Assembly (NCBI RefSeq): GCF_008369915.1
Contig: NZ_VSRN01000001.1
Coordinates: 3,406,501-3,470,500 of the forward strand
Reading direction: 5' to 3'
Length of the DNA: 64,000 bases
DNA from: Dyadobacter sp. UC 10
GTDB lineage: Bacteria; Bacteroidota; Bacteroidia; Cytophagales; Spirosomataceae
Shown: positions 1 through 64,000 of the stretch, piece by piece
Layout: each line of letters starts with the position of its first letter
How positions within the stretch are numbered: position 1 is the first letter of the stretch
Made by a program: the position numbers and the translations under genes
The notes under the pieces: generated by a model
The model's input: the letters and a program-made list of their open reading frames with translations, nothing else
Told to the model about the DNA's origin: nothing
Database searches by the model: none

Positions 1-484
1 AACCATTTGGAGGATCATTCAAATAAGAAAGAGAATTGAAGGGTCCATTTTGCGGCCAGGTAGTTACGATAGATGCAAAAGGCAGGTATTTGTCTAGCAA
101 CACGTTTTGTGGATCATAAATCAAGGCCGCGACTTCCATAGGAGCAAACAATCGAAGTTCAGGCCACTTAACGGAGCACATCGCTACTCCGGATGTGTAG
201 TAAGGGCTCAGGGGTAGCAGCGGGTGGATTCCGTCAAATTCACCGATCGGATCGAGGAGGTATGCTGTCGCATAGAAAGTCGTCGGCCCATGGTACAGAG
301 TTTCCCCTAAAACGACAGGGTACGGGACAGGATTGTACATCACTCCCAAGATCCCAAAAAGATTATTGCCTGGTTGCTCGGCGGGATACTTTTGTGACGG
401 ATAGTAACTCTGAGAAACTGCCCCTTGATTCAGCCAAAGAATACAGAACGTCAGGAAAAGATATACACGTAAATTTTTGCACAT
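1..484 (-). CDS. secreted protein of unknown function, 3' end outside window
   Basis: Reading the complement from an ATG at 484 gives an open frame of 161 codons that reaches base 1 without a stop, so the gene is cut by the window edge. The N-terminus (MCKNLRVYLFLTFCILWLNQ, then GAVSQ) looks like a Sec signal peptide with cleavage near residue 25. The mature part is rich in Pro, Tyr and Leu, with stretches such as YNPVPYPVVLGETLYHGP and LLPLSPYYTSGVAMC. I recognise no family. Two shorter frames over the same bases (193-486 plus, 363-614 minus) overlap this one and look like shadows. Upstream (485-611) lies the terminator of the next minus-strand gene. The signal peptide is seen directly; export to periplasm or surface is inferred. 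Confidence 0.7.
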   Translation of the reverse strand, partial: MCKNLRVYLFLTFCILWLNQGAVSQSYYPSQKYPAEQPGNNLFGILGVMYNPVPYPVVLGETLYHGPTTFYATAYLLDPIGEFDGIHPLLPLSPYYTSGVAMCSVKWPELRLFAPMEVAALIYDPQNVLLDKYLPFASIVTTWPQNGPFNSLSYLNDPPNG

Positions 485-611
485 AGAGAAGGATTTTTAG
501 TACAGAATGGCCGAATATATCTGGTGTTCCTATCAAAGTTGCAGAACCCTGATCCATCAATGTGCAACAGGCTTCGGTTGCGTTATCAACCGGCTTTCCT
601 CCGACGAGAAA

Positions 612-643
612 CAAAAAGCCCCCGCTACAAACGCAGCGAGGGC
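612..643 (-). terminator. intrinsic terminator of the FG-GAP gene
   Basis: On the minus strand a 9-bp stem (GCCCTCGCT / AGCGGGGGC, one G-T pair) with an 8-base loop is followed by TTTTTGTTT. It begins 14 bases after the stop codon of the 657-4694 gene. Confidence 0.8.
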
Positions 644-656
644 CTTTAACTGAACA

Positions 657-3600
657 TCAATTTACAAAAACCTTTCGTGAAGTCTGGTGACCATTTTTAT
701 GCGTAATGACGAGAACATACATTCCGGGACTAAGCTTGCTCACATCCATGATATTTTCCGTCGTTGTCAAAACTGATTTTCCAACTGTTGTTAAAAGCTT
801 TGCACTCCTGATCTCATTTTCTCCACTGATCTCAATAAATAGTTTGTCAGAAACCGGATTGGGATAAATTCTGATATGTTCTTCGTTTGACGGGCCTGCC
901 AACGCTTTTCTGGAAAATGTTTCCTGGATTTCCTCCTCCGGCGCCGGCGCAGTTGCATTTCCGGTCAGATACGAAGGCAGGTAACGCCAGGGACCATACG
1001 TCTGCCCGGTCAGTGCCAGTGCGGGATCATATTTAACCCGCACCCGCACCTTGGTAGCAGGGCCTTGCTTGGTAATCAAGTTTTTTAGTTCCGTACCTGG
1101 CAGCCCAAGATTGGCATAAGTATTTTGCGAACCAGAGGATTGCGTGCTATTGCTGATTACATTGTTCGCCCCTTTGGAAAATCCCTGCCCAGTCGGTTTC
1201 GTCTCCCAAACCAGCTTCCCTTTATTTCCACCCAGAAAAGACTTAGCATACAACCCCGCCCCAAAGTTATTCTGGGCGAATTGGGTTTGGTTGATTGGGG
1301 TGGTAAGGTTGGTGTTGTAGAGGCGGAGGTTGTTTCGGAGATTACCTCCGTTTCCGTTGCCATAATGAATGTACACAATCCCTTCATTAAGTTGACCATT
1401 GTCATGTTGGTGAGCTCCCATAATAATATCGCTAAATCCATCCCCGTTGATATCTCCGGCCCCGGACACTGAATTTCCAAGAAATGCACTTTCTTGATTA
1501 CCTTCCAGTTTGAAAGAATAGTTCGAATTCAATCCAGATTCCGATCCTTGATAAATATAAGCTGCACCTTCGTTGGGTTGTCCATTTGAATATCCCAGAG
1601 AACCAACTAAAATGTCGGAGTAACCATCCCCATCGACATCTCCGCCACTGGCAACGCATGAGCCAAAATAGCCGTACGCAACATTGCTTTCAATAATTTT
1701 TGGCACCGTAGTAATACCTCCCTGTGAACCGTAATAAACGTATAGAGCACCCTCTGTCAGCTGACCGGAAGTGTAGTGCGTTGCTCCCGCTACCAGATCC
1801 ATATATCCATCGCCATTGATATCACCAGCTCGTGATACATTTCCACCGAGCCTGCATTCGGCCTTACCGGATTGCAGGACTAAGTCATAATTTGCCTTAA
1901 CACCCAGAGCCGAACCGTAGTGAACCATAATCGCACCTTCATAAGCTTCTACCTCTGAATAGAAAGGACTTCCAACTGCTACATCTCCAAAACCGTCTCC
2001 ATTGACATCGCCTAATCCTGCGACAGCGCCCATATTAAATCCATTGGAGCTTCCATTAATTTTTGTAATTGCGTTGTTAGTTATGCCATTCCCAGAACCG
2101 TGATAAACAAATGCAATTCCCTCATCGGAGTGCTGCTGCTCCACATCTAGTCCCGGAGCACCCACAATGACATCACTATATCCATCACCATTAATGTCGC
2201 CTGCACATGCCACCGAATTGCCGAAATTCCCATCCTCCTCTTGTTGACCTTCGAGTTTGGCCTTTATAGTATTGATTATGCCTTGAGCTGAGCCATGATA
2301 AATGAACGCTGCACCAGCATTATTTGCTCCATATAGGGGGACTCCAATAATTATATCGCCATAGCCGTCACCGTTCACATCGCCGGCAGAAGCAATGTTG
2401 CCCATGCGTGCATGTTCCTGGTTGCCTTCTATTTTAACAATGGGCTGAGGATTGAGCCCGGTATGAGCGCCGTGATAGATAAAAACGGCTCCTTCACCTG
2501 TTTGCCCATTATCGTATCCGTCTGTCGCAATACCAATATCATCGTAACCGTCTCCATTGACATCGCCTACGTTGGCAATAGACCAGCCCATCTGAGCGAG
2601 AGGCTTGTTGCCTTCTAATTTTAAGGACGAGATAGGTGAGACATTATTCGCCCCCCCATTCCAAACAAACGCCCCACCTTCATCCACTTGCCCGTTGTCA
2701 TAAAAAATTGCCCCGGCAATTACATCGCTGTACCCATCCCCATTCACATCACCAGCACTGGTCACACTGCAGCCAAACTGTGCACTGGCCTGGTTACTTT
2801 CCAAGGTGGATATCGGAGTGGTCGAGATTCCTGTCTGGCCACCCTGATAGATGAACGCTGCCCCCTCATTACTCTGCCCGTTATCGTAAAGCATTGCGCC
2901 AACGATTACATCCGAATACCCGTCCCCATTTACATCACCGGCACTGGCGACCGAGTTGCCGAATTGTGCCTCTGCCTGGTTGGATTCCAGGGTGGTTGCA
3001 GCTACCACATTGATTCCTTGCGCTGAGCCATAATGCACAAAGGCAGCCCCTTCATTGGTCTGGCCTTTGTCGTACATAATGGCGCCTGCGATGATGTCGC
3101 TATACCCGTCCCCGTTTACATCACCGGCCGTGGACGCCGAGTGGCCCAGGTATGCATTTGCCTGGTTGCTTTCCAGGATAGTTGCCGCATTGTTCGGGTT
3201 AATGCCCAGGGCAGAGCCGTGGTAAATGAAAACTGCACCTTCGTCGGTTTGGCCTTTGTCGTAATGCCTGGCACCGATCAGGATATCGCTGTAACCGTCC
3301 CCATTCACATCACCGGCCCCACTTGAACAAAACCCCATCATTGCCTCCGCTTGGTTGGCCTCGATGATAACGGGAGTGTTAGTATTAAGTCCGGCTGCCG
3401 AGCCGTGATACAAAAACACAACTCCTTCGTTGGTTTGCCCTTTGTCATAAGTCCAGGCGCAAACCAATACATCGCTGTAACCGTCCCCGTTCACATCACC
3501 AGCCAGCCCGACCCTATTGCCCATATTTGCTTCGGCCTGGTTGCTTTCCAAAATCACAGAAGCAGTGGTGCTGATCCCCTGCGCAGAACCATAATACACA

Positions 3601-4694
3601 AAGGCAGCGCCTTCATTGGTTTGTCCTTTGTCATACAGAAACGCACCTACGATGATATCGCTGAAACCATCTTTGTTGATATCTCCCGCCGAGGAGACAT
3701 AGCACCCGAACTTGGCATCTTTCTGATCGGATTGAAGCATGACAGGACTTGCTATGTTGATCCCGCTCGCGCTCCCATAGTAAAGGAATGCCGCTCCTTC
3801 GTCGACCTGACCATTGTCGTATTTGTAAGCGCCCACAATCACGTCGCTATATCCGTCCCCATTCACATCACCTGCGCTGGACACGGCCCCACCCATCCCA
3901 GCTTGGGCCTGGTTGCCTTCCAGGGTAGCATTTGCATTTCCAGGGTTTCCATTAGTAATAATAGGGTCGATGGTGACGGGGAATTCAGCATTATCAACGG
4001 ATACATGGATTGCAATGAGACCATTTTCCAATCCAAGAGAAGCAGCGAGTGTTTTTCCGGTTGCGTCCCAGCATTTGAGACCTTTGTAAATTAGCTTCTC
4101 TTTATTATTCTCTGTATGAAAATGCAGGGTATTGTTACGCAGATCCTCTACATGCATCCCTTGCGCCAGAAGTTTAACAGTTAATTCTTTTGTATCGGCC
4201 GGAGCATTTTCTATGATAAAATTTTGGCGGATACCTTCCTCGTTATTGATAAATTCCTCGGTAAAACCAGGATGTTTGATGAGGAGCTTGCTGTCAGCGG
4301 TTTCTTTTGCAGCGCTTGACAAGGCCTTGTAAATCTGGTTGTCATCAGCAAAAATGCCTTTGTTCACAATTTTTAGCCGGAAATTAAAACCCGCAGAATC
4401 AATGCGGTTCGCCACTGTGAGAGTCCCTGGTTCGTAGTACGCACGCAGATTGTGTTTGCGGTTGGGGCTTTGGAAGGAATTTTTCTGATCGTCGTACGAA
4501 ATGTTGTATTCGCGCCGGGTAAGACTTTGCCGGATGTCGGCAACCGTTTGTTCCGGGAAAATGTCTGTTTTTGATAAAGCCTTGGCGCTTGACGTGAAAG
4601 GAGCATATGTCAGTTTTGCTGGATAGTTACAGCAGAACATGTACGCTGCAGTTGCTAACGCAGCGAGAGCAGGATAGAGATAATGTTTTTTCAT
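657..4694 (-). CDS. FG-GAP repeat (integrin-alpha-like) surface protein with T9SS sorting domain
   Basis: A protein of about 1345 residues. The N-terminus MKKHYLYPALAALATAAYMF is a signal peptide. The longer frame starts at a TTG (4709), so I prefer the ATG at 4694. Residues ~40-245 form an unassigned N-terminal domain. Fourteen FG-GAP units follow, each with a calcium-loop-like motif of the GDVNGDGYSD type and a following EGAAFVYYGSA strand. Fourteen fits two seven-bladed beta-propellers. A ~130-residue linker leads to a type A T9SS C-terminal domain beginning IYPNPVSDKLFI and ending in a basic KVFVN tail. This predicts export through the outer membrane by T9SS and attachment or release at the surface. 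The ligand is unknown; FG-GAP propellers often mediate adhesion or glycan and calcium binding. It stands alone between two terminators. Confidence 0.9.
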   Translation of the reverse strand: MKKHYLYPALAALATAAYMFCCNYPAKLTYAPFTSSAKALSKTDIFPEQTVADIRQSLTRREYNISYDDQKNSFQSPNRKHNLRAYYEPGTLTVANRIDSAGFNFRLKIVNKGIFADDNQIYKALSSAAKETADSKLLIKHPGFTEEFINNEEGIRQNFIIENAPADTKELTVKLLAQGMHVEDLRNNTLHFHTENNKEKLIYKGLKCWDATGKTLAASLGLENGLIAIHVSVDNAEFPVTIDPIITNGNPGNANATLEGNQAQAGMGGAVSSAGDVNGDGYSDVIVGAYKYDNGQVDEGAAFLYYGSASGINIASPVMLQSDQKDAKFGCYVSSAGDINKDGFSDIIVGAFLYDKGQTNEGAAFVYYGSAQGISTTASVILESNQAEANMGNRVGLAGDVNGDGYSDVLVCAWTYDKGQTNEGVVFLYHGSAAGLNTNTPVIIEANQAEAMMGFCSSGAGDVNGDGYSDILIGARHYDKGQTDEGAVFIYHGSALGINPNNAATILESNQANAYLGHSASTAGDVNGDGYSDIIAGAIMYDKGQTNEGAAFVHYGSAQGINVVAATTLESNQAEAQFGNSVASAGDVNGDGYSDVIVGAMLYDNGQSNEGAAFIYQGGQTGISTTPISTLESNQASAQFGCSVTSAGDVNGDGYSDVIAGAIFYDNGQVDEGGAFVWNGGANNVSPISSLKLEGNKPLAQMGWSIANVGDVNGDGYDDIGIATDGYDNGQTGEGAVFIYHGAHTGLNPQPIVKIEGNQEHARMGNIASAGDVNGDGYGDIIIGVPLYGANNAGAAFIYHGSAQGIINTIKAKLEGQQEEDGNFGNSVACAGDINGDGYSDVIVGAPGLDVEQQHSDEGIAFVYHGSGNGITNNAITKINGSSNGFNMGAVAGLGDVNGDGFGDVAVGSPFYSEVEAYEGAIMVHYGSALGVKANYDLVLQSGKAECRLGGNVSRAGDINGDGYMDLVAGATHYTSGQLTEGALYVYYGSQGGITTVPKIIESNVAYGYFGSCVASGGDVDGDGYSDILVGSLGYSNGQPNEGAAYIYQGSESGLNSNYSFKLEGNQESAFLGNSVSGAGDINGDGFSDIIMGAHQHDNGQLNEGIVYIHYGNGNGGNLRNNLRLYNTNLTTPINQTQFAQNNFGAGLYAKSFLGGNKGKLVWETKPTGQGFSKGANNVISNSTQSSGSQNTYANLGLPGTELKNLITKQGPATKVRVRVKYDPALALTGQTYGPWRYLPSYLTGNATAPAPEEEIQETFSRKALAGPSNEEHIRIYPNPVSDKLFIEISGENEIRSAKLLTTVGKSVLTTTENIMDVSKLSPGMYVLVITHKNGHQTSRKVFVN
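1340..3915 (-). repeat. tandem coding repeats for 14 FG-GAP units
   Basis: Fourteen units of roughly 180-190 bp each encode (A/V/L/G)GD(V/I)(N/D)xDG(Y/F)xD. Units 1-7 (about 2640-3915) are the most alike at the DNA level and also share the DKGQTNEGAAF segment. Units 8-14 are more divergent. Such arrays can gain or lose units by recombination. Confidence 0.85.
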
Positions 4695-4824
4695 ACTGAT
4701 TTTGATCAAAAGGTCTCAGCCAGTGTCAGGCCTTAGTCAAAATTCAGATTCTCAAAGCAATAGTATGTAGAACAATGATTTAACGGAAGGTGTAATGAGC
4801 AGACGTTAAGGGTCTTATGTAAAT

Positions 4825-4857
4825 AAAACCCCCGCTTCTCATTCGAAGCAGGGGTTT
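4825..4857 (-). terminator. intrinsic terminator after ahcY
   Basis: On the minus strand a 12-bp stem (AACCCCTGCTTC / GAAGCGGGGGTT, one G-T pair) with a 6-base loop runs into TTTTATTT, about 25 bases after the ahcY stop. Confidence 0.85.
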
Positions 4858-4881
4858 CTCTATGAACCTTAATGTAATTGC

Positions 4882-6198
4882 TTAGTACCTGTAAGTCTCC
4901 GCTTTAAACGGTCCTTCCGTTGAAACACCGATGTAGGCAGCTTGCTCCTCAGTTAAAGTATCGAGGTTTGCACCAACGTGCTTCAGGTGAAGCGCAGCTA
5001 CTTTTTCGTCCAGTGCTTTTGGAAGAACGTATACCTTCTTCTCGTAAGCAGCCGTGTTGGTCCAAAGTTCGATCTGGGCCAAAGTCTGGTTTGAGAATGA
5101 GCAGGACATTACAAATGAAGGGTGTCCCATCGCGCAGCCCAGGTTTACCAAACGACCTTCCGCCAGTACGATAATGTCTTTTCCTTCAACATTATAGATG
5201 TCAACCTGTGGTTTGATCTGAGATTTGGTGTGACCGTAAGAGCTGTTCAACCAGGCCATGTCGATTTCGTTATCGAAGTGGCCGATGTTACAAACTACGG
5301 CTTTATCACGCATGTTGCGGAAGTGCTTTTCGGTAATGATCTTGTAGTTACCTGTCGCAGTAACGAAAATGTTCGCACGGCTGGCAGCTTCGTCCATCGT
5401 TACTACTTCAAAACCGTCCATTGCTGCCTGCAGCGCACAAATAGGGTCGATTTCAGTAACCAATACACGGCAGCCTGCACCACGGAGTGATTCCGCAGAG
5501 CCTTTACCTACATCACCGTAACCAGCTACAACCGCTACTTTACCTGCAAGCATTAAATCAGTCGCGCGGCGGATAGAATCTACCAGCGATTCACGGCAGC
5601 CGTATTTGTTATCGAATTTCGATTTGGTAACCGAGTCGTTGACGTTGATTGAAGGCAAATGCAATGTGCCGTTTTTGTAACGCTCGTACAAACGGTGAAC
5701 ACCAGTCGTAGTTTCTTCCGAAAGTCCGCGGATACCATCGATCAGCTCGGGGTACTCATCGAACACCATATTGGTAAGGTCGCCGCCGTCGTCAAGGATC
5801 ATGTTCAAAGGCTTGCGCTCTTCACCGAAGAACAACGTTTGCTCGATGCACCAGTTGAATTCTTCTTCGTTCATTCCTTTCCAGGCGTAAACCGGGATAC
5901 CTGCCGCTGCGATTGCCGCTGCTGCGTGATCCTGCGTAGAGAAGATGTTACAAGATGACCAGGTAACTTCTGCACCCAGCGCTGTCAAAGTTTCGATCAG
6001 AACCGCAGTCTGGATTGTCATGTGCAGGCAGCCTGCAACGCGGGCACCGGCAAGTGGCTGCGACGGGCCGTATTCAGCACGGATTGCCATCAAACCAGGC
6101 ATTTCAGCTTCTGCCAGTGTAATTTCTTTGCGCCCCCATTCGGCCAGCGAGATGTCTTTTACCTTGTAAGGAATGTACGTTTCTGTTGACGTTGCCAT
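4882..6198 (-). CDS. ahcY: adenosylhomocysteinase (S-adenosyl-L-homocysteine hydrolase)
   Basis: A cytosolic NAD-dependent enzyme that splits S-adenosylhomocysteine into adenosine and homocysteine, removing the product inhibitor of methyltransferases and feeding the methyl cycle. At 438 residues it has the usual family length. Visible hallmarks are the substrate-domain segments [17 protein letters not shown] (51-67) and [16 protein letters not shown] (81-96), the NAD-binding GYGDVGKG (226-233), the [10 protein letters not shown] segment, and a C-terminus ending in YRY, as in this family. The start ATG at 6198 gives the standard N-terminus. It is monocistronic, with its own terminator downstream and a ~300-base gap upstream separating it from the divergent histidine-kinase gene. 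Confidence 0.97.
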
Positions 6199-6496
6199 TA
6201 TTCGGATTTGTTTATGGAAAATCTATGGAAGCCACAAAATTAAATATAAAAACCACCTCAATGAACTTTCGTAGATGATAATTGCCGTTTTGAGTAGAAA
6301 TTTGGATTTTTTATCTATTTGCAAGAGTTATCGCCAACTATTACGGACATAACCATGGTGTCAGGCTGATTTGAAAGATATTTTGTCTGTCAGTCGTGAA
6401 CTAGACAGAACAATGCCGTTTGTCGACAATTTCCCTACGTATGTCTACCCTCGTTTTTGGTTAAATCTTTGGGTGGTGAATTAATTATATTTGTAC
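6199..6496. other. divergent intergenic region between ahcY and the LytS-type kinase
   Basis: A 298-bp AT-rich gap. Apart from a LytTR-like motif at 6412-6447 and a short inverted repeat TCTGTC/GACAGA (6386-6391 and 6404-6409), I see no gene, riboswitch or repeat. A 23-codon open frame at 6413-6484 is probably chance. Confidence 0.6.
6412..6447 (+). promoter_or_regulatory. candidate LytTR-type operator upstream of the kinase/regulator operon
   Basis: The 18-mer AATGCCGTTTGTCGACAA (6412-6429) recurs with 16 of 18 identities at 8466-8483, upstream of the next operon. It contains GCCGTTTGT, and TACGTATGT follows with their G positions 21 bases apart. Both resemble the published LytTR half-site [TA][AC][CA]GTTN[AG][TG], which acts as direct repeats about two helical turns apart. 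Binding by the adjacent regulator is inferred. Confidence 0.4.
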
Positions 6497-7594
6497 ATGC
6501 GCCCAAATGTCCCGATACTTTCTGATCCGGTCAACAAAAGGATTTTATTGCACGTGTTGTTCTGGCTGGCTATCCTGATAGTCCTGACGTTTATTTATGG
6601 GGCAGGAATGCCGGATTACTGGCTGTCGCTGGGTATTGTAGGTATGTTTATGCCTATTCATATTCTCTACTTCTACTGCATAGCTTATGTGCTGATCCCC
6701 AGGTTCTTCAACCGGAAAAAATATATCGCTTTCAGTCTGTACCTGATTTTATGCGTAGTCGGTTCGACGCTCCTTTTCCGGCTGATGGAAATACTTGTTG
6801 CAGACCCGATCATTTTTGCGGCAGTAAAAAAGAAAGACCCCACCTTCGACTGGATCAAATTGCACGGTACTTTCCGCGAACAGCTCGCCAAGCCCGTATA
6901 TCTGATCAGTGCGTTTGAGCAGACCAATATTTTCGTTTGGATAGCCCTATCAATTAAATTTTTCAAAATGTGGTTCGAAAGAAGGCAGGCTGCTATTGAA
7001 GCAGAGCTTAACTTTCTCAAGGGGCAGTTACACCCCCATTTTCTTTTTAATACGCTCAATAACCTTTACGCATTAACCCTCAATCAATCGCCACAATCGC
7101 CGTCGGTGGTGATGGGGCTGGCGGAGATATTGCGCTATATGTTGTACGAGGCCAATACGGATATCGTGGAGCTGGAAAGGGATATCCGCATTGTGGAAAG
7201 TTACATTAAGCTGGAAAAAATCAGGTACGAAGAGCGGCTTGACATTAATTTCAGTATAAACGGACTCGTACCGGGACAGAAAATTGCGCCTCTGCTGATT
7301 TTGCCGCTCGTCGAAAATGCATTCAAACACGGTGCCAGTGAGCAGGTCGGGCAGGCCTGGATTAATATAGATCTGAGGGTTAAAAACAGTATTCTTAAAT
7401 TTAAAATTGCGAACAGTAAACCGGAGAATACGATCATCGAAGAAAAAAAACACCACGTAAGTATCGGGCTGGCGAATGTCAGGAAAAGGTTGGATATCTT
7501 GTATCCCTCAGCGTATCAGCTACGTATTTTAGAGGAAGATGACGTATTTGCCGTTATCCTCGAAATCTCGCTCGACAAGCGTATCGAACCCTGA
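6497..7594 (+). CDS. LytS/YehU-family membrane sensor histidine kinase
   Basis: About 365 residues from the ATG at 6497; a TTG two codons upstream is also possible. The N-terminal half carries about four hydrophobic segments (near residues 14-35, 42-65, 74-98 and 130-150). A short linker leads to the His_kinase domain, with GQLHPHFLFNTLNNLYALT around residues 176-194; His181 of PHFLFN is the expected phosphoacceptor. The ATPase part has LLILPLVENAFKHG (N-box) and a C-terminal SIGLANVRKRL (G-box). Such kinases pass phosphate to a LytTR regulator, here encoded 6 bases downstream, so the two form one operon. The signal sensed is not evident; no extracytoplasmic domain of useful size is present. 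Confidence 0.93.
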   Translation: MRPNVPILSDPVNKRILLHVLFWLAILIVLTFIYGAGMPDYWLSLGIVGMFMPIHILYFYCIAYVLIPRFFNRKKYIAFSLYLILCVVGSTLLFRLMEILVADPIIFAAVKKKDPTFDWIKLHGTFREQLAKPVYLISAFEQTNIFVWIALSIKFFKMWFERRQAAIEAELNFLKGQLHPHFLFNTLNNLYALTLNQSPQSPSVVMGLAEILRYMLYEANTDIVELERDIRIVESYIKLEKIRYEERLDINFSINGLVPGQKIAPLLILPLVENAFKHGASEQVGQAWINIDLRVKNSILKFKIANSKPENTIIEEKKHHVSIGLANVRKRLDILYPSAYQLRILEEDDVFAVILEISLDKRIEP

Positions 7595-7600
7595 CCAACC

Positions 7601-8323
7601 ATGAAAATAACTGCGATCTTAGTGGACGATGAGCCCCACGCAATTGAGGTACTCGACAACTATCTGGGTAATTTCAGCGAGATAGAGATCGTGGCGCGCT
7701 GTCAGGATGCGATTCAGGCGTTCCAGTTTTTGCAGCAACAGAAAGTGGATCTCATGTTTCTGGATGTTAAAATGCCGGGGCTAAAGGGTACCGATCTCCT
7801 GAGAAGCCTTAAAAATCCGCCGAAAGTGATTTTTACTACTGCTTATCAGGATTATGCAGTCGAGGGTTTTGATCTCAATGCGGTTGACTATCTATTGAAG
7901 CCAATTCCATTCGAACGGTTTCTACGCGCTATCGACAAGGTTTTCACCGGTCTGAATATAAGCAACCAGTCTGTGTCGGTCGCGCAGAAAAACTTTGTGA
8001 GCAATAAGGATATTTATCTGTACCTCAAAGTCGACCGGAAGATGGTAAAGGTGAACGTCAGCGATATCTATTGGATAGAGAGCCTGCGCGATTACATTAA
8101 GGTTGTGTTAAAGGACAAAGTGTTGATTTCCAAGCAAAAAATAAGTCTCCTGGAAGAGCTGCTTCCTGAGGACAGCTTTATTCGTATTCACCGTTCATTC
8201 ATTGTGTCTGTCGAAAAAGTGGAGAGTTATCATTCTCACAAAATAGAAATCGACGGCAAAGAACTCCCCATCGGCCGCAATTTCAGAAACGATTGCCAGC
8301 GCCGCTTCAAATTAATTTTCTGA
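7601..8323 (+). CDS. LytTR-family response regulator
   Basis: A 240-residue cytosolic transcription factor. Residues 1-115 are a receiver domain with acidic pocket D9/D10, phosphoacceptor D55 in LMFLDVKMPG, conserved T80 in IFTTAYQ and K100 in DYLLKPI. Residues ~135-240 are a LytTR DNA-binding domain (YWIESLRDYIKVVL ... FIRIHRSFIVSVEKVESYHSHKIEIDGKELPIGRNFR). It is the partner of the kinase 6 bases upstream. Likely targets are its own promoter and the lipoprotein operon that follows, judging from the shared 18-base motif. No terminator is obvious after the stop; REP-like palindromes lie there instead. Confidence 0.95.
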   Translation: MKITAILVDDEPHAIEVLDNYLGNFSEIEIVARCQDAIQAFQFLQQQKVDLMFLDVKMPGLKGTDLLRSLKNPPKVIFTTAYQDYAVEGFDLNAVDYLLKPIPFERFLRAIDKVFTGLNISNQSVSVAQKNFVSNKDIYLYLKVDRKMVKVNVSDIYWIESLRDYIKVVLKDKVLISKQKISLLEELLPEDSFIRIHRSFIVSVEKVESYHSHKIEIDGKELPIGRNFRNDCQRRFKLIF

Positions 8324-8338
8324 TCCTTATCTATTTAT

Positions 8339-8371
8339 CCCCGGGCTGAAGCCCGGGGCAATTGATTTTTT
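8339..8371 (+). repeat. REP-like palindrome, copy 1
   Basis: The palindrome CCCCGGGCTGAAGCCCGGGG is followed by CAATTGATTTTTT. The same core-plus-CAATTGAT layout recurs at 8372, 13313, 13374 (inverted), 33347 (inverted) and 35133. The following T-run may let it act as a terminator for the LytTR operon. Confidence 0.75.
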
Positions 8372-8413
8372 CCTGGGGGCTGAAGCCCCGGGGAGCTTCG
8401 AATTGACTTTTTC
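8372..8413 (+). repeat. REP-like palindrome, copy 2 (degenerate)
   Basis: An imperfect dyad, CCTGGGGGCT GA AGCCCCGGGG, followed by AGCTTCGAATTGACTTTTT. It sits head-to-tail with copy 1 and is a diverged member of the same family. Confidence 0.6.
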
Positions 8414-8455
8414 CTCCTTCCTCCATTCCTCCTTCCTCCATTCCTCCTTCCTCCC
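8411..8455. repeat. three tandem 15-bp polypyrimidine repeats
   Basis: TTCCTCCTTCCTCCA occurs at 8411-8425 and 8426-8440, with a third copy at 8441-8455 that ends in C instead of A. The tract is almost pure pyrimidine on the plus strand and lies between the REP-like elements and the next operon's promoter region. Confidence 0.85.
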
Positions 8456-8465
8456 TCTTCCTACA

Positions 8466-8483
8466 AATGGCGTTTGTCGATAA
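8466..8483 (+). promoter_or_regulatory. second copy of the candidate LytTR operator motif
   Basis: AATGGCGTTTGTCGATAA matches 6412-6429 at 16 of 18 bases. It lies 118 bases before the ATG of the PKD lipoprotein. The downstream half-site is weaker here (AAAGTTGTT, with its G 17 bases on). Confidence 0.4.
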
Positions 8484-8601
8484 AAAAAGTTGTTAATCGA
8501 CGGTTACTAACTATGCTTCCCTATCCTCATTTTTTCAGCTTAAAATTGCAGCGCCATCAGCATGATGGTTGAAACAATTTCAAGTTAATAGCCAGTTAGC
8601 C

Positions 8602-10071
8602 ATGTTAAAAAGTAAAAGAATCCTGCTCGCAGTCCTTTCCATGGGACTGCTGATAGCGGGATGTAAAGACAAAGAAGATGTGAAGCCCACCGCAACGCTT
8701 ACAGCCCGCGCGGGTGCCGATCAGAATGTGAAAGTCGGAGATGTGGTGAACCTTGATGGAAGCGGTTCTACGGATTCGGAAAACAAAACGTTTGAATACA
8801 GCTGGACCTTCTCGAAAAAACCCGCCGGAAGTAATGTAACCCTCACCAAACCAACCGATAGCAAGCCTGCCTTTACGCCGGATCTGCCTGGGGAATACGA
8901 AGTTGAGGTCAAGATCAGCAACGAAAATGGACAAAGTGCCGACAAGGTCCTGGTTACGGCAACAATGATTGAGCCTATCGTGCTGGAAACTAATATCAAG
9001 GATAAGAAAGTTTTGGAAGACCGGGTGGCCAATCCGGACATTCCCGATTACATCGTCAATGCGAACGTGCAGATCAATGCCGAGCTGACGCTGAAACCAG
9101 GGGTGGTTATCGCCTTTGCCCGGGATACGCGGTTGGAACTGAATGATAACGGAGGTATCCTGCTGGCAAAAGGCGATTCTTTGAAGCCGATCCGACTGAT
9201 CGGCAAAGAGCCTACAAAAGGTTTTTGGGGAGGTATCGTTTTCAGGTCTTCCAATGGGGCTAATGAGTTGGAATACGTAGAGGTGGCCCACGCAGGAAGC
9301 AAGACCCTGATCAACACAATCAAGGCAGGTATGGCGGTCATCGGTTCATCCAGGGCGAAAATCAGCATCAAGCATTGTTTGTTTCAAAAGAATGACGGCT
9401 ACGGATTGTATATCGAAGAAAGGGTAGTATTGTCTGGCTTTGAAAAAAACACATTCTCTGAAAACACCGAAGCCGGAATTTTGCTCAATGCGAATAATGT
9501 CGCGAGTCTGGACTATAACTCAGTATTTTCAAAAGCAAATGGCCGAAATATTATAGAGATATATGCTTCAACACTTTCAAAGAATCTAAATACAGAAATC
9601 ATTTGGGCGGGTTTTAAAGACAAAACACCTTACCGCATCATGGAAGGACTAGGCTCGGACGCCAACTGGAAGCTGATGCCTGGTGTAATCCTGGAAATGG
9701 GCCGTGGCGCCAGGCTGTCGATCGATGACGGTTACTTTTACGCAAAAGGTACCGAGGCTTCCAAAATCATCATCCGTCCGGCGGAAAATGAGCGGGCATA
9801 TTGGAGAGGGATGATCTGCTTCTCGCAAAACTCGAAAAACCTGATGGAGCATGTTGATTTCTACGGTGGCGGAAGCATTGCGCTTGTTTCGGGTAAAAAG
9901 ACCAACATCGCAGTGTACGGAGGCGGTGCCAGAATGGAGATCAGGAATTCCCGCATCGCAGGTAGTGGCGGATACGGTATTTACGTGAATTATCAGGCGG
10001 TTGTAAATGAAGACATAGAAACCGCGAATGTATATGCAGATAATGTAGAAGCTAAGGTGTTGAAAGAATAG
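8602..10071 (+). CDS. PKD-domain surface lipoprotein with a likely right-handed beta-helix
   Basis: 489 residues from the ATG at 8602; an open TTG frame extends to 8569 but would only lengthen the signal peptide. MLKSKRILLAVLSMGLLIAGC is a lipoprotein signal with lipidated Cys21, followed by the charged KDKEDV, which resembles a Bacteroidota surface-export signal. Residues ~30-125 are a PKD/Ig-like domain (GADQNVKVGDVVNLDGSGS ... PGEYEVEVKISNENGQSADKVLVTAT). The rest, ~140-489, has regularly spaced short strands (GVVIAFARDTRLELNDNGGILLAKG, YVEVAHAGS, IKHCLFQKNDGYGLYIEE) typical of parallel beta-helix proteins. Function is unknown; polysaccharide or surface binding is possible. It is first gene of a tight operon 280 bases after the LytTR regulator. 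Confidence 0.8.
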   Translation: MLKSKRILLAVLSMGLLIAGCKDKEDVKPTATLTARAGADQNVKVGDVVNLDGSGSTDSENKTFEYSWTFSKKPAGSNVTLTKPTDSKPAFTPDLPGEYEVEVKISNENGQSADKVLVTATMIEPIVLETNIKDKKVLEDRVANPDIPDYIVNANVQINAELTLKPGVVIAFARDTRLELNDNGGILLAKGDSLKPIRLIGKEPTKGFWGGIVFRSSNGANELEYVEVAHAGSKTLINTIKAGMAVIGSSRAKISIKHCLFQKNDGYGLYIEERVVLSGFEKNTFSENTEAGILLNANNVASLDYNSVFSKANGRNIIEIYASTLSKNLNTEIIWAGFKDKTPYRIMEGLGSDANWKLMPGVILEMGRGARLSIDDGYFYAKGTEASKIIIRPAENERAYWRGMICFSQNSKNLMEHVDFYGGGSIALVSGKKTNIAVYGGGARMEIRNSRIAGSGGYGIYVNYQAVVNEDIETANVYADNVEAKVLKE

Positions 10072-10077
10072 CGGGAA

Positions 10078-10842
10078 ATGGACGAGCTAACCCCATGCGT
10101 CAGCCTGATTTTCGGGCTGATCGCATTCCTCACAGTGTTCACGTTCCACAAAGCGGCAGGTGCCAGCACAAGCGTCGGGATAGCCCTACTATTCTGGGTT
10201 ACCCTTCAGAGCGTCCTGTCGGCTTCCGGTTTTTATAAAACTACCGATACCATCACTTTAAAGCTTTCATTGGTGACGCTTTTGCCATTGTTTTTGCTGG
10301 TCTGGCTCTTCTCTGCCAGGCCGGGCAAAGCGTTTCTTGACAGCATGGATATGCATTTACTTACGGTTATCCACGTCGTCAGGGCACCGATGGAAGTAAT
10401 ACTTTACTGGCTTTTCGTGTATGGGATAGTACCTGCGGAAATGACGATTGAAGGTGGAAACCTGAATATTGTGGCCGGTTTGACAGCTCCTCTCATTTAT
10501 TATTTTGGGGTATTGCAGGGGAAAATCAAATGGCAGTTGATGGTAAGCTGGAACCTGATCAGTCTTGGGCTGCTGGTTAATGTTGTGTTGAAATCGACGC
10601 TGATGACACCTTTTCTGTTCCAGAATTTCGCCTTTGAACAGCCGGTGGTCTCTGCTTTCTATCCCCCGTTTGTACTCTTGCCGGCGGTAATTGCGCCGGT
10701 GATCATCTGCGCGCACCTGGCGGCGATCCGAAGTCTTATCAAAACAAATTTCGACCAGGTCAAAGCCCCGATCGGTGAGCGTCTTATTCTGAAACAACTC
10801 ATGATCAAATCTTTATCCAGCCATGCCAAACATAGAAATTAA
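10078..10842 (+). CDS. polytopic membrane protein of unknown function
   Basis: A 254-residue protein, mostly hydrophobic, with about seven predicted transmembrane segments (near residues 8-25, 32-52, 63-80, 92-118, 128-146, 155-178 and 192-218) and a basic cytoplasmic tail (LIKTNFDQVKAPIGERLILKQL). I recognise no catalytic motif or named family. It starts 6 bases after the PKD lipoprotein and overlaps the next gene by 20 bases, so it is translationally linked to both. A role in the biogenesis or sensing of the surface lipoproteins of this operon is only an inference from context. Confidence 0.7.
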   Translation: MDELTPCVSLIFGLIAFLTVFTFHKAAGASTSVGIALLFWVTLQSVLSASGFYKTTDTITLKLSLVTLLPLFLLVWLFSARPGKAFLDSMDMHLLTVIHVVRAPMEVILYWLFVYGIVPAEMTIEGGNLNIVAGLTAPLIYYFGVLQGKIKWQLMVSWNLISLGLLVNVVLKSTLMTPFLFQNFAFEQPVVSAFYPPFVLLPAVIAPVIICAHLAAIRSLIKTNFDQVKAPIGERLILKQLMIKSLSSHAKHRN

Positions 10843-11140
10843 GCTGCTGGCGGCAATTCTTGTGGCCAGCATACAAGTCGGCGCGGCAGGAAAGCAGCGT
10901 CCGTTCAGGCAGCCGTATCCTGAACAAGGTTTCTGGGTTGTGGAAACTTTGCCGGAAAGCGATTCGACAATTGTACGTTACTACGCAACGAGCATTGATC
11001 TCGTATCAGAGCAAAAAGAGAAGGGGAAGCTGGATGTCAGTAAAAGGTCGACCCGGAAATATCTTAACAAAAAACTGAGCAATGAGCTCGAAAAGGGCCC
11101 GCTCGGTCGATCAATACCAAAGCTATATGAAATCAACTGA
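10823..11140 (+). CDS. small secreted protein of unknown function
   Basis: 105 residues. MPNIEIKLLAAILVASIQVGAAG is a plausible signal peptide. The mature part is short, charged and Lys-rich (GFWVVETLPESDSTIVRYYATSIDLVSEQ ... KRSTRKYLNKKLSNELEKG). No family is recognised. It overlaps the upstream membrane protein by 20 bases and the downstream gene by 14, typical of a real coupled gene rather than a chance frame. Two other frames over the same stretch are weaker. Confidence 0.6.
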   Translation: MPNIEIKLLAAILVASIQVGAAGKQRPFRQPYPEQGFWVVETLPESDSTIVRYYATSIDLVSEQKEKGKLDVSKRSTRKYLNKKLSNELEKGPLGRSIPKLYEIN

Positions 11141-11606
11141 GTTAGTTCCTCTTATCAGGATTATCGGGATAATCCTTTATTTTTTTATTGCAGCGCAGGG
11201 GGCATTCTATCATTTCGGGTTTGGCAAGGCGCTTTATCAGATTCCGTCCGAACATTTCATCGAGCTTCGGAAAGCGGTTGATCCGGTAGTCAGAAGTAAA
11301 TTCAAAGCCCTCTATCTCTCGGCGCTCGCTGTTATGTTCGTGTGGTTTTTGATCGCTGATAAGTCGACAGGATTCTGGTCCTATGGCTTTGTTCTGCTTG
11401 CCTTTATCCTCTTGATCGCAGATATGGTGCTGATTCTGAAGTTCAGCGAGCCGGTTAACGAGCTTATCAACAGTGATCTTTTGAATACCGAAAAGGAGTA
11501 CAGTAATGCGCGGTCAGAGTGGCTCAAATTCATCCTGATCAGAGGGTATCTTTCTCTGACGGGCTTTGCGATGCTGATCATCCACCTCGCATTCAAACCT
11601 CGTTAA
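11127..11606 (+). CDS. small four-helix membrane protein of unknown function
   Basis: 159 residues from the ATG at 11127, which overlaps the previous stop by 14 bases. An open ATG at 11082 would add 15 charged residues in front of the first helix and overlap more. Four hydrophobic segments are visible (near residues 8-27, 57-74, 80-100 and 134-154). The first loop carries GKALYQIPSEHFIELRKAVDPVVRSKF. The layout recalls small four-helix membrane families such as DUF1772, but I cannot assign it securely. It belongs to the lipoprotein operon. Confidence 0.65.
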   Translation: MKSTELVPLIRIIGIILYFFIAAQGAFYHFGFGKALYQIPSEHFIELRKAVDPVVRSKFKALYLSALAVMFVWFLIADKSTGFWSYGFVLLAFILLIADMVLILKFSEPVNELINSDLLNTEKEYSNARSEWLKFILIRGYLSLTGFAMLIIHLAFKPR

Positions 11607-11667
11607 TATCTATTTCTTACACGTATAGCAATAAGAGTTATAGTTCTGAATATTTAAGCAAAAAGCC

Positions 11668-12489
11668 ATGAAAAAGAAAATAGAAGCATTGTCCGGCATG
11701 TACGGGGGCAGAAGTATCCTGCTATTCCTGGTTGCTGTGCTGTCACTTTCAGCCTGTGACAACGAAAAGGCAGTAATGCCGGATGAAAATATTATAACGG
11801 ACGAAAAAGCGATTATTCCTGCGAAAGATCAGCGTTTCACATACAAAATCTCAGAAGGTGACGGTGATCACGGAACGCTGGTAACACGGGTTACGGCAGT
11901 GAAGGATTCGGCCGGGACCAACGTATTCAGTATTGAAAATAATTATCAATATGAAGACGGTTCAATGGTTTTGAAATACAAGGCATTCAGTAAAGGTGGA
12001 TTTACCACCAACGAAATAGCTACATCAGCCGGCCTCGATGCAATGTACAAGTACGTTAGTGAGTTTGCTGTCATCAAAAGTTCAAAGCTGACCGGTTTTC
12101 CGCAGCGACAGACCTTTGACAATAAAGGTACAGTTGGAAGCAAAGTGACTTTTAGCAAGGAGCCGATTTATCAATATCTGGAACTTGATATTCCCACCGA
12201 GGATGGGGACGTTATTTCGGCCGAAATTGAAAGTGCCGTCATCTATCACGAAGGAAAAGTAACTACGGAAGAAAGTGTGACTACACCCGCAGGGACCTTC
12301 AAATGCAGCAAATGGGAGTTTAGTTACGACCTGGAAACCAGGCTTACTTCCGAACATTTCCCGGCTGAGGAAACTGCAGTTGTGTATACCGTGCATTTGT
12401 GGACGGTTCCGGGAATCGGTATCGTGAAGTCCGAAGAGGTTTCAGGAAAGGATGTGACGAAAACGGAACTGCAAAAAATCGATAAGTAA
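11668..12489 (+). CDS. lipoprotein of unknown function
   Basis: 273 residues. A hydrophobic segment ending in LSLSAC (Cys30) marks a lipoprotein signal, followed by DNEKAVMPDEN. The mature part is a single beta-rich domain with a segment near its C-terminal half (TTEESVTTPAGTFKCSKWEFSYDLETRL ... LWTVPGIGIVKSEEV). This is typical of DUF3108/TapB-like lipoproteins, where a 'tpaGtf.c' motif and a closing 'pgiGiVk.e' strand are common. That resemblance is from memory and needs a profile search. A 61-base gap separates it from the preceding gene, so an internal promoter is possible, though direction and theme suggest the same operon. Confidence 0.7.
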   Translation: MKKKIEALSGMYGGRSILLFLVAVLSLSACDNEKAVMPDENIITDEKAIIPAKDQRFTYKISEGDGDHGTLVTRVTAVKDSAGTNVFSIENNYQYEDGSMVLKYKAFSKGGFTTNEIATSAGLDAMYKYVSEFAVIKSSKLTGFPQRQTFDNKGTVGSKVTFSKEPIYQYLELDIPTEDGDVISAEIESAVIYHEGKVTTEESVTTPAGTFKCSKWEFSYDLETRLTSEHFPAEETAVVYTVHLWTVPGIGIVKSEEVSGKDVTKTELQKIDK

Positions 12490-12503
12490 AATCAATCCGT
12501 CAC

Positions 12504-13259
12504 ATGAGAAAGCTTAAAATATTTATTTGTCTGGCGGGATTGATCCTGCTGGGCAATGCATGTACAGATGATGAAAATCCATCGCCCGATGAAGTGCGGC
12601 CGGAGAAGGGATATATCACTGGCAAAGTGACCAATACCGATGGTAGCCCGTTAAAGGGCGCCAAGATCGTAGCGGATAATACGATGATTTATGCATCTTA
12701 CTCGCTGGGTACTTCGGATGAAAATGGTAATTACAAAATCCAGCTTCCGGGTGTCGGTACTTTTATGACTTCTGCTCAGATAGTCCGCGAGTACAACGGG
12801 AAGCGTTACGAGCTGGATCTTGACCCTGATAAGTATGAAGAGCTGAGTATCGATGGAGGTGTCAGAAATTTTAAGTTTAAGCTGACAGGCCCGCGTCCTG
12901 AAGGAGTAGGGCATTATGGAGCCACGATTGAAGTCAACAGGGCGATCATGAGTTCAATTCATGATTCTGAAAACATCGAATTCACCCTGGAACCTGTCGC
13001 AAACCTGATCGATGGTTCAAAGGGAAAGACGCTGAAATTGAAACACGGAGCGCCTTACAGTGAGGACTATGGCCGGATCGTCGATGTTCCACTGGGAAGG
13101 TATGCAATGACCGCTTACTACAATGGCGATGAAGGAAAAATGCCGCTGAAACTGCGAAAACATTTTTCGGAAGACAACTATGAAAGCGAATTGACAATAG
13201 ACTTTGAGCCTTCCAATATGTGGGGAAGAAACATTGCTATTATCAGCTTCTTAGAATGA
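12504..13259 (+). CDS. lipoprotein with carboxypeptidase-regulatory-like domain
   Basis: 251 residues. MRKLKIFICLAGLILLGNAC gives Cys20 as the lipidated residue, followed by an acidic TDDENPSPDE stretch that suggests surface display. Residues ~37-115 are a CarboxypepD_reg-like beta-sandwich (GYITGKVTNTDGSPLKGAKIVADN ... SDENGNYKIQLPGVG). The C-terminal ~130 residues are not recognised. It starts 14 bases after the previous lipoprotein and is the last gene of the operon; REP-like palindromes follow its stop. Function unknown. Confidence 0.75.
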   Translation: MRKLKIFICLAGLILLGNACTDDENPSPDEVRPEKGYITGKVTNTDGSPLKGAKIVADNTMIYASYSLGTSDENGNYKIQLPGVGTFMTSAQIVREYNGKRYELDLDPDKYEELSIDGGVRNFKFKLTGPRPEGVGHYGATIEVNRAIMSSIHDSENIEFTLEPVANLIDGSKGKTLKLKHGAPYSEDYGRIVDVPLGRYAMTAYYNGDEGKMPLKLRKHFSEDNYESELTIDFEPSNMWGRNIAIISFLE

Positions 13260-13312
13260 GATCAGATTGATCCAATCAATAATTGCTGACAACAAATTGA
13301 TAGCTCTAAGAT

Positions 13313-13347
13313 CCCCGGGCTGAAGCCCGGGGCAATTGATTTTTTTG
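13313..13347 (+). repeat. REP-like palindrome, copy 3
   Basis: CCCCGGGCTGAAGCCCGGGG followed by CAATTGATTTTTTTG, identical in its core to copy 1. It may serve as a terminator for the upstream lipoprotein operon. Confidence 0.75.
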
Positions 13348-13349
13348 TT

Positions 13350-13368
13350 TTTCTGGCGAAGCCAGAAA
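13350..13368. repeat. short perfect hairpin between REP-like copies
   Basis: TTTCTGGC GAA GCCAGAAA: an 8-bp stem with a 3-base loop, placed between palindrome copies 3 and 4. It has a different core sequence from the CAATTGAT family. Confidence 0.65.
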
Positions 13369-13373
13369 CAATC

Positions 13374-13404
13374 CAATCAATTGCCGGCGGCTTCAGCCGA
13401 CGGC
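13374..13404 (-). repeat. REP-like palindrome, copy 4 (inverted)
   Basis: On the minus strand GCCGTCGGCTGAAGCCGCCGGC is followed by AATTGATTG. Opposed to copy 3, the pair resembles a BIME-like arrangement between the convergent lipoprotein operon and ahpD. Confidence 0.7.
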
Positions 13405-13447
13405 TCAAAGATTGATGAATTGATTTTTGATATTGAAATCAATATAA

Positions 13448-14038
13448 TTATAAAAGGGTAGAGAAGCTTTTGAAGATGGCTCCAAGTCTCACTGCATCCA
13501 AAATGCGGGCCTGTGTGCCGCCGTGGTTCAGTACGGATTGCTCGTGAGATGTTACGCACATTTCACAACCGTTCAATGCGGACACGACCAGGCTCAGCAG
13601 CTCGAAAAACTCTTTGCCTAATACCGGATTGACCATAATGCTCATTTTAATACCGGCAGGTGCATTATCGTAAAATTCCTTGTGCATGAAATGCCTGAAA
13701 CGATAGAAAACATTGTTAGCATTCATCAAAGAAACGCACGCAGTCACCTCTGCAATTTCCTTTTCTTCTGCGCCTTCGCTTTTCAAAAGTTCTTCCAGGG
13801 CCGAGATCAGTGCGGTGTTCTTTTCGTTCACTGCCACGGAGAACGCGATCAAAAGTGCTTCTTTGCGGTTTAATGTATTCGATTTCAATACATTGCTCAC
13901 ATTCACTTTCAAATCTTTCAGATAGCGGTGATCAAGCGCGGCTAATTTGTTGATCAGTACGCTGTCGAACTCTGCGGGCAGGTTTACTTCTTTATACAGA
14001 GAATCCTTGGTATTCCCCGTTGCTGCAAATGGATACAT
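13448..14038 (-). CDS. ahpD: AhpD-like alkylhydroperoxidase (carboxymuconolactone decarboxylase fold)
   Basis: A cytosolic thiol-disulfide reductant for the peroxiredoxin encoded just upstream. 196 residues, slightly longer than typical AhpD. The CMD-family active site is visible as NGCEMCVTSHEQ: Cys158, Cys161 and His165, with Glu146 twelve residues before the first Cys, matching the proton-relay layout known for mycobacterial AhpD. In that system AhpD is recharged by lipoamide of a 2-oxoacid dehydrogenase complex; the same is inferred here because no ahpF is seen. The start ATG at 14038 lies 91 bases after the ahpC stop, with a strong hairpin terminator in between. Confidence 0.88.
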   Translation of the reverse strand: MYPFAATGNTKDSLYKEVNLPAEFDSVLINKLAALDHRYLKDLKVNVSNVLKSNTLNRKEALLIAFSVAVNEKNTALISALEELLKSEGAEEKEIAEVTACVSLMNANNVFYRFRHFMHKEFYDNAPAGIKMSIMVNPVLGKEFFELLSLVVSALNGCEMCVTSHEQSVLNHGGTQARILDAVRLGAIFKSFSTLL

Positions 14039-14063
14039 AGTCTGCGAATTTGTATAGTTTTTA

Positions 14064-14118
14064 AAAACAAAAACAGCTCACAAGCCGGCGTGTAAATCTG
14101 CCTGTTGTGAACTGTTTT
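14064..14118 (-). terminator. terminator between ahpC and ahpD
   Basis: On the minus strand AAAACAGTTCACAA ... TTGTGAGCTGTTTT forms a 14-bp stem with one mismatch and a loop of about 21 bases, then runs into TTTTTGTTTTT. It should end most ahpC transcripts, leaving ahpD to read-through or to its own promoter. Confidence 0.7.
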
Positions 14119-14129
14119 GATGGTGTGGA

Positions 14130-14681
14130 TTAAGCAAGTGTAGCCTCGCCTTTTTGCCAGTTGCAAGGGCAAAGTTCGTCAGTTTGCAAAGCATCCAAAA
14201 CGCGGATCACTTCACCAACGTTACGGCCTACTGAAAGGTCGTTTACGCTAACCCAGCGAATAATTCCTTGTGGGTCAACGATGTAGGTTACACGATAAGC
14301 AATTTTTTCGTTTTCTTCCAGGATGCCCAATTCCTCTGCCAATGATTTCGAAGTATCAGCCAGCATTGGGAATTGCAAGTTGCGCAGATCGTCGTGGTTT
14401 TTTCTCCAGGCAAGGTGAACGTACTCGCTGTCGGTAGAAGCACCGATCAAAATCGTGTCACGGTCAGCGAAGTCGCCTACGTGCTTGCCGAACTCAGCGA
14501 TTTCGGTTGGGCATACAAAAGTGAAGTCTTTTGGCCACCAGAACATCACCATCCACTTCTCAGCATTCTTGTGATCTTCTGAGGTAATATCGTAGAATTC
14601 GTTGCCTTTTTCCAGAGATACTACTGATGTTTTTTTGAATTCCGGGAATTGTGATCCCACTGATAACAGTCTATTTGCCAT
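14130..14681 (-). CDS. ahpC: AhpC-type peroxiredoxin (AhpD-dependent subtype)
   Basis: Reduces hydrogen peroxide, organic hydroperoxides and possibly peroxynitrite in the cytosol. 183 residues. The peroxidatic Cys57 sits in FTFVCPTEI; the C-terminal LCPCNW supplies resolving Cys171 and Cys173, the two-cysteine arrangement of the mycobacterial AhpC that works with AhpD rather than the AhpF-coupled form. The following ahpD-like gene supports this pairing. The start at 14681 gives the usual MANRLLSVGSQFPEF N-terminus. A clear Bacteroidota-type promoter lies upstream (14721-14751). No ahpF or oxyR is present in the window. Confidence 0.93.
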   Translation of the reverse strand: MANRLLSVGSQFPEFKKTSVVSLEKGNEFYDITSEDHKNAEKWMVMFWWPKDFTFVCPTEIAEFGKHVGDFADRDTILIGASTDSEYVHLAWRKNHDDLRNLQFPMLADTSKSLAEELGILEENEKIAYRVTYIVDPQGIIRWVSVNDLSVGRNVGEVIRVLDALQTDELCPCNWQKGEATLA

Positions 14682-14720
14682 GATTGCTCGGTAGTTGATA
14701 AGTTGTACTTTTTAGTGTTA

Positions 14721-14751
14721 CAAACTTACAACCGAAGGTCTGGCAAGACAA
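14721..14751 (-). promoter_or_regulatory. candidate housekeeping promoter of ahpC
   Basis: On the minus strand TTG (14751-14749), a 20-base spacer, and TAAGTTTG (14728-14721), a full match to the Bacteroidota -7 consensus TAnnTTTG. The predicted transcript start is about 35 bases before the ATG. Confidence 0.6.
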
Positions 14752-14898
14752 CTTACAGCCTGGTACTATCGCAGGAAAGAGTTGTATCAAACAAACGAAT
14801 TTGATTCTGTTTATCAGAAAAGAAATGTTATAGAGATCATCAATAAATTCATTGATATAGACAATAGGATTTTCCTGATATTATTTTTTAATCCCGGA

Positions 14899-16203
14899 CT
14901 ACTCGGGCATCAGATTAAGTACCGTTTCGAGTGACATGCCGCGCGATCCTTTGATCAGGATATATGTATTTTCTTGCGGGTTGTCCATAACCCAATTATG
15001 AAGCGAGAATTTGTCCGGAAAGTAATACGCTTTCGGAAGTGCGGGTAATGCGTGCTGCATCAATGCACCTGCAAGGATCACGATGTCAAATTGTTGTTCC
15101 GCAATCTGTTTGCCTAATGCAAGATGTTCCTCTGGCGCAGCCTCTCCCAGTTCAAACATATCACCCAGGATCAGCATCTTGCGCGGTGCATCCAGCTTGC
15201 CGAAATTGGCGATAGCGGCAGACATCGAGGAAGGATTCGCATTATAAGCATCCATAATGACCGTATTGGAGCCTTTTTTCACGATCTGCGACCGGTTATT
15301 GGTAGGCTGATAAGTCGCAATGGCTTCCAATGCATCTGCATCTTCGACGCCAAACTGCTTTCCGACAGCCAGCGCCGCGCAGATATTGTCAAAATTGTAA
15401 CTGCCCGGTAAATGCGTAGTCACCGTTTTTCCGCCCGATTGAAAACTGACCACCGGGTTGTCCGATAATAGGGTAGGATTGACAGCACTGTTTTCAGAAT
15501 TGTAAAAAACGATCTCACCGAAGGCGCGCCGTTTGCTTACCATTTCCATGATCACATCATTTTGGGAATTGACAAAAACCGTCCCTTTTTTCTTGGAAAG
15601 AAAATCAAATAGCTCCCCTTTCCCTTTTTTCACGCCTTCCTGTCCGCCGAAACCTTCCAGATGCGCTTTGCCGATATTAGTGATCAGGCCGTGGGTGGGT
15701 AATGCAATCGAGCAGAGTAACGCGATTTCCTCCTGGTGATTGGCACCCATTTCGACCACCGCCATTTCATGTTTGGCAGGATCTACCGACAATAATGTAA
15801 GCGGGACGCCGATGTGGTTATTGAGATTGCCGGAAGTCGCGTAGGTATTGTATTTCATCGACAACACTTTCGCTATCAGTTCTTTTGTAGTTGTTTTCCC
15901 ATTCGATCCTGTCAATGCGATGACGGGAAATTCAACAGTTTTCCTGTGAAATCTGGCGAGATCCTGTAATGCGGAAAGCGTATCTTCCACGAGGAGAAAA
16001 CGCTGGTCGGCGACTACATTTTCGTCACTTACCACTGCATAAGCCGCACCTTTTGCCAAAGCTTCGGCTGCATATTGGTTGCCGTCAAATTTATCCCCTT
16101 TTAATGCGAAGAAGATAAAACCTTCGCTAACCTGCCGGGTGTCTGTTGAAATGCGGGCCCCTTTTTTGAAGTATTGATAAAGTGTTTCGGTGGTCGTAAA
16201 CAT
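14899..16203 (-). CDS. murF: UDP-N-acetylmuramoyl-tripeptide--D-alanyl-D-alanine ligase
   Basis: Adds D-Ala-D-Ala to the UDP-MurNAc-tripeptide, the last cytosolic peptide step of peptidoglycan precursor synthesis. 434 residues, within the family range. The N-terminal substrate domain contains STDTRQVSEGFIFFALKGDKFDG (19-41). The Mur-ligase P-loop is TGSNGKTT (98-105), followed by NLNNHIGVPLTLL and the central EMGANHQEEI. The C-terminal domain has MDAYNANPSSMSAAI and LGDMFELG. The start ATG at 16203 is divergent from the VCBS gene. It is not in a dcw cluster here, which is common in Bacteroidota. Confidence 0.96.
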   Translation of the reverse strand: MFTTTETLYQYFKKGARISTDTRQVSEGFIFFALKGDKFDGNQYAAEALAKGAAYAVVSDENVVADQRFLLVEDTLSALQDLARFHRKTVEFPVIALTGSNGKTTTKELIAKVLSMKYNTYATSGNLNNHIGVPLTLLSVDPAKHEMAVVEMGANHQEEIALLCSIALPTHGLITNIGKAHLEGFGGQEGVKKGKGELFDFLSKKKGTVFVNSQNDVIMEMVSKRRAFGEIVFYNSENSAVNPTLLSDNPVVSFQSGGKTVTTHLPGSYNFDNICAALAVGKQFGVEDADALEAIATYQPTNNRSQIVKKGSNTVIMDAYNANPSSMSAAIANFGKLDAPRKMLILGDMFELGEAAPEEHLALGKQIAEQQFDIVILAGALMQHALPALPKAYYFPDKFSLHNWVMDNPQENTYILIKGSRGMSLETVLNLMPE

Positions 16204-16320
16204 GAAAAAGCTGGTCGTTATAAAGTTATAAGGCCTTATTTCGTTAGGTTTGAGAGACTCGAACGTAAGCCCGCACGGCGCCCGCGGAAACCTGCAAAAC
16301 TAATAGAATATTCCTCATCG

Positions 16321-18567
16321 ATGCGAACCAAATATACCTCTCTCTTTCTTTTGATCTTTTCGCTTTGTCTGTCGCGCGCCTCCTTTTCGCAGCAGGTCTG
16401 GTTTAAAATCGATACGGTTACCTCGGTTACTTCAAAAGGTGCCCGATTGTCGAATCCCTGGGCGGGAGGCATCAATGCGCCGCAGTTCCTGAAAATGCAC
16501 TTAAATAATGATTCGGAAGAAGATCTGGTCGTATTTGACCGTACCAACAGCAAAGTCACCACTTTCATCGCCGGGCCCGACCCTGACAATGCTGCGAAAA
16601 AGAAATTTATCCACACGCCCTATTACGAAACTCTTTTCCCGCAAGCCGATAACTGGATGATCCTGGCCGATTACAATGGGGACGGGAGTAAGGATCTTTT
16701 TGCAAGTACTTCGCTCGGTATCAGCGTGTATCAGCAAGTCAAATCAGGCAATTCCTGGTCGTGGAAATTGATGCAGGAAGTGCTTTATACCAAAGGTTTT
16801 TCAGGAAATATCAATTTGCAGGTTTCCGGGACGGATATTCCGGGCATTACGGATATTGACGACGACGGCGACCTGGACCTGCTGACCTTTGATTTTTCGG
16901 GAACATATATCGAGCTGCACCAGAACCTGAGCATGGAAAGATTCGGTGTGCCGGATAGTCTCGGAAATCCGAAAGATCCGGTATTTCAGCGAAACGGTGA
17001 TTGCTGGGGTAATTTCAGCAAAGGCGTTTCAGAAGGTTTCGATTTCGGGCTGGATTGTGGCGTCGTCAAATTGGACGGCGGGCGGATTATGCACGCAGGT
17101 AACTCTATTCTGTTACAGGATTTAAATGGGGATGGGAAAAAAGACCTGCTCGTTGGCCACATCAGTAATGAGCATATCTCGTTTCTTACAAATTCGGCCA
17201 GCGGCCTGATCGCTAATTTTACCGCCTATTCCAACAGCTATCCTGCTAATGATCCTGTGTTAATGCACATTTTCCCAGCCGCTTTTTATGAGGATATGAA
17301 TTTCGACGGGGTGCCCGATTTACTCATTGCACCCAATTTGCCTTCGAACGATCTGAATAAGGTCGATTTCAAATCGTCGGGCTGGCTGTATCATAACGCA
17401 GGGACGGCAGTAAAGCCCAATTTTCAGCTTAAACAGAAGAATTTACTGCAAGACCAGATGCTGGATGTGGGTGAAAACGCCGCGCCCGCATTTTTCGATG
17501 TCGATGGCGACGGCGATCTGGATATGCTGATCGGGACTGGTGGTGTGCCGGGCACGAACGGTTTTCGTGGCGGTTTTTGGCTGCTTAAAAATGAGGGAAC
17601 TGCGACTGAGCCTCAGTTTGCAGTGGAATCAGAGAATTATCTTAATGTACCGGCTACAATCGGATTATTCAATATTAAACCACAGCGGGCGGATTTCAAT
17701 GGAGACGGTGTGGCGGACCTGGGCTTCTCTGGCGTTTCCCTGAGTAATCTGAGACTGGAATACCGGTATATCCCCAACAAAGCCGCAGCCGGTGCGCCGG
17801 CTCAGCTTAATCTGGCTGAGGCAGTAACAATCGCCTTACCTGCCGAACTATCAAGCAGCGACGCGCCTTACTTTTTCGATGCCGACAGTGACGGCGACCT
17901 GGATTTGCTCGTGGGAAGAGGGCAGGGAAACCTGTTTTATTACAGTAATACGGGCAGTAACAAGCAATTTACATTTGCGTTGGAAAGTGATGCATTTGCG
18001 GGTGTCGGAGTCAACTTTGCGGGGAGGTCGCCGCAGGTCGCAGCCGCGGATTTTGATCTGGATGGATTAATGGACCTCGCTACCGTGGACCATACCGGCA
18101 ACCTGCGCATTTTTCACGGCGCCGCCTGGGGTAAATGGACGGAGCGTGAAAGTGAGTTGATCAGCATTAACGGCAAACCCGGCACGCCAAATTTCGGCAA
18201 CTACCTTTCGCTGGTAGCAGGCGATCTGAACGGGGACAAAAAACCAGACCTCGCAATCGGTAATAATGCAGGAGGTATTCGCTTGCTTACCAATGTATTA
18301 CCCGTTGAAGTGACGGGCGTGGAGCCGGGAAATGAACCTGTAATCAGAGTATTTCCAAACCCTGCCACCGAATATCTTACCATCACATCAACACTAAACG
18401 GGACCCTGAAAATCCTCACAGTCGGCGGTCGTGAAATGCTCAGTGAGGTACCTGTGCGTGCCGATACGGAACGTCAGATAGCTACCGTTAACTGGCCGTC
18501 AGGGCTTTATTTGGTGGAATTAAAAAGCGGCGGAAAGCGTATCGTAAAAAAGGTAATCGTTGAGTAG
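16321..18567 (+). CDS. VCBS/FG-GAP repeat secreted protein with T9SS sorting domain
   Basis: 748 residues from the ATG at 16321. The open frame reaches back to 16174, across the murF start, but only this ATG gives a proper signal peptide (MRTKYTSLFLLIFSLCLSRASFSQ). About nine calcium-loop repeats are visible, for example DYNGDGSKD, DIDDDGDLD, DLNGDGKKD, DVDGDGDLD, DADSDGDLD and DLNGDKKPD, forming one or more beta-propellers. The last ~75 residues are a type A T9SS C-terminal domain (VFPNPATEYLTITS ... SGLYLVELKSGGKRIVKKVIVE). Predicted to be exported to the cell surface. The ligand is unknown. Confidence 0.88.
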   Translation: MRTKYTSLFLLIFSLCLSRASFSQQVWFKIDTVTSVTSKGARLSNPWAGGINAPQFLKMHLNNDSEEDLVVFDRTNSKVTTFIAGPDPDNAAKKKFIHTPYYETLFPQADNWMILADYNGDGSKDLFASTSLGISVYQQVKSGNSWSWKLMQEVLYTKGFSGNINLQVSGTDIPGITDIDDDGDLDLLTFDFSGTYIELHQNLSMERFGVPDSLGNPKDPVFQRNGDCWGNFSKGVSEGFDFGLDCGVVKLDGGRIMHAGNSILLQDLNGDGKKDLLVGHISNEHISFLTNSASGLIANFTAYSNSYPANDPVLMHIFPAAFYEDMNFDGVPDLLIAPNLPSNDLNKVDFKSSGWLYHNAGTAVKPNFQLKQKNLLQDQMLDVGENAAPAFFDVDGDGDLDMLIGTGGVPGTNGFRGGFWLLKNEGTATEPQFAVESENYLNVPATIGLFNIKPQRADFNGDGVADLGFSGVSLSNLRLEYRYIPNKAAAGAPAQLNLAEAVTIALPAELSSSDAPYFFDADSDGDLDLLVGRGQGNLFYYSNTGSNKQFTFALESDAFAGVGVNFAGRSPQVAAADFDLDGLMDLATVDHTGNLRIFHGAAWGKWTERESELISINGKPGTPNFGNYLSLVAGDLNGDKKPDLAIGNNAGGIRLLTNVLPVEVTGVEPGNEPVIRVFPNPATEYLTITSTLNGTLKILTVGGREMLSEVPVRADTERQIATVNWPSGLYLVELKSGGKRIVKKVIVE

Positions 18568-18608
18568 ATACCCGCAGGGAAGCCCTTACATGATAAAATC
18601 CTAAATTC

Positions 18609-19691
18609 ATGCAGGCTCTTCTTGGCGTTATCTTTCACTTTATCGGAGGGTTTGCTTCCGGCAGTTTCTATATTCCATACAAACAAGTCAAAGGCTGGGC
18701 CTGGGAGTCCTATTGGATTGTCGGCGGACTTTTTTCCTGGTTGATCGTCCCGCCGGTAGCAGCATATCTGACCATTCCCGGCTTTTCCGAAATTATCGCG
18801 CATACCGATAGCGGTACATTGCTGGTTACCTATGTTTTCGGTTTGCTTTGGGGAATCGGCGGCCTTACCTACGGGCTGGGCGTGCGTTATCTCGGCGTCT
18901 CGCTTGGCAGTTCGATCATTCTTGGGCTTACTTCCGTTTTTGGGGCATTAATTCCTTCTATTTACTACCAATTTGAGCCAAAACCAGGCAAAGACACTAT
19001 TTCTGATCTTTTTACGAATACCTGGGGACAAATGGTTTTACTGGGGCTGCTGATCTCCATTATCGGTATCATCATTTGTGGAAAAGCGGGCGGAATGAAA
19101 GATAAGGACCTGACCAGAAGTGGGTTTGTGCCTGATGATAAAAGCGAGTTCAAAATCGGCCTCGGACTTACTGTTTCCATTATTTCCGGTGTTCTGAGCG
19201 CTTGTTTTGCATTCGGAATCGATGCGGGTAAGATCATGGCGGAAGAGGCGAATGCGATCTGGAAAGCAGCTAACCCGGGAGAGGGCGAATTTTTGTTCCA
19301 GAATAATGTAACCTACGTCGTGATCCTGTGGGGCGGCTTGACTACCAATTTTATCTGGTGTATGATCCTGAATGCCCGTAACCGTACTTTCGGCGACTAC
19401 ACCAATTCGGCTACTCCGCTGGTTTCCAATTACATATTCTCTGCACTGGCGGGTGCCACCTGGTTCATGCAATTCTTCTTTTATGGAATGGGAGAAAGCA
19501 AGCTGGGCAACGGGCCAAGTTCGTGGATCCTGCACATGGCGTTCATCATATTGGTCGCTAACTCGTGGGGGCTTGCATTGAAGGAATGGAAAGGAGTCAG
19601 CAGAAAGACGATTACCACGGTGATCACAGGGATTATGGTGATTGTTCTTTCCGTGCTGGTCGTTGGATATGGTAATTATCTCAGGGAATAG
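18609..19691 (+). CDS. rhaT: RhaT-like L-rhamnose/proton symporter
   Basis: A ten-helix inner-membrane sugar transporter of the drug/metabolite transporter superfamily. 360 residues against about 344 for E. coli RhaT. It opens with GVIFHFIGGFASGSFYIPYKQVKGWAWESYW, characteristic of RhaT, and repeats the hydrophobic helix pattern throughout (LLWGIGGLTYGLGVRYLGVSLGSSI; LWGGLTTNFIWCMILNARNRTFGDY). The start ATG at 18609 leaves 41 bases after the VCBS gene. It is followed after 2 bases by a lipoprotein gene, so the two are co-transcribed. The substrate may be rhamnose or another deoxy or related sugar released by the downstream glycan locus; no rhamnose isomerase or kinase is present. Confidence 0.85.
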   Translation: MQALLGVIFHFIGGFASGSFYIPYKQVKGWAWESYWIVGGLFSWLIVPPVAAYLTIPGFSEIIAHTDSGTLLVTYVFGLLWGIGGLTYGLGVRYLGVSLGSSIILGLTSVFGALIPSIYYQFEPKPGKDTISDLFTNTWGQMVLLGLLISIIGIIICGKAGGMKDKDLTRSGFVPDDKSEFKIGLGLTVSIISGVLSACFAFGIDAGKIMAEEANAIWKAANPGEGEFLFQNNVTYVVILWGGLTTNFIWCMILNARNRTFGDYTNSATPLVSNYIFSALAGATWFMQFFFYGMGESKLGNGPSSWILHMAFIILVANSWGLALKEWKGVSRKTITTVITGIMVIVLSVLVVGYGNYLRE

Positions 19692-19693
19692 CC

Positions 19694-20929
19694 ATGAAAA
19701 GCATTTTCGCAGTAATTCTGATCACAGCATTTGCAGCAGTGTCCTGTCAGAAAAATACCGAGAACAGCAATAAAGAAAGCATGGAGCAGCCAGCCGAAGG
19801 GACTTTTGGTTACGACCGGGAGTTTTTGAACAAATACAAAGAGACGATCGTACTGACCGCGCCGGACAACCCCGGGTCCAAAGCGATTATCGTACCGGCT
19901 TACCAGGGCCGCGTGATGACAAGTACTTCTAATGGAAATACCGGAAACAGCTACGGCTGGATCAACTATGAGCTCATACAAAGCGGCGTGTACCAGCCGC
20001 ATATCAATGCATTTGGGGGCGAAGAGCGTTTCTGGCTCTCTCCGGAGGGCGGGCAGTTTTCGGTTTATTTCAAAAAAGGCGCAAAGTTCGATTTTGAAAA
20101 CTGGCAGACCCCGGCTCTGATCGATACCGTCGCTTATAAAGTCACCGAATCCGACAGTTCGTCTGTCAGCTTTCAGGTGAATGCGTTCATTGAGAATTAT
20201 TCAGGGCAGATGTTCGTCATCGAGATTAACCGGAAGATCGCCATGCTCGGTCAGCGGGATATCCTGAACATCCTCGATCTGCAAACGCTGGGAGAATGCA
20301 AAAGCGTGGCTTATGAATCCGTTAATTCCATCGTCAATAAAGATTCGGAATGGAAACCCGAAACCGGAATGCTGGGAATCTGGCTGCTGGGTATGTTCAA
20401 GCCGTCGGACAAAACCGTCATCATCGCCCCGTTTTCCAGAAAGGAGGCTGAAAAACCTGCGATCACTGATGATTATTTCGGAAAGATCCCGGCAGATCGC
20501 TTCATTGTCCGGGATTCGGTAGCATTCCTGAAAGCCGACGGGAAGTTCAGGAGCAAGATCGGCATCGCGCCAAGATCCGCCCGCAATGTGGCAGGCAGCT
20601 ACGACGCTGAAAATGGTATCCTCACCATTATCCAATTCAGCCTCGACCAGAAAAGTAAATACCTGAAATCAACCTGGGAAATCCACAAAGACCCTTTTGA
20701 CGGCGATGCGCTCAATGCTTATAATGACGGAAAGCTGGAAGACGGAACACAAATGGGACCCTTTTATGAGCTCGAATCGAGTTCACCTGCCCTGGCTTTG
20801 AAGGAAGGCGAGAAAGTAACGCATCGCCAGCGTACTTATCATTTTGAAGGAGACAAAGCAGCGCTCGATGGAATCTCTAAAAAGGTACTAGGCGTGAGTA
20901 TTGACCAAATCGGAGAAATTTTTAAATAA
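19694..20929 (+). CDS. lipoprotein, possibly galactose-mutarotase-like fold
   Basis: 411 residues. MKSIFAVILITAFAAVSC gives lipid-modified Cys18. The mature protein is beta-rich with segments such as AIIVPAYQGRVMTSTSNG, SYGWINYELIQSG and INAFGGEERFWLSPEGGQFSVYF. These resemble DUF6786-type periplasmic proteins and, more distantly, aldose-epimerase-like beta-sandwiches (the RVMTS / GGEERFWLSPEG pattern). Its gene starts 2 bases after rhaT, so a role in presenting or epimerising the transported sugar is a reasonable inference. No catalytic residues can be named with certainty. Confidence 0.7.
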   Translation: MKSIFAVILITAFAAVSCQKNTENSNKESMEQPAEGTFGYDREFLNKYKETIVLTAPDNPGSKAIIVPAYQGRVMTSTSNGNTGNSYGWINYELIQSGVYQPHINAFGGEERFWLSPEGGQFSVYFKKGAKFDFENWQTPALIDTVAYKVTESDSSSVSFQVNAFIENYSGQMFVIEINRKIAMLGQRDILNILDLQTLGECKSVAYESVNSIVNKDSEWKPETGMLGIWLLGMFKPSDKTVIIAPFSRKEAEKPAITDDYFGKIPADRFIVRDSVAFLKADGKFRSKIGIAPRSARNVAGSYDAENGILTIIQFSLDQKSKYLKSTWEIHKDPFDGDALNAYNDGKLEDGTQMGPFYELESSSPALALKEGEKVTHRQRTYHFEGDKAALDGISKKVLGVSIDQIGEIFK

Positions 20930-21034
20930 AAGCATGATAGCGCAGGACAGTTGAGGATAAGGCATCATTGATATTTACATACTGATTACAAGATTTAGTT
21001 GGATGTATTGAAGTGGAATAGTTATCAATGAATT

Positions 21035-21649
21035 TTGTCCCTGATTTCCGTGGAGCATTCAGAACATTCGTCCGAAGCCTATATGGTTACCCGTTGGCAG
21101 CAATTTTGTGCCGGGGATAGGAATGCATTTGCCGAAATAACCGAGCTCAACTACATTTCCCTGTATCACTACGGCACGCGTTTTACGGCAGATCGTGACA
21201 TGATCAAGGATTGTTTGCAGGATCTTTTTCTGGCTGTCTGGGAAAAACGCGAATCGCTGACTGGAATTGCTGCGATTAGGCCTTACCTTTTTCAATCGCT
21301 GAGAAACAATTTGGTACGCCGCAGCAGGAGGCAGTCCGTTTTCTCCGAGATAAGCGGCTATGAACCTTTCGATGAAATTTCGCCGGAATCTGACTGGATC
21401 ATCAACGAAACCGATCAGCTGACGAGCACCAGGCTCCGGCAGGCGATAGAATCATTGCCGAAACGCCAGAAAGAAGCCTTATACCTCAAATATTACGAAA
21501 ACCTTTCATACGAAGAAATCGCCGTGGTTATGGGTTTGCAACGCCAGGCAGTGGCTAATTACCTGCAATATGGTATTCAAAAACTAAGAGAATACTGGCA
21601 CCACGCAGCAGTTTTCCTGATCCTTCTTTCCGACATTTCCTGGTATTAA
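21035..21649 (+). CDS. ECF-type RNA polymerase sigma factor
   Basis: Up to 204 residues. The furthest start is a TTG (21035); GTG at 21050 and ATG at 21083 are alternatives, and all keep the whole sigma-2 region. Region 2 is seen in WQQFCAGDRNAFAEITELNYISLYHYG ... IKDCLQDLFLAVWEKRE, and region 4 in SLPKRQKEALYLKYYENLSYEEIAVVMGLQRQAVANYLQYGIQKLRE. It is followed by a FecR gene and an STN-containing SusC, the standard Bacteroidota trans-envelope arrangement in which substrate binding at the outer membrane releases the sigma factor to switch on the uptake locus. Confidence 0.93.
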   Translation: MSLISVEHSEHSSEAYMVTRWQQFCAGDRNAFAEITELNYISLYHYGTRFTADRDMIKDCLQDLFLAVWEKRESLTGIAAIRPYLFQSLRNNLVRRSRRQSVFSEISGYEPFDEISPESDWIINETDQLTSTRLRQAIESLPKRQKEALYLKYYENLSYEEIAVVMGLQRQAVANYLQYGIQKLREYWHHAAVFLILLSDISWY

Positions 21650-21735
21650 AATTTTTATAAAAATATTCACAGGTTCATGGGTACTATTTGCTGACGAGAT
21701 ACTCATCGTATTAAAGCAAATAATTTCATTAATCC

Positions 21736-22818
21736 ATGAATAATTATAAGGGCTTCGAGGTTAAAGACTGGCTGGAAGATCTGAAATTCCGACGGTGGGT
21801 TTATCATGGCGAGTCCGACTTATTCTTTAAAAACTTTACGGAAAACAATCCGCACCAGGTTTCCGTGATGGAGGAGGCACGGGAATTACTCCTGTCGGTA
21901 CGCGGGAAGCTGGATGTGATTTCTGAGGCGGATCTCAGATCCAGGGTTAATGAGATCATGGAGTCGATCCCGGAGGCTGACCAGCCGCATTTTCAATGGT
22001 GGAAAGGCAACTGGCTGAAAGTAGCCGCAATGCTGATCCTGACGTTGGGTGTTGGTTTCGGTTTGTATAAAAATCGGGGTTCACTGGATAGCATGCAGTT
22101 CAGCCTGGCAGAAAAGGTGCAGCCGAAAAAGGCGAAAAATATCCGTATCACCAATCAGACAGACGGTATTCAGCTGGTGAGCCTTCCGGATGGGAGCTCG
22201 GTGGTGCTCAAAACGAATGCCCGAATCACGTATCCTGAATTTTTTGACAAGGATAAAAGGGAGGTTACCATGACTGGCGAGGCATTTTTCGAAGTGCTCA
22301 AGAATCCGGCGCGACCGTTTTTCGTGTACGCGGGATCGATGGTAACCAAAGTGAAAGGAACAAGTTTCAGTATCCGTGCCAACGAAGGTGACGATGAGGT
22401 GAAACTGGTGGTAAAAACCGGGATAGTAGAGGTTTCGGCGATAGAAACAAACGATATTAAAAAAGGATCAGCGCAAAAAACAATGCTTTTAAAGCCAAAC
22501 GAGCAGGTTACTTTCAACCAGAAAAGCAGGAGCATGACCGCGAGCAAATTGCCTGAGCCCGTGCTGCTGGACCTGCCGGTGGAAAAACAGGAATTCGAAT
22601 TCAAGCGAACGCCACTTCCGGAGGTATTTGCATTGCTTGAAAAGACTTACGGCGTCGTGATCCGGTTTGATGCCGATGCAATTTCCAGCTGTACCCTCAC
22701 TGCGAAGTTGGGCGATGAGCCGGTGGCCGAAAAAATGGATATGATTTGTTCGGTGGTCAATGCCAGATATGTGCTCAGAGACGGAGCGATTGCCGTCATT
22801 TCCCAGGGATGTGACTAA
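21736..22818 (+). CDS. FecR-family anti-sigma regulator
   Basis: A 360-residue inner-membrane protein linking the outer-membrane receptor to the ECF sigma factor. A cytosolic N-terminal part (1-90, DWLEDLKFRRWVYHGE) is followed by one membrane helix (about 93-111, WLKVAAMLILTLGVGFGLY). A periplasmic FecR domain comes next (VSLPDGSSVVLKTNARITYPEFF ... GEAFFEVLKNPARPFFVYAGSMVTKVKGTSFSI), then a C-terminal DUF4974-type domain (FEFKRTPLPEVFALLEKTYGVVIRFD). The start ATG at 21736 is 86 bases after the sigma gene, and the stop is 22 bases before the SusC start. Anti-sigma or sigma-activating function is family knowledge. Confidence 0.93.
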   Translation: MNNYKGFEVKDWLEDLKFRRWVYHGESDLFFKNFTENNPHQVSVMEEARELLLSVRGKLDVISEADLRSRVNEIMESIPEADQPHFQWWKGNWLKVAAMLILTLGVGFGLYKNRGSLDSMQFSLAEKVQPKKAKNIRITNQTDGIQLVSLPDGSSVVLKTNARITYPEFFDKDKREVTMTGEAFFEVLKNPARPFFVYAGSMVTKVKGTSFSIRANEGDDEVKLVVKTGIVEVSAIETNDIKKGSAQKTMLLKPNEQVTFNQKSRSMTASKLPEPVLLDLPVEKQEFEFKRTPLPEVFALLEKTYGVVIRFDADAISSCTLTAKLGDEPVAEKMDMICSVVNARYVLRDGAIAVISQGCD

Positions 22819-22840
22819 AAACTTTAACCCCAATTCACTT

Positions 22841-25800
22841 ATGAGAAGACTTCGACTTTTGAATGAGATCATAGCGCCGGTTATGAGATTCACCGTCGGC
22901 CAGTGTATTCTGCTGCTGTTCTTCATGCAGATCGCAACAGCCGACGATCTTCGGGCACAAGAGATTTTGAGTCAACGTATATCAATAACCGTTAATGAAA
23001 TGGATATTGAAAAAGTGCTCGAAAAGATAGAAGTTCAAACCAAGATCCGCTTCGTATATAGTGCGGAGATCATTGGGGCGGAGCGTAAGGTTTCCTTTGA
23101 AGGAGAAAACCAGCGGCTCGATGCAGTACTGGAATCGCTTCTCGTACCATTAGGGATTGAATACAAGGTTTCGAAAAAAACGATCCTTTTGAAAAGGATT
23201 TCGGACAAAAAAACCTCTGAACAGCAACCAGTGAAGGCCACGGAAGGCAATAGTATCATGGACCGCGACGTGACCGGAAAGGTTACCGACGAAAAAGGAG
23301 CGGGCATCCCGGGAGTAAGCGTGGTGGTGAAGGGTACTACCCAGGGAACTTCTACTAACATCGACGGTGAATACCAAATTCTGGTGCCGGAAGAGAATAC
23401 TGTGCTGATATTCAGCTTTGTAGGGTATATCAGCCAGGAAATACCACTCGGTGCGGTCACCAACCTGAATGTGAGTTTGAAAGTAGATGAAAAGGCGTTG
23501 GAAGAGGTGGTGGTTGTAGGTTTTGGGGAACAAAAAAAGGTATCTGTTACAGGTGCAGTTTCGTCTGTCAGTTCGGAAATATTACAGCAAAGTTCATCAG
23601 CAAGCTTAGCCAATTCCTTGTCGGGGCGCTTACCGGGCCTGACCTCCATTCAATCGGGTGGGGGCCAGCCGGGACGCGATGATGCGACGATGTACCTGCG
23701 TGGCGCGGCCACTACCAACGGAAAAAGCCCGCTGATCCTCATCGACGGGGTGCCCAGGGACAACATCCGCACGCTCGACGCCAATGAAGTAGCTTCGGTA
23801 TCGATCCTGAAAGATGCTTCCGCAACGGCGGTTTTTGGTGTAAGGGGCGCAAACGGGGTTATTTTGATCACTACCAAACGTGGCTCTGCGGGCAAGACGG
23901 AGCTCACCATCAATACCGAGCAAAGCTTTTCATCTTTTACGCGAGAGCCGGAACGCCTGCATTCACTGGAATACATGGCATTGCGCAACGAGGCTTCCAA
24001 GAATGACGGCATTACACCCCTTCCTTTTACACAGGAACAAATGGATAAATATGCCAACCCGCTCGCCGGCCTCGATCCGAGTGACCCTGAATACGCGCAA
24101 AAGGCAATGGTAAGGAAATATATGTACCCTGATCACGATTACTACAGGGAATACATTTCGAGGTATGCACCCCAAACGCGGGTCAACATGAATGTAACAG
24201 GGGGAACCGACAAGGTTTCTTATTTCGTAAACGGCGCCTATCTGCATCAGGGGGGGAATCTGAATACCCAGCCAAAATCGGTGCTCGGTTATGATCCTTC
24301 TTCCAAAATGGACAGGTACAGCTTTCGGGCCAACCTCGACTATAAGGTTACAAATTCGCTAAAATCTTTTCTGAATATCGGTAGTTACATCGAGCAGGTG
24401 AATATGCCTGCGGCCTGGCTTTACGGAGACGATACCAACTGGATGATGCGTGATCTGCTATACCAGGCACAAACCATTTTGCCTATTACCCCCGGCCCCA
24501 CTACCATTGATGGCTTCGGTGTAGCGCCGGGGCAGATTGTGGATCCCGGGTATATGGACCGGTCCGCATTTGAGATCATGAACAGAATGGGTTACCGCAA
24601 TGAAATCCGCTCGAATCTGAATGCCTCTTTCGGAATGGAATGGGACCTGAGCAATACCGTCACCAAAGGGTTGAGTATTAAAGGAATGGTTTCCTACGAT
24701 TCCAAATCGACTACGGCTATGCAGGGCGATAAATCGGAAAGGCTGTTCCTGGCGGAGGTAAACCCGGCCACCGACGAGCTGACTTATGCGATCAAGAGAA
24801 ATGATGAAACCCTGTTGAAACTCCGCAAAGGCGCCGATTCCCGCTATAATATTAACATGCAGGGGTCAATCAATTACCAGCGGTTGTTTGGCGAAAAACA
24901 TGATGTAGGCGGGATGATCCTGGCGCAACGGGATACCTGGGAAACTACCAGGGGAGAGATTCCCTATAATGTACTGGGCGTTGCTGCGAGGGCAACTTAC
25001 GGTTTTGATAGCCGCTATCTGGCTGAGGTCAATATGGGTTACAATGGATCAGAACAATTTGCGCCCGGGCATCGCTACGGATTTTTTCCGGCTGTATCGG
25101 TGGGCTGGGTGCTGAGCAATGAAAATTTTCTCAAAAACAACCGGTACGTGACCAACCTGAAATTCAGGGCTTCCTATGGAAAAGTAGGTAATGATATTCT
25201 CGGACCATCCCGAGAAGACAGCCCGCGTTTTTTATACCAAAGTAATATTGTAGTAGGCTCCGGCGGACCGTTGAGCAGCCTTGGATTGGGGCAGCAGATT
25301 AATCTCGGGTTGCTGGGAAATCCGGGTATTACCTGGGAGGTAGCCGCAAAACAGAATTACGGGGTTGACTTCCAGTTCATGCGGGACCTTAGCCTTACTG
25401 TTGATTTTTTCAAAGAAAAACGAAGCAATATCCTGATCAGCCGGGGTACTGTTCCCGAATTTCAGGGCGTGCCGCTGGGCAATATCCCCAAGGTCAACAT
25501 GGGCCTGGTGGATAACAAGGGTTACGAGATCGAGCTGACATACAACAAGGCTTTTTCAAAAGATTTCAACATCATGGTTTCAGGTAACTATGGATACAAC
25601 CATAATACCGTGAAGTTCATGGACGAGTCGATCCGGGATGAAAGCTACGCGCACAGGTACCGCTCGGCAGGCTATTCACTGAACCAGTCGTGGGGATATA
25701 AAATCGATTACAGCAACGGAAACGGCTTTTTTAATTCCAAAGAAGAACTGGACAGCTATCTGGCGAATACCAAATATGGCTTCGGGGAGCCGCGGGTAGG

Positions 25801-26359
25801 GGACTTTAAATACGTGGACCTGAATGGCGACGGCACAATTGACGACAAAGACCAGGCGCCGATCGGTTATTCCACAATTCCCCGGGTTACTTACGGACTT
25901 TCACTGACTGTGAATTATAAGGGGTTTGATTTCACTACTTTCTTTCAGGGCGTAGGGAAATACACGATGAATTACGCGCAGCAGGGTGTATATGAATACA
26001 TTATCCGTGGTACGTATTTCGATTACCACAAGTCGGCCTGGACTCCGGAGCGCTATGCAAATGGTGACGAAATCACCTATCCGGCCCTGAGCACGCACAG
26101 TACGACCAACCACGTAGCTAATGATTTCTTCATTATGAACCGCTCATTTACCCGTCTGAAAAATCTCACACTGGGTCATACGCTGCCGTCGGGCTCACTG
26201 AAAGCGATCGGGATCAGCAAGTTCAGGGTGTATGTAAGTGCGCAGAACTACTTCACCTGGTCGAAGCTGAGAATGAACCATCTTGATCCTGAAAACGACG
26301 ATTCACTGGGATATCCGGTAACAAAAATGGCTAACCTTGGTTTGAACGTAACTTTCTAA
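22841..26359 (+). CDS. SusC-like TonB-dependent receptor with STN signalling domain
   Basis: 1172 residues from the ATG at 22841 (MRRLRLLNEIIAPVMRFTVGQ); a longer frame runs back into fecR but lacks a signal peptide. Order: signal sequence; STN domain (~45-125, ISITVNEMDIEKVLEKIEVQTKIRFVYS), which contacts FecR; CarboxypepD_reg domain (~143-210, VTGKVTDEKGAGIPGVSVVVKGTTQGT); TonB-box-like EEVVVVGFGEQKK near 220; plug (~235-350, SLSGRLPGLTSIQ ... KDASATAVFGVRGANGVILITTKRG); and a 22-strand-type barrel to the end. With its SusD partner 12 bases downstream it imports oligosaccharides across the outer membrane, powered by TonB. Substrate not deducible. Confidence 0.95.
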   Translation: MRRLRLLNEIIAPVMRFTVGQCILLLFFMQIATADDLRAQEILSQRISITVNEMDIEKVLEKIEVQTKIRFVYSAEIIGAERKVSFEGENQRLDAVLESLLVPLGIEYKVSKKTILLKRISDKKTSEQQPVKATEGNSIMDRDVTGKVTDEKGAGIPGVSVVVKGTTQGTSTNIDGEYQILVPEENTVLIFSFVGYISQEIPLGAVTNLNVSLKVDEKALEEVVVVGFGEQKKVSVTGAVSSVSSEILQQSSSASLANSLSGRLPGLTSIQSGGGQPGRDDATMYLRGAATTNGKSPLILIDGVPRDNIRTLDANEVASVSILKDASATAVFGVRGANGVILITTKRGSAGKTELTINTEQSFSSFTREPERLHSLEYMALRNEASKNDGITPLPFTQEQMDKYANPLAGLDPSDPEYAQKAMVRKYMYPDHDYYREYISRYAPQTRVNMNVTGGTDKVSYFVNGAYLHQGGNLNTQPKSVLGYDPSSKMDRYSFRANLDYKVTNSLKSFLNIGSYIEQVNMPAAWLYGDDTNWMMRDLLYQAQTILPITPGPTTIDGFGVAPGQIVDPGYMDRSAFEIMNRMGYRNEIRSNLNASFGMEWDLSNTVTKGLSIKGMVSYDSKSTTAMQGDKSERLFLAEVNPATDELTYAIKRNDETLLKLRKGADSRYNINMQGSINYQRLFGEKHDVGGMILAQRDTWETTRGEIPYNVLGVAARATYGFDSRYLAEVNMGYNGSEQFAPGHRYGFFPAVSVGWVLSNENFLKNNRYVTNLKFRASYGKVGNDILGPSREDSPRFLYQSNIVVGSGGPLSSLGLGQQINLGLLGNPGITWEVAAKQNYGVDFQFMRDLSLTVDFFKEKRSNILISRGTVPEFQGVPLGNIPKVNMGLVDNKGYEIELTYNKAFSKDFNIMVSGNYGYNHNTVKFMDESIRDESYAHRYRSAGYSLNQSWGYKIDYSNGNGFFNSKEELDSYLANTKYGFGEPRVGDFKYVDLNGDGTIDDKDQAPIGYSTIPRVTYGLSLTVNYKGFDFTTFFQGVGKYTMNYAQQGVYEYIIRGTYFDYHKSAWTPERYANGDEITYPALSTHSTTNHVANDFFIMNRSFTRLKNLTLGHTLPSGSLKAIGISKFRVYVSAQNYFTWSKLRMNHLDPENDDSLGYPVTKMANLGLNVTF

Positions 26360-26371
26360 TCGGAGAGAAAT

Positions 26372-28264
26372 ATGAAAAAGATATATCGTTTTTTATTACT
26401 CACATTACTTGCATTTACCTCCTGTAAAGATGTGCTCGACATGGCGCCTGACGGTAAGCTGACTATGGAAGAGATCTTCGCAGATAATGATAAGGTAGGG
26501 GCTTTCCTGAATACCTGCTACGCAAATATTCCCGCAAAAGGGACCCGGTATTTCTTCTGGAGCCGCGGGCCGGTTAACTGGAGTGACGAATCGTGGGATA
26601 CCGACGCAGAAGCTGAATCGTGGATTATGTCGGGCAGGATGTATAATGGCGATGCTTCCGCGGCAAACCACCCGATTATCAATATCAGTACCGACGCCGG
26701 AAACGGTGATTACTGGGCCAGGTACTGGGCTTCGATCCGGAACTGTACCGAGTTTATCAGCCGCATTGACGAAGCTACCGTCAGGGTTCCGGCCGACCGG
26801 GCGCGCTGGAAAGCGGAGGCGCATTTGTTGCGGGCCTACTACTATTCAGAGCTTTTGAAATGGTTTGGTCCCGCACTCCCGATCGAAAGAGAACCTTACG
26901 ATTTTCAGCAGGACTTTTCAACCGTGACGAAAGCAAGTTATTATGAAGTGGTGAAATTTATCATAGAGGATTGCGACGTGGCATTGGCTACCGCTGAGCT
27001 GCCCTGGCGTGTCACTACGGGCAGTGAAGGTGGCCGGGTACACAAAGGCCTGGCAGAGGCGATCAAATCCAAAATGATCCTGTTTGCTGCAAGTCCGCTG
27101 AATAATGCGGGACAAAACCTTTGGCAGGAAGCTTATGAGATCAACAAAAAATCGCTTGAAAACCTGCGGGCGAACGGTTACGAACTCTACAATCGCGTAA
27201 ACCTGCCGCAAACTTATCTTTCTGACGTTGCTTTTCTTGGTCCGAACAAAAATGAGAAGACCGCTATCTACAATGAATATTTTACCCAGACTATGAACTA
27301 CTCGGCCAGCCCGGTCGACCGTGAAACGATTTACCAAAGCCGCGACGGGCAGGGAAATATCTGGAATATTGACGGTATCGGCGCGCAAGACGGCTACAAA
27401 TCCGGGACATGTCCTACGCAGGAGCTGGTGGATGCTTATGAAACGATCGACGGGCAGCCGGTCCTCGACCTGGACAGGCCATACCTCGATGACCAGCATT
27501 TGCAGCCCAACTATAATACAGCCAACAAAACGTACGATCCGGCCAATCCCTACGCCAATCGTGACCCGCGCTTTTATGCTTCCATTTATTACAATGGTTC
27601 AAAAAGAAAAGCAATGTGGAATTTCGCGGAAGCGCCGGAATCGGTGGAAAATTATCCTGCGCCGATCGGAAACCGGACGAGGATCATCTCTACTTATGCA
27701 GGTGAGCCGCAAACGGGCATCCACCCGACCACCCGCCGCGCGACCCGGACGGGATACTATCAGCGCAAATTTTTACACCCCAACTCCGGAGGCGATAATC
27801 CTATCGCGGGAGCGAACTGGAAGCTTTTCAGGCTGGGGGAGGTGATATTGAACTATGCAGAAGCAGCCGCCGAGGCTGGTCAACTGGCCGAAGCCGCCAA
27901 AGCGGTGAACGAGATCCGCGCCCGTGCCGGAATGCCTGCATTGCCCGCCGGATTGTCCAAAGATGCATTGATCAAGCGGGTCAGGTCGGAGCGGCGCGTG
28001 GAGCTGGCGATGGAAGAAAACAGATATTTCGATCTTCGTCGCTGGTCGAAACCAACCGACGACCTGGCCAAAACCGATCGCTGGATCACAGCTATGGAAA
28101 TTACCCGCAATGCAAACGGGACTTTTACCTACAAGCGCCGGAATGTGCGGGCAACAGAGCGGAAAAATTATACCAACAAATTCCTGTGGGTACCGATACC
28201 GCTCAATGAAGCCAACAGGCTGCGGTCCATCACAGGCACCGATTGGCAAAATCCAGGCTGGTAA
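26372..28264 (+). CDS. RagB/SusD-family outer-membrane nutrient-binding lipoprotein
   Basis: 630 residues. MKKIYRFLLLTLLAFTSC marks lipidated Cys18, followed by the typical KDVLDMAPDGKLTMEEIF opening. Internal SusD signatures include KAEAHLLRAYYYSELLKWFG, the tetratricopeptide-like helices, RLGEVILNYAEAAAEAG and AVNEIRARAGMP. The C-terminus is VPIPLNEANRLRSI ... DWQNPGW. It caps the SusC barrel encoded 12 bases upstream and binds the oligosaccharide at the surface. Confidence 0.95.
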   Translation: MKKIYRFLLLTLLAFTSCKDVLDMAPDGKLTMEEIFADNDKVGAFLNTCYANIPAKGTRYFFWSRGPVNWSDESWDTDAEAESWIMSGRMYNGDASAANHPIINISTDAGNGDYWARYWASIRNCTEFISRIDEATVRVPADRARWKAEAHLLRAYYYSELLKWFGPALPIEREPYDFQQDFSTVTKASYYEVVKFIIEDCDVALATAELPWRVTTGSEGGRVHKGLAEAIKSKMILFAASPLNNAGQNLWQEAYEINKKSLENLRANGYELYNRVNLPQTYLSDVAFLGPNKNEKTAIYNEYFTQTMNYSASPVDRETIYQSRDGQGNIWNIDGIGAQDGYKSGTCPTQELVDAYETIDGQPVLDLDRPYLDDQHLQPNYNTANKTYDPANPYANRDPRFYASIYYNGSKRKAMWNFAEAPESVENYPAPIGNRTRIISTYAGEPQTGIHPTTRRATRTGYYQRKFLHPNSGGDNPIAGANWKLFRLGEVILNYAEAAAEAGQLAEAAKAVNEIRARAGMPALPAGLSKDALIKRVRSERRVELAMEENRYFDLRRWSKPTDDLAKTDRWITAMEITRNANGTFTYKRRNVRATERKNYTNKFLWVPIPLNEANRLRSITGTDWQNPGW

Positions 28265-28300
28265 TATTCATAGTTTTCAACGACTCAGACGATCATTTGT

Positions 28301-31300
28301 ATGATAACATATATAAAATCCGGCATTACCGCTACCCTGGCATTCCTGCTGCTCTGCACATTTGGCACTGCAGTACTTGCCCAGGACCTGACCGAAACGA
28401 TCAATGGTATCGTGGCCGATGAATTTGGAAAACCGCTGAAAGGTGTGGATATCCAGTCAGAGAATGGAAAAAACGGCACTTCTACCAACGATAAGGGGGA
28501 GTTTGCGATGAGTATCGACGACGGCAGCGAGGCCATCATTTTTTCACTTTATGGTTACGGGAACCAAAAGATCCAGGTGGCCGATAAGCAGGAGCTTGAA
28601 GTAACGCTGAAATGGGACGCCCATAAGAAAGATGAAGTCATCCAGCTGGGCTATACTTTACAGCTCAGAAATGAAGTATCTGGCTCCGTGGCGACTGTAA
28701 AAGGAGAGGAACTGGAAAAAGCCCCGGTAGCAAACCTGACACAGACGCTGGCCGGACGCCTGCCCGGCCTGACCACCCAGGAAACGTTTTCAGAGCTGTC
28801 GAGGGCAAACACCAATTTATATATCAGGGGATTGGCGGCCGGCAGGGACGGCGGCCCGCTGGTGATCATCGACGGGATCATTTGTGCTTATAACAGTAAC
28901 CAGACGCTTGAATACATCACTGCGAACGAAATTGACAACATTACCATCTTGCGTGATGCATCTACCCAGGCGCTGTACGGTATCCAGGGAGCAAACGGAT
29001 TACTGGTGATCACAACCAAGAGAGGAAAAAAAGGGCCTTTGCAGATCAAAACGCGTTTTGATCAGTCGATGCAGCAGGTTACGACCAAGCCACCTTTTTA
29101 CAGCTCGGCGGAATATGCGGAAATGCGTAATCAGTCGGCATTCAATGACGGCCTGGGGGCAAACTACCTTTTCAGTCAGCAGCAGATCGAAGGTTACCGT
29201 TCCGGGCAGGACCCGACCAAGTACCCGAATAACAACTGGTATAACCGTTACATCAAAGAATTCGCCAACATGCAGCGCGCAAGTGTAAATGTGACTGGCG
29301 GGAATGATAAAGTGCAGTTCTTTTCCAATATCAACTTCATGCACCAGGGAGGGTATTTCAAAACGGACCAGACCAACTACAATTCGAATGCGAACAATAT
29401 CTGGGTAAACTACCGGTCGAATGTAGACATGAACCTGAACCGTTACCTGAAAGCATTTGTGCGTTTGAGCGGTAATGTAAAAAGGGAGCGCACGCCGGGC
29501 GTGGGCAATGCAGATGTGTATTCAAGCATATTTCAGATACCTTCAACCGTTTACGGACCGGTGACACAGCCCGTGGTTGATGCCTCCGGAGAAGTAATAG
29601 ACAAAGGCGGACAGGTAATTACGACCGAGCGCGTCGAATCTCCTACTTACGGAATGCTGAACCGGACAGGGTACACCCGGCATACGGTCACAAATATTAC
29701 TTCGCAGTTCGGGCTGGACCTGGATATGGGCTTTCTTACAAAAGGCCTGAACCTGACAGGCAGGCTGGCTTACCAGACCAATTCGGTAGGAAGTCTTGCA
29801 ACCAAGCAGGATTATGAGCGCTGGGTGCAAGCCAGTGATTCTTTGGGAGGAGGTTATATCAAAAAAGGCGCACAAAATAACACCCCGCTGGCCTATACCA
29901 AATCGCATTCCTACTATTACCACCTGACCTACAATGTGGCCATGAATTACCAGCGCGACTTCGGCAGGCATCGGGTAGGCGCGATGGCTTATATGTTTTA
30001 CCAAAACCTGACGCGGGCTGAAAACGATTCTGCGAGAATGCTGCCTTATAACAGGGTAAGTTCTGGATTTGAGGTGAATTATGGTTTTGATAACAGATAT
30101 CTGCTAAAATTAGACCTGGGTTATTCGGGTTCGGAACAATACGCGAGAAACGTCCGCTACACGACAACACCAGCAATTTCGGCCGCCTGGGTTATTTCAA
30201 ATGAAGCGTTTTTGAAGGAAAACCGCTTACTGACCTACCTGAAACTGAGGGCTTCTTATGGCAAAACCGCCAATGATGAGAGCGGGCTGGCCAGGTATGC
30301 TTATCTCGATAATGTGACCGTAGCGGGCGGCGGGCCCATCGGATCACTGCAATATGTAGTCAATGAAGGACAGGTAGGCAACCCCAATATTCAGGCGGAA
30401 ATTTCCAAAAAACAGAACTACGGTATTGATCTCGGCTTTTTTAATGCGGTGAATTTGTCTGTGGATGTGTTTCAGGAAAGAATGAACAATATGATCGTCA
30501 GCGCACTTTCGACGATCCCGCTTTACCAGGGCATTCCATTGACCAATTACCCAAGATTGAATTCAGGAAGTTTTGAGAATAAGGGTGTAGATATTAACCT
30601 CGGCTACCACAAAGCGTTGAGCCGTGATTTTTCAGTTTTCGGAAACCTGATGATCAGCTATGCAAAGAATAAAATCATCAATCAGAATGAAGCACTGAAA
30701 ACCAAGGATTATGCATATCGCAAATGGCAGGAAGGTTATTCTTTTGGTCAGAAATTCGGGTATCTGGTCGATTACAGCAATGGAAACGGCTATTTCAATT
30801 CTCAATCCGAAATTGACCAGAGCAACCTCGAATATGGCTTCGGGACACCACGGCCCGGCGATTTGAAGTACCGTGACCTGAATGGTGATTCCAAGATCGA
30901 TGAAAGAGACAAAGCGCCGATCGGAACGGGAATGCTGCCCAGCACGATTTATTCACTTTCGGCCGGTTTTACTTATAAAAATTTCGACCTGAGTTTCCTT
31001 TTTCAGGGTGTGGGTAACTACGCAACCATCGATACCGCGAATACGATCGGCGTTTGGGAAACTGATTTTGATGGTGTATACGGTTCGCAGCACCGCCATG
31101 CATGGACAGCAGAAAGGTATGCGAATGGTGAAGAGATCACTTCCCCAGCATTATCGCTTGGTAAAAGTGTCAACCACGAAATAGGAGATTATTACGTGAA
31201 CAACCGCTCGTACCTGCGCCTGAAAAATGTAGAGATCGGCTACACACTCCCGGCGACATTATCCCGCGCCATTTTAGCTGAAAAAATCAGGATCCTGGTA

Positions 31301-31423
31301 AGCGGGCAAAACCTCATTACCTGGGATAAAATGAGATCGAAAGACTTCGGCCCCGAAGGTGGCGGCTTTGCGGGTTTCCCTGTTTACCGGGTGTTTAATG
31401 CGGGTATCAGCGTCATTTTCTAA
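28301..31423 (+). CDS. second SusC-like TonB-dependent receptor (no STN domain)
   Basis: 1040 residues. Signal peptide MITYIKSGITATLAFLLLCTF ... VLAQ, then a CarboxypepD_reg domain (~32-93, INGIVADEFGKPLKGVDIQSENG). The plug spans ~110-245 (TQTLAGRLPGL ... ILRDASTQALYGIQGANGLLVITTKRG) and the barrel reaches the C-terminus. Unlike the first SusC it lacks an STN domain, so it probably transports without signalling and depends on the regulation of the whole locus. It starts 36 bases after the first SusD and is followed by its own SusD. It differs clearly from the first receptor in length and plug sequence, so it may handle a different size or part of the same glycan. Confidence 0.94.
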   Translation: MITYIKSGITATLAFLLLCTFGTAVLAQDLTETINGIVADEFGKPLKGVDIQSENGKNGTSTNDKGEFAMSIDDGSEAIIFSLYGYGNQKIQVADKQELEVTLKWDAHKKDEVIQLGYTLQLRNEVSGSVATVKGEELEKAPVANLTQTLAGRLPGLTTQETFSELSRANTNLYIRGLAAGRDGGPLVIIDGIICAYNSNQTLEYITANEIDNITILRDASTQALYGIQGANGLLVITTKRGKKGPLQIKTRFDQSMQQVTTKPPFYSSAEYAEMRNQSAFNDGLGANYLFSQQQIEGYRSGQDPTKYPNNNWYNRYIKEFANMQRASVNVTGGNDKVQFFSNINFMHQGGYFKTDQTNYNSNANNIWVNYRSNVDMNLNRYLKAFVRLSGNVKRERTPGVGNADVYSSIFQIPSTVYGPVTQPVVDASGEVIDKGGQVITTERVESPTYGMLNRTGYTRHTVTNITSQFGLDLDMGFLTKGLNLTGRLAYQTNSVGSLATKQDYERWVQASDSLGGGYIKKGAQNNTPLAYTKSHSYYYHLTYNVAMNYQRDFGRHRVGAMAYMFYQNLTRAENDSARMLPYNRVSSGFEVNYGFDNRYLLKLDLGYSGSEQYARNVRYTTTPAISAAWVISNEAFLKENRLLTYLKLRASYGKTANDESGLARYAYLDNVTVAGGGPIGSLQYVVNEGQVGNPNIQAEISKKQNYGIDLGFFNAVNLSVDVFQERMNNMIVSALSTIPLYQGIPLTNYPRLNSGSFENKGVDINLGYHKALSRDFSVFGNLMISYAKNKIINQNEALKTKDYAYRKWQEGYSFGQKFGYLVDYSNGNGYFNSQSEIDQSNLEYGFGTPRPGDLKYRDLNGDSKIDERDKAPIGTGMLPSTIYSLSAGFTYKNFDLSFLFQGVGNYATIDTANTIGVWETDFDGVYGSQHRHAWTAERYANGEEITSPALSLGKSVNHEIGDYYVNNRSYLRLKNVEIGYTLPATLSRAILAEKIRILVSGQNLITWDKMRSKDFGPEGGGFAGFPVYRVFNAGISVIF

Positions 31424-31441
31424 ATCTTTCAATTCATTGAG

Positions 31442-33211
31442 ATGAAAAAATATAAAATACTTCTGCTAACATGCTCGGTGGTTGCCATGCTGGTTTCCTG
31501 CAACGAAAAGCTGGACTTGCCCAGCGACGGCCGCATTACGATGGACCAGGTTTTCAGTGACTATAACAGGACAAGGGGTTACCTCAATTCCTGCTACGGT
31601 TTTACGCCGAAACCTTACATGGACCGCGCGTCATTTACCGACGAGGCGCAGGATGCAGACGATATCACGCCGGGGTCAAAATACATTGTCTGGTACGGCG
31701 GGAATGTCACTTCGCTTACATATCCGACTAATTCCGCAGATGGAAGTCCATGGGGAAAACTCTACGAGGGAATCCGGAAATGCAATGTTTTTATTGAGAA
31801 TATAAAGACAGCGACGGTGTATGCCAGCGAAGGCGAAAAAAATTCCTGGATCGCCCAGGCGCACACTTTGCGTGCATTGTACTATCTGCAACTGATCAAA
31901 CGCTACGGCGGGGTGCCGATTTTTGACAAGCCGCTCGAAATCGACCACGATTTTTCGCAGGATAAGAGGGCGACTTTCGCGGAGGTAGTTACATTCATTC
32001 TGGCAGATTGTGATAAAGCATTGTCTTATCCGGCAACGCGAGAGGGTTTATCGTGGGATGTATTTGACAATCAATATGGCATCATGACAAGAGCGGTTGC
32101 TTATGCGGTTAAATCGCAGGCGGTAACCTATGCGGCCAGCCCGCTCTGGACCGACGGAACCTATACCTGGCAAAATGCTACAACCATTACTGCCGAAGCT
32201 CTGGGTCAATGTCTGGCAAACGGTTACCGGCTCTTTGACGAAAAACCAGCCGCCAACATCGCCCAGAATTCTTACGCACTTTACTTTTTTACAAGTTCCA
32301 ACGACCAGCGGGCAACAGATAAGGAGACGATTTACCATGCAGGCGATGCTATGCAGGTGTGGCGGTTTGCAGGCATGCCGACCAACCCTGGCATGGAAAG
32401 GACCGGCCCCTGTCCTACACAAGATCTGGTGGACAGCTATGAAATGGCAAACGGCCAGGCCCCGATTACCGGCTATTCCGACGCTATCCGAACGACTCCG
32501 ATCATTAATGCAGCTTCGGGTTATAAGGAAACAGATCCATACACAGGTCGTGATCCCCGTTTTTATGCTTCAATTTATTACAATGGCGCAGTCAGGAACC
32601 TGGACCAGCCGGCCGGGAAAAAGGTGGAAACATTTGTAGGAGGTGCAGAAGAGATTTCAGATATCAACCGCAAACATACGCGCACAGGCTACTATCTGCG
32701 CAAATTCAACAATTTCAGGTCTGGGCAGAACAATGATGCCGACGGTGCGATCCGGCTTTTCCGTCTGGCAGAGCTGTATCTGAATTTTGCGGAAGCCGCT
32801 AATCAATCGGTAGGCCCGGATGCGGCTGTGCCGGTTGGTACACAAAGCATGTCGGCGCGACAGGCGGTGAATATGGTACGCACCCGGGCAGGAATGCCTG
32901 GTTTCCCGGCAGGGATGACCAAAGAAGCTTTTGAAAAAAAATACAGAAATGAGCGCCGCATTGAGCTGGCATTCGAGGAGCACCGCTTTTTTGACGTCCG
33001 CCGCTGGAAGATACTGGCGGATACCGACCGGTTTGTAACGGGTATGCGGATCACCAGAAGCGGTACTAACTTCGTTTACAGAAGGTTCAAATTCGCCAAC
33101 CGGAATGCATTTTCCGACAAATACCTGATGTATCCGATCGATCAGGCCGAGGTGGACAAGATCATCGGATTATCCGGCGCCGACTGGCAAAACCCCGGCT
33201 GGCTGGATTAA
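31442..33211 (+). CDS. second RagB/SusD-family lipoprotein
   Basis: 589 residues. MKKYKILLLTCSVVAMLVSC gives lipidated Cys20, followed by NEKLDLPSDGRITMDQVFSDY. SusD hallmarks: WIAQAHTLRALYYLQLIKRYGGVPIFD, RLAELYLNFAEAANQS, AVNMVRTRAGMPGFPAGMT, RNERRIELAFEEHRFFDVRRWKIL, and C-terminal DWQNPGWLD. Partner of the second SusC, 18 bases upstream. The gene is followed by a palindrome-rich gap before the hydrolase genes. Confidence 0.94.
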   Translation: MKKYKILLLTCSVVAMLVSCNEKLDLPSDGRITMDQVFSDYNRTRGYLNSCYGFTPKPYMDRASFTDEAQDADDITPGSKYIVWYGGNVTSLTYPTNSADGSPWGKLYEGIRKCNVFIENIKTATVYASEGEKNSWIAQAHTLRALYYLQLIKRYGGVPIFDKPLEIDHDFSQDKRATFAEVVTFILADCDKALSYPATREGLSWDVFDNQYGIMTRAVAYAVKSQAVTYAASPLWTDGTYTWQNATTITAEALGQCLANGYRLFDEKPAANIAQNSYALYFFTSSNDQRATDKETIYHAGDAMQVWRFAGMPTNPGMERTGPCPTQDLVDSYEMANGQAPITGYSDAIRTTPIINAASGYKETDPYTGRDPRFYASIYYNGAVRNLDQPAGKKVETFVGGAEEISDINRKHTRTGYYLRKFNNFRSGQNNDADGAIRLFRLAELYLNFAEAANQSVGPDAAVPVGTQSMSARQAVNMVRTRAGMPGFPAGMTKEAFEKKYRNERRIELAFEEHRFFDVRRWKILADTDRFVTGMRITRSGTNFVYRRFKFANRNAFSDKYLMYPIDQAEVDKIIGLSGADWQNPGWLD

Positions 33212-33225
33212 ATGCCGATGTTTTA

Positions 33226-33326
33226 TTGCCGTTGTTGGTGTTGTCACCAACAACCTGTCAGCGCATGAAGTGCTGGTGACACCATCATTGCCAAAAAAGT
33301 GCTGGTGACAACACCAGCAACGGCAA
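33226..33326. repeat. paired-hairpin (BIME-like) element
   Basis: Terminal arms of 23 bases (33226-33248 and 33304-33326) are inverted copies with 22 matches. Each arm nests its own dyad: GTTGTTGGTG/CACCAACAAC (33231-33254, 4-base loop) and GCTGGTG/CACCAGC (33301-33318). An internal direct repeat GTGCTGGTGAC occurs at 33270 and 33299. No coding capacity. It differs in sequence from the CAATTGAT family next to it. Confidence 0.75.
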
Positions 33327-33346
33327 GCAGCCGCAAGCCCAGCCCC

Positions 33347-33379
33347 AAAAAATCAATTGCCCCAGGCTTCAGCCCGGGG
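33347..33379 (-). repeat. REP-like palindrome, copy 5 (inverted)
   Basis: On the minus strand CCCCGGGCTGAAGCCTGGGG followed by CAATTGATTTTTT. It lies 12 bases before the first hydrolase ATG, so the hairpin falls in or near that gene's 5' untranslated region. Confidence 0.75.
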
Positions 33380-33391
33380 AAACAGATAATT

Positions 33392-35113
33392 ATGAAGAAA
33401 GCGATTTTAATGATGATGCTGGCCGGGGCGAGGGTCCTGGCGCAGCCGCTGGCCGGTACCGACGACCTGGGCCGGACTATTCCGCAGAATAATGCAGTCG
33501 GCGATCCGAAAAGCAACCGGCAGGTCGGGATGTTTTATTTCCTGTGGCACGACGTGGCCCCGGCCCGGCATTGGGATTTAAATGAAATTGTTTCAAAAAA
33601 CCCTGCTGTACTTGAAGATTTTGATCATCCGGATTGGGGGGGTGACCCGAAGAACGGGACCGGAATGTATTACTGGGGACAGCCAATTTACGGATATTAC
33701 AAAGGAGACGATTACTGGGTGCATTTGCGCAGCGTACAGCTTTTGACGGATGCCGGAGTTGATTTTCTGGTAATGGATGCAACCAACCGGCTCACCTATG
33801 CAAAGCAGGCAGATGCGTTGATGCGTGCAATGGACGCAGTGCGCGCACAAGGCAGAAAAGCGCCGAAGATCGTTTTTTATACCAATACACAATCGGGCGA
33901 GACCATGCAGGAAGCGTACGATTTGTTTTACAAGGAAAGCGCTCCATACCGTCATCCCGATTGCTGGTACCTGCTCGACGGAAAGCCGCTGATCATTGGG
34001 ATCAGCAAAGAGGCGGAAGGTAAAAATTTCAAGTCCTTTTTCACATTCCGCGAATCGCAGTGGCCAACGGAGGCGCAGAAAACAAATGGCTGGCCGTGGA
34101 TTTCATTTACCCGTCCGCAAAAAGTACATTATAATACAAAAGGGGAGGCAGAAATCATCAATGTATCTGTGGCGCAGCATCCCAACCCGACTGCGGGAAT
34201 GGGCGGTTCTGCCTTTTACGGCAACAAAGACAACTGGGGCAGAAGCTACCGCAATGGTACGCCGGGCGATCCGAAAAAGGATATTGTTTATGGTTATAAT
34301 GTACAGGAGCAATGGGATTTTGCGATCAAGCAGAACACGCCGTTTGTGTATGTTACGGGATGGAATGAATGGATTGCAGGAAAGTTTCCGAGCCACGACA
34401 AAAATCCCGAGCATTCCTGGTTCTGTGATCAGGCAAGTCCGGAGTACAGCCGGGATATTGAGCCCTCCCTGACCGCCGGATTAAAAGACCATTATTACAT
34501 GCAATTGGTGGCCAATATTCGCCGGTATAAAGGCGTGGAGGCCAATCCTGCATTGGGCCCGGAAAAGAGCATTAAGAATTTCGACGACTGGAAAACCGTA
34601 ACGACCGTTTACAAAGACTACACCGGCGATACCCAGGAACGAAACCACCCTGGCGCACAAACGGAGCCTGCGGTGGTTTATGTAAACAAGACCGGCAGAA
34701 ATGATTTTGACGAGATGAAAGTGGCAGGTGATCAAAAGAATCTTTACTTCTACGCAAAAACAATCGCTGAAATTACCCCTAACTCTGGCGATAACTGGAT
34801 GCGGCTTTACCTCGATATTGATCGGAAAGCAGCAACCGGCTGGAAAGGGTATGAATACCGAGTTGTTTCAGGAAACACTTTACAGCAATATAAGTCGGGC
34901 AATTGGCACGATGTGAAGAAAATAACTTACCAGACTGCCGGTAATCAGATGATGCTCACTATTCCTAAATCCTTTTTAGTTAATCTGAAATCGCCTCTGA
35001 ATATGGAGTTCAAATGGTCGGATAACATGCAGGAAGAAGGTAATCCGCTGGATTGGTATGTGAACGGCGACGCCGCCCCCGGCGGCAGATTCAATTTTAT
35101 TATTAGCCAATAA
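33392..35113 (+). CDS. secreted GH71/99-like glycoside hydrolase with CBM9-like C-terminal domain
   Basis: 573 residues from the ATG at 33392. The open frame extends upstream only through the REP-like element, and this ATG gives the signal peptide MKKAILMMMLAGARVLAQ. Residues ~40-390 look like the (beta/alpha)8 barrel of GH71/GH99-like proteins: GMFYFLWHDVAPARHWDLNEI, YWVHLRSVQLLTDAGVDFLVMDATN, and GWNEWIAGKF near residue 330, with a likely acidic residue in NEW. Residues ~410-573 resemble a family 9 carbohydrate-binding domain (MRLYLDIDRKAATGWKGYEYRV ... FKWSDNMQEEGNPLDWYVNGDAAPGG). Predicted to act on a surface or periplasmic glycan. GH99 endo-mannosidases and GH71 alpha-1,3-glucanases are the nearest characterised groups; actual substrate unknown. 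Confidence 0.8.
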   Translation: MKKAILMMMLAGARVLAQPLAGTDDLGRTIPQNNAVGDPKSNRQVGMFYFLWHDVAPARHWDLNEIVSKNPAVLEDFDHPDWGGDPKNGTGMYYWGQPIYGYYKGDDYWVHLRSVQLLTDAGVDFLVMDATNRLTYAKQADALMRAMDAVRAQGRKAPKIVFYTNTQSGETMQEAYDLFYKESAPYRHPDCWYLLDGKPLIIGISKEAEGKNFKSFFTFRESQWPTEAQKTNGWPWISFTRPQKVHYNTKGEAEIINVSVAQHPNPTAGMGGSAFYGNKDNWGRSYRNGTPGDPKKDIVYGYNVQEQWDFAIKQNTPFVYVTGWNEWIAGKFPSHDKNPEHSWFCDQASPEYSRDIEPSLTAGLKDHYYMQLVANIRRYKGVEANPALGPEKSIKNFDDWKTVTTVYKDYTGDTQERNHPGAQTEPAVVYVNKTGRNDFDEMKVAGDQKNLYFYAKTIAEITPNSGDNWMRLYLDIDRKAATGWKGYEYRVVSGNTLQQYKSGNWHDVKKITYQTAGNQMMLTIPKSFLVNLKSPLNMEFKWSDNMQEEGNPLDWYVNGDAAPGGRFNFIISQ

Positions 35114-35132
35114 TTTCTCAAATCATCAATGC

Positions 35133-35160
35133 CCGTCGGCTTAAGCCGACGGCAATTGAC
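35133..35160 (+). repeat. REP-like palindrome, copy 6
   Basis: A perfect dyad CCGTCGGC TTAA GCCGACGG followed by CAATTGAC. The core differs from the CCCCGGGC version but the tail is the same. It sits between the two hydrolase genes, upstream of the second start. Confidence 0.7.
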
Positions 35161-35197
35161 TGATATGCTTAATTCCTTTTTATATCATTCATATGAT

Positions 35198-36979
35198 ATG
35201 CTTTTGAAAAAGATTTTCACTTTCACTTTTGCGATACTTTCTCAGATTCTTTTCGCACAGAATTACAGTCCGTTGGTTACTGCCACTGATGCCGTGGGGC
35301 GGAGGCTTCCTGATCAGCGGGATGCGGGGGATTTAAAGAAGGAAAAATTTGTGGGACTGTTTTACTGGACCTGGCACACGCAGCAGGCGAAGAATAATCC
35401 AGCATTGAATGTAACCGAATACCTCTCGCGCAATCCGAAAGCGATCCACGACTACAATGATCCGATCTGGCCGAAGCGAAAAAGTCCGTGGTTCTGGGCC
35501 GAACCGCTTTTTGGGTATTATATTGATACCGACGAGTGGCTGTTGCGCAAGCATGCCGAAATGCTTGCCGACGCTGGTGTGGATATGATCATTTTTGATT
35601 GTACCAATGGAAACCTGACCTGGAAAGAGTCTTATATGAAGCTCTGTGAAGTATTCACGCAGGCGAGAAAAGACGGAGTCAAAACACCGCAGATATGCTT
35701 TATGCTCCCTTTTTGGACGACCGACGGAGGAAAGGAGATCATCAGGGAAATTTACACTGACCTTTATAAACCAGGGAAATACAAAGACCTCTGGTTTATG
35801 TGGAAGGGAAAACCGTTTATTATGGCTTCCCCCGAGTTTACCCAAACTATAAAAGGAAAGACTGCCGAGCCCGCATTGGAGAAGGAATTGCGAGAATTTT
35901 TCACTTTCCGGCCGGGACAACCTGTATATAATAAAGGTCCGGAAAAGGAGGATCACTGGGGCTGGCTGGAAATTTTCCCGCAACATGGTTATAAGAAAAA
36001 CGCAGACGGGACTTTCGAACAGGCGACTGTTGGCGTAGCGCAAAACTGGACCAAAGCGCGTGGCCTGACCGCATTAAATGCAACCGGCTCGTTTGGGCGA
36101 AGCTACACCCACAAAAATGGGCAGGTAACGACACCCGGTGCGGTGAACTATGGTTTTAATTTCCAGGAACAGTTTGACAGGGCGCTCGAAATTAACCCTG
36201 AACTGATATTTATTACAGGGTGGAATGAATGGATTGCGGGCCGATACGACGTGTGGCAGGAGCAGACCAATGCATTCCCGGATGAGTTTGATCAGGAAGG
36301 CAGCCGGGATATCGAGCCAATGAAAGGCGGGCACGGCGACAATTATTATTATCAGATGGCGGCGAATATCCGGAAGTTCAAAGGGTTACCTGCGCCTGAG
36401 CGTACATCGGGCGCTGCCACAGTTGCGATCGACGGGAAATTCACAGAATGGGACAAAGTAACTCCTTCATTTACCGCACACAAAGGCAACACAATTCATC
36501 GCAATAGTCCGGGCTGGGGAAGTTTGGTTTATAAAAATAATACCGGCCGGAATGATATTGTGCTTTCGAAAGTCGCGCGTGATCAGGAGTTTGTGTATTT
36601 CTATGTAGAAACTGCACAGCCACTTTCACCCAGGGAAGACCCGGGCTGGATGCGGCTTTTTATTAATGTTGATAGGGACAAAAACACAGGCTGGGAGGGA
36701 TATGATGTGGTGATAAACCGCATTAACCCGGATAAGAAGGCAATTGTAGAAAAAACAGACGCAGCCTGGAATTGGACGAAGGCGGGGGAAGTGGACTTTT
36801 CTATCGATAAAAATAAAATGGAGATTAAGGTCCCGAAGTCGCTGCTGGGTATCACCGGCGAACCCGATTTTGAGTTCAAATGGAGCGATAATATGCAGGA
36901 GGAGGGAAATGTGATGGATTTCTGGATCAATGGGGATGCCGCACCTGCGGGGAGGGCAAATTATGTTTATCGTCCGTGA
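35198..36979 (+). CDS. second secreted GH71/99-like glycoside hydrolase (paralogue)
   Basis: 593 residues from the ATG at 35198 (signal peptide MLLKKIFTFTFAILSQILFAQ). An upstream in-frame ATG at 35129 lies in the REP-like element and is unlikely. It aligns along its whole length with the preceding gene: VGLFYWTWHTQQAKNNPALNVTEYL, LLRKHAEMLADAGVDMIIFDCTNG, GWNEWIAGRYDVWQEQTNAFP, then a CBM9-like end (MRLFINVDRDKNTGWEGYDVVINR ... FKWSDNMQEEGNVMDFWINGDAAPAG). Tandem duplication followed by divergence suggests complementary cleavage specificities on the glycan imported by the SusC/SusD pairs. Confidence 0.8.
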   Translation: MLLKKIFTFTFAILSQILFAQNYSPLVTATDAVGRRLPDQRDAGDLKKEKFVGLFYWTWHTQQAKNNPALNVTEYLSRNPKAIHDYNDPIWPKRKSPWFWAEPLFGYYIDTDEWLLRKHAEMLADAGVDMIIFDCTNGNLTWKESYMKLCEVFTQARKDGVKTPQICFMLPFWTTDGGKEIIREIYTDLYKPGKYKDLWFMWKGKPFIMASPEFTQTIKGKTAEPALEKELREFFTFRPGQPVYNKGPEKEDHWGWLEIFPQHGYKKNADGTFEQATVGVAQNWTKARGLTALNATGSFGRSYTHKNGQVTTPGAVNYGFNFQEQFDRALEINPELIFITGWNEWIAGRYDVWQEQTNAFPDEFDQEGSRDIEPMKGGHGDNYYYQMAANIRKFKGLPAPERTSGAATVAIDGKFTEWDKVTPSFTAHKGNTIHRNSPGWGSLVYKNNTGRNDIVLSKVARDQEFVYFYVETAQPLSPREDPGWMRLFINVDRDKNTGWEGYDVVINRINPDKKAIVEKTDAAWNWTKAGEVDFSIDKNKMEIKVPKSLLGITGEPDFEFKWSDNMQEEGNVMDFWINGDAAPAGRANYVYRP

Positions 36980-37110
36980 CGGTGCCTTTATAAAATTGAC
37001 ACTGATTCCCTGCGGTATTGAATGCGAAAAAGTAAAATCCCGCGTTCTGGCCTTTTATATGCTGAAAATCGCTTTATCCTAAACTCAACCTTCAACATAA
37101 CAATCCCGGA

Positions 37111-40100
37111 ATGAATGATCACTTCAAGAAGTCCCGGCTTGGCGGTACTATCGCTTTATCCGCGGTACTTTTTCTTTATGCACAAAGTTGCAGTGCTCCT
37201 AAAAATCAAGCTGTTAAGGGTAGTAATATTTCAAGCTCCGCGCAGCTGTCACCGGAGCTTTTTGCCGAGCATATTCGCACTACCGAGTTCAAAACACCAG
37301 AGGAAGAGCGTAAGAATTTTATATTGCCGCCCGGATTTGAGGTAACCCTTTTCGCCTCCGAACCAGACATTACCAAGCCGATCAATATGGAATTCGACGA
37401 CAGGGGCCGGCTTTGGGTCACCCAGTCTTCCGAATATCCTGTTGCCGCAGGGCAGGGCGACGGGAAGGACCGGATCACCATTTTGGAAGATAAAAATGGG
37501 GATGGTAAAGCGGATACTTTTACAAATTTCGACGATAACCTGAATATTCCTATCGGTGTAATGCCCGTAGCCGACGGTGCGATTGCGTACAGTATTCCGA
37601 ATCTGTATTATTTCAAAGACGACAACAACGACGGGAAAGCCGACAGCAAAAAAGTGCTCCTGGGGCCTTTTGGCCACAAGGACACCCATGGGATGGTGAA
37701 CAACCTGATGCGCGGTTACGACGGCTGGTTGCACGTTTGTCATGGTTTTTCAAATACTTCCAATGTGGCAGGTACCGATGGAGATACCATCAAGATGACT
37801 TCAGGAAATACCTTTCGGGTAAAGCTGGACGGCAGCCACGTGGAGCAAACGACTTTCGGGCGGGTCAATCCGTTTGGTTACGCTTATGACGAAAAAGGAT
37901 ATTTGTATTCAGTGGATTGTCACACAAAACCAATCACCCAGCTGATATCTGGTGGCGATTATCCGCATTTTGGCAAAAAAGCGCCCGCAGGATTGGGTTT
38001 TGCGCCTGCTATGATGAGCTATGATCTGGGGGCCACGGCACTTGCCGGGCTGGTTTACTACACCGGTACCCAGTTTCCGGAACAGTACAGGAACAGCTTT
38101 TACACCGGGGATGTAGTGACTTGCCGTATTGACCGCAATACCATGACCTTCAACGGTTCGACGCCCGTTTCTAAAAAAGAGGAGCCGCTTCTGGTGAGCA
38201 AAGATCCGTGGTTCAGGCCGGTGGATGTGAAACTGGGACCTGACGGCGCGATTTATGTGGCTGATTTTTACAATCGGATCATCGGACATTATGAAGTAGC
38301 ATTGAACCACCCCGGCCGCGACAGGCTGAGCGGCCGGATTTGGAAAATCACCTACAAAGGCAGCGAGCCGCACCAGGATATGCCGGTTACCGACTGGTCG
38401 AAAGCGACACTGGACCAGCTGATGGCCGGGTTGAAACATCCGCAGCTGAATACGCGGTTGAAAGTAGCGGACCGGATCGTGGATACATGGAAGGAGCAAG
38501 CGGTAGGCCCTGTCAAAAATCTGCTGAATGCGCAGGATAAGGTTGCCTCGGTTCATGGTTTATGGATTTTGAACAGGCTCGGGGCATTGGATATTGATAT
38601 TTTGAAAAAGGCGATCACAAATCATGATCCTGTTCTCCGGGTTCACGCATTTCGCATTGTAAAAGAAAACAAAGCAATTTCTGAGGATACTTATGCGCTG
38701 GTCGTAAACGCAGTTCGGTCGGATAGCGATCCCTCCGTCCGGCGGGTTGCTGCGGAGATTTTGGGTAAGTTTCCACGCATTGAAAACGTGCCGCTTTTAC
38801 TTGCATTACACGATCAGACAGATTCCGGAGACACGCATTTAAAATATACCGCCATGCTCGCGATCCGGGATAATTTGCTGAATCGAAGTGTCTTGTGGCG
38901 TATTCCGGGAATGAAATGGAGCGATGAACAATCGGCGGTGCTTACAAAAGCAATGCTCGATGTTCCTTCAAGTTCAGCGGCGGCATTTGTATTGGATTAT
39001 ACATTATCACATAATCTGCCTTCCACGGAACTGGTTAAAAATCTGGAATATATAGCCAGGTATGCTTCGCCTTACCAGCTTGAAAAGGCGATTGATCTGA
39101 TCAATACCCGGTTTGCGGACAATACGGAAACGCAGCTTTCACTATACAATACCATTCAGACGGGGATGAAGCAAAGTGGCATGGCACCGGGACAAAAGAT
39201 GATCGCCTGGGGTAATGCGCTGTCGACGAAAATTTTGGGAGGTATCACCGAAAGTGGGGAAACCTGGAAAAACAGGCCGGTATTGAAAACGGCTGAGCCA
39301 GGCAATCCCTGGATTGTCACCGAGCAGTTTCTGACTGATATTACGCCTGCTTTCCGTATAATTTTAAGTGAAAAAAATGGCTATGCCCCTACGGGCGCGC
39401 TGTACTCGTTGCCATTTAAGTTGCCTGCGGCGTTGAAAATGAATGTATTTGACAACGATATTCACAATCTGCCGGAAAAAAAGGGGGTATCGCGGAATGC
39501 TGTACGGGTGAGGTTGGCGGAGGGTGGAAAAATTATTAAAGAATATCGCTTAAATCAGAAAGAAACCAGTCAGTGGAAAGACCTGATCCAGAGTGCCACT
39601 TTTGATTTGAGCGCTTACGCAGGGCAAATGGGTTATATCGAGGCTGTTGACAGTTCACAGACCGGCTCGGTTGGATTTGGGAAGCTGGAACCTGCGGTAC
39701 TCGAAATTCCTGCCAAGGCGCCGGGTATCATATCCGATCAGAGAGTTGCAGCTGCCGGGATCGCAGGTGAATTTAGAATTAAAGCACTTGAACCGAAACT
39801 GAAAGACATGCTGAAAGCCAAATGGCTGGATTATCCCGTGCGCAGTGCAGCGGCGAGTGCATTGATGAATATAGATCCAAAAGCAAATGTGAGTGTGCTG
39901 GCGGAGGTTTTCGATGATCCGGGAGAATTGCCGGTTTTGAGGGAAAAGCTGGCATCGTCGATTAGTCAGGCGCCTTCTCCATCTATTTACGAAATGCTGA
40001 AAAAGCAGCTGGCGGGCGGTGCACGTAATTTGCAGGTTGCAATTGCTACCGTACTTGCCAACACTTCGCAAGGGATCGACTATTTACTTGGGGCATTTAA

Positions 40101-40683
40101 AGAGGAGTCGGCGAATCCGGATATTGCCAATGAAATCGCGGTCAAAGAAAGGCTGGATGTGAATGCCAACGCAGGTCAGCAAGATCAGATACAAAAATAT
40201 ATTGCTGCGGGAGCCGATGAGCGGGAAGAACGGCAGAAACTGATCGATACCCGAATTGCCAATTTCAAGCCTGCAACGGGACTAACAGACGCAGGAAAGG
40301 CAGTTTTTATTCAGAACTGCAGTGGCTGTCACCAGATTTTAGGGCAGGGGGGAATGGTTGGTCCGCAGCTCGACGGCATCGGTAACTGGGGACACAAAGC
40401 ATTGACCCAAAAGATTCTTGACCCCAACAGGAATATAACCGAGGCCTTTCGTACTTATAATATCACATTAAAAAATGACCAGACTCTAACGGGCTTATAT
40501 CGCAGAACGGAAGGCGAAACAATGGTTTTTGCAGATATGACGGGGAAGGAGTTCGCAGTAGTCAAAAATGATATGAAAGAATACCGGGCTTCCAAGTACA
40601 CATTGATGCCGGACCAGTTCAAGAATATCATACCTGAAAAGGATTTTTACGCGCTGCTGGATTATTTACTAAGTGTAAAGTAA
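37111..40683 (+). CDS. PVC-type haem-binding (CxxCH) dehydrogenase-like protein
   Basis: 1190 residues. N-terminal export signal with a possible lipobox (LYAQSC). Residues ~60-430 form a propeller like the 'membrane-bound dehydrogenase' (DUF7133) domain (FILPPGFEVTLFASEPDITKPINMEFDDRGRLWVTQSSEYP ... DVKLGPDGAIYVADFYNRIIGHYE). Residues ~430-1040 contain HEAT-like helices (VRRVAAEILGKFPRIENVPLLLAL) and a beta-rich insert. The C-terminus holds a cytochrome c-like site: Cys1070, Cys1073 and His1074 in NCSGCHQILGQGGMVGPQLDG. Such proteins are common in Planctomycetes and Verrucomicrobia and are tied to oxidative sugar or polysaccharide catabolism, but their reactions are poorly known. It is co-directional with the hydrolases upstream. 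Confidence 0.88.
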   Translation: MNDHFKKSRLGGTIALSAVLFLYAQSCSAPKNQAVKGSNISSSAQLSPELFAEHIRTTEFKTPEEERKNFILPPGFEVTLFASEPDITKPINMEFDDRGRLWVTQSSEYPVAAGQGDGKDRITILEDKNGDGKADTFTNFDDNLNIPIGVMPVADGAIAYSIPNLYYFKDDNNDGKADSKKVLLGPFGHKDTHGMVNNLMRGYDGWLHVCHGFSNTSNVAGTDGDTIKMTSGNTFRVKLDGSHVEQTTFGRVNPFGYAYDEKGYLYSVDCHTKPITQLISGGDYPHFGKKAPAGLGFAPAMMSYDLGATALAGLVYYTGTQFPEQYRNSFYTGDVVTCRIDRNTMTFNGSTPVSKKEEPLLVSKDPWFRPVDVKLGPDGAIYVADFYNRIIGHYEVALNHPGRDRLSGRIWKITYKGSEPHQDMPVTDWSKATLDQLMAGLKHPQLNTRLKVADRIVDTWKEQAVGPVKNLLNAQDKVASVHGLWILNRLGALDIDILKKAITNHDPVLRVHAFRIVKENKAISEDTYALVVNAVRSDSDPSVRRVAAEILGKFPRIENVPLLLALHDQTDSGDTHLKYTAMLAIRDNLLNRSVLWRIPGMKWSDEQSAVLTKAMLDVPSSSAAAFVLDYTLSHNLPSTELVKNLEYIARYASPYQLEKAIDLINTRFADNTETQLSLYNTIQTGMKQSGMAPGQKMIAWGNALSTKILGGITESGETWKNRPVLKTAEPGNPWIVTEQFLTDITPAFRIILSEKNGYAPTGALYSLPFKLPAALKMNVFDNDIHNLPEKKGVSRNAVRVRLAEGGKIIKEYRLNQKETSQWKDLIQSATFDLSAYAGQMGYIEAVDSSQTGSVGFGKLEPAVLEIPAKAPGIISDQRVAAAGIAGEFRIKALEPKLKDMLKAKWLDYPVRSAAASALMNIDPKANVSVLAEVFDDPGELPVLREKLASSISQAPSPSIYEMLKKQLAGGARNLQVAIATVLANTSQGIDYLLGAFKEESANPDIANEIAVKERLDVNANAGQQDQIQKYIAAGADEREERQKLIDTRIANFKPATGLTDAGKAVFIQNCSGCHQILGQGGMVGPQLDGIGNWGHKALTQKILDPNRNITEAFRTYNITLKNDQTLTGLYRRTEGETMVFADMTGKEFAVVKNDMKEYRASKYTLMPDQFKNIIPEKDFYALLDYLLSVK

Positions 40684-40753
40684 TTATCACCGGGTGACGA
40701 AAAGGCTTGAATGAGGTAATTGATAGATTTTAAAAAATTAAAAGACAATAGCA

Positions 40754-41950
40754 ATGCATCACAAAATGAACTACCTCTTTCTGCTGGCATTATTGGTCAC
40801 CTGCTATGCGCATGCTCAGACAAAAGGGAAGAAAGGGGCGGATATTCAATTCAAAAAGACAGAACTGACCAAAAGATTTATTTCAGAAGGTGCTGCAATA
40901 GGAGATGTGAATAAGGATGGGAAAAAGGATGTTCTCGCCGGGGCGTACTGGTTTGAAGCGCCTGCCTGGAAAGCGCATGAAATTATGAAACCTGATACTT
41001 TTCAGGTAAATGGCGGGTATAGCAACTCATTTCTGGACTACGCAATGGACGTAAACCAGGACGGCTGGATTGACTTGATCCGGATCGACTGGCCGGGGAA
41101 GGCGGCATATTGGCATGAAAACCCGAAAGGAAAAACGGGACACTGGCCTGCGCATATGATTCACTCATCTGTCGGAAATGAGTCGCCGATGATGGTGGAT
41201 ATCGACGGTGACGGCAGGCTTGATCTGCTTTGTAACGATCCTACCGCCAAGAAAGTAATCTGGCTGAAATGTCCTGCAAAAAAAGGTGACGTTGCCTGGG
41301 AGAAATATACGATCAGTAACGATCCCAATAATTCAACCCACATGTACACGCATGGAATAGGGTATGGGGATATCAATGGAGACGGGCGCAAAGATGTGCT
41401 CGTCAAGGCGGGTTGGTGGGAAGGCCCGGCGGAGGGGCCGGCCAAGCATGGAAAAAAGGAAGACTGGAAGTTTCATCCTGCGGATTTAGGCAAAGATTGC
41501 TCGCAGATGTACGTACTGGATCTGAACGGTGACGGATTGAATGACGTATTGAGTGCCTCGGCCCACGACTATGGTGTTTGGTGGCATGAGCAGCAAAAGG
41601 ATGCACAGGGCAATATAATCTGGCGGCACCATACGATTGATGACACTTTTTCGCAAACGCACGGACTGGAAATGAAGGATATCAATGGTGACGGAAATAT
41701 CGATTTTATAACCGGTAAAAGGTATTTTGCGCATCATGGAAACGATCCGGGAGAATTTGAACCGGCGGTAGTGTACTGGTTTGAATACAAACCTGGCAAA
41801 ACGCCGACCTGGGTCCGGCATGAAGTGGACAGCAATTCGGGCGTTGGATTACACGTGACTGTTGAAGATATTAACAATGACGGGCTGCTGGATATTGTTA
41901 CCGGCAATAAGAAAGGTGTGAGAGTTCTGACGCAGCAAAAAGGTAAATAA
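40754..41950 (+). CDS. secreted seven-repeat FG-GAP/VCBS propeller protein
   Basis: 398 residues. Signal peptide MHHKMNYLFLLALLVTCYAHAQ (the ATG at 40763 is an alternative start). Seven calcium-loop repeats are visible (DVNKDGKKD, DVNQDGWID, DIDGDGRLD, DINGDGRKD, DLNGDGLND, DINGDGNID, DINNDGLLD), the right number for one seven-bladed propeller. It has no T9SS sorting domain, so it is probably periplasmic. It lies 70 bases after the haem-binding gene and 4 bases before the epimerase, so it is in that operon. Such propellers often accompany PVC-type dehydrogenase-like proteins; a binding or scaffold role is inferred. Confidence 0.85.
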   Translation: MHHKMNYLFLLALLVTCYAHAQTKGKKGADIQFKKTELTKRFISEGAAIGDVNKDGKKDVLAGAYWFEAPAWKAHEIMKPDTFQVNGGYSNSFLDYAMDVNQDGWIDLIRIDWPGKAAYWHENPKGKTGHWPAHMIHSSVGNESPMMVDIDGDGRLDLLCNDPTAKKVIWLKCPAKKGDVAWEKYTISNDPNNSTHMYTHGIGYGDINGDGRKDVLVKAGWWEGPAEGPAKHGKKEDWKFHPADLGKDCSQMYVLDLNGDGLNDVLSASAHDYGVWWHEQQKDAQGNIIWRHHTIDDTFSQTHGLEMKDINGDGNIDFITGKRYFAHHGNDPGEFEPAVVYWFEYKPGKTPTWVRHEVDSNSGVGLHVTVEDINNDGLLDIVTGNKKGVRVLTQQKGK

Positions 41951-41954
41951 ACGG

Positions 41955-42800
41955 ATGAAATTCGGGATCAACACATACTTGTTCGCCTCACCTTTTACAA
42001 ATGATGGCGTTTCCTGGTTTCCGAAATTCAAGGAATGGGGTTTTGATTTCGTTGAGATTGCAGTTGAAGATCCTGCGCATATTGATCCGGTTTTTGTGAA
42101 AATGGCGTTGGATGCTGCCGGTCTGGAATGTCGCTCGGTATGCGCGGCAACCGGTCCGGGGCGTGATTTGAGAGGAAATAAAAAGGAGCAGATCACGTCG
42201 ATGGAATATGTGCAGGCGCTCATTGATATTGCGCCGGTACTGGGCAGCACGCTGGTGGCTGGGCCAATTTATTCTTCGGTTGGAAGGGCTGACCTATATG
42301 AGGAAGATAAAAAAGCCAAACAATGGCACACAGCAGTTTCTAATCTCCGTAAGCTCGCTGCCTATGCAGCCGAAAACGGGGTTAAGCTGGCGATTGAACC
42401 GCTTAACCGATATGAAACTGATATGGTGAATACCTGCGATCAGGCATTGCGAATGATAGCAGATGTAGGAAGCGACAACCTGCTGGTTCATCTCGATTCA
42501 TTTCATATGAACCTGGAAGAAAAGGATCCCGCGCTGGCGATCAGGAATGCAGGAAGTAAGCTGGGCCTGTTACATGCTTCCGGCAGCGACCGGGGTACGC
42601 CTGGCGGGGACCAGATCAACTGGGACCGTATTTTCGCAGCGCTAGACCACATTAATTACCAGGGGGATATTGTAATAGAATCATTTACTCCTGACGTGAA
42701 AATTATTGCGAAGGCGGCTTCCATATGGCGGACTATCGAACCTTCAAAGGAATCCATCGCGATCGACGGTCTTCATTTTCTGCGGTCTCTGGCATTTTAA
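41955..42800 (+). CDS. xylose-isomerase-like sugar epimerase (D-tagatose/psicose 3-epimerase family)
   Basis: A 281-residue cytosolic TIM-barrel protein. The metal and acid-base residues of the 3-epimerase family are visible: Glu148 (AIEPLNRYETD), Asp181 (LVHLDSFHMN), His207 and Arg213 (LLHASGSDRGTPGGDQINW) and Glu242 (DIVIESF). Such enzymes epimerise or isomerise ketoses or keto-sugars at C3 with a divalent metal. It starts 4 bases after the VCBS gene and closes the locus, so it probably converts the sugar delivered by the uptake and oxidation steps. The exact substrate cannot be read from sequence. Confidence 0.85.
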   Translation: MKFGINTYLFASPFTNDGVSWFPKFKEWGFDFVEIAVEDPAHIDPVFVKMALDAAGLECRSVCAATGPGRDLRGNKKEQITSMEYVQALIDIAPVLGSTLVAGPIYSSVGRADLYEEDKKAKQWHTAVSNLRKLAAYAAENGVKLAIEPLNRYETDMVNTCDQALRMIADVGSDNLLVHLDSFHMNLEEKDPALAIRNAGSKLGLLHASGSDRGTPGGDQINWDRIFAALDHINYQGDIVIESFTPDVKIIAKAASIWRTIEPSKESIAIDGLHFLRSLAF

Positions 42801-42829
42801 TGGAATAAAAGTGATTTGGCAGAGACATG

Positions 42830-42858
42830 AAAAATCCCCGCTACATGCGAGGATTTTT
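42830..42858. terminator. bidirectional terminator between epimerase and mqo
   Basis: AAAAATCCCCGC TACAT GCGAGGATTTTT: a 12-bp stem with one mismatch and a 5-base loop, flanked by A and T runs on either side, between two convergent genes. Confidence 0.8.
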
Positions 42859-42868
42859 GCGTTTAACG

Positions 42869-44395
42869 TCAAGCTGTGAGCTCTTCTTCCAGATGTGAGG
42901 TATTTAAATGCAGCACCTCTGTTGTCCAGCTCCTTGTTTTGGCTGCGAGTTCTTCATCCTTGGCAAGAGACTGGCCATACGATGGAATTATTTTCCTGAA
43001 TTCCGCCTGCCATTCCGCAGATTTAGCTTCCGGGAAACAACGCAGGATCAGTTCAAGCATAATAGAAACCGAGGTGGATGCACCCGGAGATGCTCCAAGC
43101 AATGCAGCCAGCGATCCGTCGGCCGCAGTTACCATTTCAGTGCCGAATTCAAGTACGCCGCCTTCCTTTTCGTCCTTTTTAATCACCTGCACACGCTGGC
43201 CGGCTTTGAGCAGGTCCCAGTCTTCCAGCTTTGCATCGGGTAGGTAATCCCGCAAAGCTTCTACGCGATCTTCCGGCGACTGACGTACCTGATCGATCAG
43301 ATATTTGGTCAGCGGAATGTTGTGTATCCCAGCCGCCAGCATTGGCTTTATATTATTCAGTTTAATGGATAGTGGCAGATCCAGATAGGAGCCGTTTTTC
43401 AAAAACTTAGTAGAAAAACCAGCATATGGACCAAAGAGCAATGCTTTTTCTCCGTCAATCATCCTGGTATCAAGGTGTGGCACCGACATTGGCGGTGAGC
43501 CTACGGAAGCTTTGCCATATACTTTCGCCTGATGTTTTTCAATGATCTCCGGCTTATTGCAAACCAGCCACTGACCACTTACAGGGAAGCCTCCAAATCC
43601 TTTTCCTTCCGGAATGCGGGACTTTTCAAGTAAAATAAGCGAACCGCCTCCGGCGCCGATAAAGACAAATTTAGTTTGTACGTATCGTGATTTTCGAGTG
43701 TCCCGGTCTTTCACCTCAATTGTCCAGAAGTGGTCTTTATTGCGTGTAAGATCCTCTACTTCATGATTGAGATAGAGATTAACACCTTCCTGGTTTTCAA
43801 GAAAATCGAACATGGCACGGGTCAATGCGCCGAAGTTCACGTCGGTGCCCAGCTGCATTCTGGTAGCTGCGACTTTCTCGTCCTTATCCCGTCCTTTCAT
43901 TACCAGCGGGATCCATGATTCGATCTCCTGCTTGTCTTCGGTATATTCCATACCGCGGAACAGGTGGTGGCTCGTCAACGCCGCGTAGCGTTTACGCAAG
44001 TAATCTACATTCTCATTTCCCCAGACGAAACTCATGTGGGGAATATTGTAGATAAATGTGGCAGGGCTATCGATTATCCCGCTCTCTACTAAATGTGACC
44101 AAAACTCTTTCGATACTTCGAAAGATTCCGCGATTTTGACTGCTTTCTTTGTTTCAACGGAACCGTCAGGGAGCTGGGGCGTGTAGTTAAGTTCGCAAAA
44201 TGCGGAGTGGCCAGTACCTGCGTTATTCCAGGCATCGGAACTTTCGGCGGTCACACGGTCCAGGCGTTCGAATATGGAGATTGTTATGGCCGGATTAAGC
44301 TTTTTAAGCAACACGCCAAGAGTCGCGCTCATGATGCCGGCTCCGATTAAAACTACATCGGGTGTGCTCGTTTTTGAAGACTTTTTGGTATTCAT
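42869..44395 (-). CDS. mqo: malate:quinone oxidoreductase
   Basis: A membrane-associated FAD enzyme oxidising malate to oxaloacetate with electron transfer to the quinone pool; part of the TCA cycle. 508 residues, the family's usual size. The FAD-binding N-terminus is VVLIGAGIMSATLGVLLKKL (14-33). Other Mqo segments are ERLDRVTAESSDAWNNAGTGHSAFCELNYTP, FIGAGGGSLILLEKSRIPEGKGFGGFPVSGQWL and LFGPYAGFSTKFLK, with LLGASPGASTSVSIML near the C-terminus. The start ATG at 44395 is supported by the family N-terminus. It is monocistronic, with a terminator between its stop and the convergent epimerase. Confidence 0.97.
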   Translation of the reverse strand: MNTKKSSKTSTPDVVLIGAGIMSATLGVLLKKLNPAITISIFERLDRVTAESSDAWNNAGTGHSAFCELNYTPQLPDGSVETKKAVKIAESFEVSKEFWSHLVESGIIDSPATFIYNIPHMSFVWGNENVDYLRKRYAALTSHHLFRGMEYTEDKQEIESWIPLVMKGRDKDEKVAATRMQLGTDVNFGALTRAMFDFLENQEGVNLYLNHEVEDLTRNKDHFWTIEVKDRDTRKSRYVQTKFVFIGAGGGSLILLEKSRIPEGKGFGGFPVSGQWLVCNKPEIIEKHQAKVYGKASVGSPPMSVPHLDTRMIDGEKALLFGPYAGFSTKFLKNGSYLDLPLSIKLNNIKPMLAAGIHNIPLTKYLIDQVRQSPEDRVEALRDYLPDAKLEDWDLLKAGQRVQVIKKDEKEGGVLEFGTEMVTAADGSLAALLGASPGASTSVSIMLELILRCFPEAKSAEWQAEFRKIIPSYGQSLAKDEELAAKTRSWTTEVLHLNTSHLEEELTA

Positions 44396-44618
44396 AACGA
44401 ATTGATTATGATATGTTAGCGGGTGTAAAACCCGGAAAAGTACAAAATGCTACTTGATAACAATTAACTTAGCACCTTTTGTTTCGAAAATAGTATAAAT
44501 CAAAAAAATAAAGTTATAGCGGGTTATAAGTTCTTGATTGGGGGCAATTAAAACTTTTTTAGTTCCAATAATTAAGAAACCGGGGCACATTCATTCTTGA
44601 TCAAATACTATAAATGAA

Positions 44619-44646
44619 AAAGCCATCCCGAATTCGGGATGGCTTT
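44619..44646 (-). terminator. perfect 28-bp palindromic terminator of the collagen-like gene
   Basis: AAAGCCATCCCGAA/TTCGGGATGGCTTT is a perfect 14-bp inverted repeat without an internal spacer. On the minus strand it is followed by TTCATTTA. It lies 32 bases after the stop of the lipoprotein gene at 44679. Confidence 0.85.
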
Positions 44647-44678
44647 CCAAAAGCTTATATAAAAACGGTGCCTGCTGC

Positions 44679-45230
44679 TTACTCTTTCAGTCCAAGTGCA
44701 GCCATCGCCTGTTTGTAGTCTTTCCAATCCACTTCTGCATTTTGTCTGAGTTTGTCCGCTGGGATAATGACTGCGCGGATCGCTTCAAGTTGACGTTCCG
44801 GGGCTGTCGGCTGATTTTCTGACCAGGTCAATGCACGAATATCAACGAAAAGCGTAGTTCCTCTGCGTGTTGTTACAAAATGGAAGTTAGTCCAGTTGTC
44901 CCCAAAACGAACGATTCCGGGTTGAGCCCACCAAAATCCTCCGCTTTTGATAAATACTACTATTACACTGTTATCGATCATCGCAGTATCTCCCGTTGCC
45001 AGATTGGCTTTTCCAAGTGTATATCCGCCTCTTGTAGTAGTTACTGGTCCTGTTAAGATTTCTCTTGCTCCAATGCCATCTTCGCCGGGCTCTCCTGGCT
45101 CGCCTTTTTCTCCGGCAGCTCCCGGATCACCTTTCGATCCTGCCGGGCCTACTTCTCCCTGCGGGCCGTCGCAGCCAAATCCAACACCGATCAATCCAAT
45201 CCATGCAATGAACATTAGCTTTTTAATCAT
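44679..45230 (-). CDS. lipoprotein with collagen-like Gly-X-Y segment
   Basis: 183 residues. MIKKLMFIAWIGLIGVGFGC is a lipoprotein signal with Cys20. Directly after it come about ten uninterrupted Gly-X-Y triplets (residues 22-51: GPQ GEV GPA GSK GDP GAA GEK GEP GEP GED), a collagen-like stretch that could trimerise. The C-terminal ~130 residues are a beta-rich domain without a recognised family (VIVVFIKSGGFWWAQPGIVRFGDNWTNFHFVTTRRG). Similar short collagen-like lipoproteins occur in Bacteroidota, mostly uncharacterised. It is monocistronic with its own terminator. Confidence 0.8.
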   Translation of the reverse strand: MIKKLMFIAWIGLIGVGFGCDGPQGEVGPAGSKGDPGAAGEKGEPGEPGEDGIGAREILTGPVTTTRGGYTLGKANLATGDTAMIDNSVIVVFIKSGGFWWAQPGIVRFGDNWTNFHFVTTRRGTTLFVDIRALTWSENQPTAPERQLEAIRAVIIPADKLRQNAEVDWKDYKQAMAALGLKE

Positions 45231-45583
45231 AATTGTATAAGTTTTAGTTAAAGAGTTGTTGGTAACTTGACTAGAAAAGTTGAAAACAAATAAAACAGGA
45301 AATGTTACAAATACCTAGGACAGATCGCCAGATATACCGCAAACTTAGCTTGTACGCCAAGTTTTTCCAGAAACCTCACAAAAATTGTACCAATTCTGCC
45401 GAAGTTTTGTAGAATACATGGCGGGCGTGAAAACTTCGGTTTCCCTAATAGTAAATTTGCTTCAATATTGAAGTTATTGTAGCTTTATTGTAATTTTCGT
45501 ATATATCAGTATAGTCGTGAAGTTAGGGTCTGGCGCCCATTAATGCTGTGCAAAATCTATAACACTATCATAATTCAAAATTT
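45231..45583. other. 353-bp divergent intergenic region
   Basis: An AT-rich gap between the collagen-like gene and the first C25 peptidase. It holds a plausible promoter for the peptidase (45468-45498) and nothing else I can recognise. A 36-residue open frame at 45302-45412 has no signal or family features. Confidence 0.55.
45468..45498 (+). promoter_or_regulatory. candidate promoter of the first C25 peptidase
   Basis: TTG (45468-45470), a 20-base spacer, then TAATTTTC (45491-45498), one base off TAnnTTTG. The predicted start is about 80 bases before the ATG. Confidence 0.3.
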
Positions 45584-48559
45584 ATGAACACAAAAAGTTT
45601 TACAAAATTCTTTTTCCTCCTCTCATTCGGACTCACACTATTTGGGGCTCAACTTGTCGCGCAGACACCCTGGAGCGGCAAGCGCGGGAACGAGTGGCTA
45701 GCAGGAAAGTATAACCAGTCGTGGTTGAAAATCGGAGTTAGCAAAAGTGGTTTGTACAAGGTCGCCTTGCCGGCCGCCTTTCAGAATAAGCCTTCGAAGC
45801 TCCATTTATACCGGCGAGGTGTCGAAGTTGATCTCGTAAGCGCTTCCAATACAGAGATCGAATTTTACGGAATACCCAACGACGGAGCTTCTGACGCGTT
45901 GCTTTATCGTTTGCCGACTTCCAGGAAAAATCCGCATTACAGCATTTACTCTGACGAAAGTTCTTACTTCCTGACATTTGACGAGAATGATCGCACGCCA
46001 ACTGTACAGGAAACGCTGGCACCTGATGCAGGAGTCACGCCGCAGGAATCTCACCAATTCACTTTCTTCAAGAAGTTCATGATAGAGCATTCACACATGA
46101 CTTCCTATCCGAGCAGACCTGCAACGTTGAACAGTTATTTTGAGGAAGGTTATCAGGCAACAGGTACAAGGATATTTAACAATAGGCCGCTGGCAACAGT
46201 GAATGCCAAGCCGACCGTTTTTGTATCCAGCTATGTGGCAGAACCTTTCGCTTATGAGGTAAAAGCACGACATGGATCTGCGGCGCCCAAACTACACGTT
46301 CGCTTAAAAGGACGGGGATATCTTTTCAGTGCCAATTCTACTGTCGAGGTTTGGGCAGGGAAGGATGCAGCATCAACGGAATTGAGAGGATCAACCACAG
46401 TTACCGGTTTCCTCGACAAAGAATTTAATGCCGACCTGCTTGACAAGGATATTAACAACGGAGTAGGAATCCTTGGATTTAAATCGACCGGAGGAGCGAC
46501 AGATGGATTTTCAGTGTCTTACTATTCAATTACGTATGATCAGAAAATCGACATGCAGTTACAGAATTCATACGAATTCAACTTCCCGGCTTCCGCGTCG
46601 AATACCAGGTTTACAATCCTGAACCCGCCAGCCGGAACACTCCGTTTTTTGGATATTACGGTTCCTGATAAGCCAAGGATCATCAACGGTAATGCCGCTG
46701 ATATGATGGTATCAAGGAACGGCAGTGCATTTAAACTTTATGTATCGAAAGACGTGACCACTGTGCCTGCCACTGCGGTCACATTTCCGGCTATCTCCCC
46801 TGGCAACCATGATTATCTAATCATTACCAATGAGGCGCTTGCTAATCCAGCTGCAGAATATGCCAAATACCGGAAGGATGATTCTCCCGGTAAAAAATAT
46901 AAACCGCTGGTAATTAAGATAAAGGACATATACAATCAGTTCAACTATGGCGAGCCAAGCCCGGTTGCGATCAGACGTTTTGTTGACTTCATGGTTTCGG
47001 ACAATAACAAGGAAAAGTTTTTGTTGTTGCTTGGCAAGTCGATTACCTTTCATGAGCGTGCTATTCGTGAAATACCTGACGAAGTTCCTACGGTAGGCTT
47101 CCCTGGCTCAGACTTGTTACTGGTTGATGGCCTTGGCGGTGCTCCTGACGACGTTCCTGTGATCCCTTATGGCCGGATCGCTGCTGTCACGGAGCAGCAA
47201 TTGCTCGACTACCTTGCGAAAGTCAAAACCTACGAAAATCAGTCGGAGAACGTGGGATGGCGGAAAAATATCCTGCATGTTAACGGAGGAAAAGGGCAAG
47301 ACCAAATCGAAGAATTTGAAGGGAACTTGACATTTATTGCTACGAGCGCAAAGATCACCAGTGCTCCTTTTTCAGGAAAAGTTATTCCAAAAGTTAAGGA
47401 TAAGACATTGGCTGCCAATGCAATTCAATACATAACGCTCGCTCCGGAAGTCAATGGGACCGCGCCGGGTGTAAATGGCGTAGGAATGATCACCTATTTC
47501 GGGCATGGCGGGGTTGATATTACCGACCTTGATTTCGGATACGTAATGGATGGTAGCAAGAATTACAATAATACGGGCAAGTATCCTGTGCTCTTTTACA
47601 ATGGGTGCGGAGTAAATAACCTGTTCAATAATCGCTTTAACCTTTTTTCCCAGCCGGTAGCCAACCCATCTTTCAGAAGGCCAATGTCACTTGACTGGCT
47701 GCTTGCTCCCGATAAAGGTGCGATCGTAGTATTCGGAAATGACTGGGACGCCTATGCAAGCACTTCCAATGAGTACCTGGACAAACTGTATTTGGAAATA
47801 TTCCCCAAAACAGATGCTGAAAGAAAGACGATCGGAGGGATCGTTCAGGAAGTGGCACTGAAAACGAAGCTTGAAAAGGGCTATGCCTACAGCGATGCCG
47901 TGAATGGAAGGACAGCTGCCTATTACGATTTCGACCGCGCAAACGTTCATCAGATCATTCTCCAAGGTGACCCTGCATTGAGAATCCTGATGACATCGGG
48001 TCCGCTTCCGGTTGAACTTGCCGCTTTCGAAGCGAAGCTGGTGGAATCTAAAAGAGTTGAGCTTAAATGGAGAACGGTTTGGGAAACCAACAACAGCCAC
48101 TTCATCGTTGAAAGAAGCTATAATGCCAAGAATTTCACCGAAGTTGGAATGGTTGAAGGCAAAGGTACCGTAGATCAGGCTTCTGATTACCAATTCTTTG
48201 ACACAGATCCTCTTCCAGCCACAAGTTACTATCGTCTGAAGCAGGTAGATAAAATATCGGTAAAAGATGGAAAGACCGTCGATGGAAAAGTGAGCTACTC
48301 TCAGATAGTGTCTGTGACAAGGCCTGATACGGACATGCTTGTACTTTCTCCTAACCCGACCAGGGACTTTATTAATATTGACCTGGATGCTCCTGTAAAC
48401 ATCCTTCATTGGGATGTTCTGGATCAAAAGGGACATGTCTATAAAAAACAAGGGAAGGGGACCAAGGTCGACCTATCGAACTTGAGCAGCGGCGAATACA
48501 TCATTAAAATCCAGACGGAGAACAATGATGTTTATTTTAGAAAGATTGTGAAGCAATAG
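45584..48559 (+). CDS. C25 (gingipain-like) peptidase, PorU2-like, with T9SS sorting domain
   Basis: 991 residues with signal peptide MNTKSFTKFFFLLSFGLTLF ... LVAQ. Residues ~45-400 are a beta-rich N-terminal region that starts with the motif SWLKIGVSKSGLYKVALP common to PorU-like proteins. The C25 catalytic domain spans ~405-800 and includes IKDIYNQFNYGEPSPVAIRRFVDF, the catalytic His in MITYFGHGG and the catalytic Cys in FYNGCGVNN. After it come an Ig-like segment (LPVELAAFEAKLVESKRVELKW) and a type A T9SS C-terminal domain (LSPNPTRDFINIDLD ... SGEYIIKIQTENNDVYFRKIVKQ). Gingipains are proteases and PorU is the T9SS sortase that cleaves sorting domains. Which role this one has is undecided; having its own sorting domain points to a T9SS client. 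Confidence 0.87.
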   Translation: MNTKSFTKFFFLLSFGLTLFGAQLVAQTPWSGKRGNEWLAGKYNQSWLKIGVSKSGLYKVALPAAFQNKPSKLHLYRRGVEVDLVSASNTEIEFYGIPNDGASDALLYRLPTSRKNPHYSIYSDESSYFLTFDENDRTPTVQETLAPDAGVTPQESHQFTFFKKFMIEHSHMTSYPSRPATLNSYFEEGYQATGTRIFNNRPLATVNAKPTVFVSSYVAEPFAYEVKARHGSAAPKLHVRLKGRGYLFSANSTVEVWAGKDAASTELRGSTTVTGFLDKEFNADLLDKDINNGVGILGFKSTGGATDGFSVSYYSITYDQKIDMQLQNSYEFNFPASASNTRFTILNPPAGTLRFLDITVPDKPRIINGNAADMMVSRNGSAFKLYVSKDVTTVPATAVTFPAISPGNHDYLIITNEALANPAAEYAKYRKDDSPGKKYKPLVIKIKDIYNQFNYGEPSPVAIRRFVDFMVSDNNKEKFLLLLGKSITFHERAIREIPDEVPTVGFPGSDLLLVDGLGGAPDDVPVIPYGRIAAVTEQQLLDYLAKVKTYENQSENVGWRKNILHVNGGKGQDQIEEFEGNLTFIATSAKITSAPFSGKVIPKVKDKTLAANAIQYITLAPEVNGTAPGVNGVGMITYFGHGGVDITDLDFGYVMDGSKNYNNTGKYPVLFYNGCGVNNLFNNRFNLFSQPVANPSFRRPMSLDWLLAPDKGAIVVFGNDWDAYASTSNEYLDKLYLEIFPKTDAERKTIGGIVQEVALKTKLEKGYAYSDAVNGRTAAYYDFDRANVHQIILQGDPALRILMTSGPLPVELAAFEAKLVESKRVELKWRTVWETNNSHFIVERSYNAKNFTEVGMVEGKGTVDQASDYQFFDTDPLPATSYYRLKQVDKISVKDGKTVDGKVSYSQIVSVTRPDTDMLVLSPNPTRDFINIDLDAPVNILHWDVLDQKGHVYKKQGKGTKVDLSNLSSGEYIIKIQTENNDVYFRKIVKQ

Positions 48560-48565
48560 TAAAAG

Positions 48566-48606
48566 AAAAACACGGGTAATGACGTATGTATATTATCCGT
48601 GTTTTT
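48566..48606 (+). terminator. intrinsic terminator between the two C25 genes
   Basis: AAAAACACGGGTAAT ... ATTATCCGTGTTTTT: a 15-bp stem with one G-T pair and an 11-base loop, ending in a T-run. The second peptidase's ATG is only 23 bases further on, so the second gene needs read-through or a promoter inside this hairpin region. Confidence 0.75.
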
Positions 48607-48628
48607 TATTTATCCCTATCCAATATTA

Positions 48629-51600
48629 ATGCACACGACTTTGAAAAATTTTACCTTCTCCATCCTTCTTTGTTTACTTGTTTCAGTTTCTGTTTTTGCG
48701 CAGTGGGGCGCTCCGTATACGAACAACTGGATAGCTTACGGTAAACCATATGTTAAGATTGCAGTTTCCCAGCGGGGAATCCACAAAGTGCCAATGGCTT
48801 CCTTACCGGCTGGCTTTCCCAAAAACCAACCTTCCCTTTTTCAGATCTGGCACAGGGGCAAGCAGGTTTCTATTATCAGTACCGAGAATAATGAGATCAC
48901 CTTTTTCGGTGTGCCAAACGATGGAGCTCTGGATTCGCTTTTGTATCGTCCGATGAGCAGTCGACTAAATCCTTATTTCAGCCATTATTCAGATGAAAGT
49001 GCCTATTTCCTGACGGTCGGAGATGCTGCCGGGAGCCGTGCTGAAAAAGTTAATAAGACCGTTGATCCTGCCGTGAGCCCACTTGCGGCTCATAATGCGA
49101 TTTTATTGAATGTATTCAAGGATGAATATTCGTTCAGCATAGAAAATCCTATTCGTGCAGCATTATACAATAGTTTTTTTGAGTTGGGAGCAAGCAGGAC
49201 CAGTAAGCCAATAATCCGTGGTACACAGGCCAGCTATCCTTTTGAACTAGCTAACAGAAATAAATCATCGGCACAAAAGGTATCTGTAAAAATGCTGATG
49301 CAAGGCCGGAGTAATAACAGCCGCCCCATTGAAATTTATATTGGGAAAGACGCGCAATCGCTCAGGTTGGCAAAAACGATCAACATTTCGGGTTTTTCCG
49401 GTGGTGAGGCGGCTTTTGACATTGAAGCGACAGACGTAGATGCGAATAATAAAGGCGTGTTGGCACTAAAATCAACCAGTACCGAACAGCTTGAAAGATT
49501 TTCACTTGCTTATTACAAGCTGGTTTATCCGTCGGCATTTGTTTGGAAAGGACCGTCGACGACCTTTTCACTTCCCGGAATCAGCGGCCAATATGGACGA
49601 ATCACTATTTCCGGAGCTCCCAATAATGCAACCGTACTCGACATCACAGATCCACACAAAGTAAAATTGATTGCTGGCGACCCTAAAAATCTGATGGTTC
49701 CGGGTAACAGCTCCAAATCTTCAGAACTATTTGTTACAAGCGAATCATTTACTGTTCCCGCAACGAAAATTACATCTGTCGACTTCAAGGCGATCGATAT
49801 CAAAACTGCTAATTATTTCATAGTAACCAGTGCTAACCTGAAGGAAGGGGCGGAGCAATATGCCGCTTACAGGTCGAGCCAGGAGGGTGGAAAATTTAGC
49901 ACTTCGGTTGTACTGATTCAGGATATTTATAATCAATTCAATTTCGGAGAGCCCAGTCCGTTGGCGATACGTAGGTTTGTCGATTTCGCGTTGTCAACTA
50001 CGGATAAAAATAAGTATCTGTTGCTGATGGGTAGATCGATTACCCACGTGGAAAGGATGAAACGCGAGCTGCCGGATGAAGTTCCTACGATAGGTTTCCC
50101 TGGATCTGACTTTCTGCTCGTCGAAGGGTTGGGTGGTGCAGCCCAGGATGTCGGAGCGATTCCCGTTGGTCGGCTGTCTGCTATAACGAATCAGCATGTG
50201 CTGGATTACCTAGAAAAGGTGAAAGATTATGAATCAAATATGGCTGGTGATTATGGCTGGAGAAAGACTTTTCTGCATTTGAATGGAGGAAAGTCAACAT
50301 CTGAAATTAGTCAGCTTAAAAATCAGCTTAGTTCGCTGACACCATTTGTGACAGGCGGTTTTGTTGGAGGCAATGTAAAGGCATTTGCAAAACAACAGGG
50401 TGTACCAGGTGTGGAATCTGTCAATATTACGCCCGAAGTGAACGAAGGTGCGGGCCTCATCACTTATTTTGGCCACGGTTCGATTGAAGTTACGGATCTC
50501 GATATGGGCTACGCTACCGACGTTGGGAGGAGATATAATAATGTAAACAAATACCCGATGATGTATTTCAACGGCTGTGGGGTTGGTAACATTTTCAGCG
50601 CAAGGTTCAATACAAGCCCAACCGCCAGTAATCGCTATCCACTTTCGCTGGATTGGCTTCTAGCGCCGAAGAAAGGTTCTGTGGCAGTGATTGCTAATTC
50701 ATTTGAAAGCTTTGTTTCACCTTCTGCAAAATATCTGGAAATATTATATAAGACGATGTTTACGGATCCGGCCTCAATCAATTTATCGATTGGAAAAATC
50801 ATGATGTCCGTGGCAAGCAAGGTAATGGCCAGCGATCCGGGTGCATACACAATTTCAAATGCCCATCAGTCCCTGTTACAGGGCGACCCAGCATTAAAGC
50901 TGGTGACCGTTGCCAAACCTGACTATTCATTGGATCCTGACGAGAGCCTGATGCTATATTCACAAAGTCAGGACAAGAAAATCGGTGTTTCCGATTCGGT
51001 GAGACTTTCGATCGCAATGCATAATCAGGGACGATATTTTCAGGATGAGAAGGTGCTCGTCAAGATAATTTCGTACTCCAAAACAGGTGAGAAGACACTT
51101 GATAAAATCGTCCCCGCATTTGCTTTGCAGGATACGCTCAATGTCATGTTACTTCGGAACCGTGAGGTTCAGAGGATTGAAGTACGCATTGATCCTCTAA
51201 ATGCAATTGCTGAGCTGGACGAGACTAATAATATAGCGGAGCTGGTAATAGACTGGGATGCCGCCGATAGTGAAAACCGTTATCCGCTGACCAAAGTGAA
51301 AGACCTGATCCCGCCGGTACTGGAAGTCAGGGTCAATCAAGCTCCATTGAAAAATGAAGCTTCGGTATCGCCTGATCCAACATTGGCCTTTATCCTGGAA
51401 GACAACAGGTTGATTTCGCCGGATACATCCTTTATAGATGTTTTTATTAAGTCCTGCTGGGACGATAAATGCGAATATCGTCCCATTAAGTATACAGCCG
51501 GCGATTTCAGAATGGACACCTTGTCAAGCAGGTCTTTTATGATTACGCTGCTGAAGACGGATCTTCCTGAAGGTGAGTACGAGCTATTGGTGAATGTTTC

Positions 51601-51952
51601 AGACGTGGCAGGCAATGCGGGTGTACAACCATATAGTATCAAATTCAAAGTTGAAAATACCGCGGATTCGAGGATGAGTGTTGTCTGTAGCCCCAACCCA
51701 GCCGTGTCTTATATCAAGCTCGAGACGAAGTTGGGCAATTATGGTGACGTTAAATCCTTGAAATATACGATTTATGACCTGACCGGAAAAGTCGTAGCAG
51801 AGGAAACAAAAGAGAATAGAGGTCAAAATTTGCAGGACTGGTATTGGCAGCCAACAGCTGGTCACGCAGGACTTTTTATTTACAAGGTAACGAAGACGAA
51901 TGCCGAAAACGAGTTAGAGGAAGTGCGGGGCAAATTCGTGATTTTAAGATAA
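48629..51952 (+). CDS. second C25 (gingipain-like) peptidase, PorU2-like, with CARDB-like domain and T9SS sorting domain
   Basis: 1107 residues from the ATG at 48629; the GTG at 48599 lies inside the terminator hairpin and is unlikely. Signal peptide MHTTLKNFTFSILLCLLVSV ... VFAQ. The N-terminal region opens with PYVKIAVSQRGIHKVPMASLP. The C25 domain shows IQDIYNQFNFGEPSPLAIRRFVDF, catalytic His in LITYFGHGS and Cys in YFNGCGVGN. Unlike the first paralogue it then has a CARDB-like domain (SLDPDESLMLYSQSQ ... RIDPLNAIAELDETNNIAELVI), a further Ig-like domain, and a T9SS sorting domain (CSPNPAVSYIKLETKLG ... GLFIYKVTKTN). The stop is 3 bases from the convergent lasso cyclase stop. Confidence 0.87.
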   Translation: MHTTLKNFTFSILLCLLVSVSVFAQWGAPYTNNWIAYGKPYVKIAVSQRGIHKVPMASLPAGFPKNQPSLFQIWHRGKQVSIISTENNEITFFGVPNDGALDSLLYRPMSSRLNPYFSHYSDESAYFLTVGDAAGSRAEKVNKTVDPAVSPLAAHNAILLNVFKDEYSFSIENPIRAALYNSFFELGASRTSKPIIRGTQASYPFELANRNKSSAQKVSVKMLMQGRSNNSRPIEIYIGKDAQSLRLAKTINISGFSGGEAAFDIEATDVDANNKGVLALKSTSTEQLERFSLAYYKLVYPSAFVWKGPSTTFSLPGISGQYGRITISGAPNNATVLDITDPHKVKLIAGDPKNLMVPGNSSKSSELFVTSESFTVPATKITSVDFKAIDIKTANYFIVTSANLKEGAEQYAAYRSSQEGGKFSTSVVLIQDIYNQFNFGEPSPLAIRRFVDFALSTTDKNKYLLLMGRSITHVERMKRELPDEVPTIGFPGSDFLLVEGLGGAAQDVGAIPVGRLSAITNQHVLDYLEKVKDYESNMAGDYGWRKTFLHLNGGKSTSEISQLKNQLSSLTPFVTGGFVGGNVKAFAKQQGVPGVESVNITPEVNEGAGLITYFGHGSIEVTDLDMGYATDVGRRYNNVNKYPMMYFNGCGVGNIFSARFNTSPTASNRYPLSLDWLLAPKKGSVAVIANSFESFVSPSAKYLEILYKTMFTDPASINLSIGKIMMSVASKVMASDPGAYTISNAHQSLLQGDPALKLVTVAKPDYSLDPDESLMLYSQSQDKKIGVSDSVRLSIAMHNQGRYFQDEKVLVKIISYSKTGEKTLDKIVPAFALQDTLNVMLLRNREVQRIEVRIDPLNAIAELDETNNIAELVIDWDAADSENRYPLTKVKDLIPPVLEVRVNQAPLKNEASVSPDPTLAFILEDNRLISPDTSFIDVFIKSCWDDKCEYRPIKYTAGDFRMDTLSSRSFMITLLKTDLPEGEYELLVNVSDVAGNAGVQPYSIKFKVENTADSRMSVVCSPNPAVSYIKLETKLGNYGDVKSLKYTIYDLTGKVVAEETKENRGQNLQDWYWQPTAGHAGLFIYKVTKTNAENELEEVRGKFVILR

Positions 51953-51955
51953 ATC

Positions 51956-53905
51956 CTAAACAGCCTGGCTTTTGGTTTTAGCAAGCCATTCAAGCCAGGC
52001 TGCAAGGGAAATTGTCCTGGTAACGTGAAACCACGTTCTTACTTTTTCCGGATAAGGTATTTTCTCATTTTTCAGGATTGCCACCTGCTCATCAAATTTT
52101 CGCCGGTCTACATATTCCCAGACCAATTTGGAGTCATTCAGAAAAGTATTAGCCTGTTCATAAAGCCGCAGGGTAATTTTTTGCCCGTGTGATGAGGCCA
52201 GGGTAGCCTTCGTACTTCTCTCCATCACTTCATCTGAGAGTAACCCTCTCATCGCTTCTCTGAAATGTTCCCGGCCCTTTCCGGAGCCATATTTGATTGC
52301 ATCCGGAACCATCATGCAAATTTCAAAAAGCTGCTTGTCAAGAAAAGGTGCCCGGTTCTTGACGCCGTAATACTGACCCAGAACAAACTGCTGCTCGGTT
52401 GCAGCGACAGCTCGTGGTGTGAACACGTCTTCAAAATATTCACTATACCTAGGGGCCAGATTTCCCCTGAGTGAGCGCGGAAGAACAATACCGGTTTCCT
52501 CAGGCTGGGAAAACTCTAAATATTCATCTCTAAGTACAGATTGGGGAGCGGCTACACTGGTGCGAAGCCAACGTTTCAGGAAATTGCCGAATGCGCGCTT
52601 CAGGAAATAGCTTTTCGAAACGCCCATGGCTTTATTCACCTCATTGTATAAAGCAAAAATATCGGCGACAGGTTTTGACCTGTACTCAGAAAAACGGTGG
52701 TATAAAAAATTTTGTAATACCAGTGCATATTGCTTTTCAAAAGAATAGCTGTCCCAATCAGTATAATTGCTGGCCAGTGAAAAATGAGGAACCCTTTTTT
52801 CGAGATAATGTTGGAGCTCGGCCCATTTTTTTCCCCTGAAAGAATTCTCGAGGATTTCCATTCCGCTTCCAATCACAGAATCGCCCGCACTGCCACGCAA
52901 TAAAATGCCGCATCCCAAATTTCGGGCGTAAGGCATAAGGGATGTAATCAAAGAGGGAGATAGGGTGGATACTTCCGGTTCTCCAAAAAGGGAAGTGTGG
53001 AGCTGGATTAAATTGAAATCTTCATCCGACTGGCGAACTTCATGGTGAATGGACCCGATTTTTTCAACTACGCTGCGGGAGTAATGACTTTCATCCATCT
53101 CTTTGCTGTCGTTCCTGTGATAGAGCGTATGCAATGGGCGAGCCGGATAAATATGCTTAAACATCGTACTTACTGAAGAAGAATCAAGTCCTCCGCTAAG
53201 GTGAGATGCAACCAGCATAGATTCATCGCTAGCCGAAGCTGATACAGATTGCCTGAAAATATCGCGGATAGCTTCAGCAAATTCATCTGGTTTTGAGTAA
53301 GCTGCCCACTTTTCATTTTTAAATGAAACGTGCGGCCTGACCGACTCACTATTTCTTGAAACAGACAAAATGTGGCCAGGAGCCAGATTTCGCACGTTGG
53401 AATAGAAAGATCGGGAATAGTCGCTATTTCGAAGGTCCATTCGAAACCGGTGATAGGTTACTATCATGGAAACGTTTGGAGCCAGATAAGGCTGTAAGGT
53501 TCTGTTGTGGGCTATCGAGGAAAGGCTTGTAGAGAAAAAAAGAAATTCGCCCGGAATATGAATATAATAGAGTGGAATCGTTCCGAAGAGTTCTCTGGCA
53601 AGGTGCAGTTCGTGGTTCTCCTCATCATACCAGATTGCAAGCCTGAGCGTGTTATCTGGGCCGGAAAGTATTTTGTTATATATATCAAAAGAGACAACGT
53701 CAATATGTAAAAAATTACTTATTGACGTTGTCTCTTTTGATAAAAAGACGCTTGATAAGAGAAACCGCTCGTAAGCATCGTTTCCAATATCTTTAGCTCC
53801 CAGAAAAAAAAATTCTGACTTAATTGTTTTGTCAAAAGATGACGTTGGAAATCTGAATTTGTCTTTGAAACTATCCTTAAAGACAACTAAACCTTCGACT
53901 AACAA
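51956..53905 (-). CDS. asparagine-synthetase-like lasso-peptide cyclase
   Basis: Predicted to activate the Asp side chain of the precursor core as an adenylate and close the macrolactam ring (role of McjC/LasC). 649 residues. The N-terminal part (~1-190) is a degenerate glutaminase domain: it keeps LHLARELFGTIPLYYI but begins MLVEG, without the catalytic Cys2, as in lasso cyclases. The synthetase domain has the ATP-binding SGGLDSS (237-243), LLRGSAGDSVIGSG in place of the usual GADELFGG loop, and KNRAPFLD ... GSGKGREHFREAM near the C-terminus. The only start upstream of the conserved part is a TTG at 53905, directly preceded by an in-frame TAA. The precursor gene lies 33 bases upstream on the same strand. 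A perfect 23-bp inverted repeat is embedded at codons ~55-74. A true asparagine synthase is less likely. Confidence 0.82.
   Translation of the reverse strand: MLVEGLVVFKDSFKDKFRFPTSSFDKTIKSEFFFLGAKDIGNDAYERFLLSSVFLSKETTSISNFLHIDVVSFDIYNKILSGPDNTLRLAIWYDEENHELHLARELFGTIPLYYIHIPGEFLFFSTSLSSIAHNRTLQPYLAPNVSMIVTYHRFRMDLRNSDYSRSFYSNVRNLAPGHILSVSRNSESVRPHVSFKNEKWAAYSKPDEFAEAIRDIFRQSVSASASDESMLVASHLSGGLDSSSVSTMFKHIYPARPLHTLYHRNDSKEMDESHYSRSVVEKIGSIHHEVRQSDEDFNLIQLHTSLFGEPEVSTLSPSLITSLMPYARNLGCGILLRGSAGDSVIGSGMEILENSFRGKKWAELQHYLEKRVPHFSLASNYTDWDSYSFEKQYALVLQNFLYHRFSEYRSKPVADIFALYNEVNKAMGVSKSYFLKRAFGNFLKRWLRTSVAAPQSVLRDEYLEFSQPEETGIVLPRSLRGNLAPRYSEYFEDVFTPRAVAATEQQFVLGQYYGVKNRAPFLDKQLFEICMMVPDAIKYGSGKGREHFREAMRGLLSDEVMERSTKATLASSHGQKITLRLYEQANTFLNDSKLVWEYVDRRKFDEQVAILKNEKIPYPEKVRTWFHVTRTISLAAWLEWLAKTKSQAV
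51961..52002. terminator. weak hairpin at the convergent ends of the C25 and cyclase genes
   Basis: CAGCCTGGCTT (51961-51971) pairs perfectly with AAGCCAGGCTG (51992-52002). It lies 8 bases after the C25 stop and overlaps the last codons of the cyclase. There is no clear T-run, so it is only a possible terminator for the plus strand. Confidence 0.3.
53683..53742. repeat. perfect 23-bp inverted repeat inside the cyclase gene
   Basis: Arms 53683-53705 and 53720-53742 are exact reverse complements, separated by 14 bases; the total is 60 bp, or 20 codons. Translated on the minus strand the two arms read SKETTSI and HIDVVSFD. The hairpin begins about 160 bases after the cyclase start. The repeat is seen directly; any function is inferred. 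Confidence 0.9.
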
Positions 53906-53938
53906 TTAGGAGCTTTTTAAATTTTACCGACTATAATC

Positions 53939-54091
53939 TCAACCATCCGTTTTGAAATCATCAGGAGGAGTAAGATCAGGTAGGCTGCCCAGTTTACCTC
54001 TTGTCAGGTTCCGTACAGAGCCCATTTTAACAAGTACCGGCTTACGATAAGACTTTTTCGTCTGTGTAGAGTGCGATGTCACTGTTCTCAT
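53939..54091 (-). CDS. lasso-peptide precursor (leader plus predicted 19-residue core)
   Basis: A 50-codon gene, ATG at 54091, TGA at 53941-53939. The leader contains SYRKPVLVKMGSVRNLTR: Tyr15, Pro18 and Leu20 match the lasso leader motif YxxPxL bound by RRE proteins. Gly24 follows at the usual spacing, and Thr30 is the penultimate leader residue needed by the leader peptidase. Cleavage after Arg31 gives the core GKLGSLPDLTPPDDFKTDG. Its Gly1 and Asp8 are at the right distance for an eight-residue macrolactam ring, leaving an 11-residue tail. The core has no Cys, so this would be a class II lasso peptide. By hand addition the cyclised core is about 1954.0 Da monoisotopic. The cyclase follows after 33 bases and a good promoter lies upstream. 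No peptidase or RRE gene is nearby. The family assignment is by motif only. Confidence 0.82.
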   Translation of the reverse strand: MRTVTSHSTQTKKSYRKPVLVKMGSVRNLTRGKLGSLPDLTPPDDFKTDG

Positions 54092-54129
54092 TTGTTTTTG
54101 ATTAGATGATTATATACCAGTATCCGACG

Positions 54130-54160
54130 TAAAATTAGCGACATAAATTTAATATGCAAA
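54130..54160 (-). promoter_or_regulatory. candidate promoter of the lasso precursor/cyclase unit
   Basis: On the minus strand TTTG (54160-54157), a 19-base spacer, then TAATTTTA (54137-54130), one base off the Bacteroidota TAnnTTTG box. The predicted transcript start near 54123 leaves a leader of about 32 bases before the precursor ATG. Confidence 0.5.
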
Positions 54161-54224
54161 TTTTCATGGTATTAAATATAAAAAAAGGAAGTTGTCGCCG
54201 GGGCTAAAGTTGTTTTTTTTAACA

Positions 54225-54941
54225 CTATTCAACTCCGTGCTCAATAATTGTCCGCGCCTTTCGTACCCCCGAATCAATCTTTCCTGAACCGATACAAGCA
54301 TCATCCTGACAGTATTCAAAAGATGTCTGATTGTCCGAAATGAGGCCTACACCCAGTCCGTATTGTTTTATCCCAATATATCGGTTGATTACTGAACTGT
54401 CATTACGTTCAACCACGCGCAAAGTTCTGTCGAAAGTTTGCGACCCTACACTTCCTGGCATATTAACGTCTTCATAATGATAATTTTCCGCATCGCGGTT
54501 ATTGTAAGTATTTCCATTCCAGGATATTCTGGTGTCGACAGGGAAAACCATTGAAAAGAAGGTCTGGTTGTCGATGTTGGTCAGAATCTTGTCCGGGTAC
54601 CTGTGCACTTTATACTCCTTTGCCTTTGTCCAGTATTCCGTTGCACTGCTTCTGGTCGACCGCGAAAATGTGTAGGTAAAAACGCCGCTATCATCCTCGC
54701 TGACGTTTTCCACTTTGTCTTTTTCTTGCCAGGTTTTGATCACTGGATTTGCCTGGCCGGTAGAATAGACTTCCTCTTTGACATCATAGACGGCGAACCT
54801 GCCAATTTCAAGGGGGAAGTATTCATACACGTCGACAGGATCAGTGTTTTTCGGGTTGCATCCATCCAGTGCAAAAAGCAAAAGTGAAGTGGCGAAAAGC
54901 TTTCGAATAGCAGATTTACAGATGTGTGTAAATGTGTTCAT
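54225..54941 (-). CDS. lipoprotein of unknown function upstream of the lasso locus
   Basis: 238 residues from the ATG at 54941 (MNTFTHICKSAIRKLFATSL, then LLFALDGC with Cys28 in the lipobox). An upstream in-frame ATG at 54989 overlaps the udk stop by 4 bases but would give an unusually long signal region. The mature part is beta-rich and Tyr/Asp-rich (DVYEYFPLEIGRFAVYDVKEEVYSTGQANPVIKTWQEKD; later VINRYIGIKQYGLGVGLIS). It resembles the general type of small Bacteroidota lipoproteins opening with 'yfPl..G....Y.V'. No named function. A 133-base gap with a promoter separates it from the precursor. Confidence 0.72.
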   Translation of the reverse strand: MNTFTHICKSAIRKLFATSLLLFALDGCNPKNTDPVDVYEYFPLEIGRFAVYDVKEEVYSTGQANPVIKTWQEKDKVENVSEDDSGVFTYTFSRSTRSSATEYWTKAKEYKVHRYPDKILTNIDNQTFFSMVFPVDTRISWNGNTYNNRDAENYHYEDVNMPGSVGSQTFDRTLRVVERNDSSVINRYIGIKQYGLGVGLISDNQTSFEYCQDDACIGSGKIDSGVRKARTIIEHGVE

Positions 54942-54985
54942 ATAGTTATCATTTGAATATAGATGAGGTTCTTTTAAATACCGTT

Positions 54986-55630
54986 TCAATGTACTCTTTC
55001 CGCTAATTTACCTTTCAGAAAACCCGTCAGGACCTGTAAGCCGGTGTCGAAGCGGACATTGTTATTTATGATCACATCAGCTTCGGAGCGTAGCGGCTGT
55101 ATAAATTTATCATAAGTTGGCGCTACATGGTGCTCCCATCGGTAGAGCACGTCATCCAAGTCATAACCCCGCTCATTATTATCACGAATGATCCGCCTTT
55201 TTATTTTAACATGCTCCTTCGCATCGACAAAAATTTTCAGATCGATCAACCTTGCAATCTCAGGAAAATAAAAAACGAAAATCCCTTCAACAATAATAAT
55301 GGGCCTTGGCTCAAAAACCAGGATCTCGGGTTTAATAAGCGGATTGTTAAATGTGTATTCCTTTTGATGCACTTCCCTGCCGGCCCGGAGCACCGCTATA
55401 TGTTCAGCAAAGAGATGATGATCAATCGTTTCGGGAAGATCGAAATTTTCAACACCATTTTCATCCCTCGGAATTTCGTGAATGGGACGATAGTAGTTAT
55501 CCTGTGAAATACGTGTGATATCACCTTTATCGAAAGAATCAATAAGACTCTTCATGAAAAACGTCTTGCCCGATGCGCTGCCGCCGGTTATTCCTACAAT
55601 GTAAGGTGCTGTTTGGTTAGGTGCGATCAT
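54986..55630 (-). CDS. udk: uridine kinase
   Basis: Phosphorylates uridine and cytidine to UMP and CMP in pyrimidine salvage (cytosolic). 214 residues, the normal length. The P-loop GGSASGKT is at 16-23. Further family segments are SQDNYYRPIHEIPRDENGVENFDLPETIDHHLF (substrate binding), IVEGIFVFYFPEIARLIDLKIFVDA and RIIRDNNERGYDLDDVLYRWEHHVAPTYDKFIQP. It lies between porZ (38 bases upstream) and the lipoprotein gene, in a co-directional run. Confidence 0.95.
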   Translation of the reverse strand: MIAPNQTAPYIVGITGGSASGKTFFMKSLIDSFDKGDITRISQDNYYRPIHEIPRDENGVENFDLPETIDHHLFAEHIAVLRAGREVHQKEYTFNNPLIKPEILVFEPRPIIIVEGIFVFYFPEIARLIDLKIFVDAKEHVKIKRRIIRDNNERGYDLDDVLYRWEHHVAPTYDKFIQPLRSEADVIINNNVRFDTGLQVLTGFLKGKLAERVH

Positions 55631-55669
55631 ACTTTACAAGCTCGCTTCGGCAAGCTTTTTAATATAACA

Positions 55670-57487
55670 TTAATCAATAACTGCCAGTTTTCCTGCCAAT
55701 TTCTCAGTTCTGTCTCCTGAAACTATAAATACCATGTAAATTCCTCCCTTTGCCCTTTTACTCGTGTAGTCCAGCAGGTTCCAGGTAGCGGTACCACCTT
55801 GTGACCTGGTCTCGTAAACCAGCCTGCCAGACAGTTCGGTGATTTTCACCGAAGATTCACCTTTCAAACCTTTAATGCCAACTGCTCCACTATAATTCGG
55901 CCTAACGGGATTAGGAAAAATAGTAATCCCGCTCAAATTCTCTGCCGGCGCCGAAGAGCTGGTCTGATAGGAAACCATTCCGTTAGGTGTGTCGATGAAA
56001 AGCAAACCACTTTCCGCGTCCATTTTAAGGGAAGAAATCAGGTTCGACGGCAGCGGGCTATTATCTGTATCAAATTTTTCAAGTAATTCAGTTCCGTCGG
56101 CACTGAAAAGATGCAGCCCCGTCCTAGTGGCCAGCCATTTTCTGTTGCCCGGTTCAACGGCTATTGCGGTGCATTTTTCGGTATTGAAAAGTTTTCGCTT
56201 GCCATACACAGGCAAGATTGCGTCTATCCGGCCTCCGTCCAGCACTCCTTCGGACACAAAGTAGCCTGCTCCCCGGTCACTCGCAAACCAGACATAACCA
56301 TCTGAATCAACTGCAAGGCTATTGATACTATTGGAAGGAAGAGAGCCCCCGCCAGTAATGCTTGACAAGGTGCGCTGCTTTCCATCCGCATTTTTGACAG
56401 AGATACCGCCTCCAAGGTAATCCGGTAACTTCGACCAGGTTAAGCCAGCCTGGTCGGTCACTACGGAGTCCGGCCTTGGGAAGATCGTCGTATCTGACTC
56501 TTCAAAATCGACAACATGAAAGTCGGTGTCCTGGTTGGTAATAATTCCCTTCTTTTTATCTGCTATCCAAAAAATGCCGGGTTCTGTTTGAAAGGCCGAA
56601 GACAATGCCTGAAAGGCGGGATCCGATACAGCATTCACTCTATTCCCCGGCTCCACTATTCTTATCCCTTTTGTTTCTGTTATCACAAGCCGGTTTTCCG
56701 AATGGTTGGTTTGAAAAAAATCACTTTCTGAATTGAAAACTTCTTTCCAGTTGCTGCTATTTCGTTCAAACAAACCTTTTCTGCTGAAACCTCCATAAAA
56801 TCTGCTATCGAAAAATGCAATACTTACTGGGCTCCCAGGCGCGTCGATCTTTGTCCAATTAGCAAAATACTGCCGATTAACCTCAGGCAGCAGGGAAGCG
56901 GTGAGTAGGCCGGAGGAAGTCACAGCAAAAATTGAGTCGGAAGAAAATGCCAGGTCTTTGACGGAAACCTGTGCTCCTGCCGGGCCTATATAACGGTAAG
57001 TTTCTTCGACTTGACGCAATTTGGTGTCGAGCAACACAATTCCAAAATCTGTGCAGAGGTAAGCAAGCATTTCTCTGAAAACGATTTTGTTGACGGCCTT
57101 ACTTGTAGTGATACCGGGAGTCTCGCTAAGAATCTTCCAGGCTTCGATCCGCTCGGGAGAGGACTCATCATTCAGGAAAACAAAATCGATCAGACCGCTT
57201 CGATAAGCGACCAGCAAAAGACCGTTTTCCTTTTTAAATGCAAGAGAGCTGATCCCAATGTCGCTGAATCCATCCGATTTTGACCAGCTTCTGATCTCTT
57301 TGGTTTCAGTGTCAATGCTGAAAAGGCCGTTGTAAGTAGTGTAGTAGATTTTCCCATTCGCTTCGACGATGTTTTTTCCTGAAAGCGGACTGAAATGCGT
57401 TTGCCATTTACCCAGGGCAAGCGATTGAGTTTGAGCCCTTGGCAGGGCAAAAGTCAATAATAGGATTATAGTCAAAAATGGCTTCAT
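55670..57487 (-). CDS. porZ: PorZ-like type IX secretion system protein
   Basis: 605 residues with signal peptide MKPFLTIILLLTFALPRAQTQ. The body is two beta-propeller domains of the two-component-regulator-propeller type (for example KIYYTTYNGLFSIDTETKEIRSWSKSDGFSDIGISSLAF, and SINSLAVDSDGYVWFASDRGAGYF). A T9SS C-terminal domain ends it (IFPNPVRPNYSGAVGIKGLKGESSVKITELSGRLVYET ... GGIYMVFIVSGDRTEKLAGKLAVID). This matches PorZ, the surface component of the T9SS attachment complex that supplies anionic LPS to the sortase PorU in Porphyromonas gingivalis. It is somewhat shorter than that protein. Two PorU-related C25 genes lie ~4-10 kb away in the opposite orientation. Confidence 0.85.
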   Translation of the reverse strand: MKPFLTIILLLTFALPRAQTQSLALGKWQTHFSPLSGKNIVEANGKIYYTTYNGLFSIDTETKEIRSWSKSDGFSDIGISSLAFKKENGLLLVAYRSGLIDFVFLNDESSPERIEAWKILSETPGITTSKAVNKIVFREMLAYLCTDFGIVLLDTKLRQVEETYRYIGPAGAQVSVKDLAFSSDSIFAVTSSGLLTASLLPEVNRQYFANWTKIDAPGSPVSIAFFDSRFYGGFSRKGLFERNSSNWKEVFNSESDFFQTNHSENRLVITETKGIRIVEPGNRVNAVSDPAFQALSSAFQTEPGIFWIADKKKGIITNQDTDFHVVDFEESDTTIFPRPDSVVTDQAGLTWSKLPDYLGGGISVKNADGKQRTLSSITGGGSLPSNSINSLAVDSDGYVWFASDRGAGYFVSEGVLDGGRIDAILPVYGKRKLFNTEKCTAIAVEPGNRKWLATRTGLHLFSADGTELLEKFDTDNSPLPSNLISSLKMDAESGLLFIDTPNGMVSYQTSSSAPAENLSGITIFPNPVRPNYSGAVGIKGLKGESSVKITELSGRLVYETRSQGGTATWNLLDYTSKRAKGGIYMVFIVSGDRTEKLAGKLAVID

Positions 57488-57537
57488 TTTCCTAAACGCT
57501 TCGCTTTAAAACGGCTCCATTCCTGACACAATGCATC

Positions 57538-59520
57538 TCAATTATCAACCGTCACAATAGCCGAGCCTTTGCCGGTACCTGAGCCACAGCCGCTTTTTAA
57601 AGAGCTGATCGTATATTCGGTAGTTGCAGTTGGTGAAACTGATATCAAGTACGGGTTCAAAAAAGTCCCGTTAATAGCTGTTCCGTCCGACAGTGTAAAA
57701 GACCAGGGTGGAAGTCCGTTCTTGAATTTGAGCTGAATTCTGGTCGATCTTCCGGCAGTAATAACCCCTTTACCCGAAATTTCCGCAATAGCCTGATCAG
57801 GTGCGATGACATCTATTTCCTCAATAGCGCTTGAAACTGCCGGTGACGAAGATATGATCCTGATTTTTTGCGTTTTGATCGAATCTCCTGCAGATGCATT
57901 AGAGATTTTTACCTTCATTGTTGTAGGTGTGATCGTAGTCGGCAGATTTACAAAACGCCCCGATTTGTCTGTGATCTGGACCGAAAATTTGTTTCCCGCG
58001 TTATACCGGCCTTCTATTTTATACGGAATTTCAATAGTAGACCCGGCGCAGACCATTTTCTGCGGCAGTTTTTCCAAGGTAATGCTCGCTGGCGGGCTCT
58101 TTACCGATACTTTCGCGCTTCCGGAAAATTTACCCACACCACAAAGCCCGCCTGCAGAAGTAATCTGATAGTTTGTGTCGTAAACGGGCTTAACCTTTAT
58201 TTTATATGGCGACTCTTGAATATTGTTCTCATATGTGCCATCGGAAAGCAATACAAACCAGGGTCCTCCACCTGTAAATTTCAATGTAAGTTCACCGGTT
58301 TCATTTTCTCCCAAACGAAGCGAATCTTTTTGAAGGGTAGTAACCGTAGTGGCTACAATTGACACGTTCGCAGTTTGGGTCACCAGGTATGGAGCGGAAG
58401 AAACAACGCGTAATTTATACTCTCCCGGCTTGTAATTCGCAGGTATCTCGGCGTTAATGAATCCTGTTGTATCCGGTGGCGAGATCGTTTTAAATGCACC
58501 GGTCCTCTCTGCGATTTGAACTACAAACCGGTTCCCCTCTTTGAATTTACCTGTTGCATTGAAAGGAACCTGAAACGGTATCCCGCTGCATAACTTGGCA
58601 ATTTTTTCCACCTCTTTCAATTCCAGCTTGGGTTCCGGATTATCGTTGACATTGACAATCGCCTCTCCCGACGTGCTACCGCTCCCGCACGCATTGGCTA
58701 CGCCTGCTATGCGGTATGCTTTCACCGCTTTCGGTCTAACAATCAGATAGTGTGGATTTGAAAGTGTTTGTGTTACAATGGTGCTGTCCGAGAGCCGAAA
58801 CGACCAGGGCGCTGTCCCGGTCAGGCTGACCCTGAGCTGTACCTCCTGCCCCGGCATGGTCCTGGTAGACTGTGTCCCGTCCATAAAATCGATGCGGGCA
58901 GCAGGTGCCTGCAGCAGTCGGATCGGAACTTCCTGACTTCTTACCACCGGTATTGAGCTTACGATTTGTATGCGGTATACTTCGCCGCCTATCTTATAGG
59001 AAGGGATTACCGCCTTCACAGGGCTTTTATTGACTGGTAAAGAAATAGGGATTGTCTTTCCCGAGGCGTCAATCAGCTGCGCAATGAAGGTATTGCCCTC
59101 ATCAAAAGGGCCACTGGTGGTAAATGGTATCGTAATGTTAGTGCCCGGGCATACTGTTAAATAGGAGATATCTTCAATCGTGATTTTATAGGAATGCAGA
59201 CTGTCAGCCGGTTTTTCCGTTTTGGCCAGTCTCTCCTCTGCGGCCCTTTCAGTCAGACTGTCGGGTGTCGCTTCGCTGGTGGTATCCAGCTCAGTTTCCG
59301 CGCCGGTGGCTGCTCGGGTTGTATCTGTTACCGGTGCTGTCACCGGTGTTGCTTTTGGCAATGTATCGGGCTGTGTAGCCGTAGGTTTGGCCGGCTCAAC
59401 GGGGGCCTTTTTCCTGGGAGCAAGGATTGTTCTTCGGGGTGAGGTGTTTCTTCTTTGCGCATCAACATGATTGCAAACCAGCATTAACCCACAAATCAAC
59501 AGAACGATAAATCGCAGCAT
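57538..59520 (-). CDS. secreted protein with three Ig-like tandem modules
   Basis: 660 residues. Signal peptide MLRFIVLLICGLMLVCNHVDAQ, then a low-complexity Pro/Thr/Ala/Glu linker (~23-108). Three tandem modules follow (each ~170-190 residues), each opening with a Cys-containing strand: CPGTNITIPFTTSGPFDEGNTF, CSGIPFQVPFNATGKFKEGNRF and CAGSTIEIPYKIEGRYNAGNKF. Each module includes a WSF/WFV-LSDGT strand and a second Cys (ACGSGSTSG, LCGVGKFSG, GCGSGTGKG). Paired cysteines suggest one disulfide per module. No T9SS tail is seen. Function unknown; the position directly before porZ (49-base gap) suggests an envelope or secretion link. Confidence 0.75.
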   Translation of the reverse strand: MLRFIVLLICGLMLVCNHVDAQRRNTSPRRTILAPRKKAPVEPAKPTATQPDTLPKATPVTAPVTDTTRAATGAETELDTTSEATPDSLTERAAEERLAKTEKPADSLHSYKITIEDISYLTVCPGTNITIPFTTSGPFDEGNTFIAQLIDASGKTIPISLPVNKSPVKAVIPSYKIGGEVYRIQIVSSIPVVRSQEVPIRLLQAPAARIDFMDGTQSTRTMPGQEVQLRVSLTGTAPWSFRLSDSTIVTQTLSNPHYLIVRPKAVKAYRIAGVANACGSGSTSGEAIVNVNDNPEPKLELKEVEKIAKLCSGIPFQVPFNATGKFKEGNRFVVQIAERTGAFKTISPPDTTGFINAEIPANYKPGEYKLRVVSSAPYLVTQTANVSIVATTVTTLQKDSLRLGENETGELTLKFTGGGPWFVLLSDGTYENNIQESPYKIKVKPVYDTNYQITSAGGLCGVGKFSGSAKVSVKSPPASITLEKLPQKMVCAGSTIEIPYKIEGRYNAGNKFSVQITDKSGRFVNLPTTITPTTMKVKISNASAGDSIKTQKIRIISSSPAVSSAIEEIDVIAPDQAIAEISGKGVITAGRSTRIQLKFKNGLPPWSFTLSDGTAINGTFLNPYLISVSPTATTEYTISSLKSGCGSGTGKGSAIVTVDN

Positions 59521-59537
59521 GTATAGTTTTTTTATTT

Positions 59538-60248
59538 TTAATTCATTGATACTAATGTACTCCCGCGAAGTACAGGCACGACATCATACAAATCGGTTTG
59601 CAGGCAGTATGATATATCTTTTTGAATCCCCAAACGCTGTAACCGGCGCACGTGGGAGGAGTTTGATACACTGGCGAGCAGGTTTTTTTTGCCTTGTTCA
59701 TATAGCCGCTGCGCCATTAAAGTCCCGTCTTCAAGCAACATGAACTGGTCTTTTAATGCATCTGCCAGTGCGCCTGCGAACAAAGTGTCTTCCAGGTTAG
59801 GGCGCCCTTTCCAGCCTGCGCAAAGTACCAGCACATCGTAAGGTTCGGTCCTGAGATGACTGGCAAGTGCTCCGAGATTAAGGAAGGATCCAATCATCAC
59901 TTTTACCGCGGAAGATTTTGCCTTTGCAATGGATAACGTTCCATTGGTAGTTGTCATTGCGATTTGTGAGCCGATCAGCCGCTCGTTCATATAACTGAAT
60001 GGAGAATTGTCCAGGTCAAAACCCTCAACTTTTCTCGCATCCCGCTCTGCTGCGGCGATGAATCCTTTATCCTGCAAAAATTTACATTCTTCCACACTTG
60101 CGACCGGGGTAATGCTTTTAACCCCGTAGGCGAGCCCCGTAACCATGCAGGAGGTGGCGCGGAATATATCGGCTACCACTACAATGGAATTGTCAAGTTT
60201 ATGTAAATGAAGCAGATCGGGGGTTAGACAAACGTCAAGTTGTTTCAT
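59538..60248 (-). CDS. comB: ComB-family 2-phosphosulfolactate phosphatase
   Basis: 236 residues. Family segments visible: VCLTPDLLHLHKL, VVVADIFRATSCMVTGLAYGVKSITPV, ERDARKVEGFDLDNSPFSY, AMTTTNGTLSIAKAK and LVLCAGWKGRPNLEDTLFAGALADAL. Characterised members hydrolyse 2-phosphosulfolactate to sulfolactate with magnesium, in methanogen coenzyme M synthesis and in some bacterial sulfonate pathways. No other coenzyme M gene is present, so the physiological substrate here is uncertain. It lies between gcvT (28-base gap) and the three-module protein (17-base gap). Confidence 0.88.
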   Translation of the reverse strand: MKQLDVCLTPDLLHLHKLDNSIVVVADIFRATSCMVTGLAYGVKSITPVASVEECKFLQDKGFIAAAERDARKVEGFDLDNSPFSYMNERLIGSQIAMTTTNGTLSIAKAKSSAVKVMIGSFLNLGALASHLRTEPYDVLVLCAGWKGRPNLEDTLFAGALADALKDQFMLLEDGTLMAQRLYEQGKKNLLASVSNSSHVRRLQRLGIQKDISYCLQTDLYDVVPVLRGSTLVSMN

Positions 60249-60276
60249 TCTGAAAAGCGGTACTGATTTAGAAAGG

Positions 60277-61359
60277 TTAATTTTTTACGAAAGGCAGTTT
60301 CACGATTTTAGCTTTTAAAAGCCTGTCCCTGACTTTTATAAATATTTCTGAATCAGCTTTGCTATTTGCGGCGGGAACATACCCCATTCCGATCCCTTTT
60401 TGAAGCGTAGGAGATTGCGTGCCGGAAGTTACCTCACCGATTTTATTACCATCTGCGTCACAAAGTTCATAATGACCGCGCGGTATACCTCGGTCGATCA
60501 TTTCAAAACCAACCAGCTTGCGGTTTAAGCCAGCCTCTTTCTGGGCTTTCAATGCATTCGAATTAGTGAAATCCTTCGTGAATTTTGTCACCCAGCCCAG
60601 TCCGGCTTCCAGGGGTGAGGTATTATCGTCAATGTCATTTCCGTAAAGACAAAATCCTTTTTCGAGTCTCAACGTATCCCGGGCGCCCAGCCCAACCGGC
60701 TTGATGCCAAACTCTTTACCTGCTTCAAAAATGGCGTTCCACATTTTTTCAGCAGATTCATTTTTAACATAAATCTCAAAACCACCTGCACCTGTATAGC
60801 CGGTCGCTGAAATGATTACGTCTGCGATGCCCGCCATTTCACCTGTTTGAAATGTATAATAATCCATGGAAGCCAGGTCCACGGTAGTAAGTTTTTGTAA
60901 TGTTGCAGTCGCATTGGGTCCCTGCACAGCAAAAAGGCAGGTCGCATCAGAAATATTTTCCATGGCAACCCCTTCACTATTTTTGCCCTGTATCCAGTTC
61001 CAGTCCTTTTCGATATTGGATGCATTTACCACGAGAAGGTATTCATCTTCCCTGATCCGGTACACCAGCAGGTCATCCACAACACCGCCGGTTTCGTTGG
61101 GTAAATAACTGTATTGTACTTTTCCGTCAAACAGTACGGAGGCGTCATTGGCAGAAACCTTTTGAATCAAATCCAATGCCTTAGGGCCTGTGACCATGAA
61201 CTCGCCCATGTGCGACACATCAAAAACGCCCACGTTATTTCTGACTGTGTGGTGCTCGTCCAGATCCGACGAATACCGTACAGGCATTTCAAAACCTGCA
61301 AACGGGACTATTTTGGCGCCGAGACCGACGTGAACTTGATGTAAAGGGACAGTTTTCAT
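60277..61359 (-). CDS. gcvT: aminomethyltransferase (glycine cleavage T protein)
   Basis: Transfers the aminomethyl group from lipoylated H protein to tetrahydrofolate, releasing ammonia and 5,10-methylene-THF. 360 residues from the ATG at 61359 ([27 protein letters not shown]). The open frame extends 52 codons upstream, but that extension is not GcvT-like. Family features: [99 protein letters not shown] and [20 protein letters not shown]. Other glycine-cleavage genes are not in the window, which is usual in this phylum. Confidence 0.96.
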
Positions 61360-61387
61360 GTAGGACAAATTGATTCGCATTAATTTA

Positions 61388-61421
61388 CAAAAGTATGCAA
61401 AGCAGGGCAAAGCCGCACAAA
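61388..61421 (-). promoter_or_regulatory. candidate promoter of gcvT
   Basis: On the minus strand TTTG (61421-61418), a 22-base spacer, then TACTTTTG (61395-61388), a full TAnnTTTG match. The spacer is a little longer than usual. It lies about 30 bases before the chosen gcvT ATG and inside the rejected upstream extension, which supports the shorter start. Confidence 0.4.
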
Positions 61422-61518
61422 AAAGTCTTTTTTCAGAGCTCGTAGTGTTGGTTTTGAAGTATATTGTGAAAAAATAGGCCAAAAGTTTTATTAGGCTTAA
61501 CCCTGAATATTTCAAACT

Positions 61519-62688
61519 ATGAACAAAAAACTACTGCTATATGCCGCTACGCTGCTGACCGGAAGTGCCTTCGCACAAACAGCTACTTTCAAGGGTGAGG
61601 TGATTGATGACAGGATCAGCATTGGCTATGGTGTGGCGTCCGGTGATGTGGATGGTGATGGAAAAATCGATATTCTGCTGGCAGATAAAAAGGAAATTGT
61701 GTGGTACAAAAATCCCGGTAAAAATGAGGGTGCCTGGGCGAAGCACATCATGGCAAAGGACCTCACCGAACAGGATAATGTATGTATTGCTGCGAGGGAT
61801 ATTGATGGAGACGGTAAAGTTGAAGTGGCGGTAGGTGCGCAGTGGAATCCGTCGGAAACGAAAAACCTCAAACTTTCAGGAGCTGTGTTTTATCTCGCTG
61901 CGCCTGACGACCCCACAAAGCTTTGGGAGCCGGTGAGGCTGCATCACGAAGTAACAATCCACCGGATGCAATGGGTTAAGAAAGCGGACGGAGATTTCCA
62001 GCTTGCAGTATTGCCGTTGCATGGGGAAGGAAATGCAGGAGGAGTAGGGGCCGGGGTGAAAATGATTTTATTTGATGTTCCTGAAAATAGAAAAGGGATC
62101 TGGGGCTTTGATCTGTTGGAAACGAATATGCATATGACCCACAATATGAATGCAATGGAAGTGCCGGGTCGCATTTTGGGCCTTTCTGTTGCAGGAAAAG
62201 AAGGCGTGCAGGTTTTTCTGAATGGTGCCGATGGCTGGGCTGCTTCGGGTAACTGGATGGTGGCCGACAAGGGAGTGGGTGAGATCAGAACAGGAAGCCT
62301 GGGAGGGAATCAACTTTTCACTGCAACTATTGAACCTATGCACGGGAGTGAGCTGGTCGTTTATTCGAAAGACAACCGTGCGGTTCTAACAAACAACATC
62401 AAGGAAGGACACGCGTTGGCATGTGCGGATTTTTTCGGGCAGGGCAGGGACCAGGTGGTAATGGGCTGGAGAAATCCGAATGCGTCGGGAGAGACGGGCG
62501 TAAGGATTTTTGTAGGGTCCGATCCCGCGGGCAGGAAGTGGCAGGAATTTGTCCTGGATGACAAGATTAAGATAGCCTGCGAAGATCTGACGATCGCCGA
62601 CCTGGACGGCGACAGTGATCTGGATGTGATCGCCTCAGGAAGGGCGACGCACAATGTAGTAGTGTACTGGAATCAGCTCAAAAAATAG
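61519..62688 (+). CDS. secreted FG-GAP/VCBS-type repeat protein
   Basis: 389 residues. Signal peptide [20 protein letters not shown]. Recognisable calcium-loop repeats are [28 protein letters not shown] and [14 protein letters not shown], with a degenerate one at [15 protein letters not shown] 7-bladed propeller is likely, with the middle blades lacking the loop. It has no T9SS domain, so probably periplasmic. It resembles in size and layout the 40754-41950 protein. It is monocistronic, divergent from gcvT, with a hairpin terminator starting at its stop. Function unknown. Confidence 0.82.
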
Positions 62689-62721
62689 TAAAGGCTGGAA
62701 AATTTTCTTTCCAGCCTTTAC
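62688..62721. terminator. bidirectional terminator between convergent genes
   Basis: GTAAAGGCTGGAAA ATTTTC TTTCCAGCCTTTAC: a perfect 14-bp stem with a 6-base loop, beginning at the last base of the VCBS gene's stop codon. Confidence 0.75.
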
Positions 62722-62772
62722 AAGGTTGTCTGCCTAGGAAGTCGAAATTGTCCGTCTGAGCGAAGTCGAAGA

Positions 62773-63453
62773 CTAGTCTCTGCGGCCCATTAACAGGCTT
62801 ACATAATAAAGTAATGTAGCTAATGAACCGATTGCAGCAACTAAGTATGTTCTTGCAGCCCATTTCAAAGCATCGCTCGACATTACATATTCTTTTTCGT
62901 TAACAATCCTGTTTTTCTGGATCCACGCCAACGCTCTGTTACTTGCATCGTATTCAACCGGCAATGTGATAAAGCTGAAAAGCGTAGTCGCTGCGAAAAG
63001 CGCGACACCGATCGTCAACGGCAAAACAGTTGTATTGATCAGAACGATACCCAACAGAATGATCCACTGCATATAGCGTGACGCAATGCTCAGGAATGGT
63101 ACCATTTGAGAGCGAAATTGCAACCACTTGTAGGCTGTCGCGTGTTGCACAGCGTGCCCGCATTCGTGAGACGCAACCGCAGCAGCGGCTACACTTCTGC
63201 CGTAAAATACGTCCGGGCTCAGGTTAACTGTTTTATCCTGAGGATTGTAATGGTCAGTCAGCTGGCCTTCGACCGAAAGTACCCGCACATCATAAATGCC
63301 GCTTTCACGCAACATCGTCTCGGCGATCTCCTTTCCACTCATACCATTGCTCAAGCCGACCTGAGAATATTCTTCAAACTTGCTCTTGAGACGCCACTGA
63401 ACGTACAAGCTCACAAGCATTACTATACCACCGATTATGTATGCTCCCATCAT
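62773..63453 (-). CDS. YugP-type membrane zinc metallopeptidase
   Basis: 226 residues. The N-terminal membrane helix (about 3-20) is followed by a small domain and then the zinc site HECGH (His96, Glu97, His100) in ASHECGHAVQHATAYKWLQFRSQMVP. Two to three further membrane segments follow (about 115-160 and 200-220). This is the Zn_peptidase_2 (YugP) family; typical members are 220-230 residues. The substrate is not known; a membrane-protein quality-control role is often assumed. It lies 9 bases downstream of rfaE2, so the two are co-transcribed. Confidence 0.9.
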   Translation of the reverse strand: MMGAYIIGGIVMLVSLYVQWRLKSKFEEYSQVGLSNGMSGKEIAETMLRESGIYDVRVLSVEGQLTDHYNPQDKTVNLSPDVFYGRSVAAAAVASHECGHAVQHATAYKWLQFRSQMVPFLSIASRYMQWIILLGIVLINTTVLPLTIGVALFAATTLFSFITLPVEYDASNRALAWIQKNRIVNEKEYVMSSDALKWAARTYLVAAIGSLATLLYYVSLLMGRRD

Positions 63454-63462
63454 AGCTTTTTC

Positions 63463-63951
63463 CTATTTATATCCTTGTTTTATTTTTTCAATCAGCGCGG
63501 TAGTCGAGTAACCCTGTACAAGTGCTATCGTTTTTACCTCACCTCCTTTACCTAAAACAAAATCCGCGCCAGCAATAGTTTCAACGGTATAATCGTCGCC
63601 TTTGACCAAAATGTCAGGTTTTACTGCCTCTATCAACTGACTAGGCGTCGGTTCGTCGAACAAAATGACAGCATCGACAAAGGAGAGGGCTGCCATCAGA
63701 CGCGCGCGTGCATATTCATTAACAACGGGTCGCAACGGTCCTTTCAGTCTGCTCACAGATGCATCGGTATTCAATCCTAAAACCAGTCGGTCGCCCAGGG
63801 CGTGGGCTTTTTCCAGGTAATCAATATGGCCCAGGTGAACGATATCGAAGCAACCGTTTGTGAATACTACTTTCTGGCCGCCACGCTGCCAGGCTTCAAT
63901 AGTAGGGATTGCTTCTTCTAGTCTGAGTATCTTGCTCTCGGTCAGATTCAT
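63463..63951 (-). CDS. rfaE2: D-glycero-beta-D-manno-heptose 1-phosphate adenylyltransferase
   Basis: 162 residues: a stand-alone nucleotidyltransferase corresponding to the C-terminal half of HldE. It uses ATP to make ADP-heptose for LPS core assembly. The nucleotidyltransferase motif is GCFDIVHLGHIDYL, with HxGH at 39-42, followed by DRLVLGLNTDASVSRLKGPLRPVVNEYARARLMAALSFVDAVILFDEPTP and KGDDYTVETIAG. The kinase half (rfaE1) is not in the window. The start ATG at 63951 leaves 49 bases to the right edge. First gene of a two-gene unit with the zinc peptidase. Confidence 0.94.
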   Translation of the reverse strand: MNLTESKILRLEEAIPTIEAWQRGGQKVVFTNGCFDIVHLGHIDYLEKAHALGDRLVLGLNTDASVSRLKGPLRPVVNEYARARLMAALSFVDAVILFDEPTPSQLIEAVKPDILVKGDDYTVETIAGADFVLGKGGEVKTIALVQGYSTTALIEKIKQGYK

Positions 63952-64000
63952 TGGTTGGAAGTAAATTGTTCATTGGAAAATAATATGTAATCATACTAAT

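Follow-up and report, generated by a model that had tools for sequence, protein, structure and literature searches.

Genome mining for lasso peptides leans on the precursor (A), the leader-processing proteins (B) and the cyclase (C) being found together; split loci therefore look broken or incomplete. One such locus lies in Dyadobacter sp. UC 10, within a stretch of 64,000 nucleotides (the window), where a preliminary description made from the sequence alone had noticed a precursor gene and a cyclase gene and no gene for leader processing. The question raised by this locus is whether the two genes are degenerate, follow a different processing route, or are served by B proteins encoded elsewhere. 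The analysis reported here indicates that the A–C locus is very probably one half of a lasso pathway that is split between two conserved chromosomal places. The clustering of A, B and C, which is a usual rather than a defining trait of lasso systems, is absent, the two parts being 2.35 Mb apart.

Precursor and cyclase

The two genes of the A–C locus are the following:

51956..53905, minus strand: lasso cyclase C, asparagine-synthetase-like, 649 amino acids, without Cys2, with SGGLDSSS
53939..54091, minus strand: lasso precursor A, a 50-codon ORF with a 31-residue leader and a 19-residue core, GKLGSLPDLTPPDDFKTDG

The elements that had been read from the precursor gene are all present on the minus strand, i.e., the 50 codons, YxxPxL, a Gly four residues on, Thr at position −2, and Gly1 and Asp8 of the core; in leader numbering these are Y(−17), P(−14), L(−12), G(−8) and T(−2), and a Gly1–Asp8 ring is predicted for the core. 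The 33-base gap between precursor and cyclase was found as described, and the mass of the cyclised core, given earlier as near 1954.0 Da, is computed as 1953.968 Da (monoisotopic, neutral). Against the NCBIfam model NF033521 (lasso_leader_L3), the precursor scores 26.4 bits (cut-off 19) and is the sole match over the cut-off in the genome, while 0 of 14 control genomes contain one.

A precursor of the same kind adjoins the syntenic cyclase in all 34 Dyadobacter genomes sampled, so that a lack of conservation in relatives, which had been named as a point that would tell against the locus, is not what is seen. The leader positions Y−17, P−14, L−12, G−8, L−3 and T−2 are invariant in these 34 genomes. 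Gly1 together with Asp8 occurs in 30 of the 34 cores, corresponding to 24 of the 28 unique ones, against a mean of 0.79 and a maximum of 5 when the cores were shuffled 2000 times; the remaining four of the 34 cores depart from this pattern. Every unique core (28/28) contains a Gly-Ser pair whose Ser falls within core positions 4–6, and just five of the 28 end in Ser. Because K and D stand a fixed distance apart in many cores, a Lys1–Asp7 register was also considered for Dyadobacter. It was rejected on two grounds: G142 and G187, with cores beginning GGTGGSSDNF..., lack a Lys at that place, and the G112 and G139 cores match Gly1–Asp8 but not Lys–Asp7.

The reading of the cyclase as an asparagine synthetase homologue that lacks the glutaminase Cys and keeps SGGLDSS is borne out by the ORF, whose TTG start is uncertain; the SGGxDSSS motif, which is kept in C, is presumably catalytic. 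It is scarcely credible that C is instead a paralogue of asparagine synthetase that takes no part in lasso synthesis, and that the small ORF is incidental. Such a paralogue would account for the strong match to PF00733 (108.9 bits) and for a score of 163.6 bits against the lasso cyclase model NF033535, which is under its cut-off of 525 and lower than that of the genome's own AsnB-like protein (210.8 bits). However, the ranking of the models flips between the two proteins, with the lasso model above the AsnB model TIGR01536 for C (163.6 versus 115.9 bits) and the AsnB model above the lasso model for the AsnB-like protein (470.9 versus 210.8 bits). The NF033535 cut-off is, moreover, narrower than the class of lasso cyclases, since the Spirosoma cyclase L183, which has an adjoining B1, also falls below it (306.7 bits). 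In a tree of 53 chosen rows, which was built by a quick search with no bootstrap and includes 15 of the 34 syntenic Dyadobacter cyclases, C is placed within a lasso cyclase clade of 43 rows (SH-aLRT 100), outside which lie AsnB of E. coli, the AsnB-like protein of this genome and eight rows with low scores; the clustering with true asparagine synthases that had been named as contrary evidence is thus not observed. Judged from their sequences, precursor A and cyclase C are real lasso genes.

The distant operon and the split layout

The preliminary description had found no B1 or B2 gene in the window, and the genome's PF13471 match and both of its PF05402 matches indeed lie elsewhere. The genome-wide search for an RRE protein and a leader peptidase that it had recommended located both in one operon, so the genome does not lack the B1/B2 homologues whose absence would have spoken against a lasso locus:

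C1:1101138-1103915, 2.35 Mb from the A–C locus: four-gene B1–B2–K–N operon, comprising a leader-binding RRE protein (B1), a leader peptidase (B2), an HprK-like kinase (K) and an NTP_transf_5 enzyme (N)

B2 scores 84.3 bits against NF033537 (cut-off 33) and is the genome's only B2 as well as its only PF13471 match. B1 scores 66 bits against PF05402 (cut-off 23.4) and is the sole B1/PqqD match over the cut-off, the second PF05402 match in the genome being under it; against the NCBIfam lasso model NF033536, B1 scores 64.4 bits, which is below the cut-off of 80. N matches PF14907 at 150.2 bits (cut-off 31.2). K stays below the curated cut-offs of both TIGR04352 (HprK-related; 31.2 of 200) and PF07475 (19.5 of 33.3), and its label is taken solely from the place of its gene and from a Walker A-like GxPGxGKS, which is kept in 34/34 Dyadobacter genomes. 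G122, D123 and D125 of the GDxD motif of N are invariant across the 34 genomes, and C85 and H119 of B2 are kept; we take these residues of B2 and N, together with the GxPGxGKS of K, to be catalytic. No precursor is found at the distant operon, which leaves no room for one (53 bp to the flanking gene on one side and a 20-bp overlap on the other). A hidden precursor beside the B operon was also sought by a motif scan of the B loci, and the one match, in the N region of L107, was judged spurious.

The comparison of synteny in relatives, which had been suggested as a check, revealed that both places are conserved: in all 34 sampled Dyadobacter genomes, A–C occupies one and B1–B2–K–N, contiguous in each of them, another, at a distance of 0.56–2.58 Mb in the genomes where it is measurable. 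No C or A match lies near B1–B2–K–N in any of the 34 (8–8.5 kb each; 17 kb in this genome). B2 is near 0 of 38 Dyadobacter cyclase loci, versus within 10 kb of 25 of the 48 other cyclases in the family, in a count that omits the fragmentary B2 of G129 and seven B2 rows under the cut-off. When B1/B2 profiles were applied to up to 8 kb on each side, B1 and/or B2 appeared at 43 of 46 loci outside the family and at none of 24 named Dyadobacter loci. Of 200 genomes of the family, 75 contain a lasso-type cyclase, and B2 is present in 74 of these (Fisher p 8e-31; G129 included), with related genomes treated as independent in these counts. As regards gene names, ftsH and the piperidine-6-carboxylate-type aldehyde dehydrogenase are named from models over their cut-offs and the epimerase from one below, while the uridine-kinase name (PF00485, 131 bits) and the saccharopine-dehydrogenase-like name are our own readings.

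Three A–C cassettes accompany a single B1–B2–K–N set in D. bucti (G190), and two cassettes accompany one B1 and one B2 in both D. crusticola (G157) and sp. Leaf189 (G096). In such genomes several cyclases appear to share a single set of leader-processing and tailoring enzymes. Given the genus-wide split and the D. bucti cassettes, action of the B proteins in trans, which had been among the earlier suggestions, is the most likely explanation. The companion suggestion, that B proteins are shared with another cluster, finds no instance in this genome, which has one leader_L3 precursor over the cut-off, but would fit D. bucti, sp. Leaf189 and D. crusticola. Covariation between the halves, which might be expected if they function jointly, was assessed by partial Mantel correlation in the 30 of 34 genomes whose fetched stretch contains each of the three control genes; nothing rises clearly above the housekeeping controls, and the outcome is taken as negative. 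The values are 0.317 (N), 0.281 (B1), 0.214 (B2) and 0.044 (K) for the core, with 0.334 for the control sdh, and 0.276 (B1), 0.161 (N), 0.091 (K) and 0.063 (B2) for the cyclase, with 0.239 for sdh; B1–cyclase is slightly above the highest control, and B1–core and N–core are below it.

Companion genes and rival readings

Three further genes in the window may belong to the locus:

45584..48559, plus strand: second tandem PorU2-type C25 peptidase (NF052324, 583.1 bits, cut-off 450), the weaker candidate
48599..51952, plus strand: PorU2-type C25 peptidase with a T9SS sorting domain (NF052324, 870.8 bits, cut-off 450), candidate companion
54225..54941, minus strand: putative lipoprotein of ~238 amino acids, with Cys after a hydrophobic N-terminus, candidate companion

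The designation of the locus as minimal proves misleading, since the syntenic A–C locus of the 34 Dyadobacter genomes includes a PorU2-type peptidase in 34 and a lipoprotein homologue in 32; the C25 pair is in tandem at 20/20 named Dyadobacter loci of the syntenic kind. Among the 38 Dyadobacter loci, no fewer than 34 have a C25 homologue within 8 kb of the cyclase, as do at least 41 of the 48 other loci of lasso type, a count into which 134 cyclase rows were entered and from which second pieces of one gene (G022, G014, G126 and G034) and four weak cyclase rows (G147, G006, G186 and G049) were omitted. For the lipoprotein, counted with lipoprotein rows from genomes with a cyclase, the corresponding figures are at least 32 of 38 and at least 28 of 48. 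No Pfam family matches the lipoprotein over threshold. Its predicted model resembles a YmcC/Lol-type half-barrel (pLDDT 89.4) with a best Z of 13.6 to 3fzx (rmsd 4.7 over 174 residues), which speaks to fold and not to function, and its Foldseek TM-scores are low (best row 0.35). The lipoprotein was rejected as a lasso-only gene, as homologues occur in 144 of 200 genomes. In the literature consulted, mostly non-subscription papers, we found no description of C25 or lipoprotein genes in the company of lasso cyclases, no paper joining a lasso peptide to type IX secretion and none using PorU2; in the available part of PMC11006600, gingipain appears solely within a reference title.

The chance that the C25 and lipoprotein genes are mere old neighbours of the A–C site, unrelated to the pathway, is only a little short of even. 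The site is inherited by descent in Dyadobacter, so its loci amount to approximately one event; many of the genomes with a lipoprotein homologue have no lasso-type cyclase, G064 and G184 retain A–C with no lipoprotein there, and four extra Dyadobacter cassettes lack both genes within 8 kb, among the matches listed. Nevertheless, Spirosoma, Arundinibacter and further genera have the pair next to lasso cyclases that differ in type and gene order, and in Arundinibacter it stands beside three separate cyclases. The lipoprotein is also within 8 kb of 0 of 15 control C25 genes, among the matches listed, two G100 genes being uninformative; these controls were hand-picked from 10 genomes with no strong cyclase match, five of which have a weak asparagine synthetase match.

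Decay of the locus, with A–C as a remnant and B1–B2–K–N kept for another substrate, is regarded as highly unlikely, although the cyclase evolves rapidly (its mean pairwise difference over 30 genomes is 0.654, versus 0.149–0.290 for three control genes), the halves show no clear covariation above control, and the 527-residue cyclase of G184 may be truncated at its start. Against decay, 34/34 genomes retain a frame for the precursor and one for the cyclase at the syntenic locus, the cyclase measuring 634–664 residues in 32 of them (581 in G196), the leader positions named above do not vary, the pattern of the core is constrained, and the genome offers the B operon no other leader_L3 match over the cut-off; the degeneracy proposed earlier is accordingly improbable. 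A very slim chance is given to removal of the leader by another protease, e.g., the neighbouring C25 peptidase, with B1 and B2 serving something else. The C25 gene is suitably close at most Dyadobacter loci, as counted above, but its T9SS sorting domain implies that the peptidase should act outside the cytoplasm, and hence after the ATP-dependent cyclase step; furthermore, Thr(−2) and YxxPxL, kept in 34/34 genomes, are recognition elements for processing in known systems, according to the available part of PMC10368454.

Proposed pathway and known systems

In the split pathway favoured here, B1 would bind the YxxPxL of the leader in the cytoplasm and present the precursor to K, N and B2. The kinase-like K would probably phosphorylate the conserved ring Ser, to whose phosphate N may attach a group; B2 would cut the leader one residue past Thr(−2), and C would activate Asp8 and close the Gly1–Asp8 ring around the tail. 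Since the leader hardly varies while the core does, one B1–B2–K–N set could serve any A–C cassette, additional ones like the D. bucti cassettes included. The PorU2-type peptidase and the lipoprotein are guessed to act after export, probably in the envelope. Production of the peptide, its threading and the roles of the companions are what we infer from the genes.

A broader and doubtful proposal, to be taken jointly in all its parts, is that Dyadobacter and its family possess a lasso system of a plug-in kind, made of two parts and linked to the type IX secretion envelope, in which the fixed B1–B2–K–N set would handle any A–C, cassettes would pass from one species to another unaccompanied by B genes, and the half-barrel lipoprotein would hand the peptide to the C25 peptidase, or the peptide would act on C25, e.g., as inhibitor or cargo. 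The genus sample presents a complete lasso gene set in two pieces, and genomes in which several cyclases appear to depend on one set offer a ready-made experiment on the tolerance of B1, B2, K and N for foreign cores. The two companions, the PorU2-type peptidase and the lipoprotein, may also provide a way into the role of lasso peptides in Bacteroidota.

The paeninodin and pseudomycoidin clusters, as presented in the available part of PMC8498205, contain the same A, split B1/B2, C, HPr-kinase homologue K and nucleotidyltransferase N; whereas these are clustered, the A–C and B1–B2–K–N of Dyadobacter are two fixed loci separated by the distances given above. Kinases of the paeninodin type modify a C-terminal Ser, which ends only 5 of the 28 unique Dyadobacter cores. 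The bsf system of Bradymonas (available part of PMC10368454) has the same Y(−17)–L(−12) leader spacing and Gly1–Asp8 ring, and its kinase, to which the Dyadobacter K is likened, acts on a ring Ser; this is Ser3 in bsf, in contrast to the Ser at 4–6 of all Dyadobacter cores. The bsf system also differs in having Ile(−2), where Dyadobacter has Thr(−2), and in forming one gene cluster. In bsf, B1 aids both kinase and peptidase (PMC10368454), and a similar double role would account for the joint occurrence of B1, B2 and K.

The Spirosoma clusters L184 and L186 share the family and the gene set, including the C25 peptidase and the lipoprotein. Their C and N–K–B2–B1–A adjoin, while those of Dyadobacter are split, and counting from T(−2) puts Lys at residue 1, with Asp at 7, in place of Gly1–Asp8; some Spirosoma also have B2 far from the cyclase. 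Unclustered lanthipeptide proteases, described in the available part of PMC8960859, provide a further case of a RiPP protease far from its precursor, 550,898 bp in one example. The Dyadobacter layout differs from that case in that the RRE protein, the peptidase and two tailoring-type enzymes share a conserved operon of their own.

The precursor and its cyclase

The preliminary description proposed that a short lasso precursor gene is paired with an asparagine-synthetase homologue, and this pair is borne out by two genes of the window.

53939-54091, minus strand: precursor A, 50 codons; leader MRTVTSHSTQTKKSYRKPVLVKMGSVRNLTR, core GKLGSLPDLTPPDDFKTDG
51956-53905, minus strand: cyclase C, a 649-residue asparagine-synthetase homologue, 33 bases beyond the precursor gene

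NF033521, the NCBI lasso leader model, matches the precursor with 26.4 bits (cut-off 19); nothing else in the 6.93-Mb genome exceeds the cut-off, and such matches occur in 0/14 control genomes. The computed mass of the cyclised core, 1953.968 Da, agrees with the value near 1954.0 Da that had been predicted. With the core numbered from Gly1 and the leader backwards, the leader residues Y(-17), P(-14), L(-12), G(-8), L(-3), and T(-2) are unchanged across 34/34 Dyadobacter genomes, and Gly1 and Asp8 occur together in 30/34 cores and in 24 of the 28 unique ones (shuffled mean 0.79). In Spirosoma and its kin (L154, L157, L184, and L186), cores delimited by the T(-2) rule begin with Lys and have Asp at position 7; these would form a Lys1-Asp7 ring, with either an unusual residue 1 or a different cut site.

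The lasso model gives the window cyclase 163.6 bits and the asparagine synthase model 115.9, an order that is reversed for the genome's own AsnB-like protein (210.8 versus 470.9 bits). The lasso-model score is greater for the AsnB-like protein than for the window cyclase, which falls short of the lasso cut-off of 525, as does a Spirosoma cyclase with an adjoining B1 gene (306.7 bits). A tree of 53 chosen rows, obtained by a quick search with SH-aLRT support, places the window cyclase within a 43-row clade (SH-aLRT 100) containing ten cyclases of other phyla, whose loci carry B1 and/or B2 in the stretch examined. This clade excludes E. coli AsnB, the AsnB-like protein of this genome, and eight of the low-scoring rows; four further low-scoring rows sit inside it. 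The cyclase is thus separated from the true asparagine synthases; grouping with them was named in the preliminary description as a refuting outcome. Judged from its sequence, it is of the lasso kind and not an asparagine synthase. Second cyclase-like proteins without Cys2 (L250 in G139, L251 in G181) are also placed inside the clade, with a low score against the window cyclase. Counted from the first start codon, the cyclase frame spans 634-664 aa in 32/34 Dyadobacter genomes, the exceptions being G196 (581 aa) and G184 (527 aa), of which the latter is perhaps truncated.

The distant B1-B2-K-N operon

The RRE protein and leader peptidase, for which a genome-wide search had been suggested, are both present in one operon 2.35 Mb from the A-C pair, supporting the earlier option that B proteins act in trans. 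The genome's one Transglut_core3 match and one over-cut-off PqqD match lie together at 1.10 Mb of contig C1, in an operon of four genes.

B1, 88 aa: leader-binding RRE, over-cut-off PqqD match
B2, 146 aa: leader peptidase (NF033537, 84.3 bits; cut-off 33)
K, 308 aa: kinase-like
N, 379 aa: NTP_transf_5 enzyme (PF14907, 150.2 bits)

The operon is 53 bp from one neighbour and overlaps the gene on the opposite side by 20 bp. A weak second PqqD-like match in this genome (L004, G000:C1:6446016; 22.6 bits) is under the cut-off, and D. sediminis (L134, G145) holds a second, divergent K-, B1-, and N-like set (22-28% identity) with a weak B2 match.

Among 200 genomes of the family, 34 carry the genus code of the window's Dyadobacter, its own genome included. 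The synteny comparison proposed earlier finds A-C and B1-B2-K-N each at its own constant place in 34/34 of these. B1-B2-K-N is contiguous in all 34, flanked by an aldose-epimerase-like gene and ftsH in 34/34 and by aldehyde dehydrogenase and saccharopine-dehydrogenase-like genes in 30/34, and the stretch fetched around it has no C or A match in any of the 34. A and C adjoin a C25 peptidase gene in 34/34, with a lipoprotein homologue as well in 32/34. B2 is near none of the 38 Dyadobacter cyclase loci (34 syntenic and four extra cassettes): 16 share a contig with B2 at 558,853 to 2,577,245 bp, and 22 are on other contigs. B2 lies within 10 kb of 25/48 lasso-type cyclases of other genera in the family, and a B1 and/or B2 profile match is found in the stretch examined at 43/46 loci outside the family versus 0/24 named Dyadobacter loci. 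The split is a property of Dyadobacter as sampled; it may be older than the genus, since g4, g12 (Arundinibacter), and g18 also have unlinked B operons, again with the aldehyde dehydrogenase and ftsH genes as neighbours. In Spirosoma validum (L183; G136), the genome's sole B1 stands beside one cyclase (C22:902337) and its sole B2 beside the other (C22:279663), so that B1 and B2 are unlinked from each other by ~622 kb; S. endophyticum (L185) has B1 without B2 in the stretch examined.

Proposed association of the two halves, and candidate companion genes

B2 is present in 74/75 family genomes carrying a lasso-type cyclase, while 26 have B2 alone and 99 neither (Fisher p 8e-31, a value too small because the genomes, treated as independent, are related). 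By elimination and co-occurrence, the A-C and B1-B2-K-N halves are predicted to belong together. Counting against this split-pathway reading are the 4/34 Dyadobacter cores with a broken Gly1-Asp8 pattern, several curated cut-offs missed among the pathway proteins, and covariation tests between the halves, which gave no signal clearly above control.

Several A-C cassettes seem to share a single B set: D. bucti (G190) has three with differing cores, and there are two in Dyadobacter sp. Leaf189 (G096) and two in D. crusticola (G157), every one of these genomes holding one B1 and one B2. A-C looks to have been transferred without B, because in the tree the extra cyclases of D. bucti cluster with cyclases from other species of the genus, and the extra ones of Leaf189 and D. 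crusticola cluster with Spirosoma. MacB/FtsX permease genes adjoin three of the four extra cassettes (L174, L189, and L194); they are candidate exporters, although genes of this kind may be widespread across these genomes.

The locus had been described as minimal, which holds insofar as B1/B2 are indeed 2.35 Mb away and fails in that two candidate companion genes recur beside A-C.

48599-51952: C25 peptidase of the PorU2 type that carries a T9SS sorting domain (NF052324 match of 870.8 bits; cut-off 450)
54225-54941: putative lipoprotein with a half-barrel-like model

A C25 homologue lies within 8 kb of at least 34/38 Dyadobacter and at least 41/48 other lasso-type cyclases, as against at least 4/19 and at least 3/29 of the lower-scoring matches, respectively. 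A lipoprotein homologue lies within 8 kb of 32/38 Dyadobacter cyclases, among the matches listed, and of at least 28/48 others; such homologues are common elsewhere too (144/200 family genomes in all). The confident lipoprotein model (pLDDT 89.4) resembles YmcC-like half-barrels and, less so, Lol proteins (best two Z 13.6 and 12.7, next 9.1), with low Foldseek TM-scores. At L244 (g17), a lipoprotein homologue occurs near a Cys2-bearing asparagine synthetase, with a C25 gene ~12.6 kb off. Neither companion is found within 8 kb of the four extra Dyadobacter cassettes, among the matches listed; therefore, the pair is not needed everywhere. Their role can be guessed at as release, sequestration, immunity, or the peptidase being the target.

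Comparison with known lasso pathways

No description of a split lasso pathway or of the C25/lipoprotein companions was found in the literature searched, mostly outside subscription journals. The Y-to-L spacing of the Dyadobacter leader is the same as that reported for the characterised Bradymonas pathway (PMC10368454). In that pathway B1 aids kinase and peptidase alike, and a serine of the ring is what the kinase modifies (PMC10368454). This would account for the grouping of B1, B2, K, and N in a single operon. Paeninodin-type kinases target a C-terminal Ser (PMC8498205), whereas Dyadobacter cores mostly lack this target, just 5/28 unique ones ending in Ser. Since Gly-Ser with Ser at position 4 to 6 is present in 28/28 unique cores, a ring Ser is the likelier target of K.
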